The position numbers and the translations under genes are program-made. The notes beneath the pieces were generated by a model. It saw only the letters and a program-made list of their open reading frames with translations, did no database searches and was not told the origin of the DNA. From contig NC_015177.1 in NCBI RefSeq assembly GCF_000190735.1, positions 496,001 through 560,000 on the forward strand: 64,000 nucleotides of DNA. The letters run 5' to 3'. Shown here in pieces: positions 1 through 64,000 of this stretch (the stretch's first letter is position 1; each line of letters begins with the position of its first letter). The stretch is from Pseudopedobacter saltans DSM 12145 (GTDB taxonomy: Bacteria; Bacteroidota; Bacteroidia; Sphingobacteriales; Sphingobacteriaceae).

Positions 1-95
1 TATTCCTTTCTCGTGAAGACATCAACCCACTGATTTACTGTACATGTAATAAAATAAATACCTTGTTGATCGTATATCCGATAAGTGAGAGCCAT
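1..95 (-). CDS. REP-associated/IS200-like tyrosine transposase, N-terminal fragment cut by window edge
   Basis: An ATG at 95-93 on the minus strand opens 31 codons that run off the left edge. They read MALTYRIYDQQGIYFITCTV and continue NQWVDVFTRKE. This matches the N-terminus of Bacteroidota transposase_17 / REP-associated tyrosine transposases (RAYT), which begin with a YFIT(F/C)TV strand followed by a W(V/I)DVFTR segment. The HUH and catalytic Tyr motifs would lie outside the window, so activity cannot be judged. Family members cut and join single-stranded DNA at palindromic REP elements. Two short hairpins lie just upstream (139-194) and could be its substrates; that link is inference. Confidence 0.75.
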   Translation of the reverse strand, partial: MALTYRIYDQQGIYFITCTVNQWVDVFTRKE

Positions 96-138
96 TATCA
101 AATATTGTTTTTTATTTTTGAGTTGCAATAGTTGTTAG

Positions 139-194
139 GAGGATTAAGAAATCCTCAACATTTTTAAGTTCGAGATGCGCTATGCTAACATCTC
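139..194. repeat. Pair of short hairpins upstream of the transposase fragment
   Basis: GAGGATT (139-145) pairs with AATCCTC (150-156) around a 4-base loop, and GAGATG (172-177) pairs with CATCTC (189-194). They sit between the divergent-facing transposase start and the tail of the next minus-strand gene, whose stop codon (185-187) lies inside the second hairpin. They may be a REP-like element or simply a terminator. No second copy was recognised elsewhere in the window. Confidence 0.45.
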
Positions 195-568
195 AAACAG
201 CAAAGATGTATTCTTTTTTCAGTTTTTTCTAAGGGAGGCAATTCAAAATAGTATTGAGGAATTACTATATCTATAAATCTTGAGCCCTTATAAGGAAAAT
301 TAGGCTTTGAAGCTGGGCCTATTAATAATGTATCTTGAAAAAGTGCATTTTTCAAGGTGAATTTACCTAGATTATCTGTAAAAGTTTGAATGTTATCGGG
401 ATGGGTTTTTGAACGAATGTAAAGATTTGTTGCGGGCGTATTATCAAGGTATCTGATCGTACCGTGAATTTGTATCGTATCTTTTAAAACTACTTTTATC
501 GTATCCTGAGCGTTTACGTTTAGAACGTTTAAAATAAAGGGTAACCAAAAAATATATTTAAAGGCCAT
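185..568 (-). CDS. Secreted protein with carboxypeptidase-regulatory-like domain, possibly truncated
   Basis: 127 codons with a clear signal peptide (about residues 1-20, ending VNAQ). A single beta-sandwich stretch follows (about 33-75: IHGTIRYLDNTPA, then FTDNLGKFTL) of the carboxypeptidase regulatory-like/TonB N-terminal extension type. Such domains usually precede a larger module, for example a TonB receptor plug or a TonB C-terminal domain. Here the protein ends soon after in a Cys-rich tail (IHLCCLRC) encoded inside a hairpin repeat. That suggests the original C-terminus may have been lost when the repeat or transposase moved in. Function unknown; probably a periplasmic or surface protein. 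Confidence 0.6.
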   Translation of the reverse strand: MAFKYIFWLPFILNVLNVNAQDTIKVVLKDTIQIHGTIRYLDNTPATNLYIRSKTHPDNIQTFTDNLGKFTLKNALFQDTLLIGPASKPNFPYKGSRFIDIVIPQYYFELPPLEKTEKRIHLCCLRC

Positions 569-651
569 TATAATATTGAAAATTTTTAGTTACTTGAAAT
601 TGCTTTAAATAAAGATATATATTTACAGTTGATTATCAATTCATCATAATA

Positions 652-1887
652 TTGAACTTCGAAGAATTTAATTTTGTCCCTGAGCTGCAGGAAGGTTTAG
701 ACAGCATGGGATTTTCAAAAGCAACCCCGATTCAGGAACAAACTATCCCACTTGTTCTGCAGAATAAAGATATTATAGCTTGTGCACAGACCGGAACCGG
801 AAAAACGGCGTCCTATTTACTGCCTGTGCTGAATAAAATTTATCAGAAACAAACGGAAAAGATAAATACGCTTATTCTTGTGCCCACAAGAGAGCTGGCT
901 TTACAAATCGACCAGCAAATTATGGGACTGGCTTATTTTACTCAAGCTACTTCTATAGCCGTTTATGGAGGCGGGGATGGTGTTGACTACGAGCAGCAAA
1001 AGCGATCCTTAAGGGAAGGTGTAAATATTATTGTTGCTACTCCAGGCAGAATAATAGCACACTTGACTTCCGGTAAAATCAAATTTGATAGCCTGGAGCA
1101 TTTGATTCTGGATGAAGCCGATAGAATGCTGGATATGGGTTTTTATGATGATATCGTCAGGATTATCAGTTATTTACCTCAGAAAAGACAAAACCTGTTA
1201 TTTTCTGCCACTATGCCACCACGGATTCGTGGTTTGGCAAAGAAGATTTTAAAGCATCCGGCCGAAGTAAATATTGCTATATCTAAACCGTCTGAAGGTA
1301 TTAATCAATTGGCTTATATGGCTTTCGATAATCAGAAAGGAAGGTTGCTGATGTCTATACTGAAAGATGGAGGTTTTAAAAGTATAATCATATTTGCTTC
1401 TAAGAAAGAAACGGTTAAGTCTATAAACAGCGAACTGAACAAGAAAGGAATCAAGTCCGAAGCATTTCATTCCGATTTAGAACAGCATCAAAGAGAGGAA
1501 ATCATGAATCGGTTTAAGGGCGGACAGTTATCTGTACTGGTTGGTACAGATGTTATTTCAAGAGGTATTGATGTAGTGGGAATTGATCTGGTTGTTAACT
1601 ATGATGTGCCGCCGGATCCTGAAGATTATATCCATAGAATTGGCAGAACTGCCAGGGCAGAAGCAACCGGAACGGCTATTACTTTTATTAACGATAAAGA
1701 CCAGAATAAATTCCATAGGATTGAAAAACTGATTGAAAGAGAGATAGAGAAAATCCCTTTGCCTGAAGAACTGGGAGAAGCACCCGGTTATGAGCCGACA
1801 AAAAAGAAAAAGAGTAAAACTCACTTTAAAAAGAAGCCCACCAATAAAAAATGGGGTAAAAATAAAAAGGAAAAAAAAGTGGAATGA
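652..1887 (+). CDS. DEAD-box ATP-dependent RNA helicase (RhlE-like)
   Basis: 411 residues with the complete DEAD-box motif set: Q motif (GFSKATPIQ, 20-28), Walker A AQTGTGKT (45-52), PTRELA (78-83), TPGR (130-133), DEAD (154-157), SAT (185-187) and HRIGRTAR (328-335). A Lys-rich tail from about 383 is typical of RNA-binding extensions of the RhlE/RhlB/CsdA group. These enzymes unwind RNA during ribosome assembly and mRNA turnover, often in the cold. The start is TTG: the next in-frame ATG (residue 19) would remove the conserved N-terminal F of the Q-motif region, so TTG at 652 is preferred. No recognisable ribosome binding site, normal for this phylum. RhlE is the best guess within the family. 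Confidence 0.9.
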   Translation: MNFEEFNFVPELQEGLDSMGFSKATPIQEQTIPLVLQNKDIIACAQTGTGKTASYLLPVLNKIYQKQTEKINTLILVPTRELALQIDQQIMGLAYFTQATSIAVYGGGDGVDYEQQKRSLREGVNIIVATPGRIIAHLTSGKIKFDSLEHLILDEADRMLDMGFYDDIVRIISYLPQKRQNLLFSATMPPRIRGLAKKILKHPAEVNIAISKPSEGINQLAYMAFDNQKGRLLMSILKDGGFKSIIIFASKKETVKSINSELNKKGIKSEAFHSDLEQHQREEIMNRFKGGQLSVLVGTDVISRGIDVVGIDLVVNYDVPPDPEDYIHRIGRTARAEATGTAITFINDKDQNKFHRIEKLIEREIEKIPLPEELGEAPGYEPTKKKKSKTHFKKKPTNKKWGKNKKEKKVE

Positions 1888-1909
1888 GTCGGTGATTTAT
1901 CTGATTCTA

Positions 1910-1926
1910 CCCGACTTAAAGTCGGG
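1910..1926. repeat. 17-bp perfect palindrome between helicase and uridine kinase genes
   Basis: CCCGACTT-A-AAGTCGGG lies between two convergent genes, so it could act as a bidirectional terminator, but no strong T-run follows. Its style resembles REP palindromes. Another GC-rich stretch (ctgtcccgga, about 1975-1984) lies close by on the side of the uridine kinase. Confidence 0.5.
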
Positions 1927-1990
1927 ACAGGGTTCAGTACTCGTTTATAACTTATCTGAAACCGCTTCTGCGAGCTGTCCCGGACGTAAA

Positions 1991-2635
1991 CTATTTTACT
2001 ATTCTCAATCTTGCTCTTATGTTGTTTGATATAGTGTCTGTAACGTTTAGAATATTAGAAATTTCATTTACAGAATTATCTATTACAATATCACACGAAG
2101 ACCTGTGCGGCAATAAATATTGCTCATAAGATGGCATGACATGATTATGCCATTTATATAAAATATCCTCTTCAGAATAGCCCCTTTCGATTAAATCTCT
2201 ATTGAGTCGTCTTTCTAAAGCGACCTCTGTTTGGGCATCAATAAAAATCTTATAATCAAATAATGGTTTGATGTTTTCGAAATGGTAAATAAATAAACCC
2301 TCTATGATTAGGATAGGGGCAGGTTTATTCTCTAATATCTTAGGTGTTAGGTTGTCATTGTTAAAAGTATATTCTTCCATATATACCGTTTCGAAATTCA
2401 TAAGCTTATCAATATCCGATTCGAATTTTTGAATATCAAAACAAGTAGGGAGGTCAAAATTGTGGAGTTTATTCTCTTCTTTGGTCATGTTTGCTCCAAC
2501 GCGGAAATAGTAGTCATCCTGAGAAATCAGGCATACTTCTTCCGGAGAGAAATGATTTAAAAAGCAATTTAAGAAAAACGTTTTGCCAGACCCACTACCT
2601 CCGGCCACTCCCACAATGTACGGCTTATCTTTCAT
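1991..2635 (-). CDS. udk: Uridine kinase
   Basis: 214 residues of the Udk/phosphoribulokinase P-loop family. GGSGSGKT (12-19) is the Walker A motif, SQDDYY the nucleoside-binding motif, and IIEGLFIYHF the strand-IIEG motif typical of uridine kinases, followed by RRLNRDLIERG. It phosphorylates uridine/cytidine to UMP/CMP using GTP or ATP in the pyrimidine salvage pathway (cytosol). The ATG overlaps the 3' end of the upstream LysM gene by 11 bases, so the two are probably co-transcribed and translationally coupled. Length is normal for the family. Confidence 0.88.
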   Translation of the reverse strand: MKDKPYIVGVAGGSGSGKTFFLNCFLNHFSPEEVCLISQDDYYFRVGANMTKEENKLHNFDLPTCFDIQKFESDIDKLMNFETVYMEEYTFNNDNLTPKILENKPAPILIIEGLFIYHFENIKPLFDYKIFIDAQTEVALERRLNRDLIERGYSEEDILYKWHNHVMPSYEQYLLPHRSSCDIVIDNSVNEISNILNVTDTISNNIRARLRIVK

Positions 2636-3569
2636 TAGGTAATCCGTAAGTTATATTTACCAAAAAGCGTTTATCTAAAGCACCTAAAGCATCTGCAACA
2701 GCTTTATTGATAACTATGATTACGTCTTTTGTAGTTTCGTTCTCTGTATATTTCCCGACAACTTTGGCAAAAACACTTCTGTTCGTCATCGGATTGGTGA
2801 TCTTTACAATCGTTCCGATAGGGGCGATGCTGTGCAAAGCATAGCTTTTGGCATTTCCCAAATTTTCGTCATTGATATATACAGCGATACCTTTTTCATT
2901 TTTTTCTGTAATGCCGTATCTGTTTCTTTGTATGTTAAGGTTGTCGCCGGAAGAGTCTGTAGAATCTACATACCTGATTTTATTAGGTGTCTCCTGCACA
3001 GGTGGAGGAGTGTTTCTTACGATTTCTGGTTTGCCCTGGCTATTGGTTATTACCTCTGGCTTAATGCTAACAGATTCGTTAACTAAAACTTTTAAAGTTT
3101 GTCCAACGTTAAGATTATTTGCCGATAAGTTATTCAACAACTTTAAGTCGTCTACACGCATATTGTATTTGCTGGCAATAGCATATAAAGTTTCTTTGGG
3201 TTGTACAACGTGTGTAGTTTCTTTTTTGCCGCCTGTTGTGGTTTTAGGTGTCTCTTGTGCATTATTATTGTTGCCAGGCCTGTTAGTGAAAACCACCGGA
3301 GGTTTAGTTATTGAAAAGTCTTGCTCTGTAGGTATTTTAATTACCGACCCAATTCCCAGAGGAACATTGTTATTAAAATCCATGATTTTTTTAGGAGCAA
3401 TGTTGTATCTTCTTGAAAGGGAGTAGTACGTTTCCTTGGGCTCTATCTTATGAAGAATGATCTTTTTTCCAGATAGATTTTCTATACCAATTGAATCTCG
3501 CGTTGAGGAAGCCGATGCGGCATATGTGAATATAGAAAATGTAAATATTAGAATGTTTTTAAGCTTCAT
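2625..3569 (-). CDS. Secreted protein with two LysM domains and a C-terminal RlpA-like barrel
   Basis: 314 residues. A signal peptide (about 1-20) is followed by LysM 1 (39-80, YYSLSRRYNI), a linker rich in Asn/Thr/Pro, LysM 2 (119-163, LYAIASKYNM), a second linker, and a C-terminal double-psi-barrel-like segment from about 220 (GIAVYINDENLG, ALHSIAPIGTIVKITNP). This layout is common in Bacteroidota peptidoglycan-associated envelope proteins and may help cell-wall remodelling or anchoring. The barrel lacks obvious RlpA catalytic residues, so a binding role is as likely as lytic activity. It forms an operon with udk. Confidence 0.8.
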   Translation of the reverse strand: MKLKNILIFTFSIFTYAASASSTRDSIGIENLSGKKIILHKIEPKETYYSLSRRYNIAPKKIMDFNNNVPLGIGSVIKIPTEQDFSITKPPVVFTNRPGNNNNAQETPKTTTGGKKETTHVVQPKETLYAIASKYNMRVDDLKLLNNLSANNLNVGQTLKVLVNESVSIKPEVITNSQGKPEIVRNTPPPVQETPNKIRYVDSTDSSGDNLNIQRNRYGITEKNEKGIAVYINDENLGNAKSYALHSIAPIGTIVKITNPMTNRSVFAKVVGKYTENETTKDVIIVINKAVADALGALDKRFLVNITYGLPNER

Positions 3570-3601
3570 TTATAAAAATCTTATCTGTAAAAACTTTACA
3601 A

Positions 3602-4348
3602 TTATAATAAATAAACAACAATTTCTGATTTGTCCTTAATGTAAACCAGTCTGTTGAACCATACAAAGAACGTATCGGGGGATACTTTTTGTATATCTTT
3701 AGCAAGATAATCGGTAAAAATTAAATTACCTTCCCTGTAGATTTCCAGTATATGATTGATGGTGTTTTCTTGCTTTTTATATCCAGATCTGATGTCTAAA
3801 TCGTTGATTTTTAGCTCTTGATAGCATTGGGTTATTTCCTCACTGAAATGAGAATCCGGAATCTGGATTTTATTAATTATTGTGGGATATTCTGAAATTT
3901 CTTCCTGCTTTACGTTTTTTAGTAACAATCCTGTTTCGGGATCCAGTAGTTCAAACCTTCGAGGCTGTATTCTGGAATTAAAAGCTAATATTCCTTTGTA
4001 AGAAATATTCTCGAGTACATAGTTATAGTTTTCCCAAAGTATATTTTGATTACGGAGGTCAAATGCAATAATGCCTTTTCTGGCGGGACTAAATTCGTTT
4101 TCGAATTGGTAAAAGTAAGCTGTGGTTTTATAAATTCCGGAAATGCCAATAAGCCATTTTTCCTCAAAAACCTTATCCTTCATCAGAAATTGGCTTTTTT
4201 TAAAGTCGTAGGCATAGAAATAAACTTCTTTGGTATCTGTTCGGCTTTCTACAAGTAGGATCTGCTCTTCGTCATCTAAAACAATTTTCCATATAATTCC
4301 CTTTACTGTTTCAGAGATTAGCTGCTTAAATGTATCTTTATTGAGCAT
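3602..4348 (-). CDS. DUF4905-family protein
   Basis: 248 residues, no signal peptide or membrane segment. The sequence reads as a beta-rich protein with repeated strand patterns (EVYFYAYDF, GIIAFDLRNQNILWENY, LLDPETGLLL) reminiscent of a WD/PQQ-type propeller. It matches the Bacteroidota-restricted DUF4905 family as I recall it. It lies upstream of the LysM-udk pair on the same strand with a 33-base gap, so it may head that operon. Molecular function unknown. Confidence 0.65.
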   Translation of the reverse strand: MLNKDTFKQLISETVKGIIWKIVLDDEEQILLVESRTDTKEVYFYAYDFKKSQFLMKDKVFEEKWLIGISGIYKTTAYFYQFENEFSPARKGIIAFDLRNQNILWENYNYVLENISYKGILAFNSRIQPRRFELLDPETGLLLKNVKQEEISEYPTIINKIQIPDSHFSEEITQCYQELKINDLDIRSGYKKQENTINHILEIYREGNLIFTDYLAKDIQKVSPDTFFVWFNRLVYIKDKSEIVVYLL

Positions 4349-4463
4349 ATAGCTTCAAAAATATAAAATAAAAGACAATAACTACAAAGACGCCAAGCAT
4401 ACAGAGGTAAATTTAAATTCTGTGAACCTTGATATTCTTTGCGTTTTAAAATAAATACTATTG

Positions 4464-5792
4464 ATGAAAAGGATATTATACTTGATTTGCTTTTTATTGT
4501 TTCAACAAACTTTAAATGCACAAACTAAGGTTTACCAATTTGAAATAAAAGACGAGATTAACCCGGCTACCTGGAGGATTGCAAAGAAAGCGATAGCCAA
4601 TTCAAAAGCAGATAAAGCGGAGGTACTATTACTGGAACTGAATACTTTTGGCGGAATGTTGGATTATGCAGATTCAATCCGTACAGCATTGCTCAATTCA
4701 GATATAAAGACTATTGTCTTTATTAATAATAACGCAGCATCTGCGGGTGCATTAATTTCTTTGGCTTGTGATAAGATATACATGCACAGAGGAGCAAGTA
4801 TTGGTGCTGCCAGTGTAGTTAACGGAAGTGGAGAAGTGCTGCCGGAAAAATATCAATCTTTTATGAGAGGGTTAATGAGGACAACGGCCGAAACAAAGGG
4901 CCGCGATCCCCAAATAGCGGAAGGTTTTGTTGATCCGGATATAGAAATCCCGGGAGTAAAGCCAAAAGGTAAGGTATTAACCTTTACTACATCCGAAGCA
5001 CTGGCTCATAAGTTCTGCGATGGAGAAGCAAACTCTATAAAAGAAGTATTACAAAAGGAAGGCATAAATCAGCCTGACATACACACCTTTGTTCCATCAG
5101 TTCTGGATAAAATTATTGGTATATTACTTACACCAGCAATTTCCGGTTTATTGATATTGCTGATTATAGGTGGAATATATTTCGAATTACAAACCCCCGG
5201 TATTGGTTTTGCGCTCATTGTTTCCATTGTATCGGCCTTGTTATTTTTCGCTCCGCTTTATCTGGAAGGACTTGCTGATAATTGGGAAATCGTAATTTTT
5301 GTATTGGGAGTCATATTTCTCATTTTAGAAATATTCCTGATTCCGGGCTTTGGGATTTTTGGTATATTGGGAATCATATTTATGATTAGTGGCCTGGCAT
5401 TAAGTCTGGTTACAAATGATTTTTTTGATTTTAACGTAAGTTCTGGAGAAAGACTTGTGAATGCATTTTTGTTGGTAATAGGTTCTGTAATTGGGTCTAT
5501 TGTTTTGTCGGTAATTTTTGGAGGAAACATTTTAAAATCGAAGGTTTTTAAAAGATTAGTCCTGACGGATGAACAGAAAGCCGGACATGGCTATCAGGTA
5601 AATAAACCGTCGATGGAATTGATAGGTAAACAAGGCTTTGCTAAAACTGCTTTAAGACCTTCTGGTAAAATAGATATCGATGGCATATGGTATGATGCGG
5701 TTTCTAATGACGGTTTTATTGATAGCGGTATTCCAATAATTGTAAACAAAATAGAGAACTACAACGTTATAGTTAAAAGACTAAATTCATAA
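4464..5792 (+). CDS. NfeD-family membrane-bound serine protease (ClpP class)
   Basis: 442 residues from the ATG at 4464; an in-frame TTG lies one codon upstream and is less likely. A signal peptide (about 1-19) precedes a ClpP/SppA-like protease domain with NTFGG (60-64) and the nucleophile region NNNAASAGALISL (Ser93). Four or more membrane helices follow (about 215-345), then a soluble OB-fold NfeD domain at the C-terminus (about 375-442). Long-form NfeD proteins cleave stomatin-like partners and influence membrane-domain organisation. No stomatin/floA gene is adjacent; dps follows six bases later, so the two may share a transcript. Confidence 0.85.
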   Translation: MKRILYLICFLLFQQTLNAQTKVYQFEIKDEINPATWRIAKKAIANSKADKAEVLLLELNTFGGMLDYADSIRTALLNSDIKTIVFINNNAASAGALISLACDKIYMHRGASIGAASVVNGSGEVLPEKYQSFMRGLMRTTAETKGRDPQIAEGFVDPDIEIPGVKPKGKVLTFTTSEALAHKFCDGEANSIKEVLQKEGINQPDIHTFVPSVLDKIIGILLTPAISGLLILLIIGGIYFELQTPGIGFALIVSIVSALLFFAPLYLEGLADNWEIVIFVLGVIFLILEIFLIPGFGIFGILGIIFMISGLALSLVTNDFFDFNVSSGERLVNAFLLVIGSVIGSIVLSVIFGGNILKSKVFKRLVLTDEQKAGHGYQVNKPSMELIGKQGFAKTALRPSGKIDIDGIWYDAVSNDGFIDSGIPIIVNKIENYNVIVKRLNS

Positions 5793-5797
5793 AAAAT

Positions 5798-6280
5798 ATG
5801 GCAACAAATAAAATAGGACTTAACGACAAAGAGGTTGTAGAACTTGTAGATTTATTAAACGATTTATTGGCAAATTATCAAATACATTATCAAAAATTAC
5901 GTGGATGTCATTGGAATGTGAGAGGAAATGACTTCTTTACATTGCATCTTAAATTCGAAGAATTATATAACAATGCTCAATTAACAATAGACGAATTGGC
6001 TGAACGTGTATTAACACTGGGTAAATCTCCGCATAGCACTTATGCAAATTATATCAAGGTATCTAAAATTAAAGAAATTAATACAGAAGGGCTGGCTCCA
6101 AATAAGATGGTGGATGCTATACTTGAAGATTATAAGGTATTGTTGGATTTAGAGAGAGAAATCATAGAAACGGCATCCGAGAATGTAAACGATGAAGGTA
6201 CAGCCGATATGATTACCGGATTTGTAAAGTTTCAGGAAAAAACCAGTTGGATGCTTAGAGCCTACAACGGTAATAAATAA
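5798..6280 (+). CDS. dps: Dps-family ferritin-like DNA protection protein
   Basis: 160 residues forming the four-helix Dps fold. The inter-subunit ferroxidase residues are in place: His38 (CHWNV), His50, Asp65 and Glu69 match the canonical H-x11-H-x14-D-x3-E spacing. Dps oxidises ferrous iron with peroxide, stores it in a 12-mer and shields DNA in stress and stationary phase. No extended Lys-rich N-terminus is present, so direct DNA binding is less certain. It starts six bases after nfeD and is followed by a strong terminator. Confidence 0.9.
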   Translation: MATNKIGLNDKEVVELVDLLNDLLANYQIHYQKLRGCHWNVRGNDFFTLHLKFEELYNNAQLTIDELAERVLTLGKSPHSTYANYIKVSKIKEINTEGLAPNKMVDAILEDYKVLLDLEREIIETASENVNDEGTADMITGFVKFQEKTSWMLRAYNGNK

Positions 6281-6302
6281 ATGTATACCAAATTTAGTTA
6301 GT

Positions 6303-6338
6303 AAAAGCCTTTCTTACAACTATTAGAAAGGCTTTTTT
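6303..6338 (+). terminator. Rho-independent terminator after dps
   Basis: A 12-bp stem AAAAGCCTTTCT (6303-6314) / AGAAAGGCTTTT (6325-6336) with a 10-base loop runs into a T-tract, 22 bases after the dps stop codon. Confidence 0.9.
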
Positions 6339-6362
6339 GTTGCTAAATAAATCAGTTTTTTG

Positions 6363-6393
6363 TTTGATGCTTATGGGGATATCCTTATATTTG
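6363..6393 (+). promoter_or_regulatory. Bacteroidota-type sigma-A promoter for the Uma2 gene
   Basis: TTTG (6363-6366), a 19-base spacer and TATATTTG (6386-6393) match the -33 TTTG / -7 TAnnTTTG consensus exactly. Transcription should begin near 6400, leaving a leader of about 44 bases before the ATG at 6444. Confidence 0.75.
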
Positions 6394-6443
6394 TTAGGGA
6401 TGTTTGTCGAAAAAAATTAGTATATATAACCTGAAATGAAACC

Positions 6444-7070
6444 ATGAAACAAACCAAGCCATACAATACGTTTGGGGAAAGTCCAGTAGAAAAGCTGGAA
6501 GACCTGGACTTGTCATTGACTTATAATTATTCCAATTATTTAAATTGGTTTTTTAGCGATAGAGTAGAACTCTTAAAGGGAAAAATATTCAAAATGAGCC
6601 CTGCGCCTTCCAGATACCATCAACAGGTTTCGGGTAAGGTATTTGTTGCTCTTGCAGTATATCTGAAAAATAAATCTTGTAAGATTTATGCCGCTCCTTT
6701 TGATGTACGTTTCCCAAAAGATAGTAAAGCAGATAAGGATATTTATACCGTTTTGCAACCTGATATATGTGTAATATGCGATTTGGCTAAGTTGGATGAC
6801 AGGGGTTGTATAGGTGCTCCGGATATTGTGGTTGAAATACTTTCTCCTGGAAACAATAAAAAAGAACTGCTAAATAAATACAAAATATATGAAGAATTTG
6901 GAGTGAAAGAATATTGGATTGTAAGTCCATCAGAAAAGACTTTCTTTAAATACACTTTGGGCGCTGATGAAAAATATAAGCCATCCCGCTTGTTTACCTT
7001 AAGTGAAGAAATAACTTCTGATATTCTGGCAGGGTTTAAATTAAATCTGGATGATGTTTTTGAAGACTAA
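6444..7070 (+). CDS. Uma2-family (DUF820) PD-(D/E)XK nuclease-like protein
   Basis: 208 residues matching the Uma2 family: RVELLKGKIFKMSP at the N-terminus, the FDVRFP strand, LQPDICVICD (catalytic Asp of the PD motif), PDIVVEILSPGN (ExK-type strand) and a conserved helix KYKIYEEFGVKEYWIV. These proteins have a restriction-endonuclease-like fold and occur in huge numbers in cyanobacteria and sporadically in Bacteroidota; biological targets are unknown. It has its own promoter and no methylase or antitoxin neighbour. Likely a solitary accessory gene. Confidence 0.82.
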   Translation: MKQTKPYNTFGESPVEKLEDLDLSLTYNYSNYLNWFFSDRVELLKGKIFKMSPAPSRYHQQVSGKVFVALAVYLKNKSCKIYAAPFDVRFPKDSKADKDIYTVLQPDICVICDLAKLDDRGCIGAPDIVVEILSPGNNKKELLNKYKIYEEFGVKEYWIVSPSEKTFFKYTLGADEKYKPSRLFTLSEEITSDILAGFKLNLDDVFED

Positions 7071-7121
7071 CGTCGAATATTTATTGTCCTGTTAAAGCGC
7101 AAATAATATTTCTGAATGTAA

Positions 7122-7991
7122 TTAATAATAAGTGATTTCTCGCTTAGTTATTTGTACAGGTTTATCATCTATCATTACACTTTTCTTGAGCCAATTCCCA
7201 TATTTGTCAAAAGATTCATATTTAAAAGTTCTGGAATATATATTGTCGTCTAGTTTTTTACGTGGAGACCCACCTATAAAAATTATATTAGAATCAAGGG
7301 CTAATATTAAATTATTTCGTTTATCGTATGTATAAACAATTTTACTTGTTTTAATTCTGTTAGAGTCGTAATTACTTTCTTGTATTCTTTTGTTTTGCTG
7401 GTCGTATATATATTCGTTTATTTTATCTAAACTACCATCAGATTTATACCATAATTCTTGTATACAATTGCTCCGTTTATCATAATTGTAAATTACTTTT
7501 GAGCTTAGTTTTTCTCTGATATCATAAGAATACATAGTATCTCTTTTTCCAAACTTGTTATATATAAATCGAAATACAAGGCGATTTTTTGAATATACAC
7601 ACTCAATGAGATTTTGCTTATTGTTGTAGCTATATTCAGAGAAATTTCCAGAACCTCCTTTTTTATCAATTGTTGATGCTATTCTCCCTTTTTTGTCGTA
7701 GGTGTTTAAGGAAAGAACAATGCGGTTTTGTTGATTATACATAGAAATACCCTCTATGTTGCCAGAGTTATTAAAGCTGTATATTGATTTATAGTCCCAG
7801 TTAGTATTTAATCCCTCATTATTTTTATCTGCCTTATATTCATAACAAGTAGTGGACTTAACCTTACCTTTTAAGTTGCTACTTTCTAAATCATTTTGAT
7901 ATTTGCCAGATACTTTTACCGAGCGATCTTGTGCAGCTACATTTGAGTAGTTTATACCAATGAGAATAAGCAGTAAAAGAAAGCGTTTCAT
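7122..7991 (-). CDS. Secreted protein with YD/RHS-like repeats
   Basis: 289 residues from the ATG at 7991 (MKRFLLLLILIG...). An upstream in-frame ATG at 8030 falls inside the terminator hairpin and would bury the signal peptide, so it is rejected. After the signal peptide (about 1-20) come repeated Tyr-rich beta units (YSFNNSGNIEG, NTYDKKGRIAS, YSYNNKQNLIE, YNYDKRSNCIQE, YTYDKRNNLIL), the pattern of YD/RHS repeats. No toxin tip or protease domain is present, so it is not a polymorphic toxin. Probably an exported beta-structured envelope protein; function unknown. Confidence 0.65.
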   Translation of the reverse strand: MKRFLLLLILIGINYSNVAAQDRSVKVSGKYQNDLESSNLKGKVKSTTCYEYKADKNNEGLNTNWDYKSIYSFNNSGNIEGISMYNQQNRIVLSLNTYDKKGRIASTIDKKGGSGNFSEYSYNNKQNLIECVYSKNRLVFRFIYNKFGKRDTMYSYDIREKLSSKVIYNYDKRSNCIQELWYKSDGSLDKINEYIYDQQNKRIQESNYDSNRIKTSKIVYTYDKRNNLILALDSNIIFIGGSPRKKLDDNIYSRTFKYESFDKYGNWLKKSVMIDDKPVQITKREITYY

Positions 7992-8019
7992 ATTTCTAAG
8001 CCAGATTATATTATACCAG

Positions 8020-8070
8020 AAAGGGTGCAAAGAATATGAAGATAGTTCCCCTTTGTTCTTAGCACCCTTT
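8020..8070 (-). terminator. Hairpin between the FadL-like and YD-repeat genes
   Basis: AAAGGGTGC (8020-8028) pairs with GCACCCTTT (8062-8070); AAGAA/TTCTT extends the stem. It lies 18 bases downstream of the minus-strand outer-membrane gene. A T-run is weak on the minus strand, so termination efficiency is uncertain. Confidence 0.55.
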
Positions 8071-8087
8071 TAATATAGTTTTTTTAT

Positions 8088-9554
8088 TTAAAATCTCGCT
8101 CCAAAAGTTAAAGAAACTCTGGTTGTTGTTTTTGTAATATCTGCGTAAGGCTCATTTCCCCCACTTAATGTATATGCACTATAACCATCTTTGTTATCAT
8201 AAACCATTACAGCAGCATCAATAGAGTAATTTCCTACTCTATAGCCAAAGCCACCAGAATATCTGTTTACAGAATTATCAACACTACTTTTAACATAAGG
8301 ATCTCCCATATGACGGTAACCCGCTCTAACAGCAAATTCGTTGCTTACTTTATATTCTGCACCAACACCAAAGTTCACTACATCTTTGTAATTGTTTTGA
8401 ATGTAGTTGTTAACATTTCTGTCGGTAGCTGATTCATTGGAAGTGAATTTTATGGTTGAATAGTCTACAAAATTAACATCAGCACTTATAAAACCTTTTT
8501 GACCAAATATATAAGAGATACCACCATTTAATTTTAAAGGTGTTCTTAGATTGTAATTGAAGTTAAAGTCTTGATCCTGAGATACAGAAGTATTAAAGGT
8601 GTTTAAAAAATCTATCCTTTCGTAATAAGTATCTGTTAAATCATAATAAGTTGGAGTTTCCAGCGAAAGACCTAGTCTTAGTTCGTTAACAGGCTTTAAA
8701 ATAGCGCCAATTTTAAAGTTTACACCTGAACCTTCAGTATTATAAGATTTTAAAAAATCGACATTATACGGAGATCCATTATCAGCAAATAAACTGGACT
8801 CGTTTAATGTTTCCTGCGATTTATAATTTAAAGACGCAATTCCGACCCCAGCTCCCACGTAAACATTATTCCCAAAATTCAAACCAAACGATAGATCTAA
8901 ATTTGATTGTCCTCCCGATCTCAAAATATTCATGTTCTGGTCTCCATCACTATAAGTATTTGGTGCGTATTTGCCAGTATTATCTTGATCAAATAAATAA
9001 CCTTGCCAACCTCCGTAAACGATATTGTCTGATAATTTTTCCGGATCAGAAGCGCCATCCCTATTGGCAGCTTCGGCTAAGTAATCTCCTAAACCATTTT
9101 CAAAAGTTACACCAGAAAACCGAATCTTATTCTTGAAAAAATTATTTTTCTGATAGCCAATACCGTAATTAACAGCTACTAATCCTTTTTTTGTATTATC
9201 TCCAAATTTAGAAACCGGAGAATGGAATACAATCCCAATATTGTTTATAGTGGGGTTAAACACAGAGCTAGAGGTAGATTGGCCTAAAAATTCAGATTTG
9301 TTTTTGTAATTATTTAGCCCTACGGTAAAAGCAAATTCAGACCTGCTAAACATACCTAGCCCCGCAGGGTTACCGTAAATAGAACTTAAATCGCCTCCCA
9401 TTGATGTTTGTTGCCCACCTAAAGCCCCAAATCGGGCAGTTGTACTGCTTTCAGTTCCAGAAAACTTTAGCGCATCTCCTTCATATTGTGCAAAAGCCTG
9501 CTGTGAAGAGGCCCCCGCAACCAATAATAACCCTAATATATTTGTTAATTTCAT
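8088..9554 (-). CDS. OmpP1/FadL-family outer membrane protein
   Basis: 488 residues with a signal peptide ending AFAQ (about 23). The FadL-type N-terminal signature follows (FGALGGQQTSMGGDLSSIYGNPAGLG), then many amphipathic beta strands (YNYGFGYRVGNYSIDAAV-like) and a C-terminal strand ending in Phe (VSLTFGARF), as expected for an outer-membrane barrel. FadL relatives import hydrophobic compounds; in Bacteroidota this variant is annotated only as a transport protein, and the substrate is unknown. It may be co-expressed with the upstream lipoprotein gene, though a good terminator lies between them. Confidence 0.8.
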   Translation of the reverse strand: MKLTNILGLLLVAGASSQQAFAQYEGDALKFSGTESSTTARFGALGGQQTSMGGDLSSIYGNPAGLGMFSRSEFAFTVGLNNYKNKSEFLGQSTSSSVFNPTINNIGIVFHSPVSKFGDNTKKGLVAVNYGIGYQKNNFFKNKIRFSGVTFENGLGDYLAEAANRDGASDPEKLSDNIVYGGWQGYLFDQDNTGKYAPNTYSDGDQNMNILRSGGQSNLDLSFGLNFGNNVYVGAGVGIASLNYKSQETLNESSLFADNGSPYNVDFLKSYNTEGSGVNFKIGAILKPVNELRLGLSLETPTYYDLTDTYYERIDFLNTFNTSVSQDQDFNFNYNLRTPLKLNGGISYIFGQKGFISADVNFVDYSTIKFTSNESATDRNVNNYIQNNYKDVVNFGVGAEYKVSNEFAVRAGYRHMGDPYVKSSVDNSVNRYSGGFGYRVGNYSIDAAVMVYDNKDGYSAYTLSGGNEPYADITKTTTRVSLTFGARF

Positions 9555-9587
9555 GATGCTTAAATATTAAAATGAACGGATAATAAA

Positions 9588-9612
9588 AGTCCGCTTGCCG
9601 GACAAGCGGACT
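9588..9612 (-). terminator. Terminator of the Trp/Tyr/Asn-rich lipoprotein gene
   Basis: The 10-bp stem AGTCCGCTTG / CAAGCGGACT has a 5-base loop, followed on the minus strand by TTTTATT. It lies directly after the stop codon region of the lipoprotein gene. Confidence 0.8.
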
Positions 9613-9619
9613 CTTAAAT

Positions 9620-10618
9620 TTATCTGGATGGTCTTCCGCCACCACCACCGGAGCTTCCTCTACTGCTACCGCCTCCGGAAGATGAACTTCCGCCACCCCA
9701 TGAAGAAGGTGATTGTTGCGGAGGAGGAGAGTATCTCTCTGGTCTGCTTTGTGGTCTTGAAGACTCGGTTGGAGCCGGTCTTTCTACTCTTTGAGGAGCT
9801 TCAGATCTGGTTGGACGAGTACCGCTTTGGCCACTCTCCGGTCTTGTCATCGGTCTGGTTGTTCCCGGGCGTTCGCTAGTACCTGGTCTGCCTACAGTAC
9901 CTTCTGTTCTGGAAGGTCTTCCCTCTGGCATCTGTATTCTACCGCCAGAGCGAGTATTGGTACCGACTCTTCCTGATGAGCTACCGGTACGATCAGGTCT
10001 TACACCGGAAACGCCTCTGCTAGGTCTTGGATTATTTTCAACAACTCTGCCATTCCAAAGGCCACCATAATAGCCGCCGCCCCAATAAACTGGATTGTAA
10101 ACTGAATACATTCCCCAATAATTATATCTATACGGACCATACCAAGGATTATAGGCCCAGGGATTATAATACCAGCTGTTCCATCCATATCCATAATAGA
10201 ATGGATCATATCCCCAATTATTCCATCCAATTGACCAACTGTTCCAGCCCCAGTTATTCCAACCTAACCCTACGGAAAATCCAGGTCTATACCAACTGTT
10301 AGAATAAAAAGGATCATAATAGAATGGGTCATAGCTTAAATAATTGTCATAATACGAATCTCTCCAGCTGTATGGTGCTCTACGGTTAATGTCTATTCTG
10401 GACTCATTTTGATCTTCGTCATAATAATAGTCATTACCATTACTGGTTTGGTAATCCTCAATTCGTCTAGGGGTATAAGTGATTTTTTTGGCTTCGACGT
10501 TTGAACTATATACATCATCCCCACTTGAGGCGTTCTGAACAGTCGTTTGGCTAGTAGCGCAGCTTGCCAACACCAAGGCAAAGCTACCTAATAATATATG
10601 TGTAATCTTCGTTTTCAT
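9620..10618 (-). CDS. Lipoprotein with Trp/Tyr/Asn-rich and Gly/Ser/Arg/Pro-rich low-complexity regions
   Basis: 332 residues from the ATG at 10618 (MKTKITHILLG), chosen over 10654 because it places a classical lipobox (LASC) at the end of a normal-length signal. The mature protein has an acidic Tyr/Asp segment, then about 100 residues of Trp/Tyr/Asn/Gly/Pro-rich repeats (GWNNWG, NSWYYNPW, YNPWYGPY). A C-terminal half rich in Gly, Arg, Pro and Ser ends in SSGGGGGRPSR. No enzymatic motif. Such composition fits a surface-exposed, disordered or adhesive coat protein; the function is unknown and the composition is unlike its neighbours. Confidence 0.7.
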   Translation of the reverse strand: MKTKITHILLGSFALVLASCATSQTTVQNASSGDDVYSSNVEAKKITYTPRRIEDYQTSNGNDYYYDEDQNESRIDINRRAPYSWRDSYYDNYLSYDPFYYDPFYSNSWYRPGFSVGLGWNNWGWNSWSIGWNNWGYDPFYYGYGWNSWYYNPWAYNPWYGPYRYNYWGMYSVYNPVYWGGGYYGGLWNGRVVENNPRPSRGVSGVRPDRTGSSSGRVGTNTRSGGRIQMPEGRPSRTEGTVGRPGTSERPGTTRPMTRPESGQSGTRPTRSEAPQRVERPAPTESSRPQSRPERYSPPPQQSPSSWGGGSSSSGGGSSRGSSGGGGGRPSR

Positions 10619-10762
10619 TTCCCTCAGATTTAGTTCCTTAAATATAGCTAACATCTCTCTCTAACTCATACGTTTTAAGTAAATATTACGATACAAAGAT
10701 ATTGACTGCATCGAGACAAAAAGGTTTAAAATATTAACAAGCTTAATCCGCCTAATATTTTT

Positions 10763-10770
10763 TAACTTTG
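10763..10770 (+). promoter_or_regulatory. -7 promoter element for proS
   Basis: TAACTTTG matches TAnnTTTG, 50 bases upstream of the proS ATG. No good TTTG lies at the expected -33 position, so only the -7 box is claimed. Confidence 0.5.
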
Positions 10771-10820
10771 GCAGCATTAAAATCAAAATAATAGATACAA
10801 AAAATATTCCAACATAGTTT

Positions 10821-12293
10821 ATGAGCAAAGGATTAACAAGTAGAGCTGAAGATTATTCACAATGGTATAATGAATTGGTAGCTAAGGCCGATTTGGCAGA
10901 GCATTCCGCAGTTAGAGGCTGTATGGTAATTAAACCCTACGGTTATTCTATTTGGGAAAAAATGCAATCTGTTTTAGACCAGAAATTCAAAGAAACAGGA
11001 CATTCAAACGCTTATTTTCCTTTATTCATTCCAAAGTCATTTTTCTCAAAAGAGGCATCTCATGTTGATGGCTTTGCGACAGAATGCGCTGTTGTAACTC
11101 ATTACAGACTAAAAAATGACGGAACAGGAAATATTATTGTTGATGAAGAGGCTAAGCTGGAAGAAGAATTGATCGTTAGGCCAACTTCAGAAACTATTAT
11201 TTGGAATACCTATAAAGGCTGGATTCAATCTTATCGGGATTTACCTATTCTGGTTAATCAATGGGCAAACGTAGTGCGATGGGAAATGCGTACAAGATTA
11301 TTTCTGAGAACCGCTGAATTTTTATGGCAAGAAGGGCATACTGCACACGCTACAAGGGAAGAAGCGGTAGAAGAGACTGAAAAAATGCTTGAAGTTTACG
11401 CTGATTTTGCGGAAAACTGGTTGGCATTACCGGTTGTAAGAGGTAAAAAGACTGCAAACGAGCGATTTGCAGGGGCATTAGATACTTATTGTATAGAAGC
11501 ATTAATGCAGGATGGAAAAGCATTGCAAGCAGGTACGTCTCATTTTTTAGGACAAAATTTTGCGAAAGCTTTTGATGTGAAATTTACAAGCAAGGAAGGT
11601 AAACAAGAATTTGTATGGGCTACTTCGTGGGGAGTTTCCACGCGTTTAATGGGGGCTTTAATTATGGCTCATTCTGATGATGCAGGTTTAGTTCTTCCTC
11701 CAAAACTAGCGCCAATTCAAGTCGTTATTGTACCGATTAATAAAGGGGAAGAAGAATTGGCCAGAATAACAGTGGTTGCAGATGATATTATTGCTCAATT
11801 AAAAGCGAAAGGTATTTCTGTTAAATATGACGACAGGGATACACAAAGACCGGGCTTTAAATTTGCAGAGTATGAAATGAAGGGAGTACCTGTTCGTTTA
11901 GCTATAGGAGGAAGGGATTTGGATAATAATACCATTGAAGTAGCGAGAAGGGATACCAGAACGAAGGAAACAATGTCCAGAGATAATATAGCAGATGTTG
12001 TAGAAAGTCTATTGGAAGAAATACAAAATAATATTTATCAAAAGGCACATAGGTTTAAAGAAGAGAATACAACTAAAGTTGATACTTACGAAGAATTTAA
12101 GCGTGTTCTTGATGAGAAACCGGGTTTTGTAGCTGCTCATTGGGACGGAACTTCTGAGACAGAACAAAGAATAAAAGAGGAAACAAAAGCTACTATCAGG
12201 TGTATCCCTTTAAATAATGAACAAGAAGAAGGTGTTTGTATCCTGACAGGAAAGCCTTCTACTCAGCGGGTTTTATTTGCGAGAGCTTATTAG
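10821..12293 (+). CDS. proS: Prolyl-tRNA synthetase (archaeal/eukaryotic type)
   Basis: 490 residues of class II ProRS type 3, lacking the INS editing domain of the common bacterial form. Visible are motif 1 (near [19 protein letters not shown]), motif 2 ([16 protein letters not shown]) and motif 3 ([25 protein letters not shown]). The anticodon-binding domain follows (about 290-400) with a C-terminal zinc-binding-like domain ending in Tyr. It attaches proline to tRNA-Pro in the cytosol. This version is usual in Bacteroidota. It is monocistronic, with its own -7 box and a strong terminator. Confidence 0.95.
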
Positions 12294-12318
12294 TAAAAGA
12301 TTTAATCATATTTTATTG

Positions 12319-12353
12319 AAAGGTGAGAGGCTTTGGGTTTCTCACCTTTTTTA
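12319..12353 (+). terminator. Terminator after proS
   Basis: The stem AAAGGTGAGA (12319-12328) / TCTCACCTTT (12340-12349) is followed by a T-tract, 26 bases after the proS stop. Confidence 0.9.
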
Positions 12354-12511
12354 TTGCATGAGGTTTAAAGACGTAATAAAAAATCACATAATAATATCCA
12401 TAATACATTACCAATAAATAATAGAAAATCAGCTGGATAAAAATAGTGTGTCAAAAACATTAATGAACAATTACTGTTAATGTTTTATCTAAAACAAAAA
12501 AAATATTAAAT

Positions 12512-13030
12512 ATGAAAAAATTAGCATTTTTAGCAGTTATGGCATCTGCTTTAACTTTTGCGGCTTGTAATAACAATGCCAAACAACAAACTGCGGGCGA
12601 GCAAGTAGATAATGCTATTGACTCGTTAGATAGATCTGTAAATAAGGCTGAATCGGAAATGAAAGAGAAGGTAGACAAAGCACAGAAAGAGCTTGATGAA
12701 GCGATTGCCAGAGGGGATAAAAAAGCGGAAGAAGAAGCCAGAAAAGCTCTTGATGAAGCGAAAGCCGCTTGGGCAAAAACCAAAGAAGCCGCCAGTTCTG
12801 CTGCACAGGATATTAAGCAAGGTGTTGATAATGCAGTTGAGAGTGCAAAATCTACAGCACAGGATGTAAAAGATAAAACTAAAGAGGCAGCAAATAAAAC
12901 TGAACAAAACCTTAATCAGGCAAAACAGGACGTTAAAGATGCAGCTCATGGAGCAAAACAAGATGTAAAGAATGCTGCAGATAAGGCTGACCAAAAAATG
13001 CAGAATGTAAAAGATGCCTTAAAAAAATAA
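12512..13030 (+). CDS. LEA-like/apolipoprotein-like helical lipoprotein
   Basis: 172 residues. The signal peptide ends in a lipobox (LTFAAC, Cys19). The rest is one long charged amphipathic helix with near-11-residue repeats (KAQKELDEA, KKAEEEARKALDEAK, AKQDVKDAAHGAKQDVKNAAD), rich in Ala, Lys, Asp and Glu and devoid of aromatic residues. This is the signature of group 3 LEA/apolipoprotein-like proteins, linked to desiccation or osmotic protection or to spanning the envelope. No enzymatic motif. It is flanked by terminators on both sides, so it is monocistronic. Confidence 0.75.
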   Translation: MKKLAFLAVMASALTFAACNNNAKQQTAGEQVDNAIDSLDRSVNKAESEMKEKVDKAQKELDEAIARGDKKAEEEARKALDEAKAAWAKTKEAASSAAQDIKQGVDNAVESAKSTAQDVKDKTKEAANKTEQNLNQAKQDVKDAAHGAKQDVKNAADKADQKMQNVKDALKK

Positions 13031-13053
13031 TAGTTAAAATATTGATTTAAATG

Positions 13054-13088
13054 AAAAGGAGGGTCTTAAATTGGCTTCTCCTTTTTTT
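13054..13088 (+). terminator. Terminator after the LEA-like lipoprotein
   Basis: AAAAGGAG (13054-13061) pairs with CTCCTTTT (13078-13085) and runs into further Ts, 24 bases after the stop codon. Confidence 0.85.
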
Positions 13089-13179
13089 ATTCTAAGCCAA
13101 TAGGAGATACTATATCGCGTTTTTGGCTTAATTGATTGTTTTAAATTATTGCTTTATTGCCCTGTTAAATTATCAGAAG

Positions 13180-14160
13180 ATGAAGCGCATTATATTATCA
13201 CAAATTTTCCTTGTATTGTTTATAGCATTGGCAGCTACTAGCAATGCTCAAACATTGAAAGATGCCATTAAACCGGCAGTAAAGAAAGGTGGATTTAAGA
13301 TGGAAGGCTATATTTTATGGTGTCCTACAGTTATAAAAGTTGGAGATACCTACCATATGTTTGCTTCCAGATGGCCGGAAAAATATGGCTTAGGCGGTTG
13401 GACCAAGTATTCTGAAATAGTTAGAGCAACCTCTAAAGACTTACTCGGGCCTTATACTTTCCAGGAAGTAGTGATACAAAAAAGAGATGGTTATTGGGAT
13501 AATGACAGGGCACATAATCCTAAAATTGTAAAAGCAGGTGATAAGTACGTTCTGTATTATATTTCAAGTGCTAACGAGACTGGTTATGCGTGGTCTAATA
13601 ATATTACCGGTCCATGGAAAAGGTCTGATTCTATTATTATGTCGTTTTCTAATCCTGCTCCATTAGTTCATAAAGACGGAAGTGTATATGTCTTTGCTCG
13701 CAAATCCATTAATGATATTAGAATAGCACAGGGTGCAACTGCCCCAAAATTTGATGGAAAATATACCATTCTTAACAATGGAGAGAATCTTTTACCAGGT
13801 AAAAATCAATTGGAGGATCCTACGATTTGGTATGCCGATAAACAGTATAATGTTATTTTAAGCGATTTTAGAGCTGACGCTACAGGAGTTGGCAAGAACG
13901 GAGCCCAATATTATTCTAAAGACGGTGTAAATTATAAATTACTTTCCAAAGAATCCGTTTATACAAAAACTGTAAATTATGATGATGGTTCGGAAACGAC
14001 TTTTAGGAGAAGAGAAAGGCCTTTTGTTTTTGTTAACGAGAAGGGAAAGGTTACAGCTTTTTTTACAGCCTGTCTTAAGCAGGATGCGGATGGTAAAGAG
14101 CAGTCATGGATAGAAGTAAACCCTGTCGATAATTATACTGCGCCGAAGATGAAGGATTAA
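13180..14160 (+). CDS. Secreted GH43-like five-bladed propeller glycosidase
   Basis: 326 residues from the ATG at 13180 (MKRIILSQIFL); 16 codons of in-frame sequence upstream lack signal character. The signal peptide ends SNAQ. Propeller-type repeats follow: WCPTVIKVGDTYHMFASRWP, AHNPKIVKAGDKYVLYYIS, FSNPAPLVHKDGSVYVFAR, LEDPTIWYADKQYNVILSDF. Each carries the P-x-(V/I)-x(4)-Y-(Y/V)-(M/L)-(F/Y) pattern of the GH32/43/62/117 superfamily. Likely a periplasmic or secreted glycosidase acting on plant or algal glycans; family and substrate cannot be fixed from sequence alone. No SusC/D partner nearby. Confidence 0.68.
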   Translation: MKRIILSQIFLVLFIALAATSNAQTLKDAIKPAVKKGGFKMEGYILWCPTVIKVGDTYHMFASRWPEKYGLGGWTKYSEIVRATSKDLLGPYTFQEVVIQKRDGYWDNDRAHNPKIVKAGDKYVLYYISSANETGYAWSNNITGPWKRSDSIIMSFSNPAPLVHKDGSVYVFARKSINDIRIAQGATAPKFDGKYTILNNGENLLPGKNQLEDPTIWYADKQYNVILSDFRADATGVGKNGAQYYSKDGVNYKLLSKESVYTKTVNYDDGSETTFRRRERPFVFVNEKGKVTAFFTACLKQDADGKEQSWIEVNPVDNYTAPKMKD

Positions 14161-14213
14161 TAAAAACAGTTAAGGATATTCTTATAATAGCTTATTGTTT
14201 TTATTTCAAGAAC

Positions 14214-15302
14214 CTAAAAATCAAAAGTCAATAATGAATGTTGACTAGCAGTATGAAGATCTCTCCAAACTCTGTTTAATTCGCTTGCTTTTTTAGCGGC
14301 TTCCAAACCACAGTAAGGATATAGGGAATCAACCATTTTTCGGGCTGTATGCGCAAGCGTACGGCTCTTTTTGCTTACAGAGCTTAAGGTATTCGCAGTG
14401 CATTTTCCTTTTTCAGAGAATTCTTTCCAGGATAAATCAACTTTTGCAAAAAATTGATTGCGAACATTTTGAAAATTTTCTTTTAATTCTGCAAACTCCT
14501 TTTCAAAATATACGACCTGCTCACCAGAATATCGCTTTATACCCGTTCTTGTATAAAAGTAATCATCAACCAGTTCTACAAAATGAAGTGCCATGCCCGA
14601 GTAATTAACCGCAAGCGTTGTTTCTGCCATTTGAAGAAACGGGTAATTTAGTAAAGGGATATCAATTTGCAGTTCGCCATTTATTTCAAATAGTCTGTTA
14701 TTCGGAATCAAGACATTGTCTACTTTGAAAGCATGACTTCCCGTGGCTATTAATCCGAAATAAGCCCACTCGCTTAGAATTTCAACTTCATTCCTTTTTA
14801 AAATGAACGATTTTATCAGCTCCTTTCCGTTATCGTCTAATATTGCGGTTCCGGAACTATCTACAATTAAGCAATTAGCTGTTAAAATAGTTGCATGTAG
14901 CGCACCGCTGGCGTATTTCCATGTACCATTAATCATATACCCATCAGCAGTCTTGTACGCAGTTCCGCCTACCGCTCCACTACCAGCGAAACATGCTTTT
15001 GGATCTTTGAATATTTCCTTTGCCAAATGTTTATCCAAAAAACCTGCAAACCATGCTGCTCCACTACACAGGGTTACTGTCCATGCCAGACTTCCATCAG
15101 CTTTAGCCAGATTTTCTTCCAGCCTTAAAATTTCAGGAAGTGGTTTTTCCAATCCTCCATATTCTTTCGGAACATACAGATTGAACCAATTATTGTTGTA
15201 AACTAAGTCCAGCATTCCAGGGTGAAGTTGGCCTAATTGTTCAGCTTCCGCTGCATATTTTCTGATGGTTTCTGTCCAGCTGGGACTGAAAGAGTGTGAC
15301 AT
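14214..15302 (-). CDS. Acyl-CoA dehydrogenase-like flavoprotein
   Basis: 362 residues. An all-alpha N-terminal domain (HPGMLDLVYNNNWFNLYVPKEYGG) is followed by a beta domain (FAGSGAVGGTAYKTADGYMINGTWKYASGA) and a helical C-terminal domain. This layout resembles the acyl-CoA dehydrogenase/DszC-HsaA monooxygenase superfamily, which binds FAD or FMN. The usual catalytic Glu of acyl-CoA dehydrogenases is not obvious, which favours the monooxygenase-like branch. It lies 50 bases downstream of the riboswitch-controlled pnuC-type gene on the same strand and is probably co-transcribed, which could tie it to thiamine metabolism; that is inference. Confidence 0.75.
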   Translation of the reverse strand: MSHSFSPSWTETIRKYAAEAEQLGQLHPGMLDLVYNNNWFNLYVPKEYGGLEKPLPEILRLEENLAKADGSLAWTVTLCSGAAWFAGFLDKHLAKEIFKDPKACFAGSGAVGGTAYKTADGYMINGTWKYASGALHATILTANCLIVDSSGTAILDDNGKELIKSFILKRNEVEILSEWAYFGLIATGSHAFKVDNVLIPNNRLFEINGELQIDIPLLNYPFLQMAETTLAVNYSGMALHFVELVDDYFYTRTGIKRYSGEQVVYFEKEFAELKENFQNVRNQFFAKVDLSWKEFSEKGKCTANTLSSVSKKSRTLAHTARKMVDSLYPYCGLEAAKKASELNRVWRDLHTASQHSLLTFDF

Positions 15303-15352
15303 TTTCTATATTCTTTGTTTTATTCCATTTTCATTGGAAATATGTTGGCGAT

Positions 15353-15970
15353 TTATTTTTTTATCATATTCAATTCCTCTTTATAAATCTTTTTCCAGTC
15401 TAAATAGCCAAAAATAGCAACGACAAACAGAAATAATGTTAACATAGCCATCATGGGAAGATGTTTGTGAATAAGCAAAGGGATAGCTATGATATTTGAT
15501 ATATTGAGGAAAATCCAATTTTCTATTTTTCTTTTTGCCAAAAGCCACATTCCTGCCCATGCTGTAGAAGCTACAATGGCGTCTTCCCACGGAACGTCGG
15601 ATGTTGTGTATTTAACCAGAAAAAAGTGAAGTATAAAAAATCCGAAAACCGAGATGCATATTGCTGTAATCATTTCCTTTTTTGTAGTCCAGCTAATTTT
15701 TACGTCGGGTCTTGATTTTTTATGTATCCAGAAATACCATCCGTAAATACTCATGATCAGATAATAAGCATTTAGCAAAGTTTCTGCATAAAGCTTGGCG
15801 TGGAATAGCAGATATGATGATAATAAAATAGAAATAATCCCGGTAGGGTATAACAAGATATTGTTTTTTCTTGCTAAAAGCACTTCTGATACTCCAAAGA
15901 GTACCGCTAACCACTCTAATAATCCAGTCTCTTTAATTTGAGATAAGAAAAGAACCAACCAATCTTGCAT
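15353..15970 (-). CDS. pnuT: PnuC-family transporter, probably thiamine-specific (PnuT)
   Basis: 205 residues from the ATG at 15970; an in-frame TTG three codons upstream is possible. Multiple membrane helices (about 7) include the family segments LLEWLAVLFGVSEVLLARKN, NAYYLIMSIYGWYFW and WIFLNISNIIAIPLLIHK. PnuC proteins take up nicotinamide riboside; close homologues under TPP-riboswitch control take up thiamine and are called PnuT. A convincing TPP riboswitch sits 64 bases upstream, so thiamine is the favoured substrate. Energy-independent transport with metabolic trapping is typical of the family. Symbol assigned from context. Confidence 0.82.
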   Translation of the reverse strand: MQDWLVLFLSQIKETGLLEWLAVLFGVSEVLLARKNNILLYPTGIISILLSSYLLFHAKLYAETLLNAYYLIMSIYGWYFWIHKKSRPDVKISWTTKKEMITAICISVFGFFILHFFLVKYTTSDVPWEDAIVASTAWAGMWLLAKRKIENWIFLNISNIIAIPLLIHKHLPMMAMLTLFLFVVAIFGYLDWKKIYKEELNMIKK

Positions 15971-16033
15971 ATCCGCCAATGTAACCCTTTAGTTAAAATA
16001 TATGTCAATAAGGGAAGATTGTGTCCATTTTTT

Positions 16034-16131
16034 ATCACTACGCCAGCATTACCTGGATCAGTTGTTTGAAAAAAGCGCTTTGGGACGTTTTTCTCAATGG
16101 GTATAATCTCAGCCGAAAACCAGCACCCCTT
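16034..16131 (-). promoter_or_regulatory. TPP (thi-box) riboswitch upstream of the pnuT-like gene
   Basis: Read on the minus strand from 16131: GGGGTGCTGG, then GGCTGAGATTATACCC (CTGAGA at 16112-16107), a variable P3 stem, then the second conserved half ACTGATCCAGGTAATGCTGG followed by CGTAGTGA ending near 16035. These are the hallmark CUGAGA and ACCUGAUCNGGNUAAUGCNNGCGUAGGGA elements of the thiamine pyrophosphate aptamer, with small deviations (CUGAUC without the leading CC, GUGA at the end). Downstream, AACCCTTT/AAGGG-type pairing (about 16013-15985) could form an expression platform hiding the start region. Binding TPP should switch the transporter off. Confidence 0.92.
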
Positions 16132-16181
16132 TTTGTACAAAGATAGTCTTTTTAGCTGGATTTTAGTATCGGAGGAATACT

Positions 16182-16189
16182 TACCTTTG
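16182..16189 (+). promoter_or_regulatory. -7 promoter element abutting the TIGR02757 gene
   Basis: TACCTTTG matches TAnnTTTG and ends only seven bases before the ATG at 16197, which implies a leaderless or nearly leaderless transcript. The -33 element is weak. Confidence 0.5.
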
Positions 16190-16196
16190 TTTAGAA

Positions 16197-17063
16197 ATGA
16201 AAAAAAGTTTTAATAGTGAAGCGGAGCTGAAAGAGTTTCTGGATAAAAAAGTGCTTCAATATAATCAACCTGGATTTATAGAAAATGATCCAATTTGTAT
16301 ACCTCATCTTTTTACTAAAAAACAGGATATAGAAATCATGGGTTTTTGGTCTTCTATTCTTGCCTGGGGACAGCGTGTCACCATTATTAAAAAATCAAAG
16401 GAATTGATAGGCCTGATGGATGGAGCACCATATGATTTTATTCTTAACCATCAGGAATCTGATTTAAAGCGTTTGGAGAATTTTAAACATCGCACTTTCA
16501 ATTACACCGATACCTTATATTTTATTCAGTTTTTTAAGCAGCATTACCAACAGTTCAACAGTCTGGAAGATGCTTTTCTTCCTTTTAAGCCATCGGAAAT
16601 GCGAGATGAATATCTTTCGGAGCAGATCTCCGATATGAAAGCGGAAACCAATGTCTGCTATAATAGTTTACTGAATTTACCACATGTGGAAAATAATTTG
16701 AACTATTTCAGATCTTATTTTTTTTCGTTGGAAGACTTTCCGCAAAGGACAGTAAAGCATATTTCGTCTCCTATGAAAAATGCAACCTGTAAACGTATCA
16801 ATATGTTTTTACGCTGGATGGTTAGAAAAGACAAATGTGGGGTGGATTTTGGAATTTGGGACAGGATTAAACCATCTCAGCTGATTTGTCCTTGTGACGT
16901 TCATGTAGACAGGGTAGCAAGAAAGTTAGGTATGATAGACCGTAAGCAAACAGACTGGAAAACCGCGGTCGAGCTGACTGAAAATTTAAGGAAGTTTGAT
17001 GCAGTTGATCCGGTTAAATATGATTTTGCTTTATTTGGTTTAGGGGTCGAGGAGAAGTTTTAG
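16197..17063 (+). CDS. TIGR02757-family protein
   Basis: 288 residues, cytoplasmic, matching the TIGR02757/DUF2400 family of Bacteroidota and Chlorobi. Recognisable are MGFWSSILAWGQR, a central NYTDTLYFIQFF helix, ATCKRINMFLRWMVRKD, and LICPCDVHVDRVARKLGM near the C-terminus. The RINMFLRWMVR and D-VHVDRVAR segments recall helix-hairpin-helix DNA glycosylase folds, so a DNA-related role is possible but unproven. A divergent partner of the riboswitch-pnuT unit, with only about 65 bases between the aptamer and this start. Confidence 0.82.
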   Translation: MKKSFNSEAELKEFLDKKVLQYNQPGFIENDPICIPHLFTKKQDIEIMGFWSSILAWGQRVTIIKKSKELIGLMDGAPYDFILNHQESDLKRLENFKHRTFNYTDTLYFIQFFKQHYQQFNSLEDAFLPFKPSEMRDEYLSEQISDMKAETNVCYNSLLNLPHVENNLNYFRSYFFSLEDFPQRTVKHISSPMKNATCKRINMFLRWMVRKDKCGVDFGIWDRIKPSQLICPCDVHVDRVARKLGMIDRKQTDWKTAVELTENLRKFDAVDPVKYDFALFGLGVEEKF

Positions 17064-17187
17064 TTCGTTTTATGTTTTTGATGATTCATATTATTATAAT
17101 GATTGATATTCATAAACAGGATGTTCTGGAAGGAGTGAATGTTAGTTGCCAATAGCTCCTATCTTAAAGCTTTTTATATAATAGCTC

Positions 17188-17643
17188 TTATTTCTTTACG
17201 CTACTTTCATATAGTTTTATCCATTGCTGAACTTTTATTTTCTTAACCAATTTGCCTATTAATAAAAATGGGATCTGCTCTGTTTTTTTGAATCTAATAC
17301 AGCTTTTTCCTATATCAGGTTTTGCCTGACTATGTTTAGCATATTCTTGTTTGAACCAGTTTAGCAAATTTTCATCGGCATATAAAGCCATGTGATAAAT
17401 GGCAATATGGCTCTTTTGTGAAGCTATATTTATAAAAGGTAGAGGTAGTTGTGAATTTATGTGATAACCATCAGGATAAATCCTGTGAGGTACAACGTAG
17501 CCAATCATGCCATAACTTATAGTTTCTTCAAAACCTGTAGGCAAATTTTCTAAAATTGTTTTCCTTAATTTTTGAAGGATTTCCTTTCTTTCTATAGGAA
17601 ACTGCTCAATATATTCGTTAATTGTTTTTATCTCTTTTTCCAC
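17188..17643 (-). CDS. DUF1801 (YdhG-like) small protein
   Basis: 151 residues starting at GTG 17643; the first internal Met (residue 46) would delete the conserved N-terminus (INEYIEQFPIERKEILQKLR). The conserved ETISYGMIGYVVP segment, ASQKSHIAIYHMALY and DIGKSCIRFKKTEQIP identify the DUF1801 family, which has a mixed alpha/beta fold related to iron-chaperone-like YdhG proteins. Function not established. A monocistronic gene convergent with TIGR02757. Confidence 0.78.
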   Translation of the reverse strand: MEKEIKTINEYIEQFPIERKEILQKLRKTILENLPTGFEETISYGMIGYVVPHRIYPDGYHINSQLPLPFINIASQKSHIAIYHMALYADENLLNWFKQEYAKHSQAKPDIGKSCIRFKKTEQIPFLLIGKLVKKIKVQQWIKLYESSVKK

Positions 17644-17728
17644 AAATACATAATTACTTGAGAAAGATAAGTGGAAAAAACATTTTTGCAGAGTATAATT
17701 GTAAGTTTAGCTACTTTTACGATACATT

Positions 17729-19042
17729 ATGATAGAAAAAGACAATAAAAAAGTAGTGAAGTCATGGGCTATGTTCGACTGGGCAAACTCATCCTATAAT
17801 TTGGTTATCACTTCAACTATTTTTCCTGCTTATTATACAGCTATAACTACTACAGAGCAATTTGGTGATAAGGTTAAATTCTTTGGTTTTGATTTTGTAA
17901 ATACTGCGTTATCTAACTATGTATTGGCTGCGGCTTATCTGGTTATTGCCATGATATCACCTTTACTGACTTCGATGGCGGATTTTCATGGAAATAAAAA
18001 GATATTTCTAAAGCTGTTTACATGGTTGGGAGGTTTGGCTTGTGCCGGACTCTATTTTTTTACTTTAGAAACATTGGAAGTTAGTCTGATATTTTTTGCC
18101 CTGGCGGCTTTGGGTTATTGCGGAGGTATAGTGTTTATCAATTCTTATCTGCCGGAAATAGCCTCGAAGGAAAATCAGGATGCTGTAAGTGCCAAAGGTT
18201 TTGCCTATGGTTATGTGGGAAGCGTGATTTTACAGGTTATCTGTTTTATTTTCGTACTTAAACCAGAGCTTTTTGGAATAACTGATGCCGGTTTTCCTGC
18301 CAGGTTATCATTTTTGCTGGTTGGTATCTGGTGGATAGGTTTTGCTCAAATATCTATCAGGGTATTACCGAAAGGCAGTCCGAATTTTAAAGCAGCCGAA
18401 AAAGTTAAGCTATTGAATGGTTTTGACAACCTGAAAAAGGTCTGGCATGAAGTGTCTAAAATGACTGTTCTTAAGAAATACCTGGCTTCTTATTTCTTTT
18501 CGGCAATGGGAGTACAAACAATTATGCTGGTTGCGGCGAGTTTCGGCGAAAAAATATTACAACTGGGAACGTCTAAATTAATAGCAACTATTCTTATTAT
18601 ACAGCTGGTAGCGATAGGCGGAGCCATATTAATGTCGAAATTATCACATAGATATGGTAATATCAAAGTTTTAATTGCTGTTGTAAGTATCTGGATTGTA
18701 GTTTGCATCAGCGCATATTTTATTACAACGGAATACCAGTTTTATGTTCTGGCCGCAGTTGTTGGTACAATAATGGGGGGAATACAATCTTTATCAAGAT
18801 CTACTTTTTCTAAATTGATACCTGAACAAACATCAGACAATGCATCATTTTTTAGTTTTTATGATGTAACGGAAAAACTGGCAATTGTGGCAGGTCTGTT
18901 TAGCTTCGGTTTGATAGAGGAAATGACAGGTAATATGCGTTATTCAGCATTGTTTTTAGGGATATTTTTTGTGATTGCAATAAGTATTTTGTTTTCTCTT
19001 GTAATAAAAGAAAAGAAATCCCTTAAAAATTATCAAATTTGA
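17729..19042 (+). CDS. MFS transporter, UMF1/Atg22-like family
   Basis: 437 residues with about 12 membrane helices. The family opener is visible (KKVVKSWAMFDWANSSYNLVITSTIFPAYY), as is GYCGGIVFINSYLPEIASKENQDAVSAKGFAYGYVGS, the UMF1/Atg22-like signature. These carriers are related to the yeast vacuolar amino-acid effluxer Atg22; bacterial substrates are unknown, probably small metabolites such as amino acids. A TACTTTTA box at 17712 weakly resembles the -7 promoter element. The LutA-like gene follows 96 bases downstream. Confidence 0.85.
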   Translation: MIEKDNKKVVKSWAMFDWANSSYNLVITSTIFPAYYTAITTTEQFGDKVKFFGFDFVNTALSNYVLAAAYLVIAMISPLLTSMADFHGNKKIFLKLFTWLGGLACAGLYFFTLETLEVSLIFFALAALGYCGGIVFINSYLPEIASKENQDAVSAKGFAYGYVGSVILQVICFIFVLKPELFGITDAGFPARLSFLLVGIWWIGFAQISIRVLPKGSPNFKAAEKVKLLNGFDNLKKVWHEVSKMTVLKKYLASYFFSAMGVQTIMLVAASFGEKILQLGTSKLIATILIIQLVAIGGAILMSKLSHRYGNIKVLIAVVSIWIVVCISAYFITTEYQFYVLAAVVGTIMGGIQSLSRSTFSKLIPEQTSDNASFFSFYDVTEKLAIVAGLFSFGLIEEMTGNMRYSALFLGIFFVIAISILFSLVIKEKKSLKNYQI

Positions 19043-19138
19043 AAGCTATTGAATATAACGGATTAACACAAAGAGCTAGTACTTCGTATGTTTTGTGAGT
19101 TTAATGAAGTAGTCTTGGTTAGTATATAAAATTAATAC

Positions 19139-19876
19139 ATGAATGTAGAATTGTTTATCCCTTGCTTTGTCGATCAGCTTTATGTAGAAACAGCAAGAAA
19201 TACGGTTAAGGTTTTAGAAAAGGCAGGTTGTAATGTGATTTATAATCCGGATCAGACTTGTTGCGGACAGCCTGCTTATAACGCTGGCTATTGGGATGAT
19301 GCGAAAAAAGTAGGAAGCAAATTCTTAAATGATTTTTCTGGACAGAATTATATTGTATCTCCTTCCGCTTCCTGTACAGGAATGGTAAGAAATGCATATA
19401 ACGATCTGTTTTTTAACACCGCTATACATAACAAATGCAGAAGTATACAAAGTAATATTTATGAGCTTTCTGAGTTTTTGATAAACGTTTTACATAAAGA
19501 CTATTTTGGAGCAGAGCTAGAAGGTGTTGCTGTTTATCACGATTCTTGCAGCGGCCTTAGGGAATGTAAAATAAAATCCGAACCAAGAAAGCTGCTGGAA
19601 AAAGTTCACGGATTGGAATTGGTAGAGATGAAGGATCAGGAAGTTTGTTGTGGATTCGGAGGGACATTTGCTGTAAAGTTTGAAGGAATTTCTGCAGCCA
19701 TGGCGGAGCAAAAAGTAAATAATGCAATGGCTACCGGTGCAGAATATATTATTTCTACAGATGTTTCTTGCTTAATGCAAATACAGGGCTATATTGATGC
19801 TCATAATCTTCCGTTAAAAACTATGCACCTGGCAGACGTTTTAACATCCGGATGGATTGAAGAGCCAATATTTTAG
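19139..19876 (+). CDS. lutA: LutA/YkgE-like cysteine-rich (CCG-domain) protein
   Basis: 245 residues with two CCG domains: a CCGQP motif near residue 40 with SASCTGMVR, and the C-terminal CCGFGGTFAVKFEGISAAMAEQK. This is the LutA/YkgE layout of iron-sulfur proteins that, with LutB and LutC, oxidise L-lactate to pyruvate. No lutB or lutC homologue is adjacent, so the partner genes must lie elsewhere if the pathway exists; the related GlcF-type role is an alternative. It ends just before a 7-nt repeat array. Confidence 0.82.
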   Translation: MNVELFIPCFVDQLYVETARNTVKVLEKAGCNVIYNPDQTCCGQPAYNAGYWDDAKKVGSKFLNDFSGQNYIVSPSASCTGMVRNAYNDLFFNTAIHNKCRSIQSNIYELSEFLINVLHKDYFGAELEGVAVYHDSCSGLRECKIKSEPRKLLEKVHGLELVEMKDQEVCCGFGGTFAVKFEGISAAMAEQKVNNAMATGAEYIISTDVSCLMQIQGYIDAHNLPLKTMHLADVLTSGWIEEPIF

Positions 19877-19887
19877 TTCGTTAATAT

Positions 19888-19922
19888 GTCGGAAGTCGAA
19901 TGTCTGGAGACCGAAGTCTAGA
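19888..19922. repeat. 7-nt periodic repeat (GTCNNNN type)
   Basis: Five consecutive heptads GTCGGAA, GTCGAAT, GTCTGGA, GACCGAA, GTCTAGA follow 12 bases after the lutA-like stop codon. The array is degenerate but strictly in phase. Similar heptad arrays occur at 44809, 57426, 57514 and 58404. Confidence 0.6.
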
Positions 19923-19983
19923 TTACTGGATAGGAGTTGGATGGGAAATTTATTAATTATGATAAGTGGCATTGACTTTCGCT

Positions 19984-22626
19984 TTAAGCTTTCGGCTTTC
20001 TAGATAAATAAACAATAATAATTAAAGCTAAAATTGTGGCTATAATAGCGGCAACAATAATATAGAAAGTTTTGTTAAAAGCTTTATTAAAAGTAATCTG
20101 CATATCCGATCCGGTATAAACAGTGTTATCCCAATAATAGGGTAGAGCCATAATATCACTGGTTTTATGACTATGTATCCAATTTAACTTAGCCATTCTT
20201 AAAGCATCAACAGGGCTAGTGCTCTTCAGAAGATTTTTGTAAAATAAAACTAAGATTTTGGCTCCAGCTTCATCATTAACCCTCCATAAAGAAGATATTA
20301 CAGCTTTTGTTCCTGCAGCAAGAAAACCCCTGGCTAAGCTTTCAATTCCCTCTCCGCTGATAAACTCCCCATTTCCGGTTTGGCAGGCATTTAGAACAAC
20401 AAGGTTCGGAAATGAACGATTTGGTTCAATCTCGAATAAGTAAAACTTTTCATTAAACAGTTCCAGAACAGGTTCGGCGGTAGAATCACTTAAATGGGCA
20501 TGGCTGCTTATGTGTAAAATATTACTGGTTTCAATTTTATCTTTCAGAATATCCGAATTTACTCTTTCATTACTATAAAAACGTCCATCGATCATGTTTT
20601 TCAAAGCGTTATACTCATAATTTACAGAAGGAATAACCGTTGGATTATCACTCGTTTTGCTTAAAAAGAAGCCCGAAAACAAAAGATTATCGTATCCTTT
20701 GTCAGTTTTATTCAGATTGTATAAGGAATATTGGTATCTGATTTTTTTATTGGAAATCAGGTAGGGCCACTCCTTAATTTTTTTTGTATATCGATTGCTG
20801 CTAATAAGTCCATCAAAAGCCAGGTAATTATAAATACCGTCCTTAATTATCAGTAAATCGTTATAACCGGTAAGTTTTAATGGAGAGAAAATAGATTGAT
20901 ATATTTTATAAGATTCGTTGAAAAATGATTTTGGCTTGTTAATCATGGCGTTTGGCCCATTGTAGAAATAGGTGTTGATGAAGTTTCCGACTTCTTTTTC
21001 CTGAGAACCAGAATCATTAATTTTCGCAATGCTGGCTATGCCCATCGAGGAAGCTGTAATGATATATGTATTTTGGTTACCAACAAAAAATACCAATGCC
21101 AGTACTTTTTTAGGGATTTGTGAGGTTAACTCATCTGCACTGATATTTAGGACATAGTTTTGAAGATTGTTGGATTTTCGCAGGGAAGATAGCTGAAAAT
21201 GTAGATTGTCTAATTTTTTATCAAACCTCGAGGTATTTTCGATTCTTTTCTGCTTCTCGTAATAATTGATAGTTTGTTCCAGCTTTAATATATCTGTATA
21301 GGCTTTGTTTTTAGAAGCAAAACGTTCCTGATTAAACTTAAGCTCGTCGAATAAGAGTCTGGCCTTGGTTTTTTCAGATGTTTCTAAAATAAGCTTGGCA
21401 AATTTTTCATTTTTGCTTCCCAACCACAGCGAGTAAGCGGTTTCTATTATTTTTTCGGCGTTGAGTTTGGCTTCTTCCTGTTGCTTTTTCTTTGATGAGA
21501 GGTAGGTGTATCCTGATCTCAATAATTCGGAGACCTGGTTAGCTAATAGGTACGCAGTAAGCGCTTCTTCTTTTCGGTTGGTAGCAGCAAGAATATCGCC
21601 TTTAAGGACCAAAGCAAGTTGCAGTTTTATTTCCGGATAAAGATTTTTTGTATTTGGGAAACCCTGAGTTTCATTAAACTGATTGTCTAAGATCGCAAGT
21701 CCTTCATCTATCGATTTTAAGGCTGATTTATAGTTCTTCTTTTGGAAATATAATCTGCTTTTTAAAATATACAAGGAAGAATATTCACGTTTTCGATCTG
21801 TAGAAATTAAATTAAAAGCTTCCTGAATATGTTTTTCAGCGCTGGCATAATTTCCATTTTTAAGTTCAATGTTAGCAATGATATCATGGGCACTTATTTG
21901 CCAATAAGTCGTACTTTTCTTTTGCTTAAGATATTTAAGAGCTTTGTCTGCAGAAATTAGTGCGTTCTTATATTCCTGCTGTTCATACAGGATTTTCGCT
22001 TTGGTAGAATACAAAAGTCCATAGATGTTATTCTCTTCTTTTGACAGTTGTAAACCTAATTCTGCTTGTTTCTGTGCTTCTTTCAAATTGCCTTTACTAA
22101 GATATGTTATGGCAAGATTATTATGTATGGAAGCGGCTAAAGTGTCATTTTTTTCAGCAGTTGCAATATCTAAGCTTTGGTTCTGGATAAAAATAGCTCT
22201 TTCAAAATCACCTATTCGGGTATAATTATTTCCTAAGGGTTTTAGGATATATTCTTCAATATCGATAGGGATTTTCTCGGTTTGATAGAAACTATAAGCT
22301 GATTCGTATTTATTGATAGAGTTATTGATGTCTCCATGATATAATTGGTAATATCCCTGATTAATTAGCAGAAATAACCAGGCTTCCTTTTCTTCATCTG
22401 TTTTAGGTTTGCGCCATGCACCTTTCTCTGTTTCATCGAGGTAAAGAATGCTTTGGCCTATATTGTTAATGGCTTCTTCTATGCCTAAATCTATCCATCC
22501 GGTAAGCTTATCTTCTTTTTTAAAACTTTTTAGGCTGTCTCTAAAGTCATCAATATTTCCATAAACTGATTGCGTAAACAGAGATAAAATAAAAAAGAGA
22601 TAAATAAGAGCCTGTTTAAAATTCAT
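19984..22626 (-). CDS. TPR-CHAT protein, exported and C-terminally membrane-anchored
   Basis: 880 residues. A signal peptide (1-23) precedes a long array of tetratricopeptide repeats (about 80-400, e.g. EYILKPLGNNYTRIGDFERA, LAITYLSKGNLKEAQKQAEL), a coiled stretch (about 440-500) and a CHAT caspase-like domain (about 600-840). A membrane helix (about 850-872) ends in RKPKA. The expected His-Cys dyad is present: His709 in HISSHAHL and Cys748 in VVLNACQTG, followed by GEGIESLARGFLAAGTKAVISSLW. CHAT domains are caspase-family proteases; the TPRs likely bind a partner. The catalytic domain should lie in the periplasm, unlike cytoplasmic CHAT effectors of defence systems. Part of the module with the PKD protein and sigma factor. 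Confidence 0.88.
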   Translation of the reverse strand: MNFKQALIYLFFILSLFTQSVYGNIDDFRDSLKSFKKEDKLTGWIDLGIEEAINNIGQSILYLDETEKGAWRKPKTDEEKEAWLFLLINQGYYQLYHGDINNSINKYESAYSFYQTEKIPIDIEEYILKPLGNNYTRIGDFERAIFIQNQSLDIATAEKNDTLAASIHNNLAITYLSKGNLKEAQKQAELGLQLSKEENNIYGLLYSTKAKILYEQQEYKNALISADKALKYLKQKKSTTYWQISAHDIIANIELKNGNYASAEKHIQEAFNLISTDRKREYSSLYILKSRLYFQKKNYKSALKSIDEGLAILDNQFNETQGFPNTKNLYPEIKLQLALVLKGDILAATNRKEEALTAYLLANQVSELLRSGYTYLSSKKKQQEEAKLNAEKIIETAYSLWLGSKNEKFAKLILETSEKTKARLLFDELKFNQERFASKNKAYTDILKLEQTINYYEKQKRIENTSRFDKKLDNLHFQLSSLRKSNNLQNYVLNISADELTSQIPKKVLALVFFVGNQNTYIITASSMGIASIAKINDSGSQEKEVGNFINTYFYNGPNAMINKPKSFFNESYKIYQSIFSPLKLTGYNDLLIIKDGIYNYLAFDGLISSNRYTKKIKEWPYLISNKKIRYQYSLYNLNKTDKGYDNLLFSGFFLSKTSDNPTVIPSVNYEYNALKNMIDGRFYSNERVNSDILKDKIETSNILHISSHAHLSDSTAEPVLELFNEKFYLFEIEPNRSFPNLVVLNACQTGNGEFISGEGIESLARGFLAAGTKAVISSLWRVNDEAGAKILVLFYKNLLKSTSPVDALRMAKLNWIHSHKTSDIMALPYYWDNTVYTGSDMQITFNKAFNKTFYIIVAAIIATILALIIIVYLSRKPKA

Positions 22627-22736
22627 CTATTAATTTTTTATGCCGCTTAGGCAGGTTCTTGGCTATGCCCCGAAAATCGGAAAAATGTTTTTTAGGTATA
22701 TGCTGTTATATCTTAAAAATATACCTGCCTCGCACA

Positions 22737-22782
22737 AATAGCTCATAAAAAATTAACTGAGCGCTAGCGAAGTTGAGCTATT
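22737..22782 (-). repeat. Inverted repeat between the PKD and CHAT genes
   Basis: AATAGCTCA (22737-22745) pairs with TGAGCTATT (22774-22782), enclosing a smaller GC-rich hairpin around AGCGCTAGCG. It lies immediately after the stop codon of the PKD protein, so it may attenuate transcription into the CHAT gene. A second inverted pair, AGGTATA/TATACCT, lies at about 22694-22726. Confidence 0.55.
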
Positions 22783-22783
22783 C

Positions 22784-24802
22784 TTATAGTTTAAAACTAA
22801 GATAAGCAAATATGCGATTGTCTTTATTACTAACACCCTGTAAATATCTGATTCCGAGAGCAGGTCCTTTCCTTACTAAACCCAATTGGAGGTCTGCAAA
22901 TATACTGGCATTAACAATCGCGAAGCTTTTATTGTTTTTGCTTAATAAAATGTCATCATGTATCTTTTGAGGTTCTTTTGACCCGGTGGCGGCATCTCTG
23001 CTATAATCCAAAAGATTTGTTCTTTGAACCAGTTTTGTGCTTTCTGAGATTGTAAGAGAAGTAAAAGCACCTATACCCAAGCCTATATAATTGTTCAGGT
23101 TGTATCTTAAATGTGCGGGAACCAGGTCCAGATTGAATTTTTTTGTCTGGCTATAAATTTCCCGACCAGTAATTATCTGAAAGGTTTGGTTGCCGTACAT
23201 CGACGTATCTTTGCTTAATGTGTAAACGTTTATCAAATCATTAGTGGTCTCATAAGTGTTTAAAAATAGTTCGGCCTGCAGATATTTTCTATAAGGAGAA
23301 TATGGTGAAATACTGAAACCAAGGGTATAACTTTTATCGCCAATTCCTTTTACAGAAGTAGCTGATGTTAGACTCCCATAACCGACCATAATCCCTGGAG
23401 AAATTCCTGGTTTGAATTTTCCTTTGGCTTTATTGGTATAAATAGGTTCGTTTTTGTCGAAAACTATTCCCGCAGAGCTTGCAAATGGAAGCTTTTTAGG
23501 CTTTTCTTTAAACTTAATTTGATATTCTATATATCCTTTGGTTGAATCTTTATCATTTACACCATCCTGTTGCACACCGGGGAGGTAAATGTTACGAAAA
23601 ACAAAGTGAATACTATCTTTTTTTATGATAGTATCCAGGCAGCTTTGTCCTGTATAAGCAGCATTACATAATATAAGTTTAGGATTGGAATCTTTTATTT
23701 TCACCGATTGAACATCTAAACCTTCCGGAATGCTTACGCCGACATCAACTTTCTTAGCTGGTCCTTTTCCTGTATTTTGAAAGCGGACTTTATAAGTCAA
23801 TGTTTTGTCTTTGCCTAAGAATCTGTAATTCATAGAACGGTTTTTCAATATCATTTTATTGGGGTCATGGGAGGCCACAATCTGAAGTTCCAATTTGTAG
23901 ATGTCTATTTCAGCCAGTGGATCATCAGGAATGAAAACGGCAGAAAGATTAACGACAGCATTAGTATCTTTAATCATTTCAGGTGTGGTTTGTAGGCTTA
24001 AAAATAGAAATCGCTCTTCGTTTGCCTGCAGGTTATTGTACTTCCAGGCTTCCGAATTTCTAAAAGCGGCCTTTTGTTCATGAATAATTCTGGAAGAATT
24101 TGTGTTTGCAATGGAGGATAATGGACTTGGACCACTTCTGGCGTAAAAATCTACATTTGTTGATTTTAGAGAACCTAATGTGATTAATCGGCCAAGATCT
24201 GTTTTTTCTTCTCCGTGATGAGTCCTGATATCTGTTATTTTAAAGTTGTCTTTTTCGAATTGAGTATCATTATAAAAAAAAGCAATTGTACCGCTTTTAG
24301 TTAAAGGATTAATTAAATCTGAATTCTTATAACCCAAAATAACTACCATTTCTTCCTGAGGCTTGGGCATCCTGTTGCTTTGCAGAGCAATTTGATGTTT
24401 GTCTTTAAAAAAGTTAGTGGAAGCCAACATTGATTTAACTGCTGGTTTCGAGGTTTTTAACTTTCCCGGTCGCATGGGTGGAGGATTCCCATCATCATAA
24501 TTGTTGGTTGCATACAATCGGGGAGCATATATTCCACTATCCGCGTATACGTGGGTAGGATTTTGTAAAAATGAAAAATTTCCGTCTCCAAATTCCCAGA
24601 AATAACTGTAGAAGGGAGCCGGAGCACCTGCTATTGGTCTTAAAGGCCTAAGCTCCGAATTGAAAGATACTTGACCATCGTTTATGTGATAAATAATTTT
24701 AGCCGGAACTGTATCATTAGCAATTGGAGATTGTGCTGAAACGTCTTTGAAACCAAAAAAAGCTGTAATGATGAATAACAGCAGAAGTACAGGTTTTCTC
24801 AT
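22784..24802 (-). CDS. PKD-domain outer-membrane protein with DUF11-like domain
   Basis: 672 residues. After a signal peptide (1-23) comes a PKD domain (about 40-110, with YFWEFGDGNFSFLQNPTHVY). A beta-rich middle follows, then a DUF11-like Ig domain (about 325-470, LTYKVRFQNTGKGPAKKVDVGVSIP). The C-terminal part (about 480-672) has amphipathic strands and ends YLSFKL, like an outer-membrane barrel. It therefore looks like a surface-exposed adhesin or scaffold inserted in the outer membrane. Encoded between a lipoprotein and the TPR-CHAT gene on the same strand; probably one functional set. Confidence 0.72.
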   Translation of the reverse strand: MRKPVLLLLFIITAFFGFKDVSAQSPIANDTVPAKIIYHINDGQVSFNSELRPLRPIAGAPAPFYSYFWEFGDGNFSFLQNPTHVYADSGIYAPRLYATNNYDDGNPPPMRPGKLKTSKPAVKSMLASTNFFKDKHQIALQSNRMPKPQEEMVVILGYKNSDLINPLTKSGTIAFFYNDTQFEKDNFKITDIRTHHGEEKTDLGRLITLGSLKSTNVDFYARSGPSPLSSIANTNSSRIIHEQKAAFRNSEAWKYNNLQANEERFLFLSLQTTPEMIKDTNAVVNLSAVFIPDDPLAEIDIYKLELQIVASHDPNKMILKNRSMNYRFLGKDKTLTYKVRFQNTGKGPAKKVDVGVSIPEGLDVQSVKIKDSNPKLILCNAAYTGQSCLDTIIKKDSIHFVFRNIYLPGVQQDGVNDKDSTKGYIEYQIKFKEKPKKLPFASSAGIVFDKNEPIYTNKAKGKFKPGISPGIMVGYGSLTSATSVKGIGDKSYTLGFSISPYSPYRKYLQAELFLNTYETTNDLINVYTLSKDTSMYGNQTFQIITGREIYSQTKKFNLDLVPAHLRYNLNNYIGLGIGAFTSLTISESTKLVQRTNLLDYSRDAATGSKEPQKIHDDILLSKNNKSFAIVNASIFADLQLGLVRKGPALGIRYLQGVSNKDNRIFAYLSFKL

Positions 24803-24830
24803 GGGTTTATTTTAGTAGATCCTAAAATAG

Positions 24831-24870
24831 AAAAAAAACAGAGGTCAAAGAAATTCCCCGACCTCTGTTT
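24831..24870 (-). terminator. Terminator after the lipoprotein gene
   Basis: The 11-bp stem AAACAGAGGTC (24836-24846) / GACCTCTGTTT (24860-24870) is followed on the minus strand by an eight-T run. It lies five bases after the lipoprotein stop, so the PKD and CHAT genes need read-through or their own promoter. Confidence 0.85.
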
Positions 24871-24874
24871 TGGG

Positions 24875-25834
24875 TTAATAGTTGTTTAAATTGTCAATTG
24901 CCGATTGTATCGCGGCTTCCGTTGTTTCCGTAAGTGTTAATGTAAGGTCTAGATTTGCTGTTATTGTAGTTTCCTGTTCTGCGTAATAAAATTTACCGTT
25001 TTTAATGGAGAAGGATATGAATTTTCCAAGTGCTCCGATTGGCATAGAATCATTATAACTTTTTACTGCACTAGGTCCATCTGGAGTATAAAGCTGAGCT
25101 GCAACATTTTCGCCTTTGGCACAGAAATAAACAAACGTTTCGCCGTTTGCTGCCATAAAGCTAGCCATAGAACCCGGATTATTTGCTACTGTTACCTTTA
25201 CCGTCGTTTTTGGGCTGGTATTTGAATAGAACACATCACAATTTATCCATCCCAGTTTACCGAAATCAAAGATAAAGCTGTCTGAAGCACTGGCTTTAAC
25301 GAAAAAGTCGTTGGCGTTTCCATTTGCTCTGGGAATTCCGTTCCATGCAAATTGTCCGTTGTCATCGATTATTCCTTCCCAAATTTGTGTATAGCTATCT
25401 CCATTTGCCGCCATAGTAATGGTTACAGGTTCTTTTAGATTCCGGTCTACACTTTGCCCGTTTGTCTTGGCATCTATAAAAATAAAACCTTGGGAAATTA
25501 ATGGCGCTCCGCTGCTATGATTCGTATTCGTTCCACTCATTAATACATCTTTACGGTTTAATATTTCATATGCTTCGATAATCACATCGCCAGATATAGG
25601 TTCTCCATTTTTTGTAAAACAATTTTTTCTGAATTTAATAGTTGTTCCTCCAGCGAGTTTTACTTCGTTATCTATAGTGGTGTTGATCTTTATTCTCTGG
25701 ACCTTAGGACCTTTTTGCTGAATAAATTCTTTACTATCTGAAATAGATTGGAATTTTTCGTTGTCATTTTTTTTGCAGGAAGCTACTGCTAACGCAAAAA
25801 GTAATAGTGCAGTTGTTATTTTTAAATTTTTCAT
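24875..25834 (-). CDS. Secreted lipoprotein of the CHAT/PKD locus
   Basis: 319 residues. A lipobox (VASC, Cys20) ends the signal peptide. The mature part contains a ZU5-like beta domain (about 50-160: LAGGTTIKFRKNCFTKNGE, SGDVIIEAYEILNRKDVLMSG, LKEPVTITMAANG) and a second beta-rich half. Relatives in Bacteroidota are surface or periplasmic proteins without assigned function. It is preceded, 32 bases upstream, by a 28-residue membrane peptide gene. Both are divergent from the ECF sigma gene across about 190 bases, so joint control is likely. Confidence 0.65.
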   Translation of the reverse strand: MKNLKITTALLLFALAVASCKKNDNEKFQSISDSKEFIQQKGPKVQRIKINTTIDNEVKLAGGTTIKFRKNCFTKNGEPISGDVIIEAYEILNRKDVLMSGTNTNHSSGAPLISQGFIFIDAKTNGQSVDRNLKEPVTITMAANGDSYTQIWEGIIDDNGQFAWNGIPRANGNANDFFVKASASDSFIFDFGKLGWINCDVFYSNTSPKTTVKVTVANNPGSMASFMAANGETFVYFCAKGENVAAQLYTPDGPSAVKSYNDSMPIGALGKFISFSIKNGKFYYAEQETTITANLDLTLTLTETTEAAIQSAIDNLNNY

Positions 25835-25866
25835 GATTTTGTGTTTTTAATTTGATTAATAGTTTA

Positions 25867-25953
25867 TCACAGTATCTGTATCAGCAGGAACAGACCCAGA
25901 AACATTGCAATGTTTATCAGCCATTTCATTAATAATTCTTGAGTTGTGTTCAT
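25867..25953 (-). CDS. Small 28-residue membrane peptide
   Basis: An ATG at 25953 opens 28 codons ending in TGA at 25869-25867. The sequence begins MNTTQELLMKWLINIAMFLG and ends LFLLIQIL, a single hydrophobic helix after a short polar N-terminus. It sits 32 bases upstream of the lipoprotein gene, in the divergent promoter region of the CHAT/sigma locus. Conserved hydrophobicity with no interrupting stop supports a real microprotein, but there is no homology evidence, and a leader-peptide role is possible. Confidence 0.45.
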   Translation of the reverse strand: MNTTQELLMKWLINIAMFLGLFLLIQIL

Positions 25954-26083
25954 AGCTTTTTCAGATTTGTTTCATAGGGATATCAAATAGGTCTGAACAT
26001 TGTTACCCCTGTTTCTGAAAATATTTTAATTTTTTTCAGTGGCCTTAGATAGAAGTTTCTTTATTTTAGGGATTTATAGCGAT

Positions 26084-26115
26084 TTTAATATTGTACTATT
26101 GAATATTTATCTTTG
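26084..26115 (+). promoter_or_regulatory. Promoter upstream of the ECF sigma gene
   Basis: TATCTTTG (26108-26115) matches the -7 box; TTTA at 26084-26087 with a 20-base spacer is a reasonable -33 element. The TTG start at 26142 lies 26 bases further on. Confidence 0.5.
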
Positions 26116-26141
26116 ATATTATACTTTATAAACCGTTTATC

Positions 26142-26720
26142 TTGAGAAAGCAACACGAAGATCAATATTATCTGGAAGGCTTATTGTCAAATGATAGTTC
26201 CGTCATACAGAAAATCTATTCCCGTTTTTCGTCTAAAGTCAAGCGCTTAATTGTTAGCAACAGTGGAACGGAAGATGATGCAGGGGATATTTTTCAGGAG
26301 TCACTTATAGATATTTATAATCAGGCGAAATATAAAGGCTTACAACTAACTTGTCCGTTCGAGCCTTTCTTTCTGATGGTATGTAAGCGTAAGTGGTTGA
26401 ATCAGTTGAAGAAGAAATCAAATCTACAGGTAACAAATAATGAAGATGATTTATTATCAATTGGTGAGGATGTTTTTCTTCAGGCAGATAAACTATTAGA
26501 GGAAGAGGAACAAAGTAAACTGTATGTGAAGATGTTTGAACGATTATCTGAAAAATGTCGCGAAATCATAAACTTAACACTAATAGACGAACATCAGGAG
26601 AGAATAGCAGAAAAATTGAATGTTACTTATGGTTATTTGCGAAAAAAGAAATCGGAATGTGTAGGATCGTTAATGCAAATGATAAAATCTGAAATAAGGA
26701 AAAGAGATGAACAGGTTTAA
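26142..26720 (+). CDS. ECF-type RNA polymerase sigma factor
   Basis: 192 residues from TTG 26142; no in-frame ATG exists before the sigma-2 region. Region 2 is visible as DDAGDIFQESLIDIYNQAK and FEPFFLMVCKRKWLNQLKKK; region 4 as LSEKCREIINLTLIDEHQERIAEKLNVTYGYLRKKKSECVGSLMQMI. It is a group 4 sigma factor, expected to redirect RNA polymerase to a small regulon in response to envelope signals. It overlaps the next gene by 14 bases, the classic sigma/anti-sigma coupling, and is divergent from the lipoprotein-PKD-CHAT genes, its likely targets. Confidence 0.85.
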   Translation: MRKQHEDQYYLEGLLSNDSSVIQKIYSRFSSKVKRLIVSNSGTEDDAGDIFQESLIDIYNQAKYKGLQLTCPFEPFFLMVCKRKWLNQLKKKSNLQVTNNEDDLLSIGEDVFLQADKLLEEEEQSKLYVKMFERLSEKCREIINLTLIDEHQERIAEKLNVTYGYLRKKKSECVGSLMQMIKSEIRKRDEQV

Positions 26721-27444
26721 TGTAGAAGATATTATCCGTTTTATCAATCGGGAAATGGACGAAACGGAACGAACTGATTTTGAAGCTGAACTTGAACAAG
26801 ATAGTCAGTTAAAGGCAGATTATGAGCTTTATATTAAGATAAATGGCGCTTTAAAAGCTCATAAACATAGAAATGATATAGATGATCTGGCATTTAAAGA
26901 AAATCTGCGAAGGTTAAAATGGGACTATTTTAGCAATCAGGAAGAAACACCGGTTAGAAAACTTCGGATAAATAAATTCTATTACGTTGCCGCTGCAATT
27001 CTTATGGCGCTATTTATCTGGGCGCCATGGAATCAGAATAGCTATAATGAGTTTTTTGATGCAAAAATGGTTTCTGTTGAAGAAAGGGGAAGTGGTGATA
27101 ATATCAGTTTGCTAAAAGATGCAACCGAAGCTTTTAATAAACATCGCTTTGAAGAGGCAAAAGGAAAGCTGAAAACATTATTAGCTACTGATCCAGATAA
27201 TGATATGCTGAAGTTTTATTATGGTGTTTCTCTAAGTCAAACTAATAATTTTGAGCAATCAAAAGAATATCTAGAACAGGTTTATCAGGGAGAATCAATA
27301 TTTAAAGATGAGGCCGCTTATTATCTGGCCTTGGCTTACCTGGGAAAGAAGGATAAAAAGAACGCTGAAGAATGGCTCAAAAAAATAGATCGGGAATCTG
27401 GTGTTTATAGAAAGTCTAGGTTGCTATTGAAAGAAATACAGTAG
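26707..27444 (+). CDS. Membrane protein with anti-sigma-like N-terminus and periplasmic TPRs
   Basis: 245 residues. The cytoplasmic N-terminus (IIRFINREMDETERTDFEAELEQD) has the acidic helical pattern of zinc-free anti-sigma domains. One membrane helix follows (about 97-110, FYYVAAAILMALFIW). The periplasmic C-terminus carries TPR-like repeats (AFNKHRFEEAKGKLKTLLATDPDNDML, EYLEQVYQGESIFKDEAAYYLALAYLGKKD). The start ATG lies within the sigma gene. Likely holds the sigma factor inactive and senses a periplasmic partner through its TPRs, possibly TPR-CHAT protein activity; that part is inference. Confidence 0.72.
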   Translation: MNRFNVEDIIRFINREMDETERTDFEAELEQDSQLKADYELYIKINGALKAHKHRNDIDDLAFKENLRRLKWDYFSNQEETPVRKLRINKFYYVAAAILMALFIWAPWNQNSYNEFFDAKMVSVEERGSGDNISLLKDATEAFNKHRFEEAKGKLKTLLATDPDNDMLKFYYGVSLSQTNNFEQSKEYLEQVYQGESIFKDEAAYYLALAYLGKKDKKNAEEWLKKIDRESGVYRKSRLLLKEIQ

Positions 27445-27555
27445 TTGAATAAAAATCTGATAGCTAATAACATAGGAAAATCCATCTCCTTAGTGTATTT
27501 ACTCTTCATGTTGTTTTTCTTTTCTGAAATCGGATAATCCATAATATTAGATTGA

Positions 27556-27590
27556 TTTAACAGCAAATTACATTAAAACTATTACTTTTG
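27556..27590 (+). promoter_or_regulatory. Promoter of the thrS-infC-rpmI-rplT operon
   Basis: TACTTTTG (27583-27590) matches the -7 box and TTTA (27556-27559) may serve as -33 with a 23-base spacer. The leader of about 58 bases carries a small hairpin, ACACTTA/TAAGTGT (27597-27616), which may be regulatory. Confidence 0.55.
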
Positions 27591-27654
27591 CACCTCACAC
27601 TTACTTGTATAAGTGTATTGAAATATTTTTTATAAACATTAAATCATGTTGTAA

Positions 27655-29583
27655 ATGATTAAAATTACACTTCCCGATGGTTCCGTAAGGGAATATGAAA
27701 AGGGAACAACAGCACATCAAATAGCGCTTTCCATTTCGGAAGGTTTAGCAAGGAACGTATTAGCAGCAGAAGTAAACGGAGAAGTTTGGGATTCTTCCAG
27801 ACCGATAGAGCATGATGCTACCGTTAAATTATTGACATGGAATGATGATGAAGGAAAGTCTACTTTCTGGCACTCATCAGCCCACTTATTAGCGGAAGCT
27901 TTGGAAGCACTTTATCCGGGTACGAAATTTGGTATCGGTCCGGCAATCGAAACGGGATTTTATTATGATGTAGATTTCGGTGACAGAGACTTTTCTTCAG
28001 ACGATTTGAGAAAAATCGAGGATAAGATGCTGGAATTGGCAAAAACAAAGGAAACTTTCGAAAGAAAAGCCGTTTCTAAGTCTGATGCTTTAGCCTATTT
28101 TACTGAAAAGGGCGATGAGTATAAATTAGATTTGATTAAGGATCTTGAAGATGGAAAAATTACTTTCTATAGCCAGGGGAACTTTACCGATTTATGCCGC
28201 GGACCACATATACCGCATACAGGATTTATCAAAGCGCTGAAGTTGACTAATGTAGCCGGAGCTTATTGGAGAGGAGATGAATCAAGAAAGCAGTTAACCC
28301 GTATTTATGGGGTTTCTTTTCCTAAGCAAAGCGAGCTTACAGAATATATACAACGTATAGAAGAAGCCAAAAAACGTGATCACAGAAAGTTAGGAAAGGA
28401 GTTGGAATTATTCACTTTCTCAGAAAAAGTTGGTTTAGGTTTGCCGTTGTGGTTACCTAAAGGAACAGCTTTAAGAGAGCGTTTAGTAAGCTTTTTACAA
28501 AAAGCTCAACAAAAAGCGGGTTACGATCAGGTTATAACTCCGCATATCGGTCATAAGAATTTATATATTACTTCCGGACACTACGATAAATACGGAGCGG
28601 ATTCTTTTCAACCAATAAAAACTCCACAAGAGGGAGAAGAATTCTTCCTGAAACCAATGAATTGTCCGCATCATTGCGAAATTTATAAATCAAAACCAAG
28701 ATCATATAAAGATCTTCCGGTAAGATTGGCAGAATTTGGTACAGTTTATCGTTATGAGCAAAGTGGTGAACTTCATGGATTGACTCGCGTAAGAGGGTTT
28801 ACTCAGGATGATGCTCACTTATTTTGTCGTCCGGACCAGGTTAAAGAAGAGTTTAAAAAAGTAATCGATTTAGTATTGTATGTTTTCAAAGCTTTAGGTT
28901 TTGATGAGTATATAGCTCAGGTTTCGCTAAGAGATCCTGAAAATAAATCGAAATATATTGGATCTGATGAAAACTGGATATTAGCTGAAAATGCGATCAT
29001 TGAGGCTGCTGCGGAAAAAGGCTTGCCTACTGTTGTAGAAACCGGTGAAGCGGCATTCTATGGGCCAAAATTGGATTTCATGGTTAAAGATGCCCTTGGA
29101 CGTAAATGGCAATTGGGAACCATTCAGGTAGATTACAACCTGCCAGAGCGTTTCGAGTTGGAATATACAGGAAGTGACAATCAAAAACACAGGCCGGTAA
29201 TGATTCACAGAGCACCTTTTGGATCTCTGGAAAGATTTGTTGCCGTGTTGATAGAGCATTGTGCTGGTAACTTCCCGTTATGGCTTACACCAGAGCAATT
29301 TATAGTTCTTCCGATTTCAGAAAAATTTGAGGAATATGGTAAAAAAGTTTTAGATTCATTAAATAATTCCGATATTCGCGGCTTGATTGACCTACGTGAC
29401 GAAAAGATAGGAAGGAAGATTCGTGACGCAGAGGTTAAGAAGCTTCCGTACATGTTAATTATAGGCGAAAAAGAAATGCAGGATGGCATGGTTTCTGTTC
29501 GTAAGCATGGCGAAGGTGATAAAGGAAGTATGACAATAGAAGAATTTAAAAGTCTTCTGTTAGACGAAATAAAAATTAAATAA
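27655..29583 (+). CDS. thrS: Threonyl-tRNA synthetase
   Basis: 642 residues with the full ThrRS layout: TGS domain (1-60), editing domain with the HxxxH pair His73/His77 (HSSAHLL) and the TDLCRGPH segment, a class II catalytic core with zinc-ligand Cys337 ([10 protein letters not shown]), motif 2 ([29 protein letters not shown]) and motif 3 ([21 protein letters not shown]). The C-terminal anticodon-binding domain starts near 545. It charges tRNA-Thr and clears mischarged Ser-tRNA-Thr. First gene of the conserved thrS-infC-rpmI-rplT operon. Confidence 0.97.
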
Positions 29584-29591
29584 CAAAAACT

Positions 29592-29597
29592 GGAGGA
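29592..29597 (+). promoter_or_regulatory. Unusual strong Shine-Dalgarno sequence before infC
   Basis: GGAGGA stands out because Bacteroidota genes rarely use Shine-Dalgarno sites. Its spacing (5 bases) fits an ATA codon at 29603 better than the TTG at 29615 (17 bases away). Confidence 0.5.
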
Positions 29598-29614
29598 ATC
29601 TTATAAAAACGAAT

Positions 29615-30160
29615 TTGAATCCGAACAATAACAAAAGAAGAACTACAGAGCCAGCTCATAATATCAATAGAAGAATTAGAGCTAAGGAAGTAAGGGTAGT
29701 AGGAGAAGATATAGAGCAAGGTGTTTATCCTATAGAACAAGCACTAGCTATGGCAGAAGAACAAGAGTTAGATCTTGTGGAAATCTCTCCTAATGCTAAT
29801 CCGCCTGTGTGTAGAATTATTGATTATAACAAGTTTATCTACGAGCAAAAGAAAAAGCTTAAAGAGATTAAAGCTAATGCTAAGCAGACTGTTATAAAAG
29901 AAATCCGTTTCGGTCCTAATACCAGTGATCACGATTACCAGTTTAAATTAAAACATGCTATAAGCTTCCTGGAGGCAGGAGAGAAGGTAAGAGCTTATGT
30001 GCATTTTAAAGGAAGAGCTATTGTTTATAAAGAAAAAGGAGAGATCCTGTTATTGAAATTTGCTCAGGCTTTAGAAGATTATGGTAAAGTAGAACTATTA
30101 CCTAAGTTAGAGGGTAAAAGAATGTTCTTAACAGTAGCACCTAAAACGACTAAAAAATAA
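29615..30160 (+). CDS. infC: Translation initiation factor IF-3
   Basis: 181 residues from TTG 29615; both IF-3 domains are complete: N-domain ([44 protein letters not shown]) and C-domain ([40 protein letters not shown]). IF-3 binds the 30S subunit, proofreads start codons and blocks premature 50S joining. No ATG is available: candidates are TTG 29615 or ATA 29603, the latter well spaced from GGAGGA. infC in many bacteria uses a rare start so that IF-3 represses its own synthesis; the pattern here is consistent with that. Confidence 0.95.
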
Positions 30161-30187
30161 ATTCAGGTTAAATTAAAAAGCATAGTT

Positions 30188-30388
30188 ATGCCAAAAATGA
30201 AAACCAATTCCAGTGCTAAAAAGCGTTTCTCGCTTACTGGAACAGGTAAAGTGAAAAGAAAAAGTGCTTATAAAAGCCACATTCTTACTAAGAAAACTAC
30301 AAAACAAAAACGTAACTTAACTCACACTGCTTATGTACATGAGTCTGATATGGGTAACGTTAAGTTTATGCTTTGTATAGGAAAGTAA
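30188..30388 (+). CDS. rpmI: Large-subunit ribosomal protein bL35
   Basis: 66 residues, very basic, with the bL35 pattern [20 protein letters not shown] at the start, then [16 protein letters not shown] and [11 protein letters not shown]. Structural protein of the 50S subunit. Second ribosomal-factor gene of the infC-rpmI-rplT cluster, 27 bases after infC. Confidence 0.96.
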
Positions 30389-30459
30389 TCTATTAATTAA
30401 CCAGGTACTCGGTTTACAAGAATCTTTTACAGATCACCGCTTACTAAAAATTCAAAATT

Positions 30460-30804
30460 ATGCCACGTTCGGTTAACGCAGTAGCGTCAAGAAGAAGAAG
30501 AAAAAAAATCCTTAACCTAGCAAAAGGTTACTGGGGATCAAGAAGCAAAGTTTATACTATTGCTAAAAATACTGTTGAAAAAGGTTTACAATATGCCTAT
30601 AGAGACAGGAAAGTTAAGAAAAGAGAATTCAGAGCATTATGGATTCAACGTATCAATGCTGGTGCTCGTCAATACGGAGTCTCTTATTCTCAATTAATGG
30701 GAAAATTAGCTGCTAAAAACATTGGTTTAAATAGAAAAGTATTGGCTGATTTAGCAATGAATCATCCAGAAGCTTTTAAAGCTATTGTTGATACAGTAAA
30801 ATAA
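30460..30804 (+). CDS. rplT: Large-subunit ribosomal protein bL20
   Basis: 114 residues with the bL20 N-terminus [20 protein letters not shown], then [47 protein letters not shown]. It binds 23S rRNA early in 50S assembly and represses the operon in several bacteria; the 71-base rpmI-rplT gap could hold a control site, but none was recognised. A strong terminator follows. Confidence 0.97.
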
Positions 30805-30832
30805 GATACTAGATACGAAAGTTCGTTTTAGG

Positions 30833-30863
30833 AAAAAGTCTGATAATTTATCAGACTTTTTTT
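30833..30863 (+). terminator. Terminator of the thrS-rplT operon
   Basis: The 13-bp perfect stem AAAAAGTCTGATA / TATCAGACTTTTT with a 3-base loop runs into a T-tract, 29 bases after rplT. Confidence 0.93.
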
Positions 30864-30967
30864 GTTTTTATAATGTCATGTTCCCAAGTTTTATTAACAA
30901 AATTTTGATTTTGAATTTTTGTCGACTAAATTAGTAGAGATTGTAAAACCATTTAATATATAATATT

Positions 30968-31603
30968 ATGAGTTTAAAATTAGGAGACATAGCGCCAAAT
31001 TTCAAAGCACAGACTTCGAAAGGCGAAATTGATTTTTATGATTATATAGGAGACAGCTGGGCTGTACTTTTTTCTCATCCTGCAGACTATACTCCGGTAT
31101 GTACAACAGAGCTAGGGAGAACGGCAGCATTACAGGAAGAATTTGAAAAAAGAAATGTAAAGGTTCTTGCACTAAGTGTTGATGATGTCGACTCGCATCA
31201 AGGGTGGATTAAAGATATCAACGAAACGCAGAATGTTGATGTTCAATTTCCAATTATAGCAGATCCTGAACGCAAAATTTCAGAGCTTTATGATTTTATT
31301 CATCCTAATGCAAATGCCACTCTTACAGTAAGATCTTTACTGGTAATTGGGCCAGATAAAACGATTAAGCTAATTATAACTTATCCTGCTTCTACGGGAA
31401 GAAATTTCCAGGAAATATTAAGAGTTATAGATTCCTTACAATTAACAGCTAATTATAGCGTAGCTACTCCTGCCGATTGGAAAGAAGGAGAAGATGTTGT
31501 TGTTTCTAATTCTATTAAGACTGAAGATATTCCGTCAAAATTTCCAAAAGGATTCAGAGAGGTAAAACCTTATTTGAGATTAACTCCCCAGCCGAATAAA
31601 TAA
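30968..31603 (+). CDS. 1-Cys peroxiredoxin (Prx6 type)
   Basis: 211 residues. The peroxidatic Cys45 sits in HPADYTPVCTTELG, and no second Cys exists anywhere in the chain, so a 1-Cys mechanism is expected. The C-terminal extension (VVVSNSIKTEDIPSKFPKGF, PYLRLTPQP) is typical of Prx6/AhpC-TSA bacterial homologues. It reduces hydrogen peroxide and organic or lipid peroxides in the cytosol with an external thiol. Monocistronic with its own terminator. Confidence 0.9.
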   Translation: MSLKLGDIAPNFKAQTSKGEIDFYDYIGDSWAVLFSHPADYTPVCTTELGRTAALQEEFEKRNVKVLALSVDDVDSHQGWIKDINETQNVDVQFPIIADPERKISELYDFIHPNANATLTVRSLLVIGPDKTIKLIITYPASTGRNFQEILRVIDSLQLTANYSVATPADWKEGEDVVVSNSIKTEDIPSKFPKGFREVKPYLRLTPQPNK

Positions 31604-31626
31604 TCAGCATTTTAAGAATACTAACT

Positions 31627-31658
31627 AGGCTGCCTTTTGCGAGACAGCCTTCTTTTTT
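31627..31658 (+). terminator. Terminator after the peroxiredoxin gene
   Basis: AGGCTG (31627-31632) pairs with CAGCCT (31645-31650) and runs into TCTTTTTT. It overlaps the last codon of the convergent AI-2E gene. Confidence 0.8.
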
Positions 31659-32718
31659 ACATGACATTTTCTTTCGGTCTTTCATCGCCAAGTAACACCC
31701 CCCATTGCTTTAAGATTTTTGTTCTATCAAAAATTATTTTTAAAACAGCTATAAGCGGCAGGGCCAGAAACATTCCGGCTATTCCGGCTACTGTTCCACC
31801 TACAATTACTCCAAATATAGCTGCAAAAGCATTTATCTTAACTTTTGATCCAACTATCCTGGGCATTAAGATGTTGTTATCTAAAAATTGTACTACAGAA
31901 ATTATAATTAATACAGTTATTACCGCCGATAATTCCTCAGTAGCGGATAAAGTAAGTAAAACACCAATTATGTTTCCGAAAAGTGCTCCTATGTACGGAA
32001 TGAGATTCAAGATAGCGAAAATAATGGCTATAAGTAACCCATGCTTTATTCCAAAAATAGTCATAAGGCCACCAAGTAATACGGTCATATAACTTATTTG
32101 TATAACTAAACCTAAAAGGTAGTTTTTAATAATGGTCTCTGATTCCTTTAAGCTATCTTTAACCATCTCGTGATCGCTCTCGGAAAACCACATAAAGATG
32201 AACTTTAAGAACAAGTTCTTGTAAAATAACATGAGGTATATGTAAATAGGTAAAAGGCCAAAGAAAACAATAAAACCGGAAAACGAGCCCATGGCACCTC
32301 CTAATATTTGTCCAAGAGAATTTAAGATATTGTTGCTTTGCTCGTTAATAAATTTTGTTTGTTCTTTACTGGAAAAACCAAATTTATTATCTATCCAATG
32401 GCTTAGATTGTTCAGATGATTATTGACGTTTGTTTTAATCTGGTCAAACTCATTAATCAGTTTAGTCACCTGAGCAGAAAAAAACCAAATGATAACTCCT
32501 AAAAAGATAGCTAATAGTAAAATTGAAATTACTATAGACAGAATTTCGGGAATTTTTTTTGATCTTAAAAATCGGTGAACCGGAAGAAGCATAATGCTGA
32601 TGAAGAAGGCGAGTAGTATAGGCATTATAATACTTGCTCCAACATAAAATATTAGGATTACTAATACTATTCCTAATAGTTCGAGAGATCTGATAACTGT
32701 GATAGGGAGTTCTTTCAT
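31657..32718 (-). CDS. AI-2E family membrane transporter
   Basis: 353 residues with about eight membrane helices: an N-terminal pair (LGIVLVILIFYVGASIIMPILLAFFISIMLLPV), a central amphipathic region and a C-terminal cluster (LNLIPYIGALFGNIIGVLLTL, DNNILMPRIVGSKVKINAFAAIFGVIVGG). The IPYIG and P-RIVG-KV-IN motifs identify the AI-2E/PerM superfamily. Members export AI-2 or act as sodium/proton antiporters; substrate here unknown. No luxS is nearby. Confidence 0.85.
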   Translation of the reverse strand: MKELPITVIRSLELLGIVLVILIFYVGASIIMPILLAFFISIMLLPVHRFLRSKKIPEILSIVISILLLAIFLGVIIWFFSAQVTKLINEFDQIKTNVNNHLNNLSHWIDNKFGFSSKEQTKFINEQSNNILNSLGQILGGAMGSFSGFIVFFGLLPIYIYLMLFYKNLFLKFIFMWFSESDHEMVKDSLKESETIIKNYLLGLVIQISYMTVLLGGLMTIFGIKHGLLIAIIFAILNLIPYIGALFGNIIGVLLTLSATEELSAVITVLIIISVVQFLDNNILMPRIVGSKVKINAFAAIFGVIVGGTVAGIAGMFLALPLIAVLKIIFDRTKILKQWGVLLGDERPKENVM

Positions 32719-32797
32719 AATATTATTCGATACCTTAAATACATTTAAAGATATTTTTTTGTTTGAAAACCAGCGGATATTGTTGTAATTCCTTCTT

Positions 32798-32899
32798 TTA
32801 TTTATACCTTAAAGCGTTAATAGGACTGAAATGAGAGACTTTTCCGAGGGGAATGCTACTCAAATAAAATGTGCCGTTGGTAAAACTGCAAAAGATATA
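32798..32899 (-). pseudogene. Candidate C-terminal remnant of a MacB/FtsX-like ABC permease
   Basis: Read on the minus strand, an open frame ends SSIPLGKVSHFSPINALRYK-stop (stop at 32800-32798). The final P-x-N-ALRYK resembles the P-x-(E/N)-ALRYE C-terminus of MacB/FtsX permeases. Upstream the frame continues only briefly and no start codon or membrane helices are found; a neighbouring frame has GISFAVLPTAHF. This suggests a decayed gene end. Short and unverified. Confidence 0.3.
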
Positions 32900-32933
32900 C
32901 CATTGATATATGGTATATTATTAATAGAGCCAA

Positions 32934-33061
32934 CCTTAAAAATGACTTATTATGAATATTACACTTTATCTACCATGCCTCAGTTATAGTTATCAAGATG
33001 GATTTCATTGAGAATTGCACTCATATACTGTTATCTCTGGCTCTTATAGTCATTTTTAAGG
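32934..33061. repeat. 128-base element with 14-bp inverted ends
   Basis: CCTTAAAAATGACT (32934-32947) and AGTCATTTTTAAGG (33048-33061) are perfect inverted copies. The interior has no gene. It could be a MITE-like insertion or a long stem-loop; no target-site duplication is evident. Confidence 0.5.
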
Positions 33062-33168
33062 GTGTATTCACGAAGCTTTCTTTACAGATGTAATTTGTGT
33101 TCATAATGCCTATATTGTTTGTAATAAGGTAATAATGGTTAATATAGGTGCTTTGGGAGGCAACAAAC

Positions 33169-33201
33169 AAAAAATCCCAAGATTCTTTCTTGGGATTTTT
33201 T
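33169..33201 (-). terminator. Bidirectional-looking terminator of rpoD
   Basis: The 14-bp perfect stem AAAAAATCCCAAGA / TCTTGGGATTTTTT has a 5-base loop, 20 bases downstream of the rpoD stop, with T-runs on both strands. Confidence 0.92.
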
Positions 33202-33220
33202 GTTTTATTCTCAGGATTTT

Positions 33221-34081
33221 TTATCCTAAATAAGATTTTAAGATCTTACTTCTGGAAGTATGTCGTAATCTTTGTAAGGCTTTGTCCTTAATCTGACGTA
33301 CACGCTCTCTGGTTAAATTAAATTTTTCTCCGATTTCTTCTAAAGATAGAGGGTGATTGGAACCTAAACCGAAGAATAATACGATAATTTCTCTTTCTCT
33401 TTCTGTCAATGTAGACAATGAGCGTTTAATTTCTTCTGATAAAGATTCGTCAATTAACATACTGTCTGTGTTTGGATTATCATTTTCCAAAACATCCAAT
33501 AATGTATTTTCCTCGCCCTGAACAAATGGAGCATCCATAGATACATGACGACCTGAATTACTTAAAGTGTCAGAAATTTTATCAACTGTAGTTTCTAAAA
33601 TGTCTGCTAACTCTTCAGGAGACGGTTCTCTTTCATATTCCTGCTCTAGTTTAGAGAACGCTTTGCTGATCTTACTTAATGAACCTACTTGGTTTAATGG
33701 CAAACGTACGATACGAGATTGCTCTGCTATGGCTTGTAAGATAGATTGGCGTATCCACCAAACGGCATAAGAAATGAATTTGAAACCTTTAGTTTCATCA
33801 AATCTTTTTGCGGCTTTGATGAGGCCGAGATTACCTTCGTTGATTAAATCACCTAAGGTTAATCCTTGATTTTGGTATTGTTTTGCTACGGAAACAACGA
33901 AACGTAAATTTGTTTTTGTTAAGCGCTCTAGGGCTGCCTGATCGCCTTCTCTGATTTTTTGTGCGAGGATAACTTCCTCTTCTGCTGTAATTAGATCAAC
34001 TTTACCAATTTCGTGAAGGTACTTATCCAATGATTGTGATTCACGGTTGGTGATTGATTGCGTAATCTTGAGTTGTCTCAT
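33221..34081 (-). CDS. rpoD: Primary sigma factor RpoD (Bacteroidota short form)
   Basis: 286 residues: only a short region 1.2 ([20 protein letters not shown]) and no region 1.1, as in Bacteroidota housekeeping sigma. Region 2 ([56 protein letters not shown]), region 3 ([17 protein letters not shown]) and region 4 ([38 protein letters not shown]) are complete. It directs RNA polymerase to the TTTG/TAnnTTTG promoters seen in this window. Confidence 0.94.
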
Positions 34082-34117
34082 CTATTTATAAAATATACAC
34101 TATTCGTATAAAGTGTG

Positions 34118-34125
34118 CAAATCTA
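34118..34125 (-). promoter_or_regulatory. Possible -7 box for rpoD
   Basis: On the minus strand TAGATTTG matches TAnnTTTG, 36 bases before the rpoD ATG. No convincing -33 partner. Confidence 0.35.
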
Positions 34126-34273
34126 AGCAAACTTTGAGATATATAACGTTTATTTTTGGAAAATGTTAGGGATTTTTTTAATTAATTGCACAAACTACAT
34201 TTGCCTGACATAGCAATCCTTTGAGATGATGTCTTATCTAAAGATACAATAATTTATTTAGGTTCAAAAAAGA

Positions 34274-35119
34274 TTAAGTGAAAACAGAATTGAGAGAAAA
34301 AGTCTTATCTGATCTTATTCCTTTGTCAGTATTTTTAAGTGTGCAACATTCATTCATTGGATCGTGTTCGAGGTAAAGGATATAATTATTATCCAATGCC
34401 TCTTTTAAAAAAATCGCTTTTTCGTCTAGCGTTTTAAGAGGAAACATATCATAAGACATGATATAGGGAAGAGGAATGTGCCCGACGGAAGGCAGTAAGT
34501 CTGCCATATATAAAATAGTTTTTCCATTATAGTTTATTTGTGGGAGCATCATGGCATCGGTGTGTCCATAAACAAATCGGATTTTAATATTTTCGGAGAA
34601 AGAAATTCCATCTTTAACTTCTATAAACTTCAATTGCCCACTCTCTTTTATCGGTAAGATATTCTCCTTTAAAAAGGATGCTTTCTCTCTGGCATTTGGA
34701 TGGATGGCCCAATTCCAATGTTCTTCATTTGACCAATAAGTTGCATTCTTAAAAGTTAGTTCCAATTTGTCGCCTTTTTTAGAGACTGCTCCACCTACAT
34801 GGTCAAAATGCAGATGTGTAAGTATTACATCAGTGATATCATCTTCATGAAATCCTGCTTGATGTATAGAAGACAATAAATTGTCACTCCCATGCAAATA
34901 GTAGTGGCTAAAAAACTTATCGTCCTGTTTGTTCCCTAAGCCTGTATCTATTAATATAAGACGATTATTTTCTTCTACGAGGAGGCATCTGGTTGCCCAG
35001 GAGCACATATTGTTCTCATCGGCAGGATTTGTTCTGCTCCAAATAGATTTTGGAACCACGCCAAACATAGCACCACCATCGAGCTTGAAAAATCCCGCTT
35101 CTATTGTGTGTAGCTTCAT
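34274..35119 (-). CDS. MBL-fold metallo-hydrolase
   Basis: 281 residues with the metal-binding motif LTHLHFDHVGG, later ligands in VYGHTDAMM and ADLLPS, and an HDPMNECC-type His near the C-terminus. This layout resembles quorum-quenching lactonases and other binuclear zinc hydrolases, but the substrate cannot be read from sequence. Cytoplasmic; its ATG lies 68 bases downstream of the lpdA stop codon, with the lpdA terminator between. Confidence 0.85.
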   Translation of the reverse strand: MKLHTIEAGFFKLDGGAMFGVVPKSIWSRTNPADENNMCSWATRCLLVEENNRLILIDTGLGNKQDDKFFSHYYLHGSDNLLSSIHQAGFHEDDITDVILTHLHFDHVGGAVSKKGDKLELTFKNATYWSNEEHWNWAIHPNAREKASFLKENILPIKESGQLKFIEVKDGISFSENIKIRFVYGHTDAMMLPQINYNGKTILYMADLLPSVGHIPLPYIMSYDMFPLKTLDEKAIFLKEALDNNYILYLEHDPMNECCTLKNTDKGIRSDKTFSLNSVFT

Positions 35120-35131
35120 AAGTGTAAATAT

Positions 35132-35166
35132 AAAAAAAAGCTTAACCGATTATCTCGATTAAGCTT
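35132..35166 (-). terminator. Terminator of lpdA
   Basis: On the minus strand the stem AAGCTTAA / TTAAGCTT, extended by TCG/CGA, is followed by eight Ts, 21 bases after the lpdA stop. Confidence 0.85.
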
Positions 35167-35186
35167 CTACATCTAAAAAAATAATT

Positions 35187-36575
35187 CTACAAGTGAATTA
35201 CTTCACCATAAGCATCTGCGGCAGCTTCCATAATTGCTTCGCTCATGGTAGGGTGAGGGTGTACCGATTTAACGATTTCCATACCGGTAGTTTCCAGTTT
35301 TCTGGCTACAACAACCTCTGCTATCATTTCTGTAACGTTCGCACCAATCATGTGAGCACCAAGGAACTCGCCATATTTAGCATCAAAAATTACTTTTACA
35401 AAACCATCTTTTGCTCCGGAAGCACTTGCCTTACCAGATGCAGAGAATGGGAATTTACCTACTTTAATATCGTAACCTGCTGCTTTTGCTGTTTTTTCTG
35501 TATAACCAACAGATGCAATTTCTGGAGAACAGTATGTACATCCAGGGATATTGTTATAATTTAAAGGTTCTGGATGATGACCTGCAATTTTCTCTACACA
35601 GATAATTCCTTCTGCAGAAGCCACGTGAGCTAAAGCTTGTCCCGGAACGATATCTCCGATTGCATATACACCAGCAACATTTGTTTTGTAAAACTCGTCC
35701 ACAATGACTTTACCTTTGTCGGTTTTTACGCCAACTTCCTCAAGACCGATGTTTTCGATATTAGCAACAACGCCAACGGCTGATAAAACAACTTCTGCTT
35801 CTAAAACTTTGTTTCCAGATTCTGTTTTAACATTTACTTTGCAAAGATCTCCTTTAGTGTCTACCGATTCTACAGAAGACTTTGTCATTACCTCTATGCC
35901 TGTTTTTTTGAAAGATCTTACTAATTGCTTAGATACATCCTCGTCTTCTACAGGAACAATGTTGTCCATAAACTCAACAACAGTAACTTTGGTGCCCATT
36001 GTTGCATAGAAATAAGCAAACTCCACTCCAATGGCACCAGAACCTACAACAACCATAGATTTAGGAAGTTGTGGAAGAACCATTGCTTCTCTGTATCCTA
36101 TAATCTTTTTGCCGTCTTGTTTCAGATTTGGTAATTCTCTGGAACGACCTCCTGTAGCAAGAATCGTATGTTTTGCTGTATATTCTTTTGTGGAACCATC
36201 AGCAGCTTTTACTTCGATTTTACCACCTTTTTTAATTTTACCATATCCGTTAATAACGTCGATTTTATTTTTCTTCATTAAGAACTGGATACCTTTACTC
36301 ATACCATCGGCAACGCCGCGGCTTCTTTTTACTATTGCATCAAAATCAGCTTCAGCACCAGCGACCTGTATACCATATTCAGAAGCGTGATTTATATATT
36401 CGAATACTTGTGCACTTTTTAATAAAGCTTTTGTAGGTATACATCCCCAGTTTAGACAAATTCCACCAAGAGATTCTTTTTCTACAACCGCAGTTTTGAG
36501 ACCTAATTGAGATGCTCTGATAGCGGCAACATATCCTCCTGGTCCACTACCTATGACAATAACATCGTAATTCAT
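35187..36575 (-). CDS. lpdA: Dihydrolipoyl dehydrogenase (E3)
   Basis: 462 residues: FAD-binding GSGPGGYVAAIRA (9-21), redox disulfide Cys40/Cys45 in GGICLNWGCIPTKALL, NAD-binding VVVGSGAIGVEFAYF, FAD-binding YAIGDIVPG, and the interface HPHPTMSE (His441/Glu446). It reoxidises lipoamide of pyruvate and 2-oxoglutarate dehydrogenase complexes, producing NADH. No E1/E2 genes adjacent. Typical length. Confidence 0.95.
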   Translation of the reverse strand: MNYDVIVIGSGPGGYVAAIRASQLGLKTAVVEKESLGGICLNWGCIPTKALLKSAQVFEYINHASEYGIQVAGAEADFDAIVKRSRGVADGMSKGIQFLMKKNKIDVINGYGKIKKGGKIEVKAADGSTKEYTAKHTILATGGRSRELPNLKQDGKKIIGYREAMVLPQLPKSMVVVGSGAIGVEFAYFYATMGTKVTVVEFMDNIVPVEDEDVSKQLVRSFKKTGIEVMTKSSVESVDTKGDLCKVNVKTESGNKVLEAEVVLSAVGVVANIENIGLEEVGVKTDKGKVIVDEFYKTNVAGVYAIGDIVPGQALAHVASAEGIICVEKIAGHHPEPLNYNNIPGCTYCSPEIASVGYTEKTAKAAGYDIKVGKFPFSASGKASASGAKDGFVKVIFDAKYGEFLGAHMIGANVTEMIAEVVVARKLETTGMEIVKSVHPHPTMSEAIMEAAADAYGEVIHL

Positions 36576-36689
36576 AATGACTTTGTTTTGGGGCCGAATT
36601 TAGCAATTTTTTATTGAAACAATTGGCTAAAAAAATCGGCTGAAGGTGCAAATGTAAAATTTTTGTCGCATACGCTGATTGGCTGGCGC

Positions 36690-36724
36690 TTAACAATTAG
36701 GTAATAATAAAGGGAGTATCTTTG
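36690..36724 (+). promoter_or_regulatory. Promoter of the TonB receptor-lipoprotein operon
   Basis: TATCTTTG (36717-36724) matches the -7 box; TTAA (36690-36693) lies 23 bases upstream as a weak -33. The leader would be about 25 bases. Confidence 0.5.
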
Positions 36725-36754
36725 CCGCATAAAACATAACACTAACAGTACATA

Positions 36755-39322
36755 ATGGAAAAAAGATTACAAAGAGGAGCTAGTAGCCTGAAGAGGTTAG
36801 TGGCTTTTTTTGTTTTGCTATTATTGGCAAACGTAACTATGGCACAAATAACTTTGAAAGGGAAAGTTGTTGATGCTGTTACAAAAGAACCTTTAACAGG
36901 AGCTGCTGTAACTATAAAAGGAAGTACGATAGGGACAACCGCTGATATCGAGGGAGAGTTTACACTAAAGGTAAAAGAAACACCGGTGGTATTGGTTGTA
37001 GGTTTTGTTAGCTATAATTCTAAGGAAGTAAATATTACTGCAAAAGGTAATGCAGTTTTGCCTGCCATAGAGCTGGAGTCTAACATTACTACAATGTCTG
37101 AAATTGTGGTAAAGGCAAATAGCGTTGCAATAGACAGAAAAACACCAGTGGCTGTATCTACTATTACATCCGCGGTGATAGAGGAGAAGCTCGGTAGCCA
37201 GGAGTTTCCTGAATTGCTGAAGTCTACTCCCGGTGTTTATGCAACCAGGGTTGGAGGTGGATTTGGAGATTCTCGTATTAATTTAAGAGGTTTCCAAAGT
37301 GAAAATATTGCGGTTATGATCAACGGAGTGCCAATCAATGGAATGGAAAATGGTAAAGTTTACTGGTCTAACTGGGCTGGTTTATCCGATGTTACAAGAT
37401 CTATGCAGGTGCAAAGAGGTTTGGGAGCATCAAAAGTTGCCGTACCTTCTGTTGGCGGTACTATAAATATCACAACCAGGACAATAGATGTAATTAAGGG
37501 AGGCTCCATTTTTCAGGGTATAGGTAATGATGGTTATAGTAAGACTACTTTTACTTATTCTTCAGGCTTGATGGATAATGGCTGGGCTTTTACGATATTA
37601 GGCGGTAGAAATGTAGGTAAAGGCTGGGCTGATGGTTTAGATTACGAAGGATATAATTATTTCTTTAATGTATCTAAAAAGATAAACCAAAAACATACGC
37701 TGGCTTTAACGGCTTTTGGAGCACCGCAAACCCATGCCCAAAGATATGACAGGTTGTATATTAATGAGTATAGAGATGCTGCGCAAGGAATTAAATATAA
37801 CCCGAATTGGGGATATTATAATGGGGAGTTTAAATCTTTAAGCGTTAATAAGTATCATAAACCGCAAATTTCATTAAACCATAACTGGACAATAGATGAA
37901 ACATCTTTCTTGTCGACTTCAGTTTATGGATCTGTAGCTTCAGGAGGTGGTATTGCATACACCGGAAGTTTGAAGTTTAACGATTTTAGAACGAATGGCG
38001 CTTATTCTCCGGTAAATATTGATGCAATTGCTCAGAAAAACATAGCAAATCAAGACGGTAGTGCTCTTGGATATATGAGAAACTCTGTAAATGACCATCA
38101 GTGGTATGGTATCTTAAGTACTTATACTAAAAAACTGAATGATAAATTTGATATTCTGGCTGGTATCGACGGCAGATATTACAGAGGTAAACATTATCAA
38201 TTAGTTGATGATTTGTTGGGTGCTTCTTATGTAGCTGATAATACCAATAAAAATAACCCTTTTAACAGAGCAAAAACCGGAGATAAAATAGCTTTTAACA
38301 ATGATGGCGTTATCGGCTGGGAGGGCGCGTTTGTTCAGGGAGAGTATTCAGAAGGACCGGTTTCAGCGTTTGTATCTTTATCCGGATCTAATACATCCTA
38401 CCAGCGCATAGATTATTTCATGTTCTTAAATTCTGATCCGAACCAAAAATCTAAAAAAGTGAACATATTCGGTTTCCAGACCAAAGGTGGGATAAACTAT
38501 AACCTAACGGAAAAACATAATGTATTCGCTAATATCGGTTATTTTGAAAAGGCACCGTTTTTCAATGCCGTTTTCATGAACAACTCCAATACGGTTAATA
38601 ATAATTTTAAAAGAGAGAAAATTGCCAGTTATGAACTTGGCTACGGTTTTAGAACTTCTGCGTTTTCTGCAAATCTAAATTTATATTATACCGATTGGAA
38701 AGATAAATCTTTCACCAGATCTTTTAGCCGTGGAGAGGAGCGTTTCTTTGGTAATTTTTCTGGTGTAAATGCACTTCATAAAGGAGTAGAGCTAGATTTT
38801 GCATACAGGCCGACTAATAAATTTACAATGAAAGGTATGCTTTCGGTTGGAGACTGGAAATGGACAAATAACTTACAAAAGTTAGAGATATATGATGATC
38901 AACAACAAGTTGTCGATACTTATGGCCCGGTTTATATGAAAGGATTGAAAGTAGGGGATTCCCCTCAAACTACTTTGGCTTTAGGAGCAAATTATGATCT
39001 TTTTGAGAATTTCAAAATAGGTATTGATTATAACTACTATGCAAATTATTCTTCAGATTTCAATCCTACGACTTTATTAAAGGAGAATTTGGTTGCATGG
39101 AAAGTGCCTAATTATTCGCTTTTAGATGTAAATGCTGTTTTCAAAATGAAAATCGCGGGTTTAAATACATCATTATTTGCTAATGTAAATAACCTGTTTA
39201 ATACAGAATATATTTCTGATGGCTATGCAAACTTTCAAAATGGAATAAGTAACGCCGCAAATACACAAGTGTTTTACGGAACTGGTAGAACTTGGACAAC
39301 GGGTTTAAAAGTTAACTTTTAA
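36755..39322 (+). CDS. TonB-dependent receptor with N-terminal carboxypeptidase-like domain
   Basis: 855 residues: signal/membrane segment (about 12-30, ending TMAQ), a carboxypeptidase-regulatory-like domain (LKGKVVDAVTKEPLTGAAV... about 33-115), a plug (VAVSTITSAVIEEKLGSQEF, NLRGFQSENIAVMINGVPING, RGLGASKVAVPSVGGTINITT) and a 22-stranded barrel ending TWTTGLKVNF. It imports an unknown ligand across the outer membrane with TonB energy. The partner gene 20 bases downstream encodes a lipoprotein unlike SusD, so this is not a standard SusC/D pair. Confidence 0.88.
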   Translation: MEKRLQRGASSLKRLVAFFVLLLLANVTMAQITLKGKVVDAVTKEPLTGAAVTIKGSTIGTTADIEGEFTLKVKETPVVLVVGFVSYNSKEVNITAKGNAVLPAIELESNITTMSEIVVKANSVAIDRKTPVAVSTITSAVIEEKLGSQEFPELLKSTPGVYATRVGGGFGDSRINLRGFQSENIAVMINGVPINGMENGKVYWSNWAGLSDVTRSMQVQRGLGASKVAVPSVGGTINITTRTIDVIKGGSIFQGIGNDGYSKTTFTYSSGLMDNGWAFTILGGRNVGKGWADGLDYEGYNYFFNVSKKINQKHTLALTAFGAPQTHAQRYDRLYINEYRDAAQGIKYNPNWGYYNGEFKSLSVNKYHKPQISLNHNWTIDETSFLSTSVYGSVASGGGIAYTGSLKFNDFRTNGAYSPVNIDAIAQKNIANQDGSALGYMRNSVNDHQWYGILSTYTKKLNDKFDILAGIDGRYYRGKHYQLVDDLLGASYVADNTNKNNPFNRAKTGDKIAFNNDGVIGWEGAFVQGEYSEGPVSAFVSLSGSNTSYQRIDYFMFLNSDPNQKSKKVNIFGFQTKGGINYNLTEKHNVFANIGYFEKAPFFNAVFMNNSNTVNNNFKREKIASYELGYGFRTSAFSANLNLYYTDWKDKSFTRSFSRGEERFFGNFSGVNALHKGVELDFAYRPTNKFTMKGMLSVGDWKWTNNLQKLEIYDDQQQVVDTYGPVYMKGLKVGDSPQTTLALGANYDLFENFKIGIDYNYYANYSSDFNPTTLLKENLVAWKVPNYSLLDVNAVFKMKIAGLNTSLFANVNNLFNTEYISDGYANFQNGISNAANTQVFYGTGRTWTTGLKVNF

Positions 39323-39342
39323 TCAAGAATAAATCATTAATA

Positions 39343-40500
39343 ATGAAAAAGATATTCAATATAGCAGCTTTGATAGCTACCATTGCTTTAGCGCAGGCAT
39401 GTGATCCGATGAAGGATACTTATGCGGAGTTAGATATAAATAAAATTGATAGAGCCGGAGTTAGGGAAATGACATTAGAGTTGACTGATGCCGATTATTC
39501 AACATTTAAAAAATCCTCTGGTTATACAGAGAAAAATAAAGCTTTCAGTAGTGAAGATTCTGCGAAAATCCTTATTCCAGAGCTATTAAACAGTAAGTAC
39601 AAATATTTGGAGGAAACTTCTACTATTAACGTTACTTATAATCTAAATAATGTGAATACGAAGATGAATCCTACTGTTGGACATACTTTAACCATGGCAG
39701 ATTATTTGGCGGTAAATGGTGCAACTAATGGTCAGCCAAGCGTACCGAAATTTACGACGTTGAACTCTGCATCCAGTATTATAAAAGCGGCGGAGGCTAT
39801 AAATAAAACTCCCAAAAATGGTGATGTTTTACAGTTGACGTTTGCCTGGAATAGTAAGCCCGTGAAAGATTCTACGGCAACAGTTCTTTATTTTGATGGT
39901 GCCTGGGCTATTGCTTATACGCTTCTGGCAACAGATTATACCATTATGACTCAAGCTAATTCGAATTTTAGCTCAGCAGCTGTGGCAAATACATTTATTC
40001 CAATTTTTATAGCTAATAAGTTCCCATATTCTGTAGTAGAAGGTTCTATACAACCTGTACTTTATACTATGTATAACGGTACAGGAAACCCAACAACCAC
40101 AGAGGTTTGTTTATTGAAATATGTATCAGGGAAATGGATTGTTATTAATGGGACGGTTAAGTACGCTTCGAAATTTGCTGTTAAAAGCGGTAAATGGGTA
40201 CCAGACAATACCATAAAACATAAATTGATTACTGACGATTATAAAATAACTATAGCTGGATTATCTAAAACGGAATTGCCGACAGCATCTGAAAATATTG
40301 CGAAATATGGTAATTTTGATATGAGATATTGGAACGACCAACAAATAGAAAAATATTTAGGCTTGTTTGCAGGAGTGAGATTCCCCGATGCAATTACTGA
40401 TCAGAAATGTGAATTAACCTATGTTACTTTTTCACCGTCTGCAACTTTAGTGAAAGTATTTGTTAAAAATGCGGAAGGTAAGTTTGAGATTATAAAATAG
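39343..40500 (+). CDS. Lipoprotein partner of the TonB receptor
   Basis: 385 residues with lipobox LAQAC (Cys20), followed by DPMKDTYAELD. The body is a mixed alpha/beta chain with two similar halves around repeats of the type KFAVKSGKWVPDNTIKHKLITDDY and PELLNSKYKYLEETSTINVTY. No SusD TPR helices. Probably a surface ligand-binding protein that works with the upstream receptor; substrate unknown. It ends at a shared bidirectional terminator. Confidence 0.65.
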   Translation: MKKIFNIAALIATIALAQACDPMKDTYAELDINKIDRAGVREMTLELTDADYSTFKKSSGYTEKNKAFSSEDSAKILIPELLNSKYKYLEETSTINVTYNLNNVNTKMNPTVGHTLTMADYLAVNGATNGQPSVPKFTTLNSASSIIKAAEAINKTPKNGDVLQLTFAWNSKPVKDSTATVLYFDGAWAIAYTLLATDYTIMTQANSNFSSAAVANTFIPIFIANKFPYSVVEGSIQPVLYTMYNGTGNPTTTEVCLLKYVSGKWIVINGTVKYASKFAVKSGKWVPDNTIKHKLITDDYKITIAGLSKTELPTASENIAKYGNFDMRYWNDQQIEKYLGLFAGVRFPDAITDQKCELTYVTFSPSATLVKVFVKNAEGKFEIIK

Positions 40501-40523
40501 TATTAATTTTAAAATCAATTCGA

Positions 40524-40555
40524 ATAAAATCCGGATCTATAGATCCGGATTTTAT
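40524..40555. terminator. Bidirectional terminator between convergent operons
   Basis: A near-perfect palindrome ATAAAATCCGGATC / GATCCGGATTTTAT with a 4-base loop and T-runs on both sides, serving the TonB-lipoprotein operon and the cytochrome c operon. Confidence 0.9.
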
Positions 40556-41019
40556 TATTTTGAGCTATTACTATTTCTTACTTTTGCTACTTCAGCAACA
40601 CTGATTGCAGAAGATTTATTATCAAAGTTATTCCTGATAAACGTTAAAATGTCTGCGATTTGCTGATTGCTCAGATAATTGAAAGCAGGCATTGGATTTG
40701 AATATTCCTCTCCATCTATTTCAATGGGTTCGTTAAGCCCTTTTAATAGAATATTGATCAGTCGGGTCTTATCACCATTTACATATTCTGTTTTTCTTAA
40801 GGGCGGATTTAAATTAGGTACGCCATTTCCGTCTGCCTGATGACAAACCATGCAATGTTGCGTGTATAATGCCTTACCGCTGTCAAATGACTTCTTGAAG
40901 CCCGAAGTTGTCATCGTATTAGATTGTGTTGGCGTAGCTTTTTTTTGCTGTGCCAACACAAAAAGACTTGTGAACGAAAGTGTTGCTGTTAAAAGAAGGC
41001 TTAAGGTTTTATTTGCCAT
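40555..41019 (-). CDS. Small c-type cytochrome
   Basis: 154 residues. Signal peptide (about 1-24), then a class I cytochrome c domain with heme motif Cys56-x-x-Cys59-His60 (CMVCH) and axial Met110 (NPMPAF). Last gene of a three-gene operon; its ATG overlaps the sugar dehydrogenase gene by 11 bases. It is likely the electron acceptor of that dehydrogenase in the periplasm, passing electrons to a terminal oxidase. Confidence 0.88.
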   Translation of the reverse strand: MANKTLSLLLTATLSFTSLFVLAQQKKATPTQSNTMTTSGFKKSFDSGKALYTQHCMVCHQADGNGVPNLNPPLRKTEYVNGDKTRLINILLKGLNEPIEIDGEEYSNPMPAFNYLSNQQIADILTFIRNNFDNKSSAISVAEVAKVRNSNSSK

Positions 41020-42286
41020 TATAACTTATTTTAAAGATTGTACCTTTTTTATCGTCTGTTACATATATCGATCCATCAGGACCCTGGGCCAGGCCGCAAG
41101 GTCTGTACACTGCTTGTGATGCTGATGTAATATTGTCTGATCCGGCAAAACCGTTAGCGAAAAACTCCCAGTTTCCAGATGGTTTACCATTTTTAAAGGG
41201 AACAAAAGCTACAAAGAAACCTTCCTGTTTTTCCGGTGCTCTGTTCCATGATCCGTGAAAGGCTATAAATGCGCCGTTTCGATATTTCTCGGGAAATTGA
41301 GATCCTGTGTAAAATAATAAGCCGTTAGGTGCCAGATGCGCTGGAAAAGCAACAACTGGATTAATGTATGAAGCATCGGCAGCTTTTTTACCATCTCCAC
41401 CATATTCAGGAGCCAGCATGTTTTTCTTCTGAAACGGATCGTAGTAGGCAAAAGGCCAGCCTGCATTATCTCCTTTTTTTAGTTCGTACATACATTCCGC
41501 TGGCAGCTCTGCATTGGTTTTAGCATCAAATAAATCCGGAAATAAAGTGTTTAATTGGTCGCGGCCATGTTGCATTACAAATAGGCTGTTGGTTGTGTTG
41601 TTCCAATCTAATCCTACAACATTTCTTAATCCAGTGGCGTAGCGGGTACCTTGTCCATAGCTTTGGTTTAATTTGTTTGCTTTAAACTGCCAGATTCCTC
41701 CTGCCGAATCCAATAATGGACATCCCGGAACTCCTAAAGAACCTGGTTTGCGGTCTTCCTGCTGACAAGAGTTGGAATAAGCACCTATATTTACATAGAT
41801 GTTATCATTGTTGTCGATAACGATAGATTTTGTTTCGTGTTGTCTGCCCATCTTTAGTCCGGTAATAATCTTTTCCGGATGTTCGGTATCTGCTACTTCG
41901 TTATTCGCGTTTAATTTATATCTGAATACTTCCTGATTAGAAGAGGTATATAAATAACCATTCTTGGTATAGATTCCGGTTCCGCCGTAGTTCCCAAAGC
42001 CTTTGATGACTTCATATTTACCATCTGCATTTGTGTCTTTAAGATAAAGTACTCCTTTGCTGTCAACCGCCCGGGCAAGTTTAACATACATACTCCCGTC
42101 GGGATTTATTGTAAGGTGCCTTGGTTTACCCAAATTTTCTGCTACTATGGCTGTTGTGAATCCTTGTGGTAAGGATATTTTGACATTTCCTGCGACTGGT
42201 ATTTTATTGCCGTCGACTATATTTTGCGCGTAAGAGCAGGCCAGTAACGATACGGCCAAACTAAAAGTTAATATGCTTTTTTTCAT
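41009..42286 (-). CDS. PQQ-dependent sugar dehydrogenase-like (sorbosone dehydrogenase family)
   Basis: 425 residues. Signal peptide (about 1-21), then a six-bladed propeller of the soluble glucose/sorbosone dehydrogenase family: GLKMGRQHETKSIVIDNNDNIYVNIGA, RYATGLRNVVGLDWN, QHGRDQLN, GWPFAYYDP, NGLLFYTGSQFP, AFHGSWNRAPEKQEG, YRPCGLAQGPDGSIYVTDD. These enzymes oxidise aldoses or aldehydes using PQQ; PQQ synthesis genes are not in the window. Overlaps the upstream lyase candidate by four bases (ATGA) and the cytochrome by 11. Confidence 0.85.
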   Translation of the reverse strand: MKKSILTFSLAVSLLACSYAQNIVDGNKIPVAGNVKISLPQGFTTAIVAENLGKPRHLTINPDGSMYVKLARAVDSKGVLYLKDTNADGKYEVIKGFGNYGGTGIYTKNGYLYTSSNQEVFRYKLNANNEVADTEHPEKIITGLKMGRQHETKSIVIDNNDNIYVNIGAYSNSCQQEDRKPGSLGVPGCPLLDSAGGIWQFKANKLNQSYGQGTRYATGLRNVVGLDWNNTTNSLFVMQHGRDQLNTLFPDLFDAKTNAELPAECMYELKKGDNAGWPFAYYDPFQKKNMLAPEYGGDGKKAADASYINPVVAFPAHLAPNGLLFYTGSQFPEKYRNGAFIAFHGSWNRAPEKQEGFFVAFVPFKNGKPSGNWEFFANGFAGSDNITSASQAVYRPCGLAQGPDGSIYVTDDKKGTIFKISYNGK

Positions 42287-43623
42287 TTTATTTTATTTAT
42301 CTGATAAGGTTTCTTGTATCCTGAGGTAACTTTTCCATAAAAAACATTCCTTTTTGCAATATTAATCTCGCCATCTCCTCCTTCGGTTATGAAAAGTTTT
42401 ATGTCTTTGGTAGCGTTTTCTATAACTTCAACACGATCAACTTTCGCACCAACCTGTATAGCTGTTTCGAGCTTCCATTTTAATCCTCCGTCGTTTGTTA
42501 TGTAGGTTTTTATTTTATTCTCGTTTGGAATATAAACTCTAAAAGAGTTCGCTCCAATCTTTTCTAATTCTCTGGGATCTCTTAAATCCCTGATTTCATT
42601 TCCCGGAGATTGAATAGTTGCGAAGACCCATGATTTTCCATTCCAAGTAGCACTTCCGGGACCACCATTTAATTGGTTGTCAAAATAAATTAAAGGCCAG
42701 CCGTTATCCTTATAATGTACAGAGACCTGCAGGCCTGCTAAATGTCCTTTTTCCGGAATACCAGTATCCAGCACCATACAATATTTATCCATTTCTTCGG
42801 TATCTATTGTTTCTCCTAAATCTACATCATTGATATTATATAAATGGTCATTAGACGGATCAAGATAGGCATAATATACATTACGTCCATAAGTAGCATG
42901 CGCATGTTTTCCGAGCTTTTCTCCGGCTATAGTCCAGGCCAAATGTATTTTTCCTTTTTGATTACCATGAGCAGGTTGATAACTGACCTTTCCGTTATAA
43001 ATCTCCATCATATTGTCGGTTTTTCTTGGATATGGATCAATAGCCATCTGCTTTGTCCAGTTTTTTCCTGAATCCGTCGACTTTACAAATCGATAAGGTC
43101 TGTCATCGGAATATTTGTTGTTTTGTCTGGTTTCTCTGTAAAATACGTAAAATGTTCCTTTTTGGGTAATTATCGGAGCGGGGTAAGAGGCTTTCTCTGC
43201 AATGTCTATAAAACTATCTTTCCATTCTCCGTCAATGCTTAAGGGGGAAGGAGAAACCGTCATTTTTAAAGTAGAGTTATGACATCCATAAAATATATAA
43301 ATTTTTCCATCTTTACCCTTTAACATTCCCGGATAATTATGTTTGTCTACAAAAGGAGAATTCCCTACTACTTTATCCACGGACCATGTTTTCGTTCTGT
43401 GATCGTATTCTTTTACTACGGCGCTGCTACTTGCTCCCATCCACGTGACAAAGGTTTTATTCGCCTGTTTATCATAAAAACCTATGTTAATTGGTCTTTG
43501 ATCTGAACGGGTATTGGCTTTTTCACTTAAAAGCGAAACAGACACCTTTTGTGTTGAACAGCCCACAATGAAAAAGCATATATAGGCTAATGGGAGATAT
43601 AATCTGAAATATTGAGGTTTCAT
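42283..43623 (-). CDS. BNR-repeat propeller lipoprotein, candidate polysaccharide lyase (PL24/25-like)
   Basis: 446 residues from the ATG at 43623; an upstream in-frame TTG (43647) is less likely because the lipoprotein signal (MKPQYFRLYLPLAYICFFIVGC) begins here. The chain is a BNR-type propeller (MLKGKDGKIYIFYGCHNS, SYPAPIITQKGTFYVFYRETR, KSTDSGKNW, ATYGRNVYYAYLDPSNDHLYN). The last segment resembles the ulvan-lyase group (PL24/PL25) as I recall it. First gene of the operon with the sugar dehydrogenase and cytochrome c, so it probably generates the sugar that is oxidised. Substrate inferred. Confidence 0.62.
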   Translation of the reverse strand: MKPQYFRLYLPLAYICFFIVGCSTQKVSVSLLSEKANTRSDQRPINIGFYDKQANKTFVTWMGASSSAVVKEYDHRTKTWSVDKVVGNSPFVDKHNYPGMLKGKDGKIYIFYGCHNSTLKMTVSPSPLSIDGEWKDSFIDIAEKASYPAPIITQKGTFYVFYRETRQNNKYSDDRPYRFVKSTDSGKNWTKQMAIDPYPRKTDNMMEIYNGKVSYQPAHGNQKGKIHLAWTIAGEKLGKHAHATYGRNVYYAYLDPSNDHLYNINDVDLGETIDTEEMDKYCMVLDTGIPEKGHLAGLQVSVHYKDNGWPLIYFDNQLNGGPGSATWNGKSWVFATIQSPGNEIRDLRDPRELEKIGANSFRVYIPNENKIKTYITNDGGLKWKLETAIQVGAKVDRVEVIENATKDIKLFITEGGDGEINIAKRNVFYGKVTSGYKKPYQINKIK

Positions 43624-43823
43624 GTATGGTGATAAAGATATTTTCAAATATATCTTTACTGAGAGCTTTTTTATTTAATTTATTTGGCAATTCATACAAT
43701 ATAATTGGCTAAAGCAGTTTAATAAAAAGCCAAAAAAGCATCATGAAGTGATATCTAATCTACTAACTTTGGGATTATGTTTTCTTTACCAGGAAGACGA
43801 TAAACCAAATAATACCCAAAATC

Positions 43824-44819
43824 ATGAAAAGAGGATCGATCGTTTTTAATAAAGGGATAACTTTTTTGTTAACCTTGTTGATTATTACGCTGTCTTGCTC
43901 GTCTTCTAAAGAGGAGACTGCTCCGGAAAAGGAAAAAACAGAGGAAACTGTAGATAAAGCGGATAATGATAAGGATGACCCTTCTAAAGAAGAGCCAAAC
44001 TCAGGCCAGCCACCAAAGGAAGATCCTCCTAAAGAAAACCCAGGAAGCGGAACTGTTAATAACGCCGCTACGCTAAGTGCAACGGCTAGCTCTGGGAGTG
44101 CTTATCCTCTTTTTACTGGGGCTTTTGCCCATGAAAATCCAGATTGTGTACATAGTCCATTTGGGCCACATGTTACACAGGCGTTTGATTCGGATTTAAA
44201 TAAAAATGTATTTGTTTTCCATAGTCATATCATTGATGATAATGACAGATGTACCAATTTTGACAGGGTAAGAATGGAGATTAAGGGAAGCAACAGCAAA
44301 ACGGAACACAAGGAGAATGAAATGGGGTATTACAGATGGAAGTTCAGGCTGCCTGCTGATTTTGTAGGGTCTAATACATTCTGTCATATTTTCCAGATCA
44401 AAGCAAAAAGTGGTGATGCCGGAGCCCCTTTGATTACTATTACGCCGAGAGCTTCGGTCCTGGAAGTTATTCATGATGCCGGTGAGAGTAAAGCCAATAG
44501 TTTAGGAAAGGTTATTTCTGTTCCGTTGGCTCCTTTTAAGGGTGCCTGGGTGGAGGCTTATGTAAAATACAAGAGCAGCGATAATGGTTCTTTTGAAATC
44601 GTATTAACGAGGGTGAGTGACGGTGTTACTTTGTTAAGTTACAGCAAGGCTAGTGGCATAGATATGTGGCGTACGGGCGACAATCAGGTGAATCGGGGAA
44701 AATGGGGAGTATACAGGTCTAAAGGTGATGGAAAAACTGTGTTAAAGGATGAACAGGTTAAATTTGCGGATTTTTGTGTGTCGGAAACGAGTGAGGCGGA
44801 GTGTCCGAGTAGTAAGTAG
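43824..44819 (+). CDS. Jelly-roll polysaccharide lyase-like lipoprotein
   Basis: 331 residues. Lipobox near 26 (LSC), then a Glu/Lys/Asp/Pro-rich linker (about 28-75). The catalytic-type domain has a heparin/alginate-lyase jelly-roll pattern (HVTQAFDSDLNKNVFVFHSH, DNDRCTNFDRVRMEIKGS, GYYRWKFRLPADF, TFCHIFQIKA). The FDRVRMEI and FCHIFQIK strands resemble PL20/PL28-like lyases acting on uronic-acid glycans such as glucuronan or ulvan. Its last codons (Ser-Ser-Lys) are encoded by the first units of a 7-nt repeat array, so the C-terminus may vary by slippage. Confidence 0.6.
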   Translation: MKRGSIVFNKGITFLLTLLIITLSCSSSKEETAPEKEKTEETVDKADNDKDDPSKEEPNSGQPPKEDPPKENPGSGTVNNAATLSATASSGSAYPLFTGAFAHENPDCVHSPFGPHVTQAFDSDLNKNVFVFHSHIIDDNDRCTNFDRVRMEIKGSNSKTEHKENEMGYYRWKFRLPADFVGSNTFCHIFQIKAKSGDAGAPLITITPRASVLEVIHDAGESKANSLGKVISVPLAPFKGAWVEAYVKYKSSDNGSFEIVLTRVSDGVTLLSYSKASGIDMWRTGDNQVNRGKWGVYRSKGDGKTVLKDEQVKFADFCVSETSEAECPSSK

Positions 44820-44892
44820 TAAGTAGTAAGTAGTAAGTAGTAAGTAGTAAGTAGTAAGTAGTAAGTAGTAAGTAGAAGGTAGAAGGTACGGT
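44809..44892. repeat. Tandem 7-nt repeat array, nine perfect GTAGTAA units
   Basis: Nine identical GTAGTAA units (44809-44871), two GTAGAAG units and a degenerate GTACGGT follow in strict 7-nt phase. The array starts inside the lyase candidate's last codons. The rest of this gap (to 45109) holds no other feature that I can see. Confidence 0.85.
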
Positions 44893-45109
44893 ATCTGCTT
44901 TGCCAATATGGTTTATTAATACGCCAATAAGTCTAATTGGTTTAAGAAATAAAAAGTGCTAATTGCATATTGAATTTCCTGAGTTTTTAGGAGATTGGGA
45001 TTATTAACTGTTAATTAACTGTCTGAATATAATTTGAGTTTCGAACTTCTCATTTCATATTTAGGCAGTTTCTTTTTTGAAGAAGGTATAATAAGTTGTT
45101 AACCAAAAT

Positions 45110-47575
45110 ATGCGAAAACTTTATTTTTTAGCTCTAACCTCTTTTTTAGCTGTTGCAAATGCCAATGCACAGCAGCATGATAAAACTTTAAAATTGTGGT
45201 ACGATGCACCGTCCAGAAACTGGAATGAGGCTCTGCCTATTGGCAATGGCCGTTTGGGTGCTATGGTATTTGGAAATCCTGATCGGGAGAAAATCCAGCT
45301 AAATGAAGAGACAGTTTGGTCTGGTGGACCTAATACTAATATTACAGCTGAGTCAGGGGCTGCTATTCCAAAGCTGAGACAGCTGATTTTTGAGGAGAAG
45401 TTTTTGGAAGCACAGGCTTTGGCTGATGTAGATATGTTTCCGAAGAAAAACAGCGGGATGATCTATCAGCCTGTAGGTGATTTATTAATTAACTTTCCGG
45501 GACATGCACAGGTTGAAAAATATTATAGGGACCTTAATATTGAAAAAGCAGTAACGACCGTTAGCTATCGTTTAAATGGTGTTAATTATAAAAGGGAGAC
45601 TTTCGCTTCTTTCCCAGATCAGGTTATTATTGTTCGTTTAACTGCTGATAAGCCAAATAAAATAACTTTTAATGCTTCTTTAACTTCGCCGCAGAATAGT
45701 GCACAGAAGATAGAAAACGGTAAATTGATTTTAACAGGGCTAACTGCGGATCATGAAGGAGAGAAGGGGCAGATCAAATTTGAGACTCAGGTTAAAACCA
45801 AAGTAAAAGGAGGAAAGGCGGAGCTGACAGGTAGTTTATGGAAGGTTACAAATGCCAATGAGGCGATTATTTATATTTCTATGGCTACCAATTTTGTCAA
45901 GTACAATGATATTTCCGGTAACCAACATGTAAAGGCGTCAAATTATTTAGATAAAGCATTTGTTAAGAATTATGACGATGCTCTAAAACAACATATTGCA
46001 TTCTATCAGCAATATTTTAACCGGGTAAAGTTTGATGTGGGCGTCAATGCTTCGGTGAATAAACCTACTGACAGAAGGATTTATGAATTCGCAAAAAGCT
46101 TTGATCCACATTTAGCAGCTTTATATTTTCAGTTTGGAAGGTATCTTTTGATTTGTAGCTCGCAACCGGGTAACCAACCGCCAACTTTACAGGGAATTTG
46201 GAATGATAGAATGGATGCGCCATGGGATAGTAAGTACACGATCAATATCAATACGGAAATGAACTATTGGCCAGCGGAAGTAACGAATTTATCTGAATTG
46301 CATCAACCTTTGTTTAATATGCTGGAAGATCTGGCTGTAACAGGACAAGCCACTGCTCAATCGATGTATGGTGCTAAAGGCTGGGTAACACACCATAATA
46401 CCGATTTGTGGCGGATTACCGGTCCTGTTGACAGACCTTATGCTGGACTTTGGCCAATGGGAGGGAATTGGCTAAGCCAGCATTTGTGGGATCATTACCA
46501 GTTTACCGGTAACAAAGACTTTTTGAAGAAATATTATCCTGTTTTAAAGGGTGCAAGTGATTTTTATCTGGATATTTTACAGGAGGAACCTAAGCACAAA
46601 TGGTTAGTGGTTTCTCCATCAAATTCCCCTGAAAACACTTATGTAGAAGGTAAGAGAGTATCTATTGCCGCAGGAACAACGATGGACAATCAGTTGCTTT
46701 TTGATCTGTTTAGTAAAACTGCTAAAGCTGCTGAGATTTTAGGTATAGATAAAGATTACAGTACGCTATTGAAACAAAAGATCAATAGGCTTGCACCTAT
46801 GCAAATTGGTAAATACAGCCAGTTGCAGGAATGGATGTACGATTGGGACAGACCGGATGACAAACACCGCCATGTTTCTCACCTATATGGCTTATATCCC
46901 AGCAATCAAATATCTCCATATAGTACTCCTGAGCTGTTTGATGCAGCCAGAACTTCGTTGATTTACAGAGGTGATCCGGCTACTGGTTGGTCTATGGGAT
47001 GGAAAGTCAATTTATGGGCCCGTTTTCTGGATGGAAATCATGCCTATAAATTAATTACCGATCAATTGAAGTTGGTTGGCGGAAGTATAGATAGTGTGAA
47101 CGTAAAAGGCGGTGGAACTTATCCGAATATGTTTGACGCTCATCCTCCTTTTCAAATTGATGGAAACTTTGGTTGTACTGCAGGAATAGCGGAGATGATT
47201 TTGCAATCACATGACGGTGCTATCCATATTTTACCTGCTTTGCCTGATATCTGGCCAACCGGTAAAATGACAGGTTTGGTAGCCAGAGGTGGTTTTGTGG
47301 TAGATGTTGTTTGGGAGAAATCTAAATTAAAGGAGCTGAAAGTTACTTCTCGTTTGGGAGGAAATTGCAGGTTGAGAATTAATGAGGATTTATTAGCTTC
47401 TACAGCTAATCTTAAAGCTGCATCGGGAAGCAATGCTAATGCTTTTTACGAGGTTCCTACGGTTAAGAAGCCAATAATTTCTCCTGAAGCTAAGTTAAAA
47501 CCGGTAGGTATTAAAGCCAGTAAGGAGTTTGATCTTTCTACCGAAGCCGGAAAGGAGTATGTTTTTAAGTTTTAG
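45110..47575 (+). CDS. GH95 alpha-L-fucosidase/galactosidase-type enzyme (copy 1)
   Basis: 821 residues. Signal peptide ends NANAQ. N-terminal GH95 beta domain (LWYDAPSRNWNEALPIGNGRLGAMVFG), then an (alpha/alpha)6 catalytic domain. By comparison with the bifidobacterial AfcA enzyme, the substrate-assisting asparagines are Asn379 and Asn381 (ININTEMNYW), the proton donor Glu574 (LQEWMYDW), and Asp684 lies in FQIDGNFG. It hydrolyses alpha-linked fucose or galactose, usually exo-acting in the periplasm or at the surface. About 290 bases after the lyase candidate. Confidence 0.92.
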   Translation: MRKLYFLALTSFLAVANANAQQHDKTLKLWYDAPSRNWNEALPIGNGRLGAMVFGNPDREKIQLNEETVWSGGPNTNITAESGAAIPKLRQLIFEEKFLEAQALADVDMFPKKNSGMIYQPVGDLLINFPGHAQVEKYYRDLNIEKAVTTVSYRLNGVNYKRETFASFPDQVIIVRLTADKPNKITFNASLTSPQNSAQKIENGKLILTGLTADHEGEKGQIKFETQVKTKVKGGKAELTGSLWKVTNANEAIIYISMATNFVKYNDISGNQHVKASNYLDKAFVKNYDDALKQHIAFYQQYFNRVKFDVGVNASVNKPTDRRIYEFAKSFDPHLAALYFQFGRYLLICSSQPGNQPPTLQGIWNDRMDAPWDSKYTININTEMNYWPAEVTNLSELHQPLFNMLEDLAVTGQATAQSMYGAKGWVTHHNTDLWRITGPVDRPYAGLWPMGGNWLSQHLWDHYQFTGNKDFLKKYYPVLKGASDFYLDILQEEPKHKWLVVSPSNSPENTYVEGKRVSIAAGTTMDNQLLFDLFSKTAKAAEILGIDKDYSTLLKQKINRLAPMQIGKYSQLQEWMYDWDRPDDKHRHVSHLYGLYPSNQISPYSTPELFDAARTSLIYRGDPATGWSMGWKVNLWARFLDGNHAYKLITDQLKLVGGSIDSVNVKGGGTYPNMFDAHPPFQIDGNFGCTAGIAEMILQSHDGAIHILPALPDIWPTGKMTGLVARGGFVVDVVWEKSKLKELKVTSRLGGNCRLRINEDLLASTANLKAASGSNANAFYEVPTVKKPIISPEAKLKPVGIKASKEFDLSTEAGKEYVFKF

Positions 47576-47631
47576 GTAGTTGGGGGCGAGTGAAGAAGAT
47601 CCGAGGTATTGAAATATACTGTTGATATGAA

Positions 47632-47697
47632 ATTGCTTCGATTTCTCGCAATGAGGTTCCTAATTTTTGTCATTGCAAGGAGGAACGACGAAGCAAT
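47632..47697. repeat. Dispersed-type hairpin repeat between the GH95 genes
   Basis: ATTGCTTCG (47632-47640) pairs with CGAAGCAAT (47689-47697), and an inner GCAATGA/TCATTGC pair extends the stem. The wording ATTGCAAGGAGGAACGACGAAGCAATC matches a hairpin repeat I recall from many bacterial intergenic regions; shown here in part only. Confidence 0.65.
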
Positions 47698-47775
47698 CTT
47701 ATTCAGGACTATGCAAATCACGAAATAATAATCGAACTCCGATTTATAAGGAGGATTCGAAACTTATATGATGAG

Positions 47776-47796
47776 ATGCTGAAACGAGTTCAGCAT
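47776..47796. repeat. Short hairpin repeat GCTGAA..TTCAGC
   Basis: ATGCTGAA (47776-47783), a 5-base loop and TTCAGCAT (47789-47796). Another common dispersed hairpin type; with the previous one it fills the gap between the two GH95 genes. Confidence 0.55.
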
Positions 47797-47872
47797 GACA
47801 GTATAGGGGAGAATCCACTTTGATCAATATTTTAGTACAAAATAGAGCCATTATTTAAGAGCCTAACTTTTA

Positions 47873-50485
47873 ATGATGATGAATAGATATATATACTTGT
47901 TGACACTTTTTGTGATAGCAAATCTTGCAGGATTTGCGCAAAGCAAATCAGATCCTAATTTAGTTTTATGGTATAAGGAACCTTCTAAGATTTGGGAAGA
48001 GGCTTTACCTATAGGTAATGGTTTTCAAGGAGCCATGGTCTTTGGTGGCGTTGGCAAAGAACGTTTTCAACTGAATAACGGAACTTTATGGTCTGGATTC
48101 CCTAATCCGGGAAATAATCCAAAAGGTCCAGCGGCTTTGCCTCAGGTAAGAAAAGCCATTGACGATGGGGATTATGCTAAAGCCGCTGAAATCTGGAAGA
48201 AGAATAATCAAGGGCCTTATTCTGCTAGATATTTAACCATGGCTGATCTTTATCTTGATTTTAATCATAAAGATAGCGATGTACAGGCTTATAAAAGATC
48301 TTTAGATTTAAATAGTGCTGTACACACGGTAACTTACAAAGTAGGCGGAGTAACTTATAAAAGGGAAACTTTAATGAGTAACCCAGACAAGGTGATGGCT
48401 ATTAGGCTAACTGCCGATAAGAAAAATGCCTTAAGTTTTACTACAGATTTAATCAGTAAGCTGAAATACAAAACCAATGCTGTAGGGCAAAATGCACTGA
48501 TTTTGAAAGGAAAAGCTCCTAAACATGTGGCACATAGACCAACAGAGCCAGAGCAAATTATTTACGATGAGAACGGAGAAGGGATGACTTTTGAAGTTCA
48601 TTTAAAAGTTTTGAACGAAGGTGGAACTGTTAAAACAGTAGGAAATAAAATTACTGTGCAAAACGCCAATGCAGTAACCATTTATTTATCCAGTGGAACA
48701 AGTTTTAACGGTTTTGACAAATCGCCAACTATTGCAGGTAAAAATCCGTCAATTGAGGCTTCGGCTAATCTGGCTGCTGCAGTTGGAAAAAAATATGATG
48801 TAATGAAGCAAGCCCATATTGCTGATTATAGTAAACTGTTTAACAGGGTGGTTTTGAAGTTAGGAAATCGTCCTGATTTGGCTAATCTTCCAACCAATAT
48901 CCGTTTGTCCAGACAGGGACAGAAAGGAAATGATCAGGAATTGCAGGTGTTGTATTTTCAGTTTGGTCGTTATTTAATGATATCCAGTTCAAGACCGGGT
49001 TCTCAGGCAACAAACTTACAGGGTTTGTGGAATGATCATGTGCAACCACCTTGGGGCAGTAATTATACCGTAAATATCAATACGGAAATGAACTATTGGT
49101 TGGCGGAGAATACTAATTTGTCTGAACTGCATTATCCATTATTTGATTTTCTGGAAAGGCTTGCCGTGAATGGAAAGGAAACAGCGAAAATCAACTATAA
49201 TATTAACAAGGGATGGGTATTGCATCATAATACCGATATCTGGGCAAAAACTTCACCAACGGGTGGTTATGACTGGGATCCGAAAGGTTCACCACGCTGG
49301 TCGGCATGGCCAATGGGCGGTGCCTGGTTAAGTACGCATTTGTACGATCATTATCTGTTTACGGGCGATAAAAGGTTTTTGAAGGAGAAAGCATATCCTT
49401 TAATGAAGGGCGCGGCCGAGTTTCTATTGGCATGGCTGGTACCTGACCAAAGCGGATATTTGATCACCAATCCATCAACTTCTCCGGAAAATACCTTTAC
49501 CATCAATAAGAAACAATATGAGATCAGTAAGGGGACAACCATGGATTTGGGGATTATGCTGGAGTTGTTTAATGCTTGTATTCAATCTGCTAAGGCTTTA
49601 GATACTGATGCTAATTTTGTAAAACAGTTGGAAGCAGCTAAGGCCAAGCTGTACCCATATCAAATCGGCAAATATGGACAATTGCAGGAGTGGTTTTTTG
49701 ATATAGACGATCCTAAAGATACACATAGACATATCTCGCATTTGTATGGTTTATATCCGGGAAACCAAATTACGTTAGAGACCACACCAGAACTGGCTGC
49801 AGCTGCTAAGCAGTCCCTTATTCATAGGGGAGATGTAAGTACCGGTTGGTCTATGGCATGGAAAATTAATTGGTGGGCGAGGTTACAGGATGGGAACCAT
49901 GCTTTAAAGATCTTAAAAGATGGCCTGACATTGATTGATCCTGCTAAAACAGCAGAAGGCGATGGTAAACATTCGGCAGGAGTAAACCAGCAACTGACCA
50001 ATGTACAAATGAGTGGCGGTGGTACATATCCGAATTTATTGGATGCCCATCCACCTTTCCAAATTGATGGGAATTTTGGTGCTACGGCAGGAATCATAGA
50101 AATGTTGTTGCAAAGCCATAATGGTGCCTTGCATTTGCTTCCTGCTCTTCCGGATGAATGGAAGGAGGGAGCTGTGAAAGGAATTAAGAGCAGAGGTAAT
50201 TTTACTGTTGATATGGAATGGAACCAGAATAAACTGGTTAAATCTGTTATTTTATCTAATGAAGGTGGTGTTTGTAGAGTGAAGTCTTTTTATCCAATTA
50301 AGGTGGTAGAAGTTAAAGGGGCAGAGGTAGAAGGGCAGAGTGCTAATCCATTATTACCTAGCGTACAAGGTTTAAAGTTTACCAATGTAACGAATGCTAA
50401 ACTGGTAGATGTGAAAATAGCAAAGACTTATGGAATAGAATTTAAGACAGAAAAGGGAAAACGTTATACCGTTGTTCCGCTATAA
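47873..50485 (+). CDS. GH95 alpha-L-fucosidase/galactosidase-type enzyme (copy 2)
   Basis: 870 residues; three adjacent ATG codons at 47873 leave the exact start open by two residues. Signal peptide ends FAQ. Same architecture as copy 1: LWYKEPSKIWEEALPIGNGFQGAMVFG, Asn401 and Asn403 (VNINTEMNYW), Glu606 (LQEWFFDID), Asp732 (FQIDGNFG). Compared with copy 1 it carries extra insertions (a longer beta domain and a KTAEGDGKHSAGVNQQ-type loop before NVQMSGGGTYPN), which hints at a different linkage or side-chain preference. Ends at a strong terminator. Confidence 0.92.
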   Translation: MMMNRYIYLLTLFVIANLAGFAQSKSDPNLVLWYKEPSKIWEEALPIGNGFQGAMVFGGVGKERFQLNNGTLWSGFPNPGNNPKGPAALPQVRKAIDDGDYAKAAEIWKKNNQGPYSARYLTMADLYLDFNHKDSDVQAYKRSLDLNSAVHTVTYKVGGVTYKRETLMSNPDKVMAIRLTADKKNALSFTTDLISKLKYKTNAVGQNALILKGKAPKHVAHRPTEPEQIIYDENGEGMTFEVHLKVLNEGGTVKTVGNKITVQNANAVTIYLSSGTSFNGFDKSPTIAGKNPSIEASANLAAAVGKKYDVMKQAHIADYSKLFNRVVLKLGNRPDLANLPTNIRLSRQGQKGNDQELQVLYFQFGRYLMISSSRPGSQATNLQGLWNDHVQPPWGSNYTVNINTEMNYWLAENTNLSELHYPLFDFLERLAVNGKETAKINYNINKGWVLHHNTDIWAKTSPTGGYDWDPKGSPRWSAWPMGGAWLSTHLYDHYLFTGDKRFLKEKAYPLMKGAAEFLLAWLVPDQSGYLITNPSTSPENTFTINKKQYEISKGTTMDLGIMLELFNACIQSAKALDTDANFVKQLEAAKAKLYPYQIGKYGQLQEWFFDIDDPKDTHRHISHLYGLYPGNQITLETTPELAAAAKQSLIHRGDVSTGWSMAWKINWWARLQDGNHALKILKDGLTLIDPAKTAEGDGKHSAGVNQQLTNVQMSGGGTYPNLLDAHPPFQIDGNFGATAGIIEMLLQSHNGALHLLPALPDEWKEGAVKGIKSRGNFTVDMEWNQNKLVKSVILSNEGGVCRVKSFYPIKVVEVKGAEVEGQSANPLLPSVQGLKFTNVTNAKLVDVKIAKTYGIEFKTEKGKRYTVVPL

Positions 50486-50524
50486 GATTTTCTCAATAAT
50501 TTGGTTTGAACCTTAGTGTGTGGT

Positions 50525-50554
50525 ACCCGGAGCTTGAATAGCTCTGGGTTTTTT
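50525..50554 (+). terminator. Terminator after GH95 copy 2
   Basis: The stem ACCCGGAGCT / AGCTCTGGGT has a 5-base loop and is followed by six Ts, 40 bases after the stop codon. Confidence 0.9.
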
Positions 50555-50645
50555 GTTATAAAGACAGGTTGGTATATCTGCAGATGTTTTTGGGGAATGT
50601 CTTTTCGTACCGGCTTAATATCACCTATATATAAGGAACACACCA

Positions 50646-50685
50646 GTACAAGGCGCTTACACCGAGCGGTACAAGGCGCTTACAC
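50646..50685. repeat. 17-bp direct repeat pair, 23-base period
   Basis: GTACAAGGCGCTTACAC occurs at 50646-50662 and again at 50669-50685 with a 6-base spacer CGAGCG. Confidence 0.8.
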
Positions 50686-50814
50686 TATAATTTTGGTTTC
50701 TTATAGAAACTTGTTGTATGGGACTCTGTTTAATTGCCCCTACCATTTTTCAAAAATCATAGAACAGGAGAGAAGTTTAGAAACAGGATTGATGCTCGAC
50801 GGCGTGGATGTCAA

Positions 50815-50848
50815 TACCGAACGGTATTTACTGTTTAACCGTTCGGTA
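50815..50848. repeat. 11-bp inverted repeat TACCGAACGGT / ACCGTTCGGTA
   Basis: Arms at 50815-50825 and 50838-50848 with a 12-base spacer. It could be a dimeric regulator's operator, a hairpin or a repeat end. Confidence 0.6.
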
Positions 50849-50918
50849 GAGAATTTTACCGATTTTTGAGATTATACTATAACGGTTAGTTCTTTATCAA
50901 AGCTTGCCGTAGGAGGCC

Positions 50919-51004
50919 CCTCTGGTTTCAGAGTTCGCTTGTGGCAGTCTCTGAAATCTTTAGTTTGAAAACAGAGGACTGTGTCCCTGCCTGCGGCTGG
51001 CAGG
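50919..51004. repeat. Nested hairpin cluster
   Basis: CCTCTG (50919-50924) pairs with CAGAGG (50972-50977); inside, TTTCAGAG (50926-50933) pairs with CTCTGAAA (50949-50956). Just after, CCTGCC (50986-50991) pairs with GGCAGG (50999-51004). Looks like a structured mobile or regulatory RNA element; identity unknown. Confidence 0.5.
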
Positions 51005-51107
51005 CGGTAAGTTGCAGTAGTATAGAATAAAGTGAAATACAAACATTTTGGACGGAGTCCTTGGTTTTTAAAAGGCATTTAAGTGATCTTTCAGAACACT
51101 TAAATGA

Positions 51108-51263
51108 GTGGGGTATTCGGAAGCAACCGCCTATGCAGTGTTAAAACTTTATGGCAATGCTGTTACTATTTTAAAAGCAGATAAAGGAAAAACAGATTTT
51201 TTACCCCTAGTATTAAATAGTAACAATCGGATAGATAAAAATAATTGGTCATCAAATCCTTAA
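51108..51263 (+). pseudogene. Possible gene fragment of 51 codons
   Basis: After a TGA, the frame from GTG 51108 reads VGYSEATAYAVLKLYGNAVT and continues ILKADKGKTDFLPLVLNSNN to a TAA at 51261. Composition is protein-like and codon use fits the neighbours, but it has no start ATG, no known family and lies in the repeat island. Probably the tail of a decayed gene. Confidence 0.3.
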
Positions 51264-51403
51264 TTTAAAAATAAAAACACAAAATAATTTTCTTTGGATA
51301 TTTATAGTTCTAATTGCTTCTTGCAATGTCACAAGAAAGACTACAGGTAGACTTACCTGTTTTTAAAGTCTTCGCAGATGGTTTAATTTATCGGGATGTG
51401 TCC

Positions 51404-51590
51404 GAGACAAATTCGAGACAAATTCGAGACAAATTCGACAAGGCGACGACTCTTCTTCGAGTGTTCTTCGACAAAACCATACATTTCTTCGAGTGTTCTT
51501 CGACAAAGCTTCGGCAAAACGCCATTTTCTTCGACACTTGTTCGACAAACCTTTGGCAAATGCCGAAGCACACCCGAACAATTCCCGAAG
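51404..51590. repeat. Short-repeat block rich in TTCGACA/TTCGAG
   Basis: Three tandem 11-bp GAGACAAATTC units (51404-51436) are followed by a 23-bp sequence, beginning TTCTTCGAGTGTTCTTCGAC, present twice (51453-51475 and 51485-51507, period 32). Related motifs, ATTTTCTTCGACACTTG and TTCGACAAACC, continue to about 51590. Few stops occur on either strand. Confidence 0.7.
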
Positions 51591-51839
51591 GAAAGTCGAA
51601 TCTGATATTCATCTATCCCGAGTCAATCTGGATTCAATTACCTTGTTCTATTTAGGCATGGCATGCGGCATATTTAGATTTTCTTCGATTCTTATGATTA
51701 GCTACGGTTTAAAGTTTGTCCTGTGGGAGCGATGATCGTTCTTTACATCATGTCAGAGGGTAAGGTAAGCAAGTAACGGAGCTAAAACATTCCTTTGGAA
51801 CTTCTTGTGCCTTGTTTGGGTGGGTTTACAACAACCAAT

Positions 51840-52496
51840 TTATTTAAACCCTTTTCCAAAAAAAGAGCTAATGTCAAAGATATAATCCTGAATATTACCG
51901 TCTTCCCTTTTTACCTGTAATATATCAAAAGGTTTACCTCCATAAAATTTTAGCGACTGTAAAATTACTTTGCAATTGACACAGTTATTTCGAACATACT
52001 CATACTCTTCACGAATGTTATTTACCTTAATTGCACTTTGATAGATATTATTATTGTCTGTTTTTGACTCGGGTGCGCGTGTGTCTGTAAATTCGTAACT
52101 ATCAACCTCCATCTCGAGAGATATTTTGATAGATTTAAATTTGATGTTATCGTCATCTAGTATGTGATATTCATATATATCGGTTTTTTTAGATTCATTG
52201 TGGTATTCATAAAATTTGTTCTTCTTGGTCCACCATTTACCTTCCTCTACCGATACCTGTTCATCTCCAAGATAATTGGTGGTGAAGGTTATTGTAAAAT
52301 TGCCATCATCATACCTTTTCATTTCCCATTTTCGGGAAACGTCCTTCATTTGCTGGTCTTTTTCGGAACCACTCCATGTACCGACTAATCGTTGGTCTAT
52401 TTTCTTACCTCCAGAAACTCTAATGTTTTGAGCTTTAGATATTATAGTTCCTAATAATGCTAAAAACAGGAATAGGAATTTTATTGGTTTATGCAT
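51840..52496 (-). CDS. Secreted hypothetical protein, lipocalin-like start
   Basis: 218 residues. Signal peptide ends SKAQ; IDQRLVGTWSGSEKDQQ resembles the opening strand of lipocalin-type domains. Strand-rich middle (FTITFTTNYLGDEQVSVEEGKWW), two Cys near the C-terminus (NNCVNCK). No family identified. It has no co-directional neighbours and borders the repeat island. Confidence 0.55.
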   Translation of the reverse strand: MHKPIKFLFLFLALLGTIISKAQNIRVSGGKKIDQRLVGTWSGSEKDQQMKDVSRKWEMKRYDDGNFTITFTTNYLGDEQVSVEEGKWWTKKNKFYEYHNESKKTDIYEYHILDDDNIKFKSIKISLEMEVDSYEFTDTRAPESKTDNNNIYQSAIKVNNIREEYEYVRNNCVNCKVILQSLKFYGGKPFDILQVKREDGNIQDYIFDISSFFGKGFK

Positions 52497-52754
52497 AATG
52501 CAAGATAAGTCTTTGTCTTTAAAAGTTTAAAACTCATTAGGAAATTATTGACTCTTCAGTATCTCTGATTTAAAGCAGGGAATTAGTGAAAATAGATGTT
52601 TACGATGCGTAATGTAATAAGTCCAAGTCAGGCTTAGGCTCGTGTCTTTAGCACTAATACTTGAGCTAGAGATGGCAAGTTCAATCTGCAGAAAAGGATA
52701 ATAAAGCCTTTTATGCAGTTATAATCTAATGAAGGTGAAATTGTATATTTGGTT
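52497..52754 (+). other. Intergenic region with a hairpin before the GDSL gene
   Basis: CTGCA-AAAAGG (52686-52697) pairs with CCTTTT-TGCAG (52707-52718), each arm with one bulge. It lies in the likely 5' leader of the GDSL gene, so it may be regulatory. The rest of the gap shows nothing recognisable. Confidence 0.45.
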
Positions 52755-53594
52755 ATGAAGAAGTCAATTATACTACCATATATCCTGTTTTTATGCTGCT
52801 TAATCTGTAGAGAAATAAAAGCACAAACGCCGAAAGTTGAGATAAAGCAGGAAGAGAAAACTCTTGAAAGTCAATGGAAGGGAAAGCATGTAGCTTTTCT
52901 TGGTGACTCTATGACGGACAAAAAGAGAGTAGGGACAAGCTACATTTACTGGGAATATTTAACGGAACTTCTGGGAATACAACCTTATGTTTATGGCATT
53001 AATGGAAACCAGTGGGATGGCATTTATAAGCAAGCCAATAAACTTTATGAAGAAGGAAAGGATAGTATAGATGCCATTTTGATTTTTGCCGGTACGAATG
53101 ATTATAATCGTGGTTTGCCATTGGGAACATTTTATACCGAGAGTGAAAAATCAACCAATCATAATGGTGAACAAGTAAAAAGGAAATATAGGGAAGCGAT
53201 TATGGATGGTGGAACTTTTTGCGGACGCATCAATATGGTGCTGTCTTTTCTGAAGGATCACTTTCCGAAACAACAGATTGTTATCCTGACGCCTATACAC
53301 CGCGGGTATGCAAAGTTTGGTGATAAAAATGTACAACCGGAAGAACGCTTTGCAAACGGGCAGGGGCTTTATATTGATGACTACGTAGCTGCTCTTAAGC
53401 AAGCTGGTTCTTATTGGTCTGTTCCGGTTATTGATCTTTTTTCTTTGTCCGGACTTTATCCACTTTCGGCTTCTCAGAGTGATTATTTTCATCATCCGCA
53501 AACGGATTTACTGCATCCTAATGCGAATGGAAATTACAGACTTGCAAAAACTATTCAATATCAATTATTGAGCTTGCCAGCTGGATTTAAGTAG
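52755..53594 (+). CDS. SGNH/GDSL hydrolase, secreted
   Basis: 279 residues from the ATG at 52755 (a TTG two codons upstream is less likely). Signal peptide (about 1-23, ends KAQ), then the SGNH blocks: FLGDSMTD (Ser52), Gly in YVYGINGNQWDG, GTNDYN, and DLLHPNANG (Asp251, His254). An esterase or acetylesterase that probably removes acyl groups from polysaccharides. It sits between the GH95 pair and a CocE/NonD hydrolase, so it likely belongs to the glycan-degradation set. Confidence 0.85.
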   Translation: MKKSIILPYILFLCCLICREIKAQTPKVEIKQEEKTLESQWKGKHVAFLGDSMTDKKRVGTSYIYWEYLTELLGIQPYVYGINGNQWDGIYKQANKLYEEGKDSIDAILIFAGTNDYNRGLPLGTFYTESEKSTNHNGEQVKRKYREAIMDGGTFCGRINMVLSFLKDHFPKQQIVILTPIHRGYAKFGDKNVQPEERFANGQGLYIDDYVAALKQAGSYWSVPVIDLFSLSGLYPLSASQSDYFHHPQTDLLHPNANGNYRLAKTIQYQLLSLPAGFK

Positions 53595-53716
53595 ATTTTG
53601 ATTTATTTAATTCGATATCTGAAGACAACCTAATTTGGGCAATCTGTTATTTCTGTTTCTTGCCTAAGCTATAAAAATGCAGCGAAAGAAATATCTTTAT
53701 GCTATAAATAAACACA

Positions 53717-55573
53717 ATGAAACGATTTTTTATTGTACTTACTTATCTGTTTATTGGCTATACCGTTTTTGCCCAAACAGATTCTGCTTATGTTAGAGAG
53801 CATTATGAAAAAATAGAGAAACAAATTACCATGAGAGATGGTATAAAACTGTTTACGGCTATTTATGTCCCTAAAGATAAATCTAAAAAGTACCCTATTT
53901 TATTAAACAGAACACCTTATACCGTTGCTCCCTATGGCTCTAATCAATATAAAACGAGTTTGGGTAATTTTCCTGAAATGATGTATGAGGGATTCATATT
54001 CGTTTATCAGGACGTACGTGGTAAATGGATGAGCGAAGGAGACTTTGATGATTTAAGACCCCAGATAACTCACAAAACCAAAAAAGATACAGATGAAAGT
54101 ACTGATGCCTTCGATACTATAGACTGGCTGGTTAAGAACGTACCGAATAATAATGGTAGGGTGGGAATGTATGGGGTATCTTATCCAGGTTTTTATGCGG
54201 CAGCAGCTTTGGTGAACGCGCATGCTGCACTAAAGGCTGTTTCTCCACAGGCTCCGGCTATTGACTGGTTTACCGGAGATGACTTTCACCGAAACGGTGC
54301 TCTTTTTGTTATGGATGCTTTTAGGTTTATGAGCACTTTTGGTGTAAACAGACCTGTTCCTATTACTCCGGATAAAGGGCCAAAAGCCTTGAAATTACCT
54401 GTAAGGGATGGTTATCAGTTTTATTTAAATCACACATTAAAGGACTTAAAGCAGACTTATTTTGGAGATAATATCAGATTTTGGAATAATCTGTTTATTC
54501 ATCCGGATAGGGACAGCTATTGGAAAAACAGGGTAATATTACCCTATTTGAAACAGGTAAAGCCCGCAGTTTTGGTTGTAGGAGGTTTTTTCGATGCAGA
54601 AGATGTTTACGGAACTTTTGCTGCTTACAGAACTCTTCGTGATCAGAATCCGGCTACTCCCTGCTTTTTTGCTGTTGGACCCTGGTTTCACGGAGGCTGG
54701 GTGAGATCGGATGGGGATTTTTTTGGAGACATGAGTTTTGGAAGGAAGACGGCTCTGGATTACAGACAGAATTTTGAATTACCTTTTTTTAAATATTACC
54801 TAAAAGAGGAAGGAAGCCTTGATATGGCTAAGGTTAATGTGTTTTTTTCGGGAAGTAATGAGTGGCATAAATTTGAAGTTTGGCCTCCTGATAACATGGG
54901 CAAGAGGAAACTGTACTTCCATGCGAACGGAAAGTTGAGTTTTGATAAACCTGTTGAGGAAGAAGGAGCTGATGAATATCTTAGTGATCCGAATAAACCA
55001 ATACCATTTCAGGAAGGTGTTATTGAAAACAGGAAAGCTGAATATATGGTCGCCGATCAGCGTTTTGTTGGAAATAGACCAGATGTTATGGTTTATCAGA
55101 CGGAAATTTTAACAGAGGATGTCACTTTAGCGGGCCCTCTTTCGGCAAATTTAAAGGTTTCCATAACTGGCACTGATGCGGATTTTGTTGTGAAGCTGAT
55201 AGATGTGCTTCCGGAAAACGAACCTAAACCCATGCATGTAGCAAAATCTACCGTAATGGGAGGATATCAGATGTTGATAAGGGGAGATATATTTAGAGGG
55301 AAATATCGTAATAGTTTCGAATATCCTAAAGCTTTTGTTCCGAATGAAATCGAAGAAGTTAAATTTCAGATTCCAGATATTGGGCATACTTTTAAAAAGG
55401 GACACCGGATAATGGTTCAGGTGCAAAGTACGTGGTTTCCGTTAGCAGACAGAAATCCACAAAAGTTTATGAATATTTATGAGGCGCTGAAAGAAGATTT
55501 TAAAAAGGAAAAACATAGTTTATACAGAAATATAAAAAACGCATCCTATATAGAGCTGCCGGTTTTGAATTAG
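53717..55573 (+). CDS. CocE/NonD family serine hydrolase
   Basis: 618 residues with a signal peptide (ends FAQ). The X-Pro dipeptidyl-peptidase (S15-like) domain has nucleophile Ser155 in GMYGVSYPGFYAA, and AVLVVGGFFDAEDVYGTF / FFAVGPWFHGGW should supply the Asp and His. The C-terminal jelly-roll domain (about 410-610, PLSANLKVSITGTDADFVVKLIDV) is typical. Relatives hydrolyse esters, acyl amides or peptides; substrate unknown. Monocistronic, close to the esterase. Confidence 0.88.
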   Translation: MKRFFIVLTYLFIGYTVFAQTDSAYVREHYEKIEKQITMRDGIKLFTAIYVPKDKSKKYPILLNRTPYTVAPYGSNQYKTSLGNFPEMMYEGFIFVYQDVRGKWMSEGDFDDLRPQITHKTKKDTDESTDAFDTIDWLVKNVPNNNGRVGMYGVSYPGFYAAAALVNAHAALKAVSPQAPAIDWFTGDDFHRNGALFVMDAFRFMSTFGVNRPVPITPDKGPKALKLPVRDGYQFYLNHTLKDLKQTYFGDNIRFWNNLFIHPDRDSYWKNRVILPYLKQVKPAVLVVGGFFDAEDVYGTFAAYRTLRDQNPATPCFFAVGPWFHGGWVRSDGDFFGDMSFGRKTALDYRQNFELPFFKYYLKEEGSLDMAKVNVFFSGSNEWHKFEVWPPDNMGKRKLYFHANGKLSFDKPVEEEGADEYLSDPNKPIPFQEGVIENRKAEYMVADQRFVGNRPDVMVYQTEILTEDVTLAGPLSANLKVSITGTDADFVVKLIDVLPENEPKPMHVAKSTVMGGYQMLIRGDIFRGKYRNSFEYPKAFVPNEIEEVKFQIPDIGHTFKKGHRIMVQVQSTWFPLADRNPQKFMNIYEALKEDFKKEKHSLYRNIKNASYIELPVLN

Positions 55574-55743
55574 TAAATTGTAATGATTTTAAGCTGAGTA
55601 TAGATGTTAGAAAAATGAGTAGTAAATAGCGAACCGCACAGATCGGATATAAATCGTGAAATTCCCCTATGTCTTATCGACTTTTTGTATATAAAAGCAT
55701 TATTTTCGTGAGCATAATCCATTTTAATGAATGAGCAGGCATA

Positions 55744-56772
55744 ATGATCGAGCTGAAAAACATATCTAAAACCTTTCATCAGGGCAAACAGTCGTTTAAA
55801 GCTTTGGATAATATTAATCTGAAGTTGGAACAGGGTGACATTTTAGGTATTATTGGTTTTTCTGGAGCAGGGAAAAGTACGCTTATTCGTTGTGTGAATT
55901 TATTGGAGAAGCCGGATACAGGACAGGTTATTGTTAATGGTAAGGATCTGATTCCTTTGCGACATGCTGAATTGGCCAATGAACGGAAGAAGATAGGAAT
56001 GATATTCCAGCATTTTAATCTTTTGTCTTCGAGAACGGTATTTGATAATGTGGCTTTGCCTTTGGAACTGGACGGTGTGGATAAAGCGACTATTGCCGGC
56101 AAAGTAAATAGTCTTCTGAAAACGGTTGGTTTACAGGATAAAGCCAATGAGTATCCTAAAAATCTTTCTGGTGGACAGAAACAGCGCGTGGCCATTGCCC
56201 GGGCTTTGGCTAACGATCCGCATTTACTATTGTGCGACGAGGCGACAAGTGCATTAGATCCCCTTACCACACAATCTATTTTACAATTGTTGAGGGATAT
56301 CAACCAACAATTTAGAATTACTATTTTATTGATAACCCATGAGATGGAGGTGGTAAAGGCTATCTGTAATCATGTAGCGGTAATTGATGAGGGTAAATTG
56401 CTTGTAAAGGGTGGTTTGGAAGAACTTTATTCGGAAAGTTCGCACCCTATAATAGCACAGTTACTTACAGAGCGGGAAATGGAAGTACCCGTGAGATTGA
56501 GGGATTCGCTGATAACAAAACCGGCTAAAAATAAGTTTCCTTTGTTGGAAATCTCTTTTAACAAGGATTTGAATGTAGAGCAATTGCTTGCTTATATCCA
56601 TCAGGAGAACATGATATATAAGTTGTACCGAGTAGAAAATGGGCAGCCTGGTGTTAATGGTTTTGGCAGGGCACAGCTACATATACAAACGGACGAAATG
56701 CAAACTGAAGTGTTGTTGGGATATTTGGAGAAATATGGTGTTAAATACAAAATAAAAGGATATGCTGGATAA
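55744..56772 (+). CDS. metN: Methionine ABC transporter ATP-binding protein
   Basis: 342 residues: Walker A GFSGAGKST (38-46), Q-loop, signature LSGGQKQR, Walker B LLLCDEATSALD, and a C-terminal NIL regulatory domain (about 265-342) that binds methionine and inhibits transport. Hydrolyses ATP to drive D/L-methionine uptake. Starts the metN-metI-metQ cluster; no SAM riboswitch was seen in the 170-base upstream gap. Confidence 0.94.
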   Translation: MIELKNISKTFHQGKQSFKALDNINLKLEQGDILGIIGFSGAGKSTLIRCVNLLEKPDTGQVIVNGKDLIPLRHAELANERKKIGMIFQHFNLLSSRTVFDNVALPLELDGVDKATIAGKVNSLLKTVGLQDKANEYPKNLSGGQKQRVAIARALANDPHLLLCDEATSALDPLTTQSILQLLRDINQQFRITILLITHEMEVVKAICNHVAVIDEGKLLVKGGLEELYSESSHPIIAQLLTEREMEVPVRLRDSLITKPAKNKFPLLEISFNKDLNVEQLLAYIHQENMIYKLYRVENGQPGVNGFGRAQLHIQTDEMQTEVLLGYLEKYGVKYKIKGYAG

Positions 56773-57418
56773 TATGACTATTTCTTTATTGTTGAAAGGA
56801 CTTTGGGAAACTGTTTTTATGACTTTGGCCGCAGGTTTCTTTGGTTTTGTATTGGGATTGCCAACTGGTACTCTTTTATTCCTGACCAGAAAAGGGCAGT
56901 TGCTTGAAAATAGGATATACAATAAAACAGTGTCATTTCTGGTGAACGTTTTCCGCTCTATTCCATTTATCATTCTGATTGTATGGATGATTCCTTTTAC
57001 CAGAGCGATGGTAGGGACCTCTATCGGTATGTATGCTGCGTTGGTTCCGCTAAGTGTTGGCGCTGCTCCGTTTGTAGCAAGACTGGTAGAGAATAGTTTA
57101 TTGGAAGTTCCGGGTGGTTTAATAGAAACTGCAAGGGCTTTAGGTGCAAGTCCAATGCAGATTATCTGTAAAGTTCTGTTACCCGAAGCACTGCCTTCGT
57201 TAATTAACAATGCTTCTATTACTTTAATTACTTTGGTTGGTTACTCTGCTATGGGAGGTGCTGTTGGTGCTGGCGGTTTGGGACAAATCGGTTATCAGTA
57301 CGGATATATTGGTTACGATGCGGTGATGATGAATACCGTCCTTGTGTTATTGGTGGCTTTGGTTTTTACTATACAGTTTACAGGAGATAGGCTTTCGAGG
57401 AGATTTGATCATAGATAA
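56762..57418 (+). CDS. metI: Methionine ABC transporter permease
   Basis: 218 residues with five or six membrane helices and the binding-protein-dependent permease motif ETARALGASPMQIICKVLLPEALP (EAA loop), which docks to MetN. Start overlaps metN by 11 bases, giving coupled translation. Confidence 0.94.
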   Translation: MLDNMTISLLLKGLWETVFMTLAAGFFGFVLGLPTGTLLFLTRKGQLLENRIYNKTVSFLVNVFRSIPFIILIVWMIPFTRAMVGTSIGMYAALVPLSVGAAPFVARLVENSLLEVPGGLIETARALGASPMQIICKVLLPEALPSLINNASITLITLVGYSAMGGAVGAGGLGQIGYQYGYIGYDAVMMNTVLVLLVALVFTIQFTGDRLSRRFDHR

Positions 57419-57425
57419 GTTTCGA

Positions 57426-57453
57426 GTTGTAAGTTATAGGTTATAAGTTGCAA
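57426..57453. repeat. 7-nt periodic repeat, GTTNNNN type
   Basis: Four in-phase heptads GTTGTAA, GTTATAG, GTTATAA, GTTGCAA begin eight bases after the metI stop codon. Confidence 0.65.
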
Positions 57454-57513
57454 CAACAGAAGGGGACGTATTGCATGGAAAATAAGGACTACATTTGTAA
57501 TAGATAACTTAAT

Positions 57514-57576
57514 ACTTAAAACTTACTACATACAACTTAAAACTCACTACTTATCACTTACTACATACAACTTAAC
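57514..57576. repeat. 7-nt periodic repeat in inverted orientation
   Basis: Nine in-phase heptads (ACTTAAA, ACTTACT, ACATACA, ACTTAAA, ACTCACT, ACTTATC, ACTTACT, ACATACA, ACTTAAC) end five bases before the metQ ATG. A 19-bp unit, ACTTACTACATACAACTTA, occurs exactly twice (57521-57539 and 57556-57574). Reverse complement of the GTNNNNN style used elsewhere. Confidence 0.75.
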
Positions 57577-57580
57577 AAAC

Positions 57581-58393
57581 ATGAACGCTATAAAAAGAAT
57601 ATTGGCACTTGCTATAATTCCCATCTTATTACAAGCTTGCGGCGGCGGTGCAAAAAAAGATAACCCAAATCTAATTAGGGTTGGTATTACATCGGGGCCT
57701 GAAAGAGAATTGGCTGAAGCAGCAAAAAAAGTTGCCGCAGAGAAGTATAATCTGGATGTGGAATTGGTTATTTTTAACGATTATGTAGTACCTAATGAAG
57801 CGTTGAATAACGGAGATATCGATGTGAATGTTTTTCAGCATGAACCTTATTTAAAAGAGCAATCAGCTAAAAGAGGTTATGAATTGGCTGTGGTTGGAAA
57901 AACTTTTGTTTATCCGATCGTTGGCTATTCAAAGAAAATTAAAAACATCGATGAGCTAAAGCCGGGAAGTACAATCGCTATTCCTAATGACCCAACAAAC
58001 GGTGGCCGTTCTTTATTGCTTTTGCAAAGATATGGACTTTTGAAACTGAAGGATGGTGTGGGGCTTTTGCCACGGGTGACTGATATTATAGAAAATCCTA
58101 AAAATCTAAAAATTCTAGAGATCGAAGCTCCGCAATTGAGTCGGGTAGTGGATGATAAGGAGGTTGTTATGGCTATTATCAATAATAACTTTGCTGCGCA
58201 GGCAGGCCTTGATGCTAATGAATACGGTGTTTTAAAGGAAGATAAGGAATCTCCATATGTAAATATTATTGTTGCCAGAGAAGATAATAAAGGCCAGGAT
58301 AAAGTAAAGAATTTTGTGAAAGCATATCAATCAAAAGAGGTTGAAGAGGCGGCAGAAAAAGCCTTTAAAGGTGGAGCTGTAAGGGGATGGTAG
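57581..58393 (+). CDS. metQ: Methionine-binding lipoprotein
   Basis: 270 residues with lipobox LLQAC (Cys20) and the NlpA/MetQ fold: IRVGITSGPERELAEAAKKVA, GDIDVNVFQHEPYLKEQ, AIPNDPTNGGRSLLLLQRYGLLKL, IIVAREDNKGQDKVKNFVKAYQSKEV. Delivers methionine to MetIN. The 162-base gap from metI is filled with heptad arrays, and another array follows the gene, so expression may be partly uncoupled from metNI. Confidence 0.93.
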   Translation: MNAIKRILALAIIPILLQACGGGAKKDNPNLIRVGITSGPERELAEAAKKVAAEKYNLDVELVIFNDYVVPNEALNNGDIDVNVFQHEPYLKEQSAKRGYELAVVGKTFVYPIVGYSKKIKNIDELKPGSTIAIPNDPTNGGRSLLLLQRYGLLKLKDGVGLLPRVTDIIENPKNLKILEIEAPQLSRVVDDKEVVMAIINNNFAAQAGLDANEYGVLKEDKESPYVNIIVAREDNKGQDKVKNFVKAYQSKEVEEAAEKAFKGGAVRGW

Positions 58394-58403
58394 TTTTTTG
58401 GAG

Positions 58404-58459
58404 TTGAAAGTTGAAAGTTAAGAGTTTAAAGTAGAGGGGTTAAAGTGAGAGGTAGAATA
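58404..58459. repeat. 7-nt periodic repeat after metQ
   Basis: Eight heptads in phase from 58404: TTGAAAG, TTGAAAG, TTAAGAG, TTTAAAG, TAGAGGG, GTTAAAG, TGAGAGG, TAGAATA. Degenerate but constant in phase. Confidence 0.6.
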
Positions 58460-58471
58460 TTAAGAAGTGAG

Positions 58472-59551
58472 TTAGGTTTGGGATGATAGTTTGCGGCTTT
58501 TGAGATAAAATCTTTTTTCCAGCACATTTTTTAAAAAAGCAGCGATAGGTGGCTCTATATATTTACTTATGAAGTAGGATAGCATTAACATGAGTGTAAC
58601 AGTAAATAACAGTAGAAAATATTTATTGATATACATTCCAAAATTATTGAAGATAATATAACCAATGTTCTGATGAACCAAATATAGTGGATAGGTAAGT
58701 AAACCTAATTGAAGCATTTTTGGTGAGTTAATGGCTTGCAGCCTACCTGTTGTGACCAAAAACATCAATAAATAAAAAGCGGTAATTGCAGCGCAAATGA
58801 TATAAGGAGAAAATGATGTATTATAATGTTGTTGTACCTTGTCTATTTGGATTATAGCTCCTTTTAAAGAGATTGCGAGACATATCAATAACAGAACTAT
58901 ATGTTTTGTCTTTATCCCTTCTTTAAAGATCTGATAGAATATTATTCCAGCTATGAAATATGAACTCCATTCCAGTATCAGCAAGTAATAAGCGGCTTTA
59001 AATATTATAAAATCTTTGAAAAACAGATGTAGTACTGTAATTCCTAACCAGAACAAGACTAAATGATCGAATTTTATTTTTACGAATTGATTAAAAATAA
59101 GAAATGCACCTATCAGGAAGTAGAATTGAAGTTCTACAATTAGCGACCAGTAAACACCATCAATATTGTCGTAGCCAATAAAGCTATGGAGCATGGTTAG
59201 ATTTGCAATTAACTGTGGAAAGTTGGCATAGAATATCGGAGATCCAAAATAAGTGATAACCAGGAAAGTCAATATAACGCAAAACCAATAAGCGGGGTAA
59301 AGCCTGGTAATTCTGGAAACGATGAATTTTTTAATAGATAAATCTCTGATGGAAAGAACGATCACAAATCCGCTGATGATGAAAAAAAAATCGACACCTA
59401 AATATCCATACTTGAAAATATCTGCAAGTCCGTCAAATGCAATCGGACTTTTGCCATCAGCCGCATGCCCTCTGAATAAATAATGATGCAAGACCACTAC
59501 TATTGCAGCAATAAATCTAAACAGGTCAATTTGATAAACTCTTTTTCCCAT
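58472..59551 (-). CDS. Acyltransferase 3 family membrane protein
   Basis: 359 residues from the ATG at 59551 (MGKRVYQIDLFRFIAAI); the longer frame from 59692 adds 47 residues that do not fit the family start. About ten membrane helices; the catalytic region shows RFIAAIVVVLHHYLFRG (family His), GYLGVDFFFIISGFVIV and SRITRLYPAYWF. Transfers acetyl or succinyl groups to surface polysaccharides, lipids or antibiotics. Isolated gene, substrate unknown. Confidence 0.88.
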   Translation of the reverse strand: MGKRVYQIDLFRFIAAIVVVLHHYLFRGHAADGKSPIAFDGLADIFKYGYLGVDFFFIISGFVIVLSIRDLSIKKFIVSRITRLYPAYWFCVILTFLVITYFGSPIFYANFPQLIANLTMLHSFIGYDNIDGVYWSLIVELQFYFLIGAFLIFNQFVKIKFDHLVLFWLGITVLHLFFKDFIIFKAAYYLLILEWSSYFIAGIIFYQIFKEGIKTKHIVLLLICLAISLKGAIIQIDKVQQHYNTSFSPYIICAAITAFYLLMFLVTTGRLQAINSPKMLQLGLLTYPLYLVHQNIGYIIFNNFGMYINKYFLLLFTVTLMLMLSYFISKYIEPPIAAFLKNVLEKRFYLKSRKLSSQT

Positions 59552-59778
59552 AGGTGAGTGAATAAGATAAGCTTCGACTTGTGATAAAAGAATGTTTTTC
59601 AGTGGTTTTACTTGGATAAAAATAAAAAATATTATCCCTTTCAAGTAAGAATAATCAAAAGACGGTTGAAAACGTTCCCTGATTTCACACATGTGTATAC
59701 ATAAACGTTTCTCATTTCACAATATGTTTTATATTGAAAGGTTCTGTTAATTCTTTGATAGATCATAATCAGAATTAC

Positions 59779-59808
59779 TTTGTTGAAATGATTTATCTTG
59801 TACTTTTG
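59779..59808 (+). promoter_or_regulatory. Promoter of the BtuB-like receptor gene
   Basis: TTTG (59779-59782), an 18-base spacer and TACTTTTG (59801-59808) match the consensus well. The ATG at 59813 lies only five bases after the -7 box, so the transcript should be leaderless or nearly so. Confidence 0.65.
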
Positions 59809-59812
59809 CGAC

Positions 59813-61681
59813 ATGAAAAAATCCAACTTGTATGGAGCACTGTTAATTAGTGCTTTTTTCAATTCAGCCGTTTTTGCACAAACTAATGTTCAATCTCTAA
59901 ACGAGGTGTTGATACAGGGAAACAGGTTACAAATTCAATTGTCTGAACAGAATAGAAATGTTGACGTTATTACCGCTCAGGAAATACAGAAATTGCCGGC
60001 TAAGTCGGTAAATGAGATATTAGGCTATGTGTCTGGTGTGGATATACGACAAAGGGGGCCGTTTGGAACTCAGGCTGATATCAGTTTGGATGGCGGAAGT
60101 TTTGAACAAACATTAATTTTATTGAATGGCATAAAAATTACCGATCAACAAACGGCGCATAATACATTGAATTTGCCTATTCCCACGGAGGCCATTGAAC
60201 GCATTGAGATTTTAAGAGGGCCTGCGGCCAGAGTTTATGGTGTAAACAGTTTAACAGGAGCTATTAATATTGTTACTAAAAATCCCGAGTCTACCGCATT
60301 ATTTGCGAATGTATTTGCTGGAAGTAATTTCAAGAAAGACGAGGAAGGAAATGGGGATTTGTACAACGGGCGTGGCGTTCAGCTAGGTGGAAGTATAGCA
60401 AAAGAAAAACATACACATCAGTTGTATACCTCTCATGAATCTGGTACCGGATACCGTTACAATACAGCTTATCACAATAACAGGATTTTCTATCAGGGAC
60501 AGATTAAACCCGATGAACAGAATAAAATTGATGTTTTGGCCGGTTTTGTGAGAAGCTCTTTTGGTGCTAATGGTTTTTATGCAGCACCCGGCGACAAAGA
60601 ATCTAAAGAAGTTGTGAGTACGACACTGGCCTCTGTAAAGTCTAAGCATTTAATTAATGGTCGCTTTACATTAAGCCCACAAGTTGGTTATAGATATAAT
60701 TTTGATGACTATCGTTATTACAGGTACGATCTTTCTAAAGCCAGAAGCAGGCATCATTCAAATGCTGTAACAGTGGAAATTAATGGCGATTACAGAATGG
60801 ATTTTGGTGAATTTGGATTTGGAGTGGAAACGCGTTATGAGCAGATTAATTCTACCAGTATAGGTAAACACGAGCGTGAGAACTACGGACTTTATACAGA
60901 GTTTAGAACAGATAAAATCGAGCGTGTTAATCTAAATGTTGGTGCTTATGTAAATTATAATTCTGTTTACGGCTGGCAGGTGTTTCCAGGTTTAGACTTT
61001 AGTTATTTGCTAAAGCCAGGTTTCAGATTTGTATTTAACAGCGGAACAAGTCAGCGCATTCCTTCTTACACAGATTTGTATCTTCAACAGCCAGGAAACC
61101 TTGGTAATGCAGATTTGATTTCTGAAAAAGCATATCAGATTGAAGGTGGTTTTAAATATGATGCCAATCGCTTATCTGCAAAAGCAATAGTTTTTTATAG
61201 AAATATAGATGATTTTATAGATTGGACTAAAGATGTTATCACTAATCCATGGCTGGCAAATAATACAGGTTCTATTCGTACCACTGGTTTCAACTTTCAA
61301 ACACAATATTTGTTAACCAAGAATGCTGTGTATAACTGGAACCTAAACGTAGGTTATACTTACTTATCTCCGGAATTTAAAGATCAGCCTTCCACACAAT
61401 TTTCAAAATATAAGATAGAAAGTCTTAGACATCAATTGGTAGCCAAATTGGGATGGCAATATCGCAATTGGTCTGCTTTGCTTGCAGAACGTTATCAGGA
61501 ACGTATTTCTTATAAAGATTACTTTTTGACTGATTTACGTGTGAATTTCAATCAAAAACAATTTGATTACTATCTGGATTTTCAAAATATCTTCGATAAG
61601 ACTTACATAGAAGCAGCTGCGGTTCCAATGCCAGGTAGGTGGTTTAGTTTAGGAGTGAAATATCGTCTGGACGCTCATTAG
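59813..61681 (+). CDS. TonB-dependent receptor, BtuB-like
   Basis: 622 residues from the ATG at 59813; an in-frame TTG at 59798 is less likely. Signal peptide ends VFAQ, then a plug (VIQGNRLQIQLSEQNRNVDVITAQEIQKLP-type TonB box region, GVDIRQRGPFGTQADISLDGG, RIEILRGPAARVYGVNSLTGAINIVT) and a 22-strand barrel ending SLGVKYRLDAH. No carboxypeptidase-like domain and no SusD, so it is of the vitamin/metal-chelate import type. No cobalamin riboswitch was found upstream. Ligand unknown. Confidence 0.88.
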   Translation: MKKSNLYGALLISAFFNSAVFAQTNVQSLNEVLIQGNRLQIQLSEQNRNVDVITAQEIQKLPAKSVNEILGYVSGVDIRQRGPFGTQADISLDGGSFEQTLILLNGIKITDQQTAHNTLNLPIPTEAIERIEILRGPAARVYGVNSLTGAINIVTKNPESTALFANVFAGSNFKKDEEGNGDLYNGRGVQLGGSIAKEKHTHQLYTSHESGTGYRYNTAYHNNRIFYQGQIKPDEQNKIDVLAGFVRSSFGANGFYAAPGDKESKEVVSTTLASVKSKHLINGRFTLSPQVGYRYNFDDYRYYRYDLSKARSRHHSNAVTVEINGDYRMDFGEFGFGVETRYEQINSTSIGKHERENYGLYTEFRTDKIERVNLNVGAYVNYNSVYGWQVFPGLDFSYLLKPGFRFVFNSGTSQRIPSYTDLYLQQPGNLGNADLISEKAYQIEGGFKYDANRLSAKAIVFYRNIDDFIDWTKDVITNPWLANNTGSIRTTGFNFQTQYLLTKNAVYNWNLNVGYTYLSPEFKDQPSTQFSKYKIESLRHQLVAKLGWQYRNWSALLAERYQERISYKDYFLTDLRVNFNQKQFDYYLDFQNIFDKTYIEAAAVPMPGRWFSLGVKYRLDAH

Positions 61682-61833
61682 TCAGTTAGTTCCCGAAGAG
61701 GTGCCTTAGGTTGATAGTTAATAGTCCATAATTATGGTGATCGTCCAGTCATCGGGTCTTGATCATTTAGGACACTAGAATTTCTTGTTTTGTCAGATTT
61801 TAGCATTTTATTATAGGATTATGCAACCGGTTG

Positions 61834-61863
61834 TTTGATTGTGGAGGATAATTTATACTTTTG
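61834..61863 (+). promoter_or_regulatory. Promoter of the propeller sensor gene
   Basis: TTTG (61834-61837), an 18-base spacer and TACTTTTG (61856-61863) fit the consensus. Transcription would start near 61870. Confidence 0.6.
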
Positions 61864-61948
61864 ACAAGACAAGCCAATTGTAATTATGCTGCACCTAAAG
61901 ACAGATTCATACTATTTGAAGTTGAATGCTATACTCTTTGAAATAGCT

Positions 61949-64000
61949 ATGAGCAATCGATATGCGTTATCTGTCTTGTTAAGTGCACTTTGTCTGACAA
62001 TTTCAATCAATGCTTTAGGAGCCGGGGTTACAAGCGTCAATCATTATTCCTCTGCAGACGGTTTATCGGATAACCGTGTTACTACAATTATTAAAGACAG
62101 GGAAGGGTTTGTGTGGTTCGGGACTTGGGCCGGGATTAACCGCTTTGATGGAAGCCGATTTGTTGCGTTTAAATCGAATCCTGGTGATTTCTCCAGTCTT
62201 AAAAGTAATCGTATAGATGAAATAGTTGAAGATAAAACATCCTCCTTTCTTTGGGTAAGAGCTTATGATAATAAAATTTATCGTTTTGATAAGCGTAAAC
62301 ATGTTTTTACTTCGCTTCATGATTTAATAAAAAACGAGCCGTTTAAAAAGTATCAGTTTACAAGGATACTCTCCGTCTCGAGGGGGAAAGTCTGGCTGAA
62401 ATCAACAAAAGGAAATGTTATTGTTATAGATGATGCCGCTGGAAATTTACCGGTTTTCAATGAATTGAATGCTCTAAATGATAGTTCTGAAAAGACATAC
62501 TTTTTCTATCTGGATGATAATGGTCACGCTTGGATTTCAAATGAACGTGGGCTCTTTCTAATTAAGCAAAATCAGGAATGTAAATACACAATAAGTCAAT
62601 ATGTAGTTAACTCCAATAACCCAATCCGGTTGATTACATCTGACTATAATGGTGGAGTATGGGCTTCTTATGAGAATAACCGGATAATTCGGTTGGATAC
62701 CTTATTAAGAAAAAAGACAGATAGAATAATTACCAACGGAAAAATTTATGATATCAAGCTAAAAAAAGACAGAAGCCAACTTCTTTGTACTACATCCAGG
62801 GGCGAATTGGTTTCTATAGACAATAATGGTGTCAGCAGACTTGTACAACGTACAAGTGGTGGCGAAGCGTTGTTTTGTATTTATGAAGATAAAAATAATG
62901 GTATATGGCTGGAGTCTGACCGTTATGGGGTTATCCGTTTGGATCAGCCTACGAACAGGTTGGTCGGATTATATCCAGCAATGGCATATAATTTTAAACC
63001 CTGGGTAAGAAACTGTACCTTTTTTCAGGATATCAATAAGACATTATGGGCGAGTATAAGAGGCTATAAATTATCTGTTTATGACGAGGAGAAAGATCAA
63101 CTGGTAGAATTCGCGCTTAATATTGAAGGATTAAACAGAAACTTTTCCCGGATTATTTTAGGTACGTTCTACGATCCAAGCGGAGCACTTTGGATTACCA
63201 CAGATAATGGAGGCTTGGATAGAGTTACCATGCAAGGAAATCTATTCAACCAGAATTATATAAAAAGTGACCACATAAGTAAAGCAGAGAATGAGGTTAG
63301 AGGTTTATTGGCTGATCGTAAAGGAAGGCTGTGGATTGGTACAAAGTCTGGAAGGATTTTGCTGAATGATAAGGGGGGGACTTTAGAAGATCCATTGGGA
63401 AGAGACTTTAAACCCGGGGGCGGAGTTTATTCTGTCTATGAGGATAAAGATGGTTTGTTTTGGATAGGGACTCGGGGAGGCGGAGTTTATTTAGTGGAGG
63501 AACGAAACAGCGGAAACTTTTATATTTTACAACATTTTTTAAATACCGAACAGGATATAAATTTGCATAGAAGCGAGATTTACAGTATTCTGCAGGATAA
63601 GAAAGGACGAATTTGGGTAGCGACTTTTGGGGGAGGCCTGGTTTTAATAACACAGAAAGACGGAAAATATCAGGTTTCGGCTGATCGTGACAAATTAGCA
63701 AATTATCCGATTGATAGTTATGGGAAATTAAGGTATTTAAATACGGATATTAAGGGGAACATTTGGATTGCTACATCAGAAGGGCTGATTTTATTTGATC
63801 CTGAGGATAACACCAAAGGTGGAAAATTTAAAATATATAAGAAAGAACCCGGAAACATAAAAAGTCTGGGAGGGAATGATATTCAATTTGTTTATCGGGA
63901 TTCGGAAAATCAAATGTGGGTGCTTACTTCCTCCGGAGGTTTAAACTTGGCTGTAGGAGATAATCCGTTGGATACACTCTGGTTTAAAAATTATTCGAAA
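61949..64000 (+). CDS. Two-component-regulator propeller sensor, 5' part (runs off window)
   Basis: 684 codons open to the right edge. ATG 61949 is favoured because a signal peptide starts there (MSNRYALSVLLSALCLTISI); another in-frame ATG at 61886 lies 16 bases after the likely transcription start and could be used. The mature part has repeated two-component-regulator propeller blades: TTIIKDREGFVWFGTWAGINRFDG, LDDNGHAWISNERGLFLI, LLADRKGRLWIGTKSGRILL, EDKDGLFWIGTRGGGVYL, ILQDKKGRIWVATFGGGL. This is the sensor of hybrid two-component systems that control polysaccharide loci. The kinase and receiver domains lie beyond the window. Confidence 0.88.
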   Translation, partial: MSNRYALSVLLSALCLTISINALGAGVTSVNHYSSADGLSDNRVTTIIKDREGFVWFGTWAGINRFDGSRFVAFKSNPGDFSSLKSNRIDEIVEDKTSSFLWVRAYDNKIYRFDKRKHVFTSLHDLIKNEPFKKYQFTRILSVSRGKVWLKSTKGNVIVIDDAAGNLPVFNELNALNDSSEKTYFFYLDDNGHAWISNERGLFLIKQNQECKYTISQYVVNSNNPIRLITSDYNGGVWASYENNRIIRLDTLLRKKTDRIITNGKIYDIKLKKDRSQLLCTTSRGELVSIDNNGVSRLVQRTSGGEALFCIYEDKNNGIWLESDRYGVIRLDQPTNRLVGLYPAMAYNFKPWVRNCTFFQDINKTLWASIRGYKLSVYDEEKDQLVEFALNIEGLNRNFSRIILGTFYDPSGALWITTDNGGLDRVTMQGNLFNQNYIKSDHISKAENEVRGLLADRKGRLWIGTKSGRILLNDKGGTLEDPLGRDFKPGGGVYSVYEDKDGLFWIGTRGGGVYLVEERNSGNFYILQHFLNTEQDINLHRSEIYSILQDKKGRIWVATFGGGLVLITQKDGKYQVSADRDKLANYPIDSYGKLRYLNTDIKGNIWIATSEGLILFDPEDNTKGGKFKIYKKEPGNIKSLGGNDIQFVYRDSENQMWVLTSSGGLNLAVGDNPLDTLWFKNYSK

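Follow-up and report, generated by a model that had tools for sequence, protein, structure and literature searches.

The window analyzed here, a 64,000-nucleotide stretch of Pseudopedobacter saltans DSM 12145 (NC_015177.1, positions 496,001 to 560,000), contains three overlapping open reading frames on the minus strand, encoding a lyase-like BNR_4 propeller lipoprotein (42283..43623), a predicted GSDH/AA12-like PQQ-type aldose dehydrogenase (41009..42286) and a single-haem c-type cytochrome with a signal peptide (40555..41019). The propeller and dehydrogenase genes share a 4-base ATGA overlap (42283..42286), and the dehydrogenase and cytochrome genes an 11-base overlap (41009..41019), in exact agreement with the sequence-only reading of this DNA. 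The start codon of the propeller gene is an ATG at position 43623; a TTG in the same frame lies 24 bases further upstream. By visual inspection, all three proteins carry N-terminal export signals, and the first has a lipobox (IVGC). A perfect inverted repeat of 17+17 bases (34 bases, 40523-40556) overlaps the stop codon of the cytochrome gene and faces a convergent gene, and is probably a two-way terminator at the 3' end of the unit. Co-transcription of the three genes is plausible, as is coupling of their translation. Convergent with the trio, a TonB receptor and lipoprotein gene pair occupies positions 36755-40500 on the plus strand.

The second protein had been read as a soluble enzyme of the sorbosone/glucose dehydrogenase type, and this assignment holds at the family level: it passes the gathering cut-off of PF07995 GSDH (51.3 bits, cut-off 25, 1.4e-13; Pfam) and that of PF22807 TrAA12 (33.2 bits, cut-off 30.9), and retains the catalytic residues. 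Its score against TIGR03606, the glucose/sorbosone PQQ dehydrogenase subfamily, is well below the cut-off (20.9 vs 434.55 bits), and the DUF7133 and TIGR02604 profiles also match. The best solved relatives of the dehydrogenase profile are the fungal AA12 enzymes TrAA12 (1.3e-13) and CcPDH (3.2e-10). At the offset at which eleven of eleven published residues agree, the TrAA12 base His153 corresponds to H150, Arg220/Asp221 to R221/N222, His330 to H317 and His350 to H344 (residue roles from PMC6881810), the catalytic His/Arg/Asx set of AA12 being present as H150, R221 and N222. By sequence, the enzyme belongs to the group of glucose/sorbosone dehydrogenases and fungal AA12 proteins, and it is probably a PQQ sugar dehydrogenase. 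It resembles the fungal AA12 pyranose dehydrogenases (CcPDH, 6jt5; TrAA12, 6h7t) in propeller family, in catalytic His and Arg/Asx, in an HGSWNR motif common to CcPDH and, presumably, in passing electrons to a cytochrome, but it is bacterial, of low sequence identity and active by prediction, and where the fungal enzymes carry a fused b-type domain the window encodes a separate c-type cytochrome. With the soluble PQQ glucose/aldose dehydrogenases (PF07995) it shares the Pfam family, the His base and the Arg/Asn pair, but it scores below the TIGR03606 cut-off and PqqC was not found in its host.

The cytochrome matches PF00034 Cytochrom_C (51.9 bits, 2e-13; Pfam), and its C56, C59, H60 and M110, the CxxCH motif and distal Met of class I, are invariant among 14 orthologues. 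Among 400 genomes sampled across the order, 171 carry an orthologue of the dehydrogenase (E ≤1e-60), and a homologous cytochrome c gene lies directly downstream on the same strand in 68 of 78 orthologue loci, mostly a few bases away or overlapping. This adjacency is far beyond chance, and its recurrence establishes the dehydrogenase and cytochrome as a functional pair, bearing out the redox pair proposed earlier, with the cytochrome likewise upheld at the family level. One 588 aa dehydrogenase (locus L082, 8782-10548) contains a CxxCH motif and is probably a dehydrogenase-cytochrome c fusion. The genome of P. saltans also carries ccoN, encoding a cbb3 oxidase subunit. Oxidation of a sugar prior to its import would be consistent with an exported PQQ-type/cytochrome c pair, which is likely to form a PQQ-dependent aldose-oxidising module associated with plant polysaccharide genes.

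Divergent from the trio, the window encodes a PF14099 polysaccharide lyase-type lipoprotein (43824..44819, plus strand; 34.8 bits, cut-off 29.9), followed on the same strand by two GH95 proteins identified by profile (45110..47575 and 47873..50485), the first being nearest to the Bacteroides ovatus alpha-L-galactosidase 4ufc. Pectin-type genes occur in the vicinity of 34 of 77 pair loci vs 2 of 20 control regions placed at arbitrary coordinates (Fisher p 0.004). The relatedness of the genomes weakens this result, although, going by the starred branches of the tree, the pectin label must have changed at least six times; about half of the 77 loci show no carbohydrate context. The gene immediately upstream of the pair on the same strand is GH105-type (PF07470) in 16 loci and GH28-like in four, other loci having GH36-like, SusD-like or further genes there (GH28, GH36 and SusD labels assigned by eye). 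The slot upstream of the pair can hold different genes, BNR_4 being a rare one among them. Four congeners have the pair together with a GH95 orthologue (72% identical to the window GH95 in the one compared, L066), GH2, pectate-lyase-like and alginate-lyase-like proteins, and UxaA/UxaB. To the right of the window, a probable pectin locus (L196, 2978-17920) comprises SusC/SusD-like genes followed by a gene for a pectinesterase-domain protein.

A second type of context involves L-fucose. In Paradesertivirga mongoliensis (G028), the pair stands in a row with genes for FucP (404 bits, cut-off 280), an SDR, FAH, an L-fuconolactonase-like protein (280 bits, cut-off 400), L-fucose dehydrogenase (417 bits, cut-off 300), a Zn-ADH and an AKR, and a shorter version of this row accompanies the pair in genome G023; these are the only two of 77 loci, in two genera, with an L-fucose operon beside the pair. 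In P. saltans itself, an operon 46 kb to the right of the window (L190 6983-13435, equivalent to G000:C1:603982-610434) encodes a UxaA-type dehydratase, an SDR, FAH, an L-fuconolactonase-like protein, an AKR and a Zn-ADH, and probably specifies a non-phosphorylative L-fucose/L-galactose pathway, with fuconolactonase and FAH matches that fall below the curated cut-offs. A title cited in PMC12370193 places altronate dehydratase family proteins in L-fucose and L-galactose pathways. The genome lacks an SDR L-fucose dehydrogenase, an absence that we do not take as proof that the GSDH protein replaces it, since the AKR sits in the fuconolactonase operon; this AKR has no solved relative at E 1e-10. 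A polymorphic GH95 residue was considered as a means of distinguishing L-fucose from L-galactose and abandoned, since this position is reported not to decide specificity (PMC8245568). Our best guess, offered tentatively, is that one of these two sugars is the substrate of the dehydrogenase, although it may differ among lineages, given that so many loci show no carbohydrate context.

The propeller protein had been described as a BNR-propeller lipoprotein and a candidate lyase resembling PL24/25. Comparison with the BNR_4 profile confirmed the former (PF15892, 88.4 bits, cut-off 27.3, 6.7e-25; Pfam). The nearest solved relative is the PL25 ulvan lyase PLSV_3936 (5uam), by profile (1.3e-10) and by fold (1.2e-20), the fold match resting on a predicted model of pLDDT 70 built from only four sequences. 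The PL25 catalytic residues His123, Tyr188 and Arg204 are kept as H95, Y147 and R163, the second histidine (His143) is H115, and Tyr246 is also conserved (residue roles from PMC8377490 and PMC13193363). By contrast, the ulvan-binding Asn122 and Lys125 are replaced by K94 and Y97, and of the Zn ligands His208, His264, Cys266 and His278, aligned with Y171, H227, A229 and H242, two of four are lost. The lyase resemblance thus stands in its catalytic residues and top fold match, ulvan specificity does not, and we do not file the protein under PL25 because of these losses; ulvan lyase membership is further argued against by the pectin-type context. We regard it as lyase-like, with a substrate that is probably other than ulvan. 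Further fold matches of the model include GH145, PL42 and lectins, raising the possibility, which we consider somewhat unlikely, that the protein is a hydrolase or binding protein of these types; GH145 members keep the His/Arg site, and yet some act from the opposite face (PMC8377490). The rhamnose-glucuronate enzymes of PL42/GH145 (FoRham1, BT3686) do share with it the BNR_4 family, the propeller, the His pair and a neutralising Arg, but their fold match is weaker than that of PL25 and they are absent from the profile-search matches to solved structures, whereas PL25 is the best match by both sequence and fold, with its Tyr base likewise conserved here.

At a probability of roughly 45%, our preferred reading is that of a conserved two-gene respiratory module, a dehydrogenase with its own cytochrome c, combined with plant polysaccharide genes and serving the oxidation of L-fucose or L-galactose. 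A uronate-bearing, probably pectic, polymer would be cut by the lyase-like propeller protein together with the divergently encoded PF14099 lyase, and the GH95 enzymes would release L-fucose or L-galactose. The exported dehydrogenase, with scavenged PQQ, would oxidise the free aldose at C1 to a lactone, passing electrons via the cytochrome c to the cbb3 oxidase, and the non-phosphorylative pathway whose genes lie 46 kb from the window would break down the lactone or acid after its uptake. Several observations weigh against this scheme: the AKR of the fuconolactonase operon could be the cytosolic dehydrogenase of this genome, the L-fucose operon adjoins so few of the pair loci, PqqC is absent, a PQQ importer was not identified and the intact trio is unique. 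A rival reading, which we consider somewhat unlikely, is that the pair oxidises another plant aldose, such as D-galacturonate, D-galactose, L-arabinose or the reducing end of an oligosaccharide, the L-fucose link being incidental or lineage-specific. The GH105-type and GH28-like genes directly upstream of the pair would suit such a substrate, as would UxaA/UxaB of the galacturonate pathway beside it in the four congeners; against it, AA12 relatives prefer L-fucose-type sugars, L-fucose operons adjoin the pair in two genera and GH95 genes lie beside it.

The distribution of BNR_4 bears on the pathway originally proposed, in which the sugar product of the lyase itself feeds the dehydrogenase and all three proteins form one translationally coupled unit. 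Intact close BNR_4 homologues are found in 2 of 60, 2 of 400 and 1 of 395 genomes in overlapping samples, P. saltans itself being counted. Those of P. mongoliensis, a Filimonas MAG and Bacteroides nordii are 56-70% identical to the window protein: the first adjoins GH105-type and GH28-like genes, the second a GH28-like gene, and the third lies in a SusCD-type locus (L038, 1-11245) with GH97 and a homologue (35%) of the window PF14099 lyase. In none of the three is the dehydrogenase-cytochrome pair next to BNR_4. A pectate-lyase-like/GH105 gene pair precedes BNR_4 in P. mongoliensis, and in genome G002 (L075) homologues of these two genes, 59% and 67% identical, lie ahead of the dehydrogenase pair, so that BNR_4 and the dehydrogenase pair take the same position in related loci. 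In genome G196 (L109, 8903-9323), the C-terminal 43 residues of BNR_4 are joined to a GH36-like remnant directly upstream of the dehydrogenase, so the BNR_4-dehydrogenase-cytochrome order was once present in at least one further genus, where it has since decayed. A survey for recurrence of the trio thus returned one intact instance, that of the window, and one decayed copy, and we retain the trio as a rare variant rather than a recurrent unit. The gene overlaps, the conserved lyase residues and the G196 remnant favor the coupled pathway, but it appears improbable: nearly all genomes with the pair have it without BNR_4, BNR_4 occurs without an adjoining pair in three others, and a lyase would yield unsaturated oligosaccharides, not free aldoses. 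A neutral aldose from the neighbouring hydrolases is the more likely substrate, L-fucose or L-galactose freed by GH95 being favored over the lyase product by the adjacent GH95 genes, the L-fucose context in two genera and the fuconolactonase operon.

The preferred reading also requires a source of cofactor. A search of P. saltans and 30 relatives for PqqC, the marker of PQQ synthesis, found none, so PQQ would need to be scavenged; across the phylum, 0 of 296 genomes passed the PqqC cut-off, with weaker homologues present and the control genomes likewise giving no positive. This absence agrees with a report of PqqU-bearing Bacteroidota that do not synthesize PQQ and scavenge it, a habit common in the phylum (PMC12124388). 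No PQQ importer was identified among the TonB receptors of the window: the receptor at 36755-39322 matches SusC-like plugs only, and that at 59798-61681 is nearest to BtuB. That the dehydrogenase-like propeller acts without PQQ in some other role, as its low TIGR03606 score, its DUF7133 and TIGR02604 matches and the lack of a PQQ synthesis gene might suggest, is improbable in view of the conserved PQQ-contacting His and Arg, the HGSWNR motif and the frequency of PQQ scavenging in Bacteroidota.

More broadly, and more tentatively than the scheme for this locus, Bacteroidota that do not make PQQ may channel plant cell-wall L-fucose or L-galactose through a respiratory shunt formed by a widespread AA12-like dehydrogenase and its dedicated cytochrome c, the sugar being oxidised outside the inner membrane and imported as lactone or acid, and the module being inserted behind varied polysaccharide enzymes and here behind a new, non-ulvan BNR_4 lyase subfamily. 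Bacteroidota are usually described as importing sugars first and then breaking them down in the cytosol, and a literature search of limited coverage found no account of PQQ dehydrogenases in Bacteroidota polysaccharide loci. If correct, a common gene pair with links to pectin and L-fucose genes would draw part of the energy of these sugars outside the inner membrane, and would create a metabolic dependency on PQQ scavenged from neighbours. The analysis also provides a set of bacterial AA12-like enzymes with gene-context hints to their substrates and a small lyase-like BNR_4 subfamily available for assay. A further, short BNR_4 protein of 254 aa, 29% identical to the window protein, is encoded in a different SusD-type locus of the same genome (L085, 8573-9337).
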